From positions 1-28,127 of IMG/VR virus record IMGVR_UViG_3300006805_000120: 28,127 nt of DNA; one strand, given 5' to 3'. This DNA comes from a virus. The position numbers and the translations under genes were made by a program. The notes under the pieces were generated by a model that was not told the origin of the DNA, ran no database searches, and saw only the letters and a program-made list of their open reading frames with translations. Numbering within the stretch: position 1 is the stretch's first letter; every line of letters starts with the position of its first letter. Positions 1 to 28,127 of the stretch are shown one piece after another.

Positions 1-3000
1 CCAATATGTCTATACCAAGTTTTTTCGTGTAAGAGACGTTTGTAACGTTTGGTTGCCCTCCGATTCTCCCTATTCCAGTGTTTCCAGCACCATAATAATC
101 TGTCAACCTAGATGAAGCCAAAACTGGTATCAACAACCTTTCGTTTTTCTTCAACACCTTCCCTTGATTGACAAATATCTCGTTCAAGAACAAGTCTGGG
201 GAATAACCAACTGTTAAGTACAAACCACAGGTATTCTTTCCTATCAAGTACTTGTCGTCGTCCACAAATGCCGTTTTAGCTGGGAAACTGCTAAGGGAAG
301 CACCAGAGATGGCAGACGTGTATATGTTGTATGCCAATTGTTGCTGTGACGACTGATCAGAAGAAAGCTGTGTTTGAACAAACGGCGGGTAATATGCTTT
401 TGTGGCGTCATAGGTTTGTTTCGGCAAAGTCCTTTCAGAACCAGTAGAATAGTATAAAGACCAGTTTTGCATAAAGTCAGAAGTGACCTTCAACAATGGG
501 TGGTCTATGTGCATACAAAAATCTGTTTCGCCGCCATTCCCAGAAACGGATGGAGATATGGTCTGAGAACCATTCCATATAAACGCTTGTGGGGAACTTG
601 ATGAGAATATTGGTGTAAAAGAGCCGAGCGGGTTTGCTTGGTATAACTCGTTGTTGAGAGTTATGTCTCTATACCTTGAATAAATCGTTTGTCCTTTCAC
701 TTGAGACGACTGGAATGCTTCTAATTCAATAAGTGGATTCGAAACAGATTTTGATGCCAAGAAATCAGCGTCCTCTATCAACCCAAGTCTCGACATTGGT
801 GCACCATAAAACTGTCTGAAGTTTTCATATTCGTTGCTGTTGAAGACGTAACCGCCATACCCAGACACCAACCTGTCTGTTGATATACCAGTCAAATATG
901 GCATCACTTCTATGTCACCATCTCCAATGTTTGCGACCTCCACGTAGAAAATCCTGTTGACAATAGAACCTTTCTTAACAGCCTCGTTTTCAACCAGTGT
1001 TTTATAGTACGTGTCCAAGTGTTTGAACGTTGTGTTGTTTCCGATTTCACCAAGAACAGACTCATCTTGAGCAAGAAGTCTAACCCTCAAAGAACCAGAC
1101 AAAGAACCGACAACGTTTTTAACAGCCAATACATCAGATTCCAACGAGTTTAAGACTGTTTGTGCATCTATTGGACTGCCTTCGGGCGTCACCTTGTCAG
1201 TACCAAGAGTCCTCATGAAATGTGAGAAGTACTTGTTGCCAACGGTTGCCGAATCTGCATTATGGTTTACTAACCCCAATTCGGTCAATTTCTCATACAC
1301 TTTGGTATACAAAGCCGAAAGCTGAGCCATGTTCAATATGGTCTCTGCGTCATCGTCTATCTCTTGTGGGAATGGTATTTTTATCGTCTCAGACCAATCG
1401 CTAAAGTTGGTTTGAAAAGGATACCCCACTTCTGATATAGCCCTAGTCCTGATTTCAAGAACTTCATTCTTTGATATCGGTATGGTTATTTGTGTCGTGC
1501 TTTGTTTGTCCACATCGGCCAACGAGTCATCCATCCAAACACCGTCTAAGGTTTTTTCCTTGATCTTTGGTGATGACATCTTCAACCATTTTGGAATCAC
1601 GGCTTTTTTGCTTACCTTCCCTTCTTTTAGATCGAACGATTTGTTCTCATCTACGGTTTCATCCACACTAAGGTATCTGTACTCGGTGTCATAGCCAATG
1701 ATCGTTTGAACGACCCCATCTTTTGTCGGATATGGTGGTTCTACGATGAAACCGTGCAATTCATATTTTGGCTTGAAATTTCCAACCAAAGATGAAATTG
1801 CTGTCAATTCGTTACCTAGGGACTCTATTTCCTTTGACTTGTTTGTTATGTCGTTTGTCAGCTGAGAAATTTTGTTCTCAACCGCTTTTTTGCCAGAGAA
1901 ATCATCAGACTTTTTAACAGACTTTTCAGACTGAGCCTTTTGTAGTGAGTCCTGTAACAATTTCAGTTCACTTTCAGACTTTGTTTTCTGGCTGAACTTG
2001 GATTTTATGTCTACAACCGAGTTTGCGTTCGATTTGTGTTTGTTCACATTAACTACCGAGAAGTTTTCAGACAGCAATATCGGCTGCGCTGGTTTGATAA
2101 ACTCGGTCGCTGGTTTGATATTTTCATTCGCCACGGCTTTTACCGCGTTGAACAGGTTCGTCACAAGTTTGTTGTCTATCAACTCATTCGAAGCGTAGGC
2201 AAAACCAACACCCCAATCGTTTGCCTCTATTAGTTTTGAGGAATCGATCGGTTTGATAAAAACTACAACAAGTTCATCTGGGGACAAAGGAACGTCAACC
2301 GATGGCTCTTCTTGATCTCCAAAGAATTTTAGGTTGTCAACACCAAGGGTTACTGGTTCGTAACCTTTCATTAAAGTCAACCCAACGTGCCCAGTGGACT
2401 TGCTGACAAAATTTACGTTGTATACACTGTTAGAACCGACGTTTATGGCGTCCCCCACTTTCAGATAAACATCAGAGTTGTCCTCAACGTTCTTATAGAA
2501 AAGTTTATCCAACAAGAACACAACGGAGTTGTCTGAGGCATCAGTCCCGTTTATCACCTCTGCTTTCTTTCTTATATCTAGAACAGAGAATTTTCCTATT
2601 TTCCTGAAAACACCAGCACTTATGTCAACGTTCATCTTGGCTTCAACATACTCGAAAGAGTTTGTAGCCAATAGATTCAACAAATCAACATAGGCAAATG
2701 TCTTCCCTTTTATAAGAGAGTCAAATATTTGGACTTGATCAGAATCTTTGGTTTTGATCACAACCTTGTTTACCACAGCCTTGTTATATGCTGGGTACAA
2801 CAACCTAGGAATGCTCACTTTGGCGAATGTGTACGGGTCTAACAACAAGTGCTTCAATGAACTTTCTCGTTGATAAGAACCAGTCATCACTGGGACTGTA
2901 AAGGGCTTGGGTTCTACAAATTGATCAGAAGCTATGATGCTTCTTACAGTTCCGTCTGGGAAAACCAAGGTCGCATTTGACAAATTGTCTATGTTTGCCA

Positions 3001-3223
3001 TCTGTGTGACATTCGACTCAAGGTTTTTCACCCTTTGCATCAAGTTGGATATCGATTTGACATTAAACGATTCTGTCGTTCCATCTTCTTTCTCGAAAGA
3101 TATAGTTACTGAGTCATTATCGGTTATTGCCGAATCGAGCATTCCCCTTAATAAGTTTAAGGCATTTGTGTCTCTTATGACGAGTGAGGACAGATAAGCG
3201 TCGAGTGTGTAAACAGATTCCAA
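1..3223 (-). CDS. Giant virion structural protein, C-terminus outside the window
   Basis: One reading frame stays open on the minus strand from base 3223 to the left edge, at least 1,074 codons, with no stop. I do not recognise the family. The N-terminus (VYTLDAYLSSLV...) is followed by mixed alpha/beta sequence, a Lys/Ser/Glu-rich coiled-coil stretch at about residues 413-470, and near residue 590 a segment (EIRTRAISEVGYPF, then SDWSE) that looks like the end of a fibronectin type III domain, as in many tail-tip and baseplate proteins. The rest is Ser/Thr/Tyr-rich and beta-like, typical of virion proteins. No ATG lies near the 5' end. The TTG at 3223 is the most plausible start; an in-frame TAA lies 27 bases further upstream. 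A late-promoter-like octamer sits just upstream at 3242-3249. A baseplate or tail-fibre role is inferred from size, composition and neighbours only. Confidence 0.75.
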   Translation of the reverse strand, partial: MESVYTLDAYLSSLVIRDTNALNLLRGMLDSAITDNDSVTISFEKEDGTTESFNVKSISNLMQRVKNLESNVTQMANIDNLSNATLVFPDGTVRSIIASDQFVEPKPFTVPVMTGSYQRESSLKHLLLDPYTFAKVSIPRLLYPAYNKAVVNKVVIKTKDSDQVQIFDSLIKGKTFAYVDLLNLLATNSFEYVEAKMNVDISAGVFRKIGKFSVLDIRKKAEVINGTDASDNSVVFLLDKLFYKNVEDNSDVYLKVGDAINVGSNSVYNVNFVSKSTGHVGLTLMKGYEPVTLGVDNLKFFGDQEEPSVDVPLSPDELVVVFIKPIDSSKLIEANDWGVGFAYASNELIDNKLVTNLFNAVKAVANENIKPATEFIKPAQPILLSENFSVVNVNKHKSNANSVVDIKSKFSQKTKSESELKLLQDSLQKAQSEKSVKKSDDFSGKKAVENKISQLTNDITNKSKEIESLGNELTAISSLVGNFKPKYELHGFIVEPPYPTKDGVVQTIIGYDTEYRYLSVDETVDENKSFDLKEGKVSKKAVIPKWLKMSSPKIKEKTLDGVWMDDSLADVDKQSTTQITIPISKNEVLEIRTRAISEVGYPFQTNFSDWSETIKIPFPQEIDDDAETILNMAQLSALYTKVYEKLTELGLVNHNADSATVGNKYFSHFMRTLGTDKVTPEGSPIDAQTVLNSLESDVLAVKNVVGSLSGSLRVRLLAQDESVLGEIGNNTTFKHLDTYYKTLVENEAVKKGSIVNRIFYVEVANIGDGDIEVMPYLTGISTDRLVSGYGGYVFNSNEYENFRQFYGAPMSRLGLIEDADFLASKSVSNPLIELEAFQSSQVKGQTIYSRYRDITLNNELYQANPLGSFTPIFSSSSPQAFIWNGSQTISPSVSGNGGETDFCMHIDHPLLKVTSDFMQNWSLYYSTGSERTLPKQTYDATKAYYPPFVQTQLSSDQSSQQQLAYNIYTSAISGASLSSFPAKTAFVDDDKYLIGKNTCGLYLTVGYSPDLFLNEIFVNQGKVLKKNERLLIPVLASSRLTDYYGAGNTGIGRIGGQPNVTNVSYTKKLGIDIL

Positions 3224-3231
3224 AATAAATA
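3224..3231 (+). promoter_or_regulatory. T4-type late promoter octamer for the rightward unit
   Basis: The sequence is AATAAATA, differing by one base from the T4 late-promoter octamer TATAAATA. It lies about 30 bases upstream of the ATG at 3262. T4 late promoters need only this -10 element, so the absence of a -35 box is not a problem. Assignment is by motif and position only. Confidence 0.35.
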
Positions 3232-3241
3232 TGTTTTTAAA

Positions 3242-3249
3242 TATTTATT
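3242..3249 (-). promoter_or_regulatory. T4-type late promoter octamer for the leftward unit
   Basis: On the minus strand this reads AATAAATA, the same octamer as at 3224-3231 but pointing the other way. Transcription from it would begin roughly 6 bases downstream and give a leader of only about 10-15 bases before the TTG start at 3223. The two octamers face each other across 10 bases, so the two transcripts would start almost on top of one another. Confidence 0.35.
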
Positions 3250-3261
3250 AAGTTTAAAACC

Positions 3262-4098
3262 ATGGCAAGTATTCAGTCAATTGATGCTACGAAACCAATA
3301 TCCCTAGCACCAGCTATCATAAACCAGAATTTTCAGAATATAAACACTGAACTTGGTGGTATTGCTGGAATTTTGAAAGTGGCTACGAAGTCACTAGAAT
3401 TAAACGGGAAAATCACAGCACCAGCCAACAGTGTTGAGGCATTCAGTGTTATCGCTACTGGTAATAGTGGTGTCTTGTTCAAGGCTCTTGTTGATGGTAT
3501 TACTGATGTTTTTTCGGTGGATGTCAATGGACATATCATCGGTAAAAAGGTGACTTTAGACCCAGCACAAAGTTCGGCTTTTGGTGAAGGTACTTTCTTC
3601 GGAACTGTTTTGATGAAAGAAAAAGTGTCGTTTGAGAAAGACTTGGCCTTGATAGGAACTGGTGTCTTGATTGACAAATATTCTTTCGTGACGGTATTGC
3701 CGTCCAACATAGGGTCTTCCGCAACAGCACCGTTAAACGTTTCCGACAAAAGAGAGGTTTTCTTGGATGCTTCCAATGGTGGCGCACAGTTTGTTGCCCC
3801 AGCCGCTGACGCTTTGTTGAAGTTGGATGTGGCTAGCTTAAAATTAGGCCAAAAAATTTGGTTGCGCTTGAGTAGGAAAAACTCAACAAACGAATTGAAG
3901 TTATGGAATGGCGATTCTTCTGCGTCCCTTTTCGCTAAATTTGATATGACCAATGGTGTCACTGACATCGCTTACACGGTCTATCCAACTTTCGATTCGA
4001 CTGCGGGAGCATCACATTTGTTGGTACAGTACGTCCAAGTTTCAGCTGGAATAAACAGGTTGTTGATCTTGGAATCGTCTGGTGTTACCAACATCTAA
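3262..4098 (+). CDS. Putative fibre-like virion protein, 278 aa
   Basis: The protein opens with MASIQSIDATKPISLAP and a short helical segment (IINQNFQNINTELGGI), a common form for the N-terminal virion-attachment end of fibres. It continues as repetitive beta sequence rich in Gly, Val, Ser and Thr (for example GVLFKALVDGITDVFSVD and NGHIIGKKVTL), resembling the shaft of trimeric fibres, and ends in a more compact domain with LWNGDSSASLFAKFD. There is no signal peptide, membrane segment or enzymatic motif. The ATG start has no Shine-Dalgarno sequence but an A-rich leader (AAGTTTAAAACC). It is first in a rightward unit followed 27 bases later by the hub assembly gene. Role as a short tail fibre or baseplate-decorating protein is inferred; family membership is not recognised. 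Confidence 0.6.
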   Translation: MASIQSIDATKPISLAPAIINQNFQNINTELGGIAGILKVATKSLELNGKITAPANSVEAFSVIATGNSGVLFKALVDGITDVFSVDVNGHIIGKKVTLDPAQSSAFGEGTFFGTVLMKEKVSFEKDLALIGTGVLIDKYSFVTVLPSNIGSSATAPLNVSDKREVFLDASNGGAQFVAPAADALLKLDVASLKLGQKIWLRLSRKNSTNELKLWNGDSSASLFAKFDMTNGVTDIAYTVYPTFDSTAGASHLLVQYVQVSAGINRLLILESSGVTNI

Positions 4099-4125
4099 AA
4101 AATAATCACAGGAAAAAACAGAACC

Positions 4126-5067
4126 ATGATTGAAGATTTAGAAAAGTCTCTAGAGAGCGAAATGAAAAATACGCCTCTAGACAAAGCAACTCCACCAAAA
4201 AGGGGTTCAAATAAAGATGAGATTAGAGAGGTAAGTGGATTTAAACCACTTACCGCAAAATCCGTCCCGTCTGAACTTATGTTCAACGACCCAGCAACGA
4301 CCATCAAGATCAGGTCTGCTAGTTTGGCCGAGGTAAAGTACTACTCGTCTATGGACGAAGAAGACCCAAACTCAATCGATGATGGTATCATGCACATCTT
4401 GAAAAGTTGCGTTAAAGTTGGCGGTGGAAACTACAAAGACCTTACCTTGACAGACAAACTACATGTTTTCTTTGCTGTAAGAGATTACACAATGATGAAC
4501 AATAGTAGTAAAAACGAGGTTATCATGGACTTTGTCAGCCAAAAAGATGGCGAAAGGATTAGTAAAAAAGTTGAGTCTTCTTTGTTCGAGCATTACGACA
4601 TCGATAAAAAACTCATGAAGTACTATGATGAAGCTGAGAGATGTTTCATAATCCCAATGTCTGACGATTCTTCTATAGAACCCATCAAGATTTTTGTTCC
4701 TAAAATCGGTGTTGTTGATGGCTTGAAAAAGTACATCCAAAAAAGACAATCCGAAAGACAAATGGACACCAGCGCATATGTGGATAAAAAGTTCGCAATA
4801 TACGCGCAATATCTTGTACCAGACTGGAGGTTGATGGACGATGATCACAAGTACCTCGATACTTTGAAAAAAGCATATGACGACTGGGATGCTGAGCGTC
4901 TACAAGTTTTTGATTATGCTGTCGGTCTTTTGAAGACTGGTATTAAACCTAGTGTATCAATTGCATTTGAAAACGGGGAGGTGGAGAGATTCCCCATGTC
5001 ATTTCGAGAGTATAAATCCTTATTTTTTGTTTCAGATAAACTTAGACTATTATTTCCAGTCGATTAA
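4126..5067 (+). CDS. Baseplate hub assembly / tail assembly chaperone, T4 gp26-like
   Basis: This 313-residue protein has a charged, disordered N-terminus (about 1-45) and then a segment at about 45-125 that follows the pattern of the T4 baseplate hub assembly family (gp26 type): SELMFNDPATTIKIRSAS, an acidic helix, an ILKSCV segment with a conserved Cys, and a TLTDKLHVFFAVRD segment. In T4 such proteins help build the baseplate hub and are not major virion parts. The Cys-rich zinc-binding knuckle of some relatives is not obvious. The frame ends at TAA 5065-5067, while a second frame one base ahead is open through the same region and runs on to 5293 (see the next entry). That layout recalls the tail assembly chaperone pairs of lambda, P2 and Mu. 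ATG 4126 is the only sensible start. Confidence 0.6.
   Translation: MIEDLEKSLESEMKNTPLDKATPPKRGSNKDEIREVSGFKPLTAKSVPSELMFNDPATTIKIRSASLAEVKYYSSMDEEDPNSIDDGIMHILKSCVKVGGGNYKDLTLTDKLHVFFAVRDYTMMNNSSKNEVIMDFVSQKDGERISKKVESSLFEHYDIDKKLMKYYDEAERCFIIPMSDDSSIEPIKIFVPKIGVVDGLKKYIQKRQSERQMDTSAYVDKKFAIYAQYLVPDWRLMDDDHKYLDTLKKAYDDWDAERLQVFDYAVGLLKTGIKPSVSIAFENGEVERFPMSFREYKSLFFVSDKLRLLFPVD
5023..5047 (+). promoter_or_regulatory. Candidate translational frameshift region
   Basis: Within the last codons of the hub assembly gene there is a run of six T (5023-5028, read as two TTT codons) and, further on, CTT AGA C (5041-5047). At the latter, a one-base forward slip of the CTT-decoding tRNA onto TTA would continue with GAC in the downstream frame. 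CTT-AGG-C is the known +1 site of yeast Ty1, which is similar but not identical. A -2 slip on the T run would reach the same frame, as in phage Mu. The site cannot be fixed from sequence alone. Confidence 0.3.
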
Positions 5068-5293
5068 CAGACTTTCTTTGGACAAGGGCATCCCACCCTT
5101 GTCCTTTGAGGAAATGCCATTCTATTGGTTCGAAGGATACCTAGGAGATTGGTTAGAGGAATTAAAGCAAAGGAAAAAAGAACAAGAAGAGTACGACTCC
5201 AAGAAGGGGGACAGCAACTTCATGTCAAAAGTAAGAAACTGGGGTTCTTTCGGCAAATACGGCAAAAGCCCCTCTCTAAAAGGTATGAAATGA
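5045..5293 (+). CDS. Downstream frame of hub chaperone, possible frameshift extension
   Basis: The frame one base ahead of 4126-5067 is open through the end of that gene and codes for a convincing segment: SINRLSLDKGIPPLSFEEMP, then YWFEGYLGDWLEELKQRKK and a charged tail ending SLKGMK. It could be made in two ways. One is a +1 or -2 frameshift before TAA 5065, giving a fusion of roughly 388 residues. The other is independent initiation at ATG 5114 (59 aa) or a TTG near 5027 or 5081. No Shine-Dalgarno sequence precedes these. Conserved-looking residues upstream of ATG 5114 favour a fusion or an upstream non-ATG start. The C-terminus overlaps the start of the nuclease gene by four bases (ATGA), so the two are translationally coupled. 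Confidence 0.5.
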   Translation, partial: DYYFQSINRLSLDKGIPPLSFEEMPFYWFEGYLGDWLEELKQRKKEQEEYDSKKGDSNFMSKVRNWGSFGKYGKSPSLKGMK

Positions 5294-5994
5294 TTATAGG
5301 TATAGATTATTCAATGAACTCTGTTGGAATAACAATTCTCGACGACGATAGAACAAGGTTTTTCTCTGTTATAGCGTCAACAGAACTGTCTTCAATGGCA
5401 GTGTTTGTTGAAAGCAAGGTTTCCCAAATAAAACAGGACGCTCTAGCAAGTTTAGATGGGTATACCATCATAGAAAAGAAAACGAACGTCTTCAACAAGA
5501 AAGCCAAAAACAGAATTTGCGAACTCACAAGATGGAGAAGACAAACCATGGTTGACAGCCAAAAGGTTTCTGATGCGGTGTTTGACTTAATATCACCATT
5601 TGTCAACGATAACACAACCATCTGTATAGAAAACTACAAGATCGGCTCTAATGGTGACCAAACTGTTCAGATAATAGAGTTTACAAAAGAATTTCTTTCG
5701 CATTTGGTTTCCACTGGGTTTCCGCCCGAAAACCTATATTGGGTTTCCGCACCAGAGGTTAAGATGTTTGCTGGTAGTGGCAACTTCACGAAAAAGAAAA
5801 TGGCCGAGGCGTTTCTTGATAAAAAGCCAGATCACAAAATGACCGATTTCATGATAAAAAACACAAAATCGGTGATAATTTCTGACAAAAACGTGTTAAA
5901 ACCGTGTGAAGATGTTGTCGATTCCTACTTTATAGCAAAAATACACGAGCAAAGAATCAAAGAAGGTTTATATGATCAAAGCACTCCTCAATAG
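5290..5994 (+). CDS. RuvC-fold Holliday junction resolvase-like nuclease
   Basis: The 234-residue protein begins MIIGIDYSMNSVGITILDDD, the first strand pair of the RNase H/RuvC fold with catalytic Asp6. A second acidic strand follows (TICIENYKIGS, Glu114), then a Lys-rich segment SGNFTKKKMAEAFLD, and a C-terminal helix with E-D-V-V-D-S (Asp208 and Asp211, the DxxD pair of RuvC). All four expected acidic metal-binding residues are therefore present. Such phage enzymes resolve branched DNA before or during packaging. Its substrate here is inferred. I chose ATG 5290 over longer in-frame starts because AAAGG lies six bases upstream, the RuvC strand starts at residue 2, and the upstream frame is Arg/Lys-rich and overlaps the previous gene. 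The end overlaps a convergent small gene by 38 bases. Confidence 0.75.
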   Translation: MIIGIDYSMNSVGITILDDDRTRFFSVIASTELSSMAVFVESKVSQIKQDALASLDGYTIIEKKTNVFNKKAKNRICELTRWRRQTMVDSQKVSDAVFDLISPFVNDNTTICIENYKIGSNGDQTVQIIEFTKEFLSHLVSTGFPPENLYWVSAPEVKMFAGSGNFTKKKMAEAFLDKKPDHKMTDFMIKNTKSVIISDKNVLKPCEDVVDSYFIAKIHEQRIKEGLYDQSTPQ

Positions 5995-6106
5995 TACCTT
6001 TGTTTACCTTATCTTTGATGTCTCCACAGACATGAACTATACCATATAATCCGAACATCCTTTCATCAACGAAAATGATGTGATCTTTGTATACTTCCAA
6101 GACCAT
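5957..6106 (-). CDS. Small protein of 49 aa, unknown function
   Basis: A short minus-strand frame starts at ATG 6106, sharing bases with the stop of the previous gene as TGATG, a standard translational-coupling overlap. It encodes MVLEVYKDHIIFVDERMFGL and continues YGIVHVCGDIKDKVNKGTIEECFDHINLL. The composition is that of a small soluble alpha/beta protein with two Cys. There is no membrane segment and I recognise no family. Its 3' end runs 38 bases into the convergent nuclease gene. It would be the fourth and last gene of the 7304-5957 unit and would otherwise leave a gap of more than 100 bases. Confidence 0.6.
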   Translation of the reverse strand: MVLEVYKDHIIFVDERMFGLYGIVHVCGDIKDKVNKGTIEECFDHINLL

Positions 6107-6405
6107 CACACCAAGACCAATTCTTCTAGACCAACTAGCATTTCTTTCAATTCCTCTTCAAAAGCCAGATCGTCGTCTGTTTTTGGTCGGAATCTCCTAG
6201 CCAGATGTTTTTGGTACTTGCAGTCTGTTGGCCACACTATCTCTTTCAATGAGTAAGCTAAGACGTTTGACTGTTTGGCCATTCTAGATATTTCTGTCAC
6301 CGTGTACGTCTCACCAAGCTGAACCAAACACTCTTTTGGTATCGTAGTTGGTTGGTTCTTGTCGTCTATGCACACGACCTCCAAACTTCTATTACCTTTT
6401 GCCAT
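6106..6405 (-). CDS. Hypothetical protein of 99 aa
   Basis: The protein reads MAKGNRSLEVVCIDDKNQPT with an early beta-rich part (LVQLGETYTVTEI), a segment around AYSLKEIVWPTDCKYQKHLARRF, and an acidic helical tail (DDDLAFEEELKEMLVGLEEL). The pattern of a GETYTV strand followed by a short hydrophobic strand and a late RRFRP suggests a small beta-barrel or SH3-like fold, as in many small phage proteins, but I cannot name a family. It starts directly after the stop of the membrane-protein gene (TAAATG) and overlaps the next gene by TGATG, so it belongs to that unit. Confidence 0.65.
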   Translation of the reverse strand: MAKGNRSLEVVCIDDKNQPTTIPKECLVQLGETYTVTEISRMAKQSNVLAYSLKEIVWPTDCKYQKHLARRFRPKTDDDLAFEEELKEMLVGLEELVLV

Positions 6406-6978
6406 TTAATCTTCGTTTTTGTTTTGTGAAATTTTACTGAGTTCTACCCCAACCCCATGTAAAAAGAATGGGACTGCCACAGAGGCGATCATGGTGAATA
6501 GGATATTGTTAGAACCCCACACGAACTTTCCAGAGCCATCAACCATATATGAGTAAATGTTGAACATAACAGTACAAGCCATAGCTATGACCGAATAAAA
6601 CTTTGCCCCTCTTGATACAAAAAATAGAATCAAACCATCTATAAACACAGACGTTATTACGGCAAAGACAAAACCAGCCCAGCTTCTTGTGAAACTCATT
6701 GTGTAGAAAAAATGCCACGTGTGAAAACTTTGAGCAAGCAACAACGCGGTCGAGATCAACAACACCACTTGGGGCGACCCGAAAAAAGATTTTGCATCAA
6801 AGTTCTTGAAAAACCTCTTGACCCTAGAGTCTGTGTTTGACATTTCCTTCAACACACTTTCCATTTCTTTTGATCTGGTCTTCTCCTTGTGTATCGTCTC
6901 AAATAGGGTGTCCACGTCTTTCTCACCATATAACTCCCTACATTTCTCTACAAATTCATATGACTTGTTTGCTGACAT
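6406..6978 (-). CDS. Four-helix integral membrane protein, unknown function
   Basis: The 190-residue protein has a soluble charged N-terminus of about 70 residues (MSANKSYEFVEKCRELYGEK, with a helix rich in Lys and Glu) and then four hydrophobic segments: VVLLISTALLLAQSF, AGFVFAVITSVFIDGLILFF, FYSVIAMACTVMFNIYSYM and ILFTMIASVAVPFFLHGVGV. The C-terminus is short and charged. There is no signal peptide or enzymatic motif. A role in the host inner membrane, such as superinfection exclusion or lysis control, is possible but nothing in the sequence proves it. It sits two bases after the preceding gene and directly before the 99-residue gene, in a small operon away from the lysis-like genes at 23435-25595. 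Confidence 0.65.
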   Translation of the reverse strand: MSANKSYEFVEKCRELYGEKDVDTLFETIHKEKTRSKEMESVLKEMSNTDSRVKRFFKNFDAKSFFGSPQVVLLISTALLLAQSFHTWHFFYTMSFTRSWAGFVFAVITSVFIDGLILFFVSRGAKFYSVIAMACTVMFNIYSYMVDGSGKFVWGSNNILFTMIASVAVPFFLHGVGVELSKISQNKNED

Positions 6979-6980
6979 GG

Positions 6981-7304
6981 TTACACCCTTTTTATTTCCT
7001 CCATAAAGCTTATGAAAGACTGGTTAAAATCGAGTTGTGCGTTAAACTCTGCCAACTCTGAATCAAGCACTGTCTCTCTCTTATCCATGAGTTTTTTTCT
7101 AGAGTTCATTGCTTCCATGAGCATCTTCTCTAAGCCAATAGAAACGTCTGGCGATTCTGTCACTCTGGCTAATAACGTTTTCTTGTCAGCCAAAAACCTT
7201 TCTAAATAGATCGAGTTATATTCCACGTCTTTTGTTGACGTTTCTGGTGACAACACAACATCAAAGTGCTGTTCCAATTTACCTAATACATCTTGCTTTT
7301 CCAT
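6981..7304 (-). CDS. Helical hypothetical protein of 107 aa
   Basis: The protein (MEKQDVLGKLEQHFDVVLSP...) is almost wholly alpha-helical and charged, with a heptad-like central part (LEKMLMEAMNSRKKLMDKRETVLDSE) that could form a coiled coil. It has no Cys, membrane segment or recognisable motif. It is the first gene of the four-gene leftward unit, and its ATG lies 12 bases from the palindrome at 7317-7328. The leader (GAGATATT) has no Shine-Dalgarno sequence. The next gene starts two bases after its stop. It may partner the membrane protein encoded downstream, but that is only a guess from position. Confidence 0.6.
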   Translation of the reverse strand: MEKQDVLGKLEQHFDVVLSPETSTKDVEYNSIYLERFLADKKTLLARVTESPDVSIGLEKMLMEAMNSRKKLMDKRETVLDSELAEFNAQLDFNQSFISFMEEIKRV

Positions 7305-7316
7305 AATATCTCACAA

Positions 7317-7328
7317 ACCAAGCTTGGT
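7317..7328. repeat. 12-bp perfect palindrome ACCAAGCTTGGT
   Basis: A perfect inverted repeat in the non-coding region 7305-7539 between two divergent units, 12 bases upstream of the ATG at 7304 and 18 bases from the parS-like palindrome. Position and symmetry fit an operator for a dimeric DNA-binding protein. The two-HTH protein encoded just to the right is a natural candidate. Not otherwise supported. Confidence 0.35.
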
Positions 7329-7346
7329 AGGTTTTGTTGCACACAG

Positions 7347-7362
7347 TGTTTCACGTGAAACG
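7347..7362. promoter_or_regulatory. parS-like ParB binding site
   Basis: The sequence TGTTTCACGTGAAACG matches 15 of 16 bases of the near-universal bacterial centromere site parS (TGTTTCACGTGAAACA). Its inner 14 bases are a perfect palindrome. ParB of most bacteria loads as a clamp at such sites and spreads. It lies in the 235-base non-coding region between divergent genes; no ParA or ParB gene is visible in this window. It could recruit host ParB, serve a phage ParB encoded elsewhere, or be an unrelated operator that resembles parS by chance. A chance match of this quality in 28 kb is very unlikely. Confidence 0.55.
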
Positions 7363-7429
7363 GAAAAGTTCCTCTGAGTATTGTTGTCAGCGATACAACC
7401 TAAACTTGTTTAAGCTATCGGTGTAAGAC

Positions 7430-7492
7430 ATGAAAATGAAAATGATGATGCTGCGCCTGATGGGGAGGCTGGTGGCTCTGAGAAAATTTTGA
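7430..7492 (+). other. Possible 20-codon Met/Arg-rich leader ORF
   Basis: An ATG-started frame in the leader of the HTH gene would encode MKMKMMMLRLMGRLVALRKF, ending at TGA 7490-7492. The stretch is visibly richer in G (CTGATGGGGAGGCTGGTGG) than its surroundings. It may be a leader peptide, or the region may be a structured RNA with the frame fortuitous. There is no clear ribosome binding site. The rest of the 235-base region holds two palindromes and no recognisable host promoter. Confidence 0.2.
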
Positions 7493-7539
7493 CCTGAGAC
7501 CTGTAATTGGAAGCCTTGGTAATTGTTTTGGATTATTGG

Positions 7540-9147
7540 ATGAATACATATCATGCAGAGGGAATGACAAATAGATATAAACATAGAAAACAAAGCTTGA
7601 AACTTGGGTTTCTTGATTTCATGTACTCTCCTTTGTCTAATTATCTCCTTTCAGAAAGGAATGTGGAGCTTCATCTGGAAATATTCAAAAACATAACCAA
7701 AACTGAAAGGGAGAAAGCCTGTCTGTTTGTGCTGTTGATAGGCACAATATACAAAAACAAGATAATCCTAGACTACAAAAAGAATGAAGTTCGATCTAGA
7801 TTGTGTTCAACAATGGGCATCTCTAAGAGAACATACTACAGATATTTGTCTTTGTCAATGGAACTTGGTTTGACCCACATCGAAGGGGAAAATCTCAGGT
7901 TGAAATCTTTATCAAAATTTCTCGTTAACATAAATGATAAGCTGTCTACCTTTGAAGGTTCTAGACCTTTTTACATACGATCTAAAGAGGTTGCCACAAT
8001 AGATGTAAAATCGAGGAAATTTAAAGACTTCATGTTATACTGTAGGCTTTTGGCGGTTCAGTATGGAGAACACAAAAACATGCGGAATATTGCTAGGAAA
8101 ATAAAAAAATCCAAGCTGAAATATAACCTTGGTAATTCTTTAGAACCAATCCACATATTCCCCTTCCACATCTCAAAAAATTATCCGATCGGTGACGATT
8201 TTATAGGAACTAGGAACGCCGACAAGTTTAATGAGTTTTTTAAGTTCATGTATGCTAAAACAAGGGGCATAGAACCAGAAGACCTAGGGAGAAAAATGGT
8301 TGTGGAAAACCACCTGGGCAGATTCAGAGGTGCAGACAGGTTTATGGAACAAACGAATCTGAAAAAAGACCTTGTCATTGGTAGGAATGATGTAGGATAC
8401 CATAAAACAAGCAACAAAAACTTTAAAGATGTATTATTAGAGAGAGATAGGTTAAAAAGGAATACAACAAACACCATAGATGACGAATTTATAGATTTCG
8501 CACCGTCTTTCAAAGCCTTGTTTGGAGACATAGAGTCTTTGAGTATAACTTGTGGTGTAAACGAAGGCAAAACATTAAAGCTATCGGAGGGCTGGGGATC
8601 AAACACCAGAACTTTAAATAAAATGAATCTTGGGAAAATAAACAAAGGTGTCTTTTATATGGACACAGAATTGTTTTCCCGTTTTTCCAGTGCCAAAGTT
8701 TACACCCCAGAACAATACTACAAATATCTTTGTATGGACTTTAAAGCTGAATATAGGCTTGGGCTTTATGAAATATCTCAGATACTGGGATTGGATAAGA
8801 GTCAGGTCTCAAGGACTTTAAAGAAGTGTGTGGAGGCTGGTTTGTTAACTACAGAGGAAAGGTTCGTCTACCTTTCAACAGTACCGAAGGGAGAACCAAA
8901 AAAGTTCATAGCATCGTTGAAAAGAGAGTGGTCTATGCTAACCTCTGACGATGGTATTTCAAAGAACAGAACGGTTGATAGGGTCGTGTACAGACAGGGG
9001 TGTTTGATGTATCAGATAGAAACGGATAAACACTACAACACTGGTGCTGTTTTTTCAATGTCAGTTGAACAAAGGTCTTATTTTTCTAGAGAGTCAGAAC
9101 ACCTCAAGAACAACTACGACAAACTAAAACTGAAAATCTGTGCGTAG
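7540..9147 (+). CDS. DNA-binding protein with two helix-turn-helix domains
   Basis: The protein has about 535 residues and two separate HTH-like segments. The first is at about residues 82-122 (RSRLCSTMGISKRTYYRYLS followed by MELGL and a short beta wing). The second is at about 400-455 (YEISQILGLDKSQVSRTLKK, then CVEAGLLTTEE and a wing), the latter a good MarR-like winged helix. The region between is basic, with an acidic stretch near TNTIDDEFIDFAPSFKALFG. This layout suits a transcription regulator or a replication initiator. Starts are possible at TTG 7507, ATG 7540 and ATG 7564; none has a spaced Shine-Dalgarno sequence, and I took the first ATG. It opens a rightward unit after the parS-like region and overlaps the gp4-like gene by 8 bases if that gene uses GTG 9140. 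Confidence 0.65.
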   Translation: MNTYHAEGMTNRYKHRKQSLKLGFLDFMYSPLSNYLLSERNVELHLEIFKNITKTEREKACLFVLLIGTIYKNKIILDYKKNEVRSRLCSTMGISKRTYYRYLSLSMELGLTHIEGENLRLKSLSKFLVNINDKLSTFEGSRPFYIRSKEVATIDVKSRKFKDFMLYCRLLAVQYGEHKNMRNIARKIKKSKLKYNLGNSLEPIHIFPFHISKNYPIGDDFIGTRNADKFNEFFKFMYAKTRGIEPEDLGRKMVVENHLGRFRGADRFMEQTNLKKDLVIGRNDVGYHKTSNKNFKDVLLERDRLKRNTTNTIDDEFIDFAPSFKALFGDIESLSITCGVNEGKTLKLSEGWGSNTRTLNKMNLGKINKGVFYMDTELFSRFSSAKVYTPEQYYKYLCMDFKAEYRLGLYEISQILGLDKSQVSRTLKKCVEAGLLTTEERFVYLSTVPKGEPKKFIASLKREWSMLTSDDGISKNRTVDRVVYRQGCLMYQIETDKHYNTGAVFSMSVEQRSYFSRESEHLKNNYDKLKLKICA

Positions 9148-9685
9148 TAAGAAGAAGCCGTTCACTGGGATGAAGAACATGATGCCTAGGAAAAACAGCA
9201 TGTTCAAAGAGGGCTTTTTTAGACCGAAAAATCCAGATAAGTACTATGGTGATCTAAACAGAATCATCTATAGGAGCAGTTTGGAACTGGCCTTTTATGA
9301 AGAATGTGATAGAGACAAGTCTGTTGTGAAGTGGTCGGTAGAACCACCGTGGCTTGAAATAAAATACCTGTCACCAAAAGATGGGAAAATGCACAGATAC
9401 TTTCCAGATGTGTATTGTGAAAAGATTGTTGAAGGGACTCTGAAAAGATTTATTGTCGAGGTTAAACCCAAATCTAAGACAATTGCTCCGAAAAAACCGA
9501 ACCTAACTTTGTGTAAAACAGAGAAAGAACTCATACGAGTAAAGAGAAGGTATGAAATCTCTCTAATCTCCTACAAGATCATAATGGCGAAAAAACAATA
9601 CGCAGAGGAGTTTGCAAAGGTCAGAAACCTGACATACATTTTCCTGACAGAAAGATATATTAAACGCCTAAGCCTCCGAAAGTAA
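9140..9685 (+). CDS. 4: Head completion nuclease, T4 gp4-like
   Basis: The 181-residue protein matches the T4 gp4 head-completion family. The N-terminal pattern FRPKNPDKYYGDLNRIIYRS is characteristic, followed by LELAFYEECD, VVKWSVEPPWLEIKYLSPKD, the HRYFPD strand and FIVEVKPKSKT. The latter parts form a PD-(D/E)xK nuclease core: Glu49, Asp90, Glu107 and Lys109, the fold also shared with TnsA. In T4 this protein is needed to finish DNA-filled heads before tails attach. Length is slightly above T4 gp4 owing to a basic N-terminus. The GTG at 9140 overlaps the HTH gene; ATG 9170 (171 aa) is an alternative start and cannot be excluded. The 3' end overlaps the convergent tail fibre gene by 26 bases. 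Confidence 0.85.
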   Translation: MRSKKKPFTGMKNMMPRKNSMFKEGFFRPKNPDKYYGDLNRIIYRSSLELAFYEECDRDKSVVKWSVEPPWLEIKYLSPKDGKMHRYFPDVYCEKIVEGTLKRFIVEVKPKSKTIAPKKPNLTLCKTEKELIRVKRRYEISLISYKIIMAKKQYAEEFAKVRNLTYIFLTERYIKRLSLRK

Positions 9686-11477
9686 GTTTTGCGGTAACAG
9701 ACCCAATGTAGACAATTCTACAAGCTGTTCCAGCTGGGATTAAGAACATACCACAACCATTGATGCCCACAGTTCCTAGTTTATGGACTCCAGAGAAAAC
9801 AGAAGCGTTCCCAGTCCCAGACAAAACTGAAACGTAGATGATTCTGTCATATGAATCTGTGAAAAGGTCTGTTGGCGTCGTTGAAACAGCACCGTCATAA
9901 TCCACGACATATACCGTACCACTAGGACTGGTAGAATCAACATCGGCGGTAAAATTTTGGCTTGAAACCTTGGCTTTGCTTTTCAATGAAACCGTTCCTA
10001 GAGTGCCAGTCGGGATTAGCTCTATATCATCGGTGATACCTCTTATTGTCTCTACGTGGAAACCATTTGACTTGAAATCGAACGAAGTTCCACCATAGGT
10101 TATTCTTGCCCGTTGATTGTTGATCAACAAAGACCCCCACTGGGACAACAAGTTTGAAGAAAGTGTATTTAATAAAACTTGGTTGTTTGTGTTACCACCA
10201 GCGACCATATAAGCACCAGTCGAGTCCATGATGAGACCACTATTATTGTGTCTAACCTGAGTTCCACCAGCACTGTTTAATAACCTACCACCATTTGATG
10301 TTTTTACGTCAAAACTTGCCGCTGAGAACCTTGTATACTCACTAACAGTCCATTGAGCCAACATTTGGTTCGTTGAAATTCTTAAAGAACTATTTTTGTA
10401 TCCAAGTTCTAGGAAGGCTGGGTCTGACTTGATATAAGCAAGGTAAGCACCAAACACTGACGTGTCGTCTTCTCCAACTATGAATTGACCGTGAAAATCT
10501 ATGTCTCTTGTTGGGGACGCTGTGTTGTATCCAACTCTGTCACCAGACAAGATCAACCTATCATAGAATCCAAACGTGAGCGATTCGCCGTCTGGTTGTC
10601 TGAACCTCCAAGTAGACACTTCTTTTGATAGTATGACAGAGTTTAAAGAACTAGCCGTCTCAAAGTTGGAGATGCCAGAGGTAAAATAAAGTTTGTTCGT
10701 GTTGATGGTGTGCTTCGATTCACCAGAGGTGTTGTCTCTGATCAAAGAGATGTTTGTCACATTGTCACCCATCGTCTTGTACTCGATGTTTGAGTTGATG
10801 TAGTACTTAAAATCAAAAGACGTTGGAGACACCGCACCATTGTTTACATCCCTATACCTCAAACTCAATTGCTTAGTAGGTGTTGATGTGGTGGATGTGG
10901 TGTTATCCAAGATGTTTATCAAAGTCAATGAGTCTATTGTACTGGAAGAGTAAACATTGTCACCAATGACCATTCTTCTGTATCTAGCCTCCGTACCAAT
11001 TCTTGACGCCAACAAAACTGTAGAATCTGTAGAACTACTATAGAGTTGATGTGCGGTTATACCACCAAGAAGTGAAAAATCAAGTTGCGTGATGAATAAA
11101 CTGTTAGACGGAAGCACAAACTGCAAGCTGAATATCAAGTTGCCTAGACCATCATCTGTGACAATGAAATAACTACCATTATCAGAGACGATCACGTCAC
11201 CTTCATTGTACAAAGGATTTGTGACAGGTTGGTTGTCTATGACGTTATCAAACCATATCAAAGAACCTTTGTCACCTTTGTCACCTTTGTCACCTTTTAT
11301 GCTGAGACCAGTGTAACCCTGATCACCTTTTTCACCTTTCAGAACTTTGTTGACAAAGTTTAGATATACCTGATCAAAGTTGAACTGTACCTTTTCTCTA
11401 AACTGTGAGATTGTGTCTGCGTCGGTTAATTGTTTAAAACTAACAATCGGATAAGCATAAAAATTTGGTAATGACAT
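9660..11477 (-). CDS. Tail fibre protein with collagen-like repeats
   Basis: The 605-residue protein has an N-terminal virion-binding part (MSLPNFYAYPIVSFKQLTDA and a helix to about 46), then a collagen-like Gly-X-Y tract at residues 48-71 (GEKGDQGYTG, then three GDK units), a transition region (SLIWFDNVIDNQPVTNPLYN), and about 470 residues of Ser/Thr/Asn-rich beta sequence typical of a trimeric fibre shaft. A Gly-rich distal domain ends in LTFGGLGV. Collagen triplets are common in phage fibres, where they stabilise the trimer. It is the last gene of the 16584-9660 unit and has its own late-promoter-like octamer at 11497-11504. The distal part is the likely receptor-binding end, by inference. 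Confidence 0.8.
   Translation of the reverse strand: MSLPNFYAYPIVSFKQLTDADTISQFREKVQFNFDQVYLNFVNKVLKGEKGDQGYTGLSIKGDKGDKGDKGSLIWFDNVIDNQPVTNPLYNEGDVIVSDNGSYFIVTDDGLGNLIFSLQFVLPSNSLFITQLDFSLLGGITAHQLYSSSTDSTVLLASRIGTEARYRRMVIGDNVYSSSTIDSLTLINILDNTTSTTSTPTKQLSLRYRDVNNGAVSPTSFDFKYYINSNIEYKTMGDNVTNISLIRDNTSGESKHTINTNKLYFTSGISNFETASSLNSVILSKEVSTWRFRQPDGESLTFGFYDRLILSGDRVGYNTASPTRDIDFHGQFIVGEDDTSVFGAYLAYIKSDPAFLELGYKNSSLRISTNQMLAQWTVSEYTRFSAASFDVKTSNGGRLLNSAGGTQVRHNNSGLIMDSTGAYMVAGGNTNNQVLLNTLSSNLLSQWGSLLINNQRARITYGGTSFDFKSNGFHVETIRGITDDIELIPTGTLGTVSLKSKAKVSSQNFTADVDSTSPSGTVYVVDYDGAVSTTPTDLFTDSYDRIIYVSVLSGTGNASVFSGVHKLGTVGINGCGMFLIPAGTACRIVYIGSVTAKLTFGGLGV
11265..11336 (-). repeat. Collagen-like Gly-X-Y coding repeat
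   Basis: The tract encodes residues 48-71 of the tail fibre. At DNA level it includes three perfect 9-bp units (CCTTTGTCA on the plus strand, 11266-11292) encoding GDK triplets. Identical tandem units like these can gain or lose copies by replication slippage, changing fibre length. Confidence 0.75.
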
Positions 11478-11482
11478 CGGTA

Positions 11483-14400
11483 CTAACTTATATTGATATT
11501 TATCTCAGTTCCTAATAACGAGCCTAAATTGGCCTCTAAAGGGGCATTGTTCCAAGACATGAAATATGTAGTCCATGGGTTTTGTTCGGTGCACCAATTG
11601 CTTAGTACAGTAGAACCTAGGAAAGTGTTTTGCTCTATGGTGTTGACGGTGAAATAAGCATCGTAGAAACCGTTTTCAGATGGTTTCTCCAACTTTATTT
11701 CTCCAACTTCACTTGTGATGGAGTCTGCAAACATGTTGAATATGTCATAAATACCAGCCAAACTCATCAATTTTCTGATTCTGTCGTATGCCGACTTTAT
11801 GTCTTGTACTTGATACCACTCATAGTCCTTGAAGTTCTCTATAGATTTGAGCAATTGTACTGGTATGTACGTGTCAAAGATCGTCCCGTTCAAAGAAGTG
11901 ACATAGACACTACCTGTCTCAAAGTTTATTGTGTTCCCAACGACGGAAACTGGGTTCAGCCCAGAGGCACTCGTGTCAAGTCCAAAGAAACCAGTACCTT
12001 GGTATAGGTTTGGTAGGTTTGACACCAAACTCATGTTTGTTCTGTGGACACCAATTATTCCACCGACGTCACCGTTAACCTCTCTAACTGTCGTGTCAAC
12101 CTTAACAAAACCTCCTTCAAACTCTATTGCGGTCATAGGTGGGTTGGCCTGTTGGTTTATATTGTGGTTTATCTTCAAGCCTCTAAACTCGTCTGTCAAG
12201 ATTGTGGAAGTTGGGTCTGTATATACAATGCCTGTTATTGCTGGCAATGAGAAAGTGTCACCATATCCACCGTTTTTGTAGATTCCAGACATCATCGCTA
12301 AGTAACCATAGTCCACGGTGATGTTAGTGCCATCTGTGGCCTTATAATCTGAGACATATAGGTCTAAGACCATAACTATTTTCTTATTGTCCTCGTTATA
12401 GAGAACCCTAGCATCGAAAAGTTTCTTATTGTCTTGGTTGGCCTCAGAGATGTCTCTTATGTTCAAGATGCATGAAAATAGGTGATCTTCCAAGTCTTCT
12501 TTTGAGAACCTAACTCTAGCCCCATTGAACACGGTTTGATAACCAAATTTGTCTTTGGACACGATGCTGTTTTTGTTGCCAAAATACTCAACAAAATAAT
12601 CCTTCGATGTAAGAGAAAATTGGTATTCGTCAAATATGCCGCCCATTTCATTGGACAACAAATAGAATGAGTGAGTGTTTAAAGACGGCTCGTAATCGTG
12701 TTCGAAGAAGTTTTGTGTCTGTGAAAACTGCAGTTCATAATCTTCTTGCTTGGAGTCCTTAGTTCCCAAGACCACCCAAGACAGGACAACAGATGTGCTT
12801 GTGCTTGTGGTTATGTCACCGAGATGGCTCTGCAGAAAAGACTGCACTTCTTGGTCTAACAAATATTTCTTGATGTGAACCTCAGACCCAGTGGTTATGA
12901 ATAACACATTTTCGTTTAAAGCAATAAAAGAGTCACCGACGTTGTACACGACAGAATTATGTTCAACAGAACCATATTTCACTTGGTATTCCTCACCAAC
13001 AGTCAATGTCGTCTGAGCGAGGTATTTTTTAATGAACGGTTCAACGATGGTTTTATTTTCTTTTATGATAGTTTCTAAGTCACTGAGATTGTATGGGTTT
13101 AAGATGCCGAAACCTATTTTTTCCAGATTCCACACCCTGTCTTGATCAAAGACACCTCTATACTCATTTTCTGTGACCCAACGATCAATTTTACCGTCTT
13201 TGTTGTATGGCAAGTACCCAGATACCAGATGATACCCAACATTGCTTTTTATGTAGTTTCCTATTTCTAGACCTGTGTTGCACTCTAACAGATTATTGTC
13301 AGAAAAAAGAGGATATGTGACGTTTTCCCCCAGATAAATCAACTGGACATCAGATAGGATCGATACTATCTCAAGATCAAGGTAACCCAACTCGGATGAT
13401 AGGACAAGGTATTCACCATCATAATCCAAACTGTGATAGGACTTATCTTCAACCATGTTTGCAAAGGCCTTGCACATAGACCTACACTGTTGGTGTATGT
13501 CTCCTGTGGGATTGAAAACGAACCTTTCTGCGTCTTCTATACCAAAATCTGGATTGTTGAACAGAGCGTCTGCCACCAATTCAAAATCCATGCTTTTGAA
13601 AATGAACCTTATGGTCTGTGATTGTGTAAAGAGTGTTGATGGTTTGAAGCTTATAGACTTAACCGTATTTTCAGATCGTTTCAGATCGGCTTCCTTGGAT
13701 ATCTCAAAGTTTACTAACAGAAAATCGTCGATTGTTATAGCACCATCAACTATGTTGGATGAACTGACAATTTTGTTGGATGACTTGGAGAAATGATAAG
13801 GAACGTCCGTAGCTGGGTTTATGGATATCCCAGAGAACTCTTCTATCTCGAAGTTGCCAGATACTCTACCATTGTATATAAGTGGAACAAAGGGCTTTTT
13901 GAGATTTTTTGGATAAAAACTACCAAGGTTTATTTCATCCGCAAACATACAATAATAGTCGCCACTGGTAAGGTCGATGTCACCAATATTGAACGAAATA
14001 TGTAGAATGTTTGACGGTATCATGTTGTTGACCCTAAACAAATCTGACACTTGATCATCCGAAATGGTGTCCAACGAAACCACCTTGCTGGTCACAGAAC
14101 CACTAGTAAGGTCGATGCCGTTTATTGTCACATGTTTATTTTCAAAGTCAACGAAGACAGGTCTGTCAACGAACTTTGGTTCTAAAAAGTGTCTTCTGAG
14201 ATAACCTCCAAGAGTGGATTTCTCTGATAGGTCATAGTAATCGTGTATGGTGTGATCTTTTTTGTCGGTGCTGCCATTTGTCTTCATGATGACGAACATG
14301 GATGGTATTTCCCCATTCGCCAATAATGTCGTGTTGACATAACCAACCTCAGACTCAAAATCGTCGCCCACAAAGAACAGGTTTGATTGGGCATTGCTGA

Positions 14401-14581
14401 ATATTTTTCCAACATCTTTCCCGAAATTGCTATCAAAAGATATCTTCCTGTTTTTGTACTGAACATCAGACAAAGAACTTTCAGACAGGCCAGTACTGAT
14501 ATAAGAAAAGTTTTTGTCGACTTTTATCAGGTAATTCCCACAAACGGAAACCAGCCTTCTTTGTAACCAAGATGTATCCAT
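11483..14581 (-). CDS. Large virion structural protein of 1,032 aa, probably baseplate or tail
   Basis: I do not recognise the family. The protein (MDTSWLQRRLVSVCGNYLIK...) has no signal peptide, membrane segment or catalytic motif. It is long, rich in Ser, Asp, Asn and aromatic residues, and made of many short beta segments with no obvious repeats. One helical stretch lies at about residues 470-500 (NPYNLSDLETIIKENKTIVE). This composition is typical of baseplate wedge or tail proteins of large myoviruses. Its ATG shares a base with the stop of the upstream gene (TAATG), so the two are coupled and probably made together. It is followed after five bases by the tail fibre gene, which suggests that it may be the protein to which the fibre attaches. 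Role is inferred from context. Confidence 0.6.
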   Translation of the reverse strand: MDTSWLQRRLVSVCGNYLIKVDKNFSYISTGLSESSLSDVQYKNRKISFDSNFGKDVGKIFSNAQSNLFFVGDDFESEVGYVNTTLLANGEIPSMFVIMKTNGSTDKKDHTIHDYYDLSEKSTLGGYLRRHFLEPKFVDRPVFVDFENKHVTINGIDLTSGSVTSKVVSLDTISDDQVSDLFRVNNMIPSNILHISFNIGDIDLTSGDYYCMFADEINLGSFYPKNLKKPFVPLIYNGRVSGNFEIEEFSGISINPATDVPYHFSKSSNKIVSSSNIVDGAITIDDFLLVNFEISKEADLKRSENTVKSISFKPSTLFTQSQTIRFIFKSMDFELVADALFNNPDFGIEDAERFVFNPTGDIHQQCRSMCKAFANMVEDKSYHSLDYDGEYLVLSSELGYLDLEIVSILSDVQLIYLGENVTYPLFSDNNLLECNTGLEIGNYIKSNVGYHLVSGYLPYNKDGKIDRWVTENEYRGVFDQDRVWNLEKIGFGILNPYNLSDLETIIKENKTIVEPFIKKYLAQTTLTVGEEYQVKYGSVEHNSVVYNVGDSFIALNENVLFITTGSEVHIKKYLLDQEVQSFLQSHLGDITTSTSTSVVLSWVVLGTKDSKQEDYELQFSQTQNFFEHDYEPSLNTHSFYLLSNEMGGIFDEYQFSLTSKDYFVEYFGNKNSIVSKDKFGYQTVFNGARVRFSKEDLEDHLFSCILNIRDISEANQDNKKLFDARVLYNEDNKKIVMVLDLYVSDYKATDGTNITVDYGYLAMMSGIYKNGGYGDTFSLPAITGIVYTDPTSTILTDEFRGLKINHNINQQANPPMTAIEFEGGFVKVDTTVREVNGDVGGIIGVHRTNMSLVSNLPNLYQGTGFFGLDTSASGLNPVSVVGNTINFETGSVYVTSLNGTIFDTYIPVQLLKSIENFKDYEWYQVQDIKSAYDRIRKLMSLAGIYDIFNMFADSITSEVGEIKLEKPSENGFYDAYFTVNTIEQNTFLGSTVLSNWCTEQNPWTTYFMSWNNAPLEANLGSLLGTEININIS
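11497..11504 (-). promoter_or_regulatory. T4-type late promoter octamer upstream of the tail fibre
   Basis: On the minus strand this reads GATAAATA, one base from T4 TATAAATA. It overlaps the last codons of the preceding gene and lies about 20 bases before the fibre ATG at 11477, the usual spacing for T4 late genes. It would give the fibre its own transcript. Confidence 0.35.
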
Positions 14582-16584
14582 TACGAAGTTATAGCAAAGG
14601 TTAGATTGACTTTATCTAGACAAACAACCTCCACCCTGTTGGATGCTGGTTTTATAGAGCCTACCAAAACTCCATAACTCTGGTTCGATAAAACAGCACC
14701 TTTGTCTGTGTAAACATTGACGGATTTTCCATCCAAATCTATGTTTGGATTTATGGTCAAAACAACAGATTGTAGGTTTTGCCAGTTGTCAACGGTGTCG
14801 TCCAGATAAACATTTATGTCGTCCTGAGCAACAACGTTTGAGACAGAAGTCATTACGCACAATTTTTTTCTAGCACCTATAAGAAACTCGTTTGAATTTC
14901 CATATTGTGTGTCAACTTGTTTTTGTTCAAAAGAAGAGTAATCGTTTGAATCAAGTTGTATCTTGAGTATGTTACCCAACAATTCCGTTTTTATTCCGTT
15001 GTATCCGATCGGCGAAAGCAAAACGTTCACATCAACAGAAGTAGAACCCTGTAGAATTTGTTGTAGCGTTTGATATAAGCTAGATAGCTGAGATGCCACA
15101 ACTTGGTATTGCGTATCTGTCAGCAATTGTTGTTGTATAGAAGCAAGCTGCGTCGATGAAAGTGGCGCATTGTTTTGCTGTATAACGTTCAACAGGTTTT
15201 GTACCGTGTTTTGTAGGGTTATGTTTTTTAGGATAAGTTCCTGATGATCTACCAAAAACTTGTTCATTTTGCCCATGGTCTCTGAAAAGAGGTGCATGGA
15301 GAACACGTTGTAGGAATCAACGTCGCTTGAGACATCAACTACTATGTTACCATCAGCGGAATCAACCCTGAAGTTCAATTTGAAGCCAAAAGCGTTACCG
15401 CTCTGAGATAACAAACTAGAACCCTTTATTTTTTCCAACCTACCTATGGTAGATTGACCACCGCTCACTTCTTTAACATCATCAACGAAAAGGATTCCAA
15501 ACAGATTGGTTTCGATTTCACCGTTCCTTTCAACTTGGTAGTAGATCGCAACAGCGTTGAAGAAGTACCCAGAACCCACAGAGGCCAACTCTGAGAAGGC
15601 TTGGTTTGTGGCACTATTTAAACCAACGTACGAAGACTTATCTAGGTCTAATGTCACACCGTCCAATCTAGATCGTTTGTATGTCTTAGTGCCAACACCA
15701 TCTGTGACAGTTATGGTGTCATTGGTCGGGTCGGCGAAAGATTTATCCGTTAAATACGCTTTGTCCCCAGTGTAATAGTCGTGCCAAACGGAGTTGTCCA
15801 ATGGGTTATCGTCGTTTACACTAGTGTATGTTAGAGTATCAACATCTATGTCATACTGAGCAAACAAATTCAACTCGTTTATTGGAGAATCGGATTGATC
15901 AAACCCATCTATGATTTCAGCACTATTTTGATCTTCTTTCAAGAAAGCTTTTTCGACAGAATAATTTGTGTCTGCAACGGTCTTGAAAATTGGGTTTGGA
16001 GTGTTACCAGCAAAAGATGGAACATGTATGAAAACCTCTTCAAACGTGTTCTTGTTGTTGGTGACTTTATTTTGTATGGAGATATCACCGATGTATTGTA
16101 CCACTCGGTTGTATAAATCTCCAGTAAGAGTATTGTTGTCATCCTCCTCACAAAATCTATCATTAAAGTTCGATTCGGTTTGTGAGGCGTTTCTCCAGCG
16201 AATAGCACCGATTTCTTTCAACCACTTCCAGAAAATTCTTTCGTTTGAGTTCTTCAAAAGGCTTTTATCATAATCCTCAGAAGTCATCATAATGCTCTCC
16301 ATGTTCAAGACATAATTTTGGAAAGACTCAGAAAGGTCTATGGCGTCACCAACAGATGGTGGTGTGGCCGTGCTGTTTCCAGACAGAAACCTACTTTGCA
16401 CTCGTTCAAAGTCCATGACATTTGCGTTGCTGGAACTTTGCCTGATGTCAGGTAGATTCAACAAAGCGAAGTGAGAAAAACTGAACTTTTTATCAGAATT
16501 GCCAAACAACTCTATGTCCTCATTTGATGACTGGAAGACAATGAGACTGTCTCTCTTTATTCTTGATATCAACGATGTTGGCAT
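14581..16584 (-). CDS. Virion structural protein of 667 aa with coiled coil
   Basis: The protein (MPTSLISRIKRDSLIVFQSS...) has an N-terminal alpha/beta part with a WKWLKEIGAIRWRN segment, a central beta-rich region, and a Gln/Leu-rich coiled coil at about residues 430-510 (LQNTVQNLLNVIQQNNAPLS and following). It ends in a small beta domain (VVLTINPNIDLDGKSVNVYT). The coiled coil suggests oligomers. The family is not recognised. It is first in the leftward unit, 65 bases from the divergent tail tube gene, and coupled to the 1,032-residue gene. A baseplate or tail assembly role is inferred from these neighbours. It does not look like a tail sheath: the expected N-terminal and C-terminal sheath motifs are not seen. 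Confidence 0.6.
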   Translation of the reverse strand: MPTSLISRIKRDSLIVFQSSNEDIELFGNSDKKFSFSHFALLNLPDIRQSSSNANVMDFERVQSRFLSGNSTATPPSVGDAIDLSESFQNYVLNMESIMMTSEDYDKSLLKNSNERIFWKWLKEIGAIRWRNASQTESNFNDRFCEEDDNNTLTGDLYNRVVQYIGDISIQNKVTNNKNTFEEVFIHVPSFAGNTPNPIFKTVADTNYSVEKAFLKEDQNSAEIIDGFDQSDSPINELNLFAQYDIDVDTLTYTSVNDDNPLDNSVWHDYYTGDKAYLTDKSFADPTNDTITVTDGVGTKTYKRSRLDGVTLDLDKSSYVGLNSATNQAFSELASVGSGYFFNAVAIYYQVERNGEIETNLFGILFVDDVKEVSGGQSTIGRLEKIKGSSLLSQSGNAFGFKLNFRVDSADGNIVVDVSSDVDSYNVFSMHLFSETMGKMNKFLVDHQELILKNITLQNTVQNLLNVIQQNNAPLSSTQLASIQQQLLTDTQYQVVASQLSSLYQTLQQILQGSTSVDVNVLLSPIGYNGIKTELLGNILKIQLDSNDYSSFEQKQVDTQYGNSNEFLIGARKKLCVMTSVSNVVAQDDINVYLDDTVDNWQNLQSVVLTINPNIDLDGKSVNVYTDKGAVLSNQSYGVLVGSIKPASNRVEVVCLDKVNLTFAITS

Positions 16585-16649
16585 GCTGTTTTTGTTTCGA
16601 ACTTTGGTTATATATTGGTATTTTAATACATAACTAAAAATTTAGAAAA
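16585..16649. promoter_or_regulatory. Divergent promoter region beside the tail tube gene
   Basis: This 65-base non-coding stretch must hold start signals for both the leftward unit and the tail tube gene. It is very AT-rich, with TTATATAT at 16608-16615 and TTTTAATACATAAC close to the tube ATG. No exact NATAAATA octamer is present, so which sequence is used is unclear. The leader before ATG 16650 (AAAAATTTAGAAAA) lacks a Shine-Dalgarno sequence. Confidence 0.3.
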
Positions 16650-17207
16650 ATGTCATCTAAGTATAGATTCAAGGCTTCTCCGACCAGCATGGGTAAGGAC
16701 ATGCCATATTTTAACACCAAATTTGTCTTGACATTCATTTTACCAGATGTCTTAAAGCAAAAATATGGTGCAGAAATTTTAACGGAAGCCGTTAAAAGTA
16801 TTGATGGTCTTGATCTTGACAAGTTCCCAGACATGGTTGAACAGATGTACCATGGTATCAAACGTAGATTTGGTGGAACTGTGGCTGACACAGCTGTCGA
16901 CTTGGAGATGATTTTCGAGGTGAACGTAACAAAGGCTGGTAGGATCTACCCATTGGACTTATTGAGAGACTGGGGTAGATTGGTCTACAACAGTGAAGGT
17001 GTTGTTCTTACAAAAGAGGAATACTGCGGTTCATGTGTCATAGAAGTGACAAACGTGAAAGACGAGGTGTTGAGACGAGTCAACATACCTATTATTTTCC
17101 CAGCTGCGCAAATAAACGAGAAAGAATTGAACTACAACGAGGAGGGCATCTACGAGTTGACCTTCAAGTTTGCTGCAGAGGATTGTGAAGACGTCTACAT
17201 AGGATAA
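16650..17207 (+). CDS. 19: Tail tube protein, T4 gp19-like
   Basis: The 185-residue protein fits the T4 gp19 tail tube family. The second half carries the usual order: a DWGRLVYNSEGV segment, a charged hairpin (KEEYCGSCVIEVTNVKDEVL), RRVNIPIIFPAAQINEKELN, and the final strand YELTFKFAAEDCEDVYIG, comparable to the LNY...V.F.YDYW ending of the family. Hexamers of this protein stack to form the inner tube of the contractile tail, through which DNA passes. Length is close to T4 gp19 (about 163) with a slightly longer N-terminus. It stands alone on the plus strand between an AT-rich promoter region and a very strong terminator, an arrangement suited to high output of a major virion protein. The neighbouring genes do not include a recognisable sheath. 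Confidence 0.75.
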   Translation: MSSKYRFKASPTSMGKDMPYFNTKFVLTFILPDVLKQKYGAEILTEAVKSIDGLDLDKFPDMVEQMYHGIKRRFGGTVADTAVDLEMIFEVNVTKAGRIYPLDLLRDWGRLVYNSEGVVLTKEEYCGSCVIEVTNVKDEVLRRVNIPIIFPAAQINEKELNYNEEGIYELTFKFAAEDCEDVYIG

Positions 17208-17230
17208 TAAAAGACAAAATATCAAAACAC

Positions 17231-17264
17231 AAAAAAGCCCGACTGATATCAGTCGGGCTTTTTT
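17231..17264. terminator. Bidirectional intrinsic terminator
   Basis: A perfect 34-bp palindrome: six A, the arm GCCCGACTGAT, its exact complement ATCAGTCGGGC, and six T. Read from either strand it forms a GC-rich hairpin followed by a T run. It lies between the convergent ends of the tail tube gene (17207) and the head-protein unit (17278), so it can stop both transcripts. Confidence 0.92.
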
Positions 17265-17277
17265 ATTTTCGGTGTGT

Positions 17278-18273
17278 TTAAGTTCCCCAATCGATTTCGA
17301 CAACACCACCTATTTTCTCTAGGTTTTTTATCTCTGGTTGGTACATTTCCTCTTCTTTAAATTCGTCAAACATTGACATATCGAAGCCCATATCTAACAT
17401 GTAAGCCTCCAAAGTGTCAACAGAGTCGACTCTACCGCTGTCCAACCAGTCTTTTTGGGCGAATTTCTTCGCATCTGCTTTGGTCTTCGCACAAACATAG
17501 GCCATGCCGTTATTCCTACCATAAGACCCATAAACCACAAATATTTGTTTTGGGTCTAGCTTACCTTCTGTTAGCTTACCTTCTTTCAAAGGAATCCCTT
17601 TTTTAAGCTTCCAAGCAACATCACCAGTTTTGAACGGGCTTCCTAAAGCTTCTTTCAGTTTTGAGGCGATGGCCAAACCATTTCGTTTACTTCTAGCTTC
17701 CATTAAAGGCAACTGTTCTTTCAATTCCTCAATAGCTTTGTTTGGGTCTTCAGACTCCAGTGCGGCTTTGATGATCTCGTCACCATCCTCAAACAAATGT
17801 TTTTGTGTAAGAGAATCAGCTTTCACCAACATGTCGATAAACTCGTCTGTGTCTTTACCAGTGTATTCGTCACCAAATATGTCAAAATTTTTGTGTTTTT
17901 GAGCAAATTTCTCCAAAGCGCTGTTAAAAGAGTCAAGCACTGTTGCATCTATGTCTTGCTCTTTTATATTTCGACCTTTAACATTGTTTATGGTGAAAAT
18001 CTGTGCCAATTCTTTCATGGTAACAGAATCCTTGGTTTTTGTGTTCGCCTCAAACAACTGATCGATGTCCTCTTCGGTAGCATTTTCGTGCAAAACGTTT
18101 TCGCTTTCAAGGTTCAAGGTTTCGTCCTCGTTTTCTGTTATCACAAACTCCTCAGTCCCACTTTCGCTTTCAAGCAAAACGACAACTGATTTCCCAGACA
18201 CGGTGTGTTGTTTTACTTTTTTGTAAGAACCCTCCAACAACCTCTCTTTTAACTTACTTATTTTCATTTTCAT
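17278..18273 (-). CDS. Putative capsid-targeted internal head protein, 331 aa
   Basis: The protein starts MKMKISKLKERLLEGS. Basic residues are followed by L-K-E at positions 8-10, exactly where the T4 capsid-targeting sequence (MKTYQEFIAE) ends in I-A-E and is cut by the prohead protease. More L-x-E sites occur inside (LMEARSKRNGL, KLKEALGSPF, LKEGKLTEGKLDP). After the last, about 100 residues form a compact-looking domain (QIFVVYGSYGRNNGMAYVCA and on). The middle is acidic and helical, as in scaffold or core proteins. The likely picture is a precursor packed in the prohead and trimmed to a C-terminal mature domain. The domain itself is not recognised. It is the last gene of the long leftward run and ends at the bidirectional terminator. 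Confidence 0.6.
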   Translation of the reverse strand: MKMKISKLKERLLEGSYKKVKQHTVSGKSVVVLLESESGTEEFVITENEDETLNLESENVLHENATEEDIDQLFEANTKTKDSVTMKELAQIFTINNVKGRNIKEQDIDATVLDSFNSALEKFAQKHKNFDIFGDEYTGKDTDEFIDMLVKADSLTQKHLFEDGDEIIKAALESEDPNKAIEELKEQLPLMEARSKRNGLAIASKLKEALGSPFKTGDVAWKLKKGIPLKEGKLTEGKLDPKQIFVVYGSYGRNNGMAYVCAKTKADAKKFAQKDWLDSGRVDSVDTLEAYMLDMGFDMSMFDEFKEEEMYQPEIKNLEKIGGVVEIDWGT

Positions 18274-18278
18274 TTCAT

Positions 18279-18953
18279 TTATGTTTGATCACCAAGGAAT
18301 GTGTCGACGCCAGAACTAACTTTGTCCTTGACCTTCTCCCACTTGTCTTTGATTTTATCCTTAAGGTTTGACAATTTCTTTTTTCTAGCCTCTACTTTCT
18401 CTTTCTTCGCAAGCAAAACGTCTATTTTGGCCTGTATGGAGTCTTTTTTCTCATCATCTTCGGCGTCCAATAGGGCTTTCTTGTTTTCGGCCATTCTTTC
18501 ATCTATGGCTAACATTTCTTCGTCCAAGTCGATTTCCTTCTCCAGAATGTCGATTTCATCCTCCACCTTGCGTCTCTTCTCATCGTCGTCCTCTTTGCTG
18601 GCTTTTCTTTTCTTTTCCACCAAAGATTCCTTCTTCTTCTCGATAAATTCCTTCTTCTGCAACAGGCTTCTGTCTATGTCACGATCTTTTTGTTTTCGAT
18701 CGGCGTCTACTTGCTCCTTGTCCTTCTCTAGAGATTCTTCCGTCGCCTCTCTCAATCTTGTTCCGATCTTAGAAGCGTCCAAAGACATGCCATACTTGTC
18801 TGGGTTTTGAGCCAGAAAATTTTGTATAGCAGACCATTTGGTTTCAGAACTCACAGACCCAATTTTCAAGGCTGGTTTTTTGGAAACATCAAAAATATCA
18901 AATTGATGTTTCCTTTCAAACTTTTCGATCAATCTTCTCTTAAATCGTTTCAT
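18279..18953 (-). CDS. Charged coiled-coil head core or scaffold candidate, 224 aa
   Basis: The protein begins MKRFKRRLIEKFERKHQFD, again with basic residues and L-I-E at positions 8-10, as in its neighbours. Residues of about 75-215 are an uninterrupted run of Lys, Glu and Asp in heptads (for example KKEFIEKKKESLVEKKRKAS and DEIDILEKEIDLDEEMLAID), a long coiled coil with hardly any aromatic residues. This resembles prohead core (scaffold) proteins such as T4 gp22, which are also helical, highly charged and degraded by the prohead protease. It lies between two other proteins with the same N-terminal signature, five and nine bases from them. Identity as scaffold is inferred from composition and context; no family match is claimed. 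Confidence 0.6.
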   Translation of the reverse strand: MKRFKRRLIEKFERKHQFDIFDVSKKPALKIGSVSSETKWSAIQNFLAQNPDKYGMSLDASKIGTRLREATEESLEKDKEQVDADRKQKDRDIDRSLLQKKEFIEKKKESLVEKKRKASKEDDDEKRRKVEDEIDILEKEIDLDEEMLAIDERMAENKKALLDAEDDEKKDSIQAKIDVLLAKKEKVEARKKKLSNLKDKIKDKWEKVKDKVSSGVDTFLGDQT

Positions 18954-18962
18954 GACTATGAT

Positions 18963-21164
18963 TTACTCTTCGTTTCCGTCTTTTGGAGTTTCAACCTCCA
19001 TGGCAAACAAACCTCCATCCTCGTCTTTAGCTACCTCGATCGTGTCACCAAATTCGTCGGTTGCCTCACCAAGAGGTATCAAAGAATCAACATCAACAGA
19101 ATTTTGAGCCACTTCGTCAGATTCCTCCATGATCTTGTCCAAATCTTCTGATTCTACCATTTCGATCGCGTCAGCTTCAGAAACCGATTCTTTCAACCTT
19201 CTGATAGAAATGATCTTCCTAGATTCTGTTAAAGCAACAGTTTCTTTTAAAAGGCTGTCTATTTCATCGAAGGCAACATGTTTTTCACCGTTTTCCTCGG
19301 ACGATAACTTGAAGCCGTTTTCATCTATGTCTTCAACCTTCCAAGAGTTACCGTCTTTGTCTTCAACAGTTCCACCAAGTTCGGCCTGATCACTTTCTTT
19401 TAGGTGTTTGTTCTTTCCAAAACCAATTCTGAAAACTTCACCAATAACCTTTGAGTATCCTTTTTGGTCTAAAACTTTTTTGCCATCTTGAGACAAATAA
19501 CCAAGTTCAATAGCAACTCGGTCTGAAACTCTGTTCAAGACACCCTGAGGTTTTCCGTTCTTGATTTCGTTATCAGCCCACCTGTCAGTGTCTGGTGTCA
19601 AAGTTCTAAACGTTTTTGACAATTCTCCTTCTTCAAGTTTTTGATTGCAAAGTTCGTCATATCGATCGTTGCTCTCGAAAATGATTCCCTCCTCTTCTAA
19701 CATTTTTGATGGTTCTACCCATTTAAGGTCTTGGTGTTCTTCACTGATTCTCACCTCTTGACCCTCTGGTAGAGTTGCTTTGAAGTAATGTGAAGTTGAA
19801 CCATCTGGATTTTGGTATTCTCCAGCTTTTGACACCGAATCAACCTCAACACCAGTTTCTTCTTTCAATTCTCTTATAGCAGCATCTTCTGGGGTCTCGC
19901 CTTCTTCGAGTTTTCCTCCAGCAAAGCCCAATTTTGACGGTTCTAAGTCGTCTTCATTGGTTCTCTTCAACAACAAAACCTGTCCATCTGCGTTCTCCAA
20001 GATCACATCGGCGTATTCTTTGGTTTGAACAGCATCATCAGATTCTTTCATTCTTTCCACCAAGACAGCCCTACCACCATTTTGCATATAGTCTTTCACA
20101 AATTTCTTTGCTTCGTCTCTCTTGATGTCATTTAAGTAAAAATCATCGAAAGAAGTGTTTGGCGTCGAGGAGTGTGAGAAATCCATGCCAGCGGTTTTAA
20201 GCGCATCGTTGAACTTTTTGGACTCATCTTTTGGTACACGAACTTTTTCAGCACTTTCTGTAAGTACCTCGTCAACAGCTTTATCAAATTCAGACTCGAT
20301 CACCGTGTCTAACTCCTCTGTGTTGGCGTTGTACACACCAGCCAAATCGCCGTTTGATTCTTTTAAGATGAACAAACCTTTCCTAGTGGGAGAAGCAGTC
20401 ATTTTCCTAGACTCTACCAACTTAGCCACTTTGTCGTTTGTGACGTCTGTTGTCCTCTCCATACCATCTGGAGTGTCTATGGAGAAAAATGGTGAAACCA
20501 AAGCCTCCAGAACCGCAGATGTCTCTGCTGGAATTTCTTCGTCAGACTCAGACAAAATTGTGTTTACAGCTTCTGTTAATCGCCTTTTGCTACCTGTTGG
20601 GAAATGGCTTTCAACAAGTTCGTAGTTCTCTGGCGACAATTCAGACACCATTTCAGCCAATGGCATTTTGTCTAATGGCAAGCAATCTGGATTTTCCGTT
20701 TCCTCTTCCAACAAATAAGACAGATCGCCGTTCTCTAAACCGTTTTTGATGAGACTCAACACACCATTTTTGTTTGCTAACTCGGATGAACCGCTGTGGG
20801 CTTCAACAGATACAACAACACCATTAACCGTGTTTTGTCCATCTTTCAACACCTTTACAGAAATAACACCACCATCATTGTAGAACAACGACAATTCTTT
20901 TCTATTTTTTCCTTTTGTAAGGTTCAAGGCATCCTCTAAATCAGCCAATTCTAACACTGTGCCTTTTTTGAGGTTCAAAGAAGAAATATCGTAGTCTTCT
21001 TTAAGTTCGATCTGGTTATCAGTACAAAACTGTTCGACCATGATTTCAGTCTCTGGGGAATTTTCTTCAGAGTCAGGAACACCCGCGAATGCCTCTACGA
21101 ATTTATCAATTAACTGTTCGTTGTCTCCAATAGACTCCTGTAGCTTTAATAACTTGCTTTTCAT
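18963..21164 (-). CDS. Putative capsid-targeted protein with embedded Nudix hydrolase domain
   Basis: The 733-residue protein begins MKSKLLKLQESIGDNE, with L-Q-E at residues 8-10 like its neighbours. Residues of about 381-498 form a Nudix domain. The Nudix box at 417-439 is complete (G-x5-E-x7-R-E-L-x-E-E-x-G-V, seen as GKLEEGE and RELKEETGV), preceded by a strand with VLLLKRTNEDD and followed by HQDLKWVEPSKM. Nudix enzymes cleave nucleoside diphosphates linked to another group, such as ADP-ribose, NAD or dNTPs; the substrate here is unknown. The flanks are acidic and carry many possible prohead protease sites (RRLTEAV, LVESRK, LTESRK, RRLKESV). The ATG at 21164 is chosen over a TTG two codons upstream because it gives the conserved N-terminus; it lies two bases after the previous stop. 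Confidence 0.75.
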   Translation of the reverse strand: MKSKLLKLQESIGDNEQLIDKFVEAFAGVPDSEENSPETEIMVEQFCTDNQIELKEDYDISSLNLKKGTVLELADLEDALNLTKGKNRKELSLFYNDGGVISVKVLKDGQNTVNGVVVSVEAHSGSSELANKNGVLSLIKNGLENGDLSYLLEEETENPDCLPLDKMPLAEMVSELSPENYELVESHFPTGSKRRLTEAVNTILSESDEEIPAETSAVLEALVSPFFSIDTPDGMERTTDVTNDKVAKLVESRKMTASPTRKGLFILKESNGDLAGVYNANTEELDTVIESEFDKAVDEVLTESAEKVRVPKDESKKFNDALKTAGMDFSHSSTPNTSFDDFYLNDIKRDEAKKFVKDYMQNGGRAVLVERMKESDDAVQTKEYADVILENADGQVLLLKRTNEDDLEPSKLGFAGGKLEEGETPEDAAIRELKEETGVEVDSVSKAGEYQNPDGSTSHYFKATLPEGQEVRISEEHQDLKWVEPSKMLEEEGIIFESNDRYDELCNQKLEEGELSKTFRTLTPDTDRWADNEIKNGKPQGVLNRVSDRVAIELGYLSQDGKKVLDQKGYSKVIGEVFRIGFGKNKHLKESDQAELGGTVEDKDGNSWKVEDIDENGFKLSSEENGEKHVAFDEIDSLLKETVALTESRKIISIRRLKESVSEADAIEMVESEDLDKIMEESDEVAQNSVDVDSLIPLGEATDEFGDTIEVAKDEDGGLFAMEVETPKDGNEE

Positions 21165-21166
21165 GA

Positions 21167-21910
21167 TCAAACTTTCAATTTTATTATTTTATACCCATTA
21201 GAACCGACGGCACACATGGCCAAACTGTTACCACATTCTGTTAGACTAAAAGACTTTTTCTGAGCCTCAACAATAGCCTCAACACCAACTTCGGCAATAG
21301 CCTCGCTTTGCGGAACTTCTTCTGTTTCTTTTAAGTAATTTCCAGACAAAACTCTGTAAACGGATGAATTTTTGTCTTTTAGTTGTTTTTTTATGATTTC
21401 CCTTTGAGAAGGGTTGTAATCTCTGTGTTTGTTTGGTTGAGCCAACTGCATCAACAACAATACCTCATCGTTCGACAAGACCTTGTCTGCTAGGTTGTCT
21501 GTATCAACCGCCTCGAATATGGGAACTAAATTTGGATTTTCCGAAACCAAGTATTCCATCCCACCTTTTAGGACTTGTTCTTCTGATTCGTTTTCGATGA
21601 TGATCTTGATATCGTCATCTTGAGTGTCAAGTTTCGCGCTGGTGCACAAAATTCGACAAAGATCGTTCATCCATTTGGAGAACAACTCCCCCTCCATGGC
21701 TGGTTTATAGTCTGGTACAAAAGAATTTATGATACCAACACCTCTCTCTGGAGTCAAACCCATGCAAGCTTCAAGATGTTTAAAGATTGGTTCATCCTCT
21801 TCCCTCAATATATCTTTTTCACAGTAATACTTGGAAACTGGGTCTACAACGTTCATCATAACTGTTGCATCACCAAAACTCTCTTTAAGTCTAGATAGCT
21901 TCGATCTCAT
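21167..21910 (-). CDS. Putative capsid-targeted internal head protein, 247 aa
   Basis: The protein begins MRSKLSRLKESFGDAT, with L-K-E at residues 8-10, nearly identical in form to the start of the Nudix protein encoded next (both continue with S, then a GD pair). A mostly helical body of unknown family follows, with several Cys and a region LSNDEVLLLMQLAQPNKHRD. The C-terminal quarter contains closely spaced possible protease sites (EAIAEVGVEAIVEAQKKSFS, then LTEC) before a short hydrophobic end (GYKIIKLKV). This suggests a precursor cut at both ends. It starts 26 bases after the previous gene, with an AT-rich TATATA-containing leader and no Shine-Dalgarno sequence. Internal head protein is inferred from the N-terminus. 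Confidence 0.6.
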   Translation of the reverse strand: MRSKLSRLKESFGDATVMMNVVDPVSKYYCEKDILREEDEPIFKHLEACMGLTPERGVGIINSFVPDYKPAMEGELFSKWMNDLCRILCTSAKLDTQDDDIKIIIENESEEQVLKGGMEYLVSENPNLVPIFEAVDTDNLADKVLSNDEVLLLMQLAQPNKHRDYNPSQREIIKKQLKDKNSSVYRVLSGNYLKETEEVPQSEAIAEVGVEAIVEAQKKSFSLTECGNSLAMCAVGSNGYKIIKLKV

Positions 21911-21936
21911 TTCGATTTTTTAGTATATATTGTGAA

Positions 21937-22845
21937 CTATTCTTCTTCATCCACATCCTCAATACTATCGTCTTGAATCCTTTTGGCAACTCTCAGTACA
22001 TCGTTCAAGTTGCTACCTCTCAAGATAACACCATCGACCATATCTTCATCACCACCATCGTCACTTTTCTTGCTGTCTTCGATTTCTTTAACCCTAGCTT
22101 TCATATCTTTGAAATCCTTTATAAGTCTTTCAACAAGCGAACTTTGGTTTTTGTTTATGTCAAGAACTATCTTCTGTAAGGAAGCTAAAGCTTCATATTG
22201 TTTTACTCCAGCCGTGTCGGTATAAATCGATGCCATCATTTTTTTGATGGCCAATTCTGACACGTCTGCTTGAAATAGAAGTAACGACAGAGATCGCGTC
22301 TCCATTTCTATTTTGTGGAACAACCATTCATTATTCTCAATTTGGTCGATGTCCAAGAAATACTTTGCGGAAGATTTTAACACGTTTTTGGCTCTCTCTT
22401 CTGCAGTCTTGATCTTTTGGGCATAATCGTTCTCAAATTCCTCCAACATCAAGTCCAAATCCTCATCAAAAGGGTCATCGCCGAAATCCTCCTCACCAAA
22501 ACCAACATTAACTATGTTTGGTCTGGTGATCTTCTCGGTGCTTCTTTGGATGTAGTTTTCCAAGTACGATTGTGCACACTTTTTGGTGTGGAAATAAATT
22601 CTCTCCATTTCCCTACCTTCATCATCCACAAAAACCTGTTCCAGCAAAACCATGGAATCTTTTCTGGTGTTTCTGAACTTTTTGGCCAAACTGCTCTCTT
22701 CAAAAAAGACTTTGTATAGCGTTTTGCCCGTGTGATCTTTTACCGATACATTTAAGAAATTCGAGTTCGGCGGTCTAAAAGCCTGTGAAATTTTTAGACC
22801 CTGTAAAGATACATGAACTTCATCTATTTGAGCGGGAATCTTCAT
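21937..22845 (-). CDS. Hypothetical protein of 302 aa, head region
   Basis: I do not recognise this protein. Residues 1-110 are beta-rich (VSLQGLKISQAFRPPNSNFL, VSVKDHTGKTLYKVFF). An acidic patch follows (GFGEEDFGDDPFDEDLDLML), then a long helical part at about 140-260 (LDIDQIENNEWLFHKIEMET, KNQSSLVERLIKDFKDMKAR), and a strongly acidic C-terminus ending DSIEDVDEEE. There is no signal peptide or membrane segment. It lacks the basic L-x-E decapeptide found in the four proteins that follow. The acidic tail and helical body would suit a chaperone or scaffold partner, but that is a guess. A GATAAATA octamer lies just upstream at 22858-22865, so it may begin its own late transcript containing the internal head proteins. 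Confidence 0.55.
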   Translation of the reverse strand: MKIPAQIDEVHVSLQGLKISQAFRPPNSNFLNVSVKDHTGKTLYKVFFEESSLAKKFRNTRKDSMVLLEQVFVDDEGREMERIYFHTKKCAQSYLENYIQRSTEKITRPNIVNVGFGEEDFGDDPFDEDLDLMLEEFENDYAQKIKTAEERAKNVLKSSAKYFLDIDQIENNEWLFHKIEMETRSLSLLLFQADVSELAIKKMMASIYTDTAGVKQYEALASLQKIVLDINKNQSSLVERLIKDFKDMKARVKEIEDSKKSDDGGDEDMVDGVILRGSNLNDVLRVAKRIQDDSIEDVDEEE

Positions 22846-22857
22846 GCTGTTTAGTTG

Positions 22858-22865
22858 TATTTATC
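22858..22865 (-). promoter_or_regulatory. T4-type late promoter octamer upstream of head-protein genes
   Basis: On the minus strand this reads GATAAATA, identical to the octamer at 11497-11504. It lies about 13 bases before ATG 22845, in the short gap after the WYL gene. It would start a transcript running through 21937-17278 to the terminator at 17231-17264. Confidence 0.35.
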
Positions 22866-23434
22866 TAGAAATTTATCTTAGGGTTTTCTCCTTTGGGGAA
22901 TTTAGAGTGTGGTAACGACGCAAGGATAATACCAAGCTGTTTGTCGTTTGGGTTGTACAATTTTCTATATTGAGAGAACTTCTTTCCCATGTTAGTCCAA
23001 GCCTCGATTCTATCCAACCTGAACAACCTCCACCTTCTCTTTTTGTCTGAGACAGAAACAGATTTGTGTTTTGAGAATTTTCCTTTGATCGTGGAGTCTT
23101 TCTCCGAGTTCATTATGACAAACGCCCTAAGATATATCTTGTCTTTTTTAATGACTATGCCACCGCTGTTTAAACCTTTGCCGACAGCATACGGCTCTAT
23201 GAGCCTGTGTCCTTTTTTGCCTTTCCTGTGTCTGTAATATATCGACACATAGTTTCTGTTTTCAACCGCCTTTATCAATTCGGCCAGTCTTGGTTGTCTT
23301 TCATTCAACCTGTTTCTGGCTTCCGTCAAGGGCATAAAATCCCTCGTGATTATCGATTCTTCTTCATCACTCAAAAGGATGTCCCTTTTGTTGGGGACTC
23401 TATAGTTAAAAGGTATGAACGTGGCAAAACCCAT
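22865..23434 (-). CDS. WYL-domain protein, 189 aa
   Basis: Residues of about 55-145 follow the WYL domain pattern: an entry helix and strand (LIKAVENRNYVSIYYRHRKG), HRLIEPYAVGKG, KIYLRAFVI, and the final WRLFRLDRIEAW. WYL domains bind nucleic acid ends or small ligands and usually sit in bacterial transcription regulators with an HTH domain. Here there is no HTH. The N-terminal 54 residues instead hold MPLTEARNRLNERQPRLAEL, in which L-T-E (36-38) could be a prohead protease site. The C-terminus is basic. It starts directly before the stop of the upstream gene's frame (TAG-ATG junction), and the next gene holds the head-region proteins. A virion or packaging role is possible; a free regulator is equally possible. 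Confidence 0.65.
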   Translation of the reverse strand: MGFATFIPFNYRVPNKRDILLSDEEESIITRDFMPLTEARNRLNERQPRLAELIKAVENRNYVSIYYRHRKGKKGHRLIEPYAVGKGLNSGGIVIKKDKIYLRAFVIMNSEKDSTIKGKFSKHKSVSVSDKKRRWRLFRLDRIEAWTNMGKKFSQYRKLYNPNDKQLGIILASLPHSKFPKGENPKINF

Positions 23435-24031
23435 CTACTTTTTTATACTTAACCCTTTTGATAGGTATATTGTATGATATCCACCGAATGGAGAATAACC
23501 ATAACCAACGGAAAACTTGTTCTTGGTTGTAAAAGATAATAATCCACCAAGAGATTGATAGTCTTTTGAATACCCACCAAAAACGCCAAACGAAATGTAC
23601 GGCCTAGGCGGTTTTATATATGTGGTGTTTGTGTGTTTTACAGAGATGTTGTGGCTTTTCCAGAAGATTTCGTTTTTCCACACGCTATCCATCAAGACCA
23701 ATCTGTACGTGCTGTCCCCCAACGTGTCTGAATAATACCGCTTTTTGAAGTAGTCGTCTGCAACATATGCCAGTTGTTTCCCATTTACAGCTTTTAAAAC
23801 GCTATCAACAAACCTTTGATCTAGTGTGTTTGTGTCTATGTATGCTACTTCTGTCAGCCAGTTCGTTCTGATCTCTGACTCTTTCTCGGGGACATATCTT
23901 ACACTGTCTTTTGTGTAATAATTTTTAACGCTGTTTCTTATTACGTCGTTGCTTTTGGAATTGCCTCTGCTCAACCAGCCGAATATGAAGAACACACAGG
24001 CTGTTAACAGCATTTGAAAGAAAGGTTTCAT
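23435..24031 (-). CDS. Membrane-anchored protein, spanin-like candidate
   Basis: The 198-residue protein has one N-terminal hydrophobic segment (MLLTACVFFIFGWLS), a charged extended middle with repeated Asp-Thr/Asp-Ser and Tyr (KDSVRYVPEKE, YYSDTLGDSTYRLVLMDSVW), and a C-terminal Gly/Tyr-rich part of alternating residues (PYISFGVFGGYS, NKFSVGYGYSPFGGYHTIYL) that looks like short outer-membrane strands. From memory this order resembles the DUF6808-type proteins common in Bacteroidota phages, often found near lysis genes. A single anchor plus an outer-membrane-like end would suit a one-component spanin that links both membranes during lysis. This is inference. It overlaps the patatin gene by four bases (ATGA), and its gene is part of the cassette 25595-23435. 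Confidence 0.5.
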   Translation of the reverse strand: MKPFFQMLLTACVFFIFGWLSRGNSKSNDVIRNSVKNYYTKDSVRYVPEKESEIRTNWLTEVAYIDTNTLDQRFVDSVLKAVNGKQLAYVADDYFKKRYYSDTLGDSTYRLVLMDSVWKNEIFWKSHNISVKHTNTTYIKPPRPYISFGVFGGYSKDYQSLGGLLSFTTKNKFSVGYGYSPFGGYHTIYLSKGLSIKK

Positions 24032-24978
24032 GATTTTATGTTTTTTAAGGTTTCGGCTATTTGGTCTAACTGTTCGGATACATCTTTTGATAAGACATAT
24101 CTATACGCGTCTTCGCTAAGTTTTTTCAGGTTCTCAGGACTCGCATCATCTATGTCGGTACTCGCGTTGATCAAGTCCCCGTTTAATCTATGAAAGACTA
24201 AGTCGACATTGGTTGATTCCGCTATCGTCTCCATATAGTACGTAGTCATCGCAGAATTTTGCTGCAAAAACACGTTTGGAAGTCTAGTGACCCATTGGAT
24301 AGCACCCCACAATACATGCTTCTTGCTCAATTTGTGGGCTTTGTTTCCAGTACCTATGGATACAACAAAGTATGAATCTGATTTTTCTTTCCTCACCATC
24401 TCAGATAAAACCACCATCGACGGGTTGTTTTCTGCCAAACCACCATCTATGTCGATTCTATCGTTTGTTGTGTCGGCTGGGAAATATGTTGGTGCAGAAG
24501 CAGATTTGCCACATATGTCCCTCAGCAACATGTTTTTGTGTTCCTCTTTGGTGCTCTTGAAAACGGTGTATTCTGTACAATCGCTTGTCTTGATGCTCAC
24601 GGCCAACATCTTCGATTTGGTTTCACCTAGCTTCATATCACCAAGGAAATCTTTCAAGGCTTTGTCTAAGGCTTCTCTTTTGTACTTTGGCCTAAACAAG
24701 CCCATTTTCCTCCACCACCTTTTTCTGAAGATGTCTTCTCCTCTTTGGGCGTAGATTTCTAGTGCTTTAGAACAGGTAACCATCCCTGAGCCTATGCAAG
24801 CCCCAGAAATTATACCAGTCGAAACGCCGCCGATGTAGTCAAAATAATGATGTAATGGTTCAGGAAGTCTCTTTTCGAGTTCTCTGAGTATGATGAGTTG
24901 GTAATAACCTTTTCCTCCTCCACCACACAAGGCCAAGCCAGTAACTGCCTTACCCCTGATCTTCTGGATTTCTTTCAT
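24028..24978 (-). CDS. Patatin-like phospholipase
   Basis: The 316-residue protein has every hallmark of the patatin family of lipid acyl hydrolases: the oxyanion loop CGGGGKGYYQ (residues 18-27), the nucleophile elbow GVSTG with Ser53, the conserved SASAPTYFPA segment, and the catalytic DGG with Asp178 of the Ser-Asp dyad. It would cleave phospholipid acyl chains. There is no signal peptide. I chose ATG 24978; a TTG 12 codons upstream would add a basic stretch overlapping the holin-like gene further. It still overlaps that gene by 29 bases and the spanin-like gene by four, so all are translated together. This suggests a part in lysis. Other possibilities are a toxin, or an enzyme related to the CapV effectors of CBASS. 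Confidence 0.88.
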   Translation of the reverse strand: MKEIQKIRGKAVTGLALCGGGGKGYYQLIILRELEKRLPEPLHHYFDYIGGVSTGIISGACIGSGMVTCSKALEIYAQRGEDIFRKRWWRKMGLFRPKYKREALDKALKDFLGDMKLGETKSKMLAVSIKTSDCTEYTVFKSTKEEHKNMLLRDICGKSASAPTYFPADTTNDRIDIDGGLAENNPSMVVLSEMVRKEKSDSYFVVSIGTGNKAHKLSKKHVLWGAIQWVTRLPNVFLQQNSAMTTYYMETIAESTNVDLVFHRLNGDLINASTDIDDASPENLKKLSEDAYRYVLSKDVSEQLDQIAETLKNIKS

Positions 24979-25207
24979 TGCTTTCGTGTTTTTTCTGTAA
25001 AACTTTACCACCAAAACCGATCGTCAATGCTCCAAGAATTAATTCTGTGTGAATGGTGTGATCTTTTACAAATATTGCAACAGTCACCTCAACAGTTCCC
25101 CACAATAGTGAAACGAATATCGTCACAGCAGAACCAAACCTAATAAAAGATTTGACTCCGTTTGACTCCTTCAAGTAAGCCCCGATTGCATTAAGCATCC
25201 TTCCCAT
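24950..25207 (-). CDS. Holin-like small membrane protein, 85 aa
   Basis: The protein has a short amphipathic N-terminus (MGRMLNAIGAYLKESNGVKS), a first hydrophobic segment (FGSAVTIFVSLLWGTVEVTV) and a second (TELILGALTIGFGGKVLQKK), then a charged tail. Two membrane segments, small size and the GKVLQK motif right after the second segment are features of many phage holins, including those of Bacteroidota phages, as far as I recall. A holin would make the inner membrane permeable at the end of infection. It overlaps its upstream neighbour by 17 bases and the patatin gene by 29. No endolysin is visible in this window, so the assignment rests on topology and position. Confidence 0.5.
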   Translation of the reverse strand: MGRMLNAIGAYLKESNGVKSFIRFGSAVTIFVSLLWGTVEVTVAIFVKDHTIHTELILGALTIGFGGKVLQKKHESNERNPEDQG

Positions 25208-25595
25208 TCTTTTGTAACATTAGTGTTATCAGTTTGTCCACTTTTTCATCAGTTCTGCCAATGATTTCTTTAACTTCGGCGATGCTGTGATTAAAAGCTT
25301 TGGTGTGCTTCTCGTCCTGTTTTTCCAATTTGTTCTCAAATCTTTCGCTCATCTGTTTTAACTCTTCAGAAAGATTTGTTGTGTTTTCTTTCTGCTTAAT
25401 CTCCATCTCTACGATTTTTTCTTTTTGATTGGATAAGTCGTGTTTTAGTTGAGAAATCTCGGCTTTAGTTTCTGTTTCTTTAGTGGCCAAATCTTTCGAG
25501 AATTTAAAGAATGACCAGCCAGCCCCTAGGATGGCGATTATCAAACCACCCCATTTTATGATATCATCAACATTTATTTGCATTACTTGGAACAT
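25191..25595 (-). CDS. Membrane-anchored coiled-coil protein, possible lysis accessory
   Basis: The 134-residue protein has one membrane segment near the N-terminus (IIKWGGLIIAILGAGWSFFK) and then about 95 residues of charged coiled coil (ETKAEISQLKHDLSNQKEKI and on). This single-anchor plus coil form is seen in XhlA-type proteins, i-spanins and tail-associated membrane proteins. It is the first gene of the lysis-like group, 37 bases after the preceding gene. Its leader contains AATATATAG but no exact late-promoter octamer. Its role is inferred from the partner genes downstream. Confidence 0.45.
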   Translation of the reverse strand: MFQVMQINVDDIIKWGGLIIAILGAGWSFFKFSKDLATKETETKAEISQLKHDLSNQKEKIVEMEIKQKENTTNLSEELKQMSERFENKLEKQDEKHTKAFNHSIAEVKEIIGRTDEKVDKLITLMLQKNGKDA

Positions 25596-25632
25596 TGTGG
25601 TCTATATATTCCGTAGGGCAAATTGTGTGTAG

Positions 25633-26154
25633 TTACACAAAGGTGGCATTATAATTTTCCTCTATATAAGAGGAAATTGTGTTTGAAATTCTGTCTATCA
25701 AGGGTTGTGTTAAGAATTGATCTGGCTGTAAAACCAAAACCTTGTCTAGTGCAGATTTCCACCAACCAGTCTCGACATCCTGTTTAACTGGTTGTAAGAC
25801 GTTTTCTATGTGTCTGTTGACAAACTCTGGTAGCCCAAGAATTAAAGACGTGTTTCTAAGTTCCGCCATAAGGGCATTTACTGCTTGTACACCATCCTCT
25901 TTTCGTTTTATGTATAAAGAATGTTCAAGCGAGTTGGCGTTTACTTGATAAAGAGGTTCATCAAAGTGCATGTTCACACAGAAAACAAGTTCCTCGTGAG
26001 CAATATGTTCATACTCGCAAATCTGTTCTTTGGTTGCAAAGTCAGCACCATGCACAGCTAAGTCTTTGATCTCCTCATTGGCTGGAAACCAATCGACGTG
26101 ATAAGAACCGTCTCTGAGTCTTGTGATGTTTCTCTTAACTAATAAATTTTCCAT
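25633..26154 (-). CDS. Hypothetical protein of 173 aa next to tail fibres
   Basis: I do not recognise this protein. It begins MENLLVKRNITRLRDGSYHV and contains a DWFPANEEIKDLAVHGADF segment, two Cys (EYEHIAHEELVFCVNMHF), a helical middle (DGVQAVNALMAELRNTSLIL) and a helical end with a Trp pair (ETGWWKSALDKVLVLQPDQF). There is no membrane segment. The start is one base from the stop of the tail fibre gene (TAG-T-ATG). It could be a chaperone for fibre assembly, as such genes often follow fibre genes, but nothing in the sequence shows this. Confidence 0.55.
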   Translation of the reverse strand: MENLLVKRNITRLRDGSYHVDWFPANEEIKDLAVHGADFATKEQICEYEHIAHEELVFCVNMHFDEPLYQVNANSLEHSLYIKRKEDGVQAVNALMAELRNTSLILGLPEFVNRHIENVLQPVKQDVETGWWKSALDKVLVLQPDQFLTQPLIDRISNTISSYIEENYNATFV

Positions 26155-26155
26155 A

Positions 26156-27280
26156 CTAGTAATCGGTTTCTATGTAAGCACCATGCAAGCCTATCCCTAT
26201 GACAGAAGAAGTCCCACCAACTGACATCCAGCCTTTTAAACCAAGTAAACTGGGTGAGGTTGGTATTTTCACCAAAGAACCATCCAAAGAACCAGATGCC
26301 ACAGCACCAGTTCCAATGTCCATGGCGGTGTAATAAACTATGTTTGAACCAGCTGGACAATAAAAAGCAATTTGATACACCTTGGTTCTATTGGCTGTTG
26401 GGACTGGGAACGATGCGCCGAGGTCTGTTTTTGTGGCAGCACCACCCGCACTGTTGGACATTATCTGTATGTTAGCGTCCGCAGCATCCCACCCCATGGA
26501 TAACTGGTTTAAGATTGTTGATGGCTCTACATCGGTTGGGGCTGCCTGATTTGAGTGTAATCCAACACAGGCTCTATTTGTTGCTGTTGCCACCCCAGTT
26601 GCACAACCCCACCTACACACAAAGAAAAACCCACCAGCAGAACCAGCCGTTCCTCTAAAATATTGGCCGTTGTTAGTCCTAAAACCAGCCACAGCCGTTG
26701 TGGTCGCCACCGTTACCAAGTATTCTATTATCTTGGATTTTGTATATATGTTAGTAGTGGAAATAACAGAACCAGTTGCTGTTCCAGTTGCTGACAATGT
26801 CATACCACCAAGGACGGTGACTTGATTGACAGACCCAGCCGCCTTATACAACTGTATGTTTTTCTCAAAGAAACTTGGTTGTAGAAACGATTCTATTCCA
26901 TGTTTGTCTTTGGTGATCAAAATCTGTTTTTCTGCGATCTTGTTGCTAAACAGCTTTACACCATCTGTGACTGGGGTCGTTGGTGCTGTTACCAAGTCAA
27001 AAAACAATTCTGAGTTGACAACTCTAACATTTGTTATACCAGCCAAAGAACCAGCGTTGTTGAATTGAACCTGACCAGATGAACCACCAGCCGAAGCTGC
27101 GTCTCCAACTACTCCAAGGATTTTCACACTAGTTCCATCAAAGTATTTGAGTTTCTTCGAAGTGGTGTTATACCAAAACACAGCCTCCACTGGGGAAACT
27201 GGGTCTGAACTTAGCATATGAATTTTTGCGTTTTGGAGTTCGTTCAGATTCAGGTCTATATCAGACTGGAATTTACTCAT
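26156..27280 (-). CDS. Tail fibre protein, 374 aa, likely receptor-binding
   Basis: The N-terminal 55 residues (DIDLNLNELQNAKIHMLSSD, then VFWYNTTSKKLKYFDGTSV) form a short attachment module common at the start of phage fibres; the next gene upstream carries a paralogous copy. A GGSSGQVQFNNAGSLAGI segment at about 65-82 is another familiar fibre motif. The remainder is Gly/Ala/Thr-rich beta sequence, with a distal part at about 170-374 that is rich in aromatic residues and Cys (FFFVCRWGCATG) and is the probable receptor-binding tip. No chaperone domain is present at the C-terminus. It lies 15 bases from the second fibre gene. Confidence 0.75.
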   Translation of the reverse strand: MSKFQSDIDLNLNELQNAKIHMLSSDPVSPVEAVFWYNTTSKKLKYFDGTSVKILGVVGDAASAGGSSGQVQFNNAGSLAGITNVRVVNSELFFDLVTAPTTPVTDGVKLFSNKIAEKQILITKDKHGIESFLQPSFFEKNIQLYKAAGSVNQVTVLGGMTLSATGTATGSVISTTNIYTKSKIIEYLVTVATTTAVAGFRTNNGQYFRGTAGSAGGFFFVCRWGCATGVATATNRACVGLHSNQAAPTDVEPSTILNQLSMGWDAADANIQIMSNSAGGAATKTDLGASFPVPTANRTKVYQIAFYCPAGSNIVYYTAMDIGTGAVASGSLDGSLVKIPTSPSLLGLKGWMSVGGTSSVIGIGLHGAYIETDY

Positions 27281-27295
27281 TCTCTATGAAATAAC

Positions 27296-27925
27296 TTAAC
27301 CGATCACGGTTACATCTACTGTTGTACTTGCTCCGTTTGCAGACAGGGTTATTGTGTTGACAGTTGCATGAACCACATCTAAGAAAACCCTTTCATATGT
27401 CGTGGAATTATGAACTTCAACAACAACCGCTCTACTGTTTAAGTTGTGGGTTATTGTCACAACTCCAGCGGCCGTTCCAACTGTAACTCCAGTCTGGGAG
27501 TATTTTGTTGCGATGTTGTCTGCGATGTTTTTGTTGACTGTGTCCCAACTTGCACCAACAGATGCCTCTGTGCCACCAGCGTTGTTTGCGTTACAGATGA
27601 TCATATCACCAGCCGAAACGGATTCGCCAGAAGCACCACCAATCTTACCACCAACTGAGAACACATAAACGTCACCGACACTACCAGCTGGATAATTTGG
27701 GTTGGTGGATGCATTTATGACTCCTTTATACTCCAATAATCCAACAAGATCAGCATTTATCAACAAGGTTTGTGTGGCCGTTCCGTCGTAATACTTCAGT
27801 TTTTTTGTGGTTGTGTTATACCACATCAATGCTTCGCTCAACGACGCTGGGTCGGTCGCTAACATGTGAACTTTAAAGTTCTGTATTTCGTTTCCGTTTA
27901 AATCTAAGTTGTTTAAAAACTTCAT
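27296..27925 (-). CDS. Short tail fibre protein, 209 aa
   Basis: The first 55 residues (NLDLNGNEIQNFKVHMLATD, then LMWYNTTTKKLKYYDGTATQ) match the start of the 26156-27280 fibre residue for residue over much of their length, so the two share an attachment domain. The middle is a Gly-rich beta region (GKIGGASGESVSAGDMIICN). The end (TITHNLNSRAVVVEVHNSTT and VNTITLSANG) is the 'THNL' module found at the tip of many phage fibres. Because it is shorter than its paralogue it may be an alternative or accessory fibre. It overlaps the upstream gene by four bases (ATGA). Confidence 0.75.
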   Translation of the reverse strand: MKFLNNLDLNGNEIQNFKVHMLATDPASLSEALMWYNTTTKKLKYYDGTATQTLLINADLVGLLEYKGVINASTNPNYPAGSVGDVYVFSVGGKIGGASGESVSAGDMIICNANNAGGTEASVGASWDTVNKNIADNIATKYSQTGVTVGTAAGVVTITHNLNSRAVVVEVHNSTTYERVFLDVVHATVNTITLSANGASTTVDVTVIG

Positions 27926-28107
27926 GGTGTTTGTATGTTTGAGACTAAATAAGCTTTGCCGCCGAAAGGAGCACTAAACTCCAATCTGACCGTGTTTTGA
28001 TCTACGTAGATAACATCCCCATAGACCTTAGTTCCAGCACTATCAACAACTGTTACTGTTGGGTGTGTACTCAAGTTGTGTGTTATCAACCACACTGTGG
28101 AAGCCAT
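27922..28107 (-). CDS. Single 'THNL' module fibre-tip protein, 61 aa
   Basis: The protein (MASTVWLITHNLSTHPTVTV, then DVIYVDQNTVRLEFSAPFGG) consists of one THNL module, the same kind that ends the 209-residue fibre next to it: a strand with ITHNL, a VVDSAG turn, and a closing strand ending GKAYLV. Such modules are usually C-terminal domains of longer fibres. As a separate gene coupled by ATGA overlap it may be an independently made tip or decoration. The remaining 20 bases to the right edge show no further frame. Confidence 0.65.
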   Translation of the reverse strand: MASTVWLITHNLSTHPTVTVVDSAGTKVYGDVIYVDQNTVRLEFSAPFGGKAYLVSNIQTP

Positions 28108-28127
28108 GGTTTGTATGTGTGTATACA

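Follow-up and report, generated by a model that had tools for sequence, protein, structure and literature searches.

The question raised by this locus is whether one phage gene, ORF1, yields a single protein that ends at its own stop codon or also a second, longer protein, made by ribosomes that change frame before they reach that stop. The window considered here is the whole 28,127-nucleotide stretch that makes up IMG/VR virus record IMGVR_UViG_3300006805_000120, and all positions refer to it (Table 1). A first-pass annotation, made from the letters alone, had described ORF1 as a hub chaperone gene overlapping a second frame and had suggested a programmed frameshift between the two. Based on comparison with distant relatives, we propose that +1 programmed frameshifting at a UUU_C site gives rise to short and long forms of the chaperone, helped by an upstream hairpin carrying a GGAG motif, a reading to which we assign a probability of about 0.88.

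Table 1. Coordinates of the features at and next to the proposed frameshift locus
Feature	Position	Strand	Remarks
ORF1, short form, 313 aa	4126..5067	+	Stop TAA at 5065-5067; predicted T4 gp26/gp51-family tail/baseplate-hub assembly chaperone
Predicted hairpin GGGGAG-GTGGAGAGA-TTCCCC	4975..4995	+	GGAG at 4977-4980 and 4983-4986; 6 nt before the slip codon
Putative shift site UCA_UUU_CGA	4999..5007	+	Proposed +1 slip of Phe-tRNA from UUU (5002-5004) to UUC (5003-5005)
Frame-2 extension	5006..5293	+	40-43% identity to frame 2 of L104 and MaF61; predicted long form join(4126..5004,5006..5293), 388 aa
Putative dual-coding stretch, frame 0 (short form) and +1 (long form)	5006..5067	+	Judged from synonymous o/e in the homologous huge-phage stretch
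RuvC-like resolvase, next gene	5290..5994	+	phrog_159, E = 1.1e-9

Identity of ORF1

Searches with tblastn using ORF1 recovered relatives in Flavobacterium phage MaF61, the Prevotella Lak phages, uncultured phages of 460-735 kb and Sphingomonas phage PAU (gp93), and the LR756500 and PAU proteins used as queries added Chryseobacterium MA9V-1/2 and Tenacibaculum PTm1, PTm5 and pT24. IMG/VR searched with the window ORF1 alone gave no matches, and alignment A1 was without any sufficiently conserved stretch. Two of these relatives, LR756500 (28.8 bits) and PAU (33.3 bits), pass the cut-off of 24.5 bits of the Pfam family PF12322 (T4_baseplate), which holds both T4 gp26 and gp51, the two being listed as hub assembly chaperones (PMC3004832). 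The window ORF1 gave no match to PF12322, and its closest relative, MaF61, is also below the gathering score. The structure predicted for the fused product (mean pLDDT 69, pTM 0.47), compared with BFVD using Foldseek, matched T4-like baseplate hub subunit and assembly proteins with E-values down to 5e-6, a likeness that places the fold with the baseplate hub and hub assembly proteins, as well as PAU gp93-type and PTm1-type proteins. In light of the family membership of its relatives and these structural matches, which bear out the first-pass label, ORF1 is predicted to be a tail/baseplate-hub assembly chaperone of the PF12322 (T4 gp26/gp51) family. In PAU, MA9V-2 and pT24 the chaperone gene follows the tail sheath after a few genes; in the window, which is a fragment, no tape measure was recognized.

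A conserved second frame

The frame one base ahead of ORF1 is open from 4934 to a TGA at 5291-5293, which gives the two open frames an overlap of 134 nt, and the ATG of the resolvase gene overlaps the stop of the extension (ATGA). The earlier description of this frame as open through the end of ORF1 to 5293 without an ATG before 5114 is thus accurate, and relatives support its being coding; its placing of the start of the overlap at 4952 needs correction, as 4952 is merely the first GTG. Codon shuffling gives p = 0.064 for a +1 tail as open as that within ORF1, and an extension of 74 codons past ORF1 would arise by chance with a probability of about 0.007. As the layout alone is only mildly improbable, it is comparison with relatives that decides whether the arrangement is real.

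Read from the Phe at 5003, the window frame 2 is 43% identical to that of MaF61 (E = 7e-18) and 40% identical to that of IMG/VR contig L104 (E = 2e-17), each value being from a single comparison. More broadly, a conserved extension lies in the +1 frame relative to ORF1 in all 14 divergent phage lineages, which take in MaF61, PAU, Lak, the 460-735 kb phages and the Tenacibaculum and Chryseobacterium phages. The first-pass annotation had named lack of the overlap in relatives as grounds for abandoning a frameshift, and the overlap is present in every relative examined. The locus has the overlapping second ORF, the kept phase and the protein-level selection of a G/GT-type gene. In Lak (L002/L003) and LR756501 (L005) the FSLFQ motif is not encoded in the overlap and the extension motif follows the ORF1 stop, a layout that would fit the insertion of a ~20-aa linker.

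Transcriptional slippage, or an indel representing a sequencing error or a pseudogene, could also join or break the frames, with the T6 run at 5023-5028 as a conceivable place for it. However, this run is not conserved, and the same layout and phase recur, both frames being under selection, in isolate genomes and in dozens of assemblies made independently. As MaF61, PAU, MA9V-1/2 and PTm1 are complete isolate genomes, sequencing error cannot explain the arrangement in general, and we regard slippage or an indel as a highly improbable account that is already largely refuted. The two-frame +1 arrangement is, on comparative grounds, confirmed as real and conserved.

The onset of dual coding and the probable slip site

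The strongest evidence on the point at which the second frame is entered comes from the synonymous variation computed codon by codon for 56 distinct genes of the LR745206 group of huge phages. It is normal through the codon before a particular TTT; from this TTT onward, as far as the ORF1 stop, hardly any is left, the observed/expected ratio being about 0-0.1 (0.04-0.14 as means over short windows of codons) against 0.77 for the whole gene; the codons TTT, CCC, AAC and GGA are each invariant in 56 of 56 genes. Past the ORF1 stop, frame 2 of the huge-phage set has a pN/pS of 0.13 with a pS of 0.80, compared with a pS of 0.06 in the overlap, and is under protein-level selection. The vanishing of synonymous variation at TTT therefore marks the onset of double coding at that codon; to the extent that sequence comparison can show it, both dual coding and the position of its onset are shown.

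This TTT corresponds to a UUU_C at 5002-5005 of the window. Of the 14 lineages, 11 have UUU_C where the alignment shows this invariant Phe, as do 83/83 members of the LR745206/LR756501 huge-phage group. The codon that follows differs between lineages: TTT CGA is found in all four window-like lineages (the window, MaF61, L021 and L104), TTT CCC in the LR745206 group, LR756501, PAU and pT24, TTT CAA in Lak and LR756500, and TTT CCT in L017 and L020. CGA accounts for 21 of the 288 Arg codons of the window (7%), and CCC for 0.9% of the Pro codons in huge-phage genes, yet it is invariant after TTT. Furthermore, LR756500 (L004), LR756501 (L005), L023, L025-L028 and L073 have a frame-2 stop one codon before UUU_C, and therefore entry into frame 2 must be at or after TTTC. 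UUU_C thus provides the conserved slippery site within the overlap that a G/GT-type frameshift requires, and comparing the overlap among related phages, which the first-pass annotation had recommended as a way of finding such sites, leads to it.

The aligned UUU_C and the GGAG discussed below are both absent from three lineages, namely LR756504 (L010), MA9V (L011/L012) and PTm1/5 (L013/L014). PTm1/5 have a UUU_C (TTT CAA) 15-18 nt earlier than the aligned place, and these three lineages may shift at another site or by other means.

The two slip sites suggested earlier fare less well. The CTT-AGA-C at 5041-5047, offered for a +1 slip, is not conserved and has the conserved UUU_C 39 nt upstream of it, and the T run at 5023-5028, offered for a -2 slip, is likewise not conserved across lineages. 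Both belong to a wider set of places where the shift might instead occur, which includes UUU_CCA at 5053, where the window overlap has a second in-frame TTTC, and the ORF1 stop itself, used in the manner of prfB, some relatives having CTT TAA, ATT TAA or TTT TAA at the end of ORF1. All of these candidates are within the overlap, but none is conserved across lineages, and the dual-coding constraint in huge phages starts upstream of every one, at the codon aligned with 5002. A shift elsewhere appears improbable. Two variants were rejected outright: a -2 slip at UUU/CGA, for which re-pairing is impossible, and a prfB-like slip at the ORF1 stop, as CTT TAA or ATT TAA occurs in some relatives and not in the window or others and the constraint starts earlier.

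Frame 2 might also encode a separate small protein, started inside or directly after ORF1 by translational coupling or internal initiation. Existing annotations treat the frame-2 product as a separate hypothetical protein or give it a downstream start (PAU gp94, MaF61 ORF156, MA9V2_060 and PTm1 ORF-023), ORF156 being started from an overlapping ATG; most huge phages have a frame-2 ATG ATG at about -29/-26 from the ORF1 stop, and a GGAG lies upstream. Frame-2 ATGs fall inside the overlap of MaF61, L021 and most huge phages, where initiation may to some degree be internal. However, the overlap has no such ATG in the window, LR756500 or L104; the frame-2 constraint in huge phages begins at UUU_C, 34 nt upstream of the first such ATG; no conserved start codon follows the GGAG at -22 with a spacing suited to initiation; and a start at 5114 would cost ~36 conserved residues. 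We accordingly rate a separate protein as improbable. Programmed frameshifting of a T4-type hub/tail assembly chaperone, as the first-pass annotation had envisaged it, is by contrast strongly supported by the conserved +1 overlap and the apparent onset of dual coding.

A predicted upstream hairpin with GGAG in or near its loop

In the huge phages a second frozen block, NNG TGY GGT GAG GAG RTC CNC, precedes the slip codon, with freely variable codons between the block and TTT. It folds as GTGTGG-TGAGGAGGT-CCACAC, 10 nt before TTT, and its stem shows GTGCGG/CCGCAC compensations (U-A to C-G) with G-U intermediates. Across 46 sequences, 98.6% of the cells are paired and four cells are changed on both sides, a result reached in 1 of 500 shuffles. 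Four more divergent sequences have unrelated stems (CGGAAAC/GTTTCCG, ATTGCGAT/GTCGTAGT and ACTGTGAC/GTCGCAGT) that carry the loops GAGGAG, GGGGAG or GCGGAG 10-11 nt before TTT; here 96.4% is paired, three of seven pairs are changed on both sides, and covariation reaches 0.81, slid versions giving 0.29 at most. GGAG lies at exactly -22 in 12 of the 17 listed sequences and between -27 and -19 in the others, with 0.04 expected per 20 nt. The base of the hairpin is 10-13 nt from the slip codon in most relatives; PAU and LR756500 have short 4-bp stems only.

The window hairpin has a predicted energy of -9.0 kcal/mol, which places it among the most stable 2.9% of the 36-nt windows of ORF1 (synonymous-shuffle p = 0.037), and by dinucleotide shuffling it is not exceptional, with a z of only -0.96. 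Its GGAG copies are at -25 and -19, not -22. Covariation makes the upstream element well supported in the huge phages and in L104, L021, L017 and L020; in the window it is only suggestive, given this z value and the shift of GGAG from -22.

An upstream refolding hairpin that mimics an internal Shine-Dalgarno is known to stimulate +1 frameshifting on 70S ribosomes (PMC6321510), although the hairpins of the relatives are farther from the slip codon than the E-site-adjacent ones tested in that work, and the GGAG in their loops is a second candidate for the stimulating part. The frozen GGAG and hairpin might instead serve another purpose, such as codon choice for Gly-Glu-Glu-Val or regulation of ORF1 translation: in several lineages the block is within zinc-ribbon codons, and the first Glu codon of the pair varies while the second is always GAG. 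Against this, the element keeps its distance from UUU_C even where the stem sequences are unrelated, and GGAG is missing at that place from the three lineages that have no aligned UUU_C. Such another purpose seems unlikely, if still worth bearing in mind.

A model for the production of two chaperone forms

In the frameshifting model that we favor, most ribosomes would stop at 5065-5067 and release the 313-aa chaperone, with a role like that of T4 gp26 or lambda gpG. With Phe-tRNA on the UUU at 5002-5004 and the slow CGA as the next codon, a fraction of ribosomes would slip +1 onto UUC. UUU_C would permit clean re-pairing of this tRNA from UUU to UUC, and the rarity of the next codon (CGA in the window, CCC in the huge phages) is consistent with a slow A site. 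The hairpin, with its Shine-Dalgarno-like GGAG directly behind the ribosome, would stimulate the slip, and slipped ribosomes would read the +1 frame to 5293, producing a 388-aa form with a new C-terminal domain and a role like that of T4 gp51 or lambda gpGT. We infer the slip itself, its +1 rather than -2 direction, its efficiency, the action of the hairpin and the role of both forms as tape-measure chaperones.

Other genes of the window

Between the chaperone and resolvase genes and the head-closure gene lies a gene for a 546-aa protein with two weak helix-turn-helix regions (7507-9147, +). The head-closure protein itself (phrog_218; 9140-9685, +) also matches the TnsA-like endonuclease N-terminal domain PF08722. 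On the opposite strand, among structural-looking genes, 18963-21170 (-) codes for a 735-aa protein with a NUDIX domain (PF00293, E = 6e-21), through which it also partially matches a portal-type PHROG. A WYL-domain protein (PF13280, E = 2e-9) is encoded at 22865-23434 (-) and a patatin-like phospholipase (PF01734, E = 4e-24) at 24028-25014 (-).

Relationship to T4 gp26/gp51 and other frameshifting systems

Using PF12322 and profile searches on whole records, we found that each of six T4-type genomes has two family genes, the short 26 and the long 51, in agreement with the first-pass remark that T4 uses separate genes. Among 11 frameshift-type genomes, nine (MaF61, Lak, LR756500, LR756501, PAU, LR756504, MA9V-2, PTm1 and pT24) have a single PF12322 gene and thus depart from the T4-style pair; the window itself is a fragment. 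A distant second family copy accompanies the frameshifting gene in LR745206.1 (262722-263372, +) and LR756502.1 (266052-266576, -). The ORF ends of T4 gp26 and gp51, when inspected, had no conserved extension in another frame. A review states that long-tailed phages “except T4” conserve G-T frameshifting (PMC5009743), and according to a paper citing Vladimirov, Gautam and Davidson 2022, some T4-like phages have a short gene and a fused long gene, gp26 and gp51 being the short and long tail assembly chaperones (PMC10885494). T4 and the phages described here thus share the family PF12322, but T4 encodes the two forms in a short gene and a fused long one, with no frameshift, whereas these phages mostly have one frameshifting gene. 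The alignment of the fused profile with gp51 extends as far as residue 240, but weakly (E = 0.0039, probability 8.6%), and the isolated frame-2 profile had no significant hhalign match to the gp51 C-terminus; homology of the frame-2 domain to the gp51 C-terminal tail, prompted by a by-eye likeness of FTFYQI and FSLFQI, is therefore a conjecture only.

PF12322 genes of very distant phages, up to 735 kb in size, appear to keep a frameshift that goes +1 and has an unusual element upstream, and hence the T4 exception looks like a lineage-specific change. If correct, this supplies a defined +1 recoding signal for bacterial ribosomes and a long protein missed by the annotations of PAU, MaF61, MA9V, PTm1 and pT24. 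We see about even chances that UUU_C together with an upstream refolding hairpin bearing a GGAG loop at a fixed -22 constitutes a new class of bacterial +1 element, common to Bacteroidota, Lak and other huge phages, in which case the single frameshifting PF12322 gene would be an alternative, perhaps ancestral, to the T4 26/51 pair.

One mechanistic parallel is prfB, the release factor 2 gene, where the +1 frameshift occurs at CUU followed by a stop codon, with a Shine-Dalgarno a few bases upstream. Both systems would use a +1 slip of the P-site tRNA and an upstream Shine-Dalgarno-like stimulator, but here the next codon is a sense codon and the GGAG is in a hairpin at ~-22. With lambda G/GT, the locus would share the making of a short form and, by frameshifting at a low level, a long form from one gene with overlapping frames, as well as a chaperone that is not expected in the virion (PMC5009743); unlike lambda, which slips -1, the proposed slip is +1 at UUU_C, in another family (PF12322), with an upstream rather than a downstream element. 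Programmed +1 shifts in structural or assembly genes of tailed viruses are known from the capsid and tail genes of Listeria phage PSA and from archaeal virus HSTV-2, PSA slipping on a proline codon and the genes and signals differing from those here (PMC5009743). The influenza A PA-X site, UCC_UUU_CGU, for which we draw on a reference in PMC5009743, is nearly identical to UCA_UUU_CGA of the window and shifts in the same +1 direction. PA-X involves eukaryotic ribosomes and an unrelated gene. To our knowledge, no stimulator has been described for it. The literature searched, in which Vladimirov et al. 2022 is represented by the citing paper only, contained no report of this frameshift in Lak phages or PAU. 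We read the T4-family chaperone with its predicted +1 frameshift as adding a variant to known chaperone frameshifting, and its RNA element may represent a +1 stimulator of a new type.
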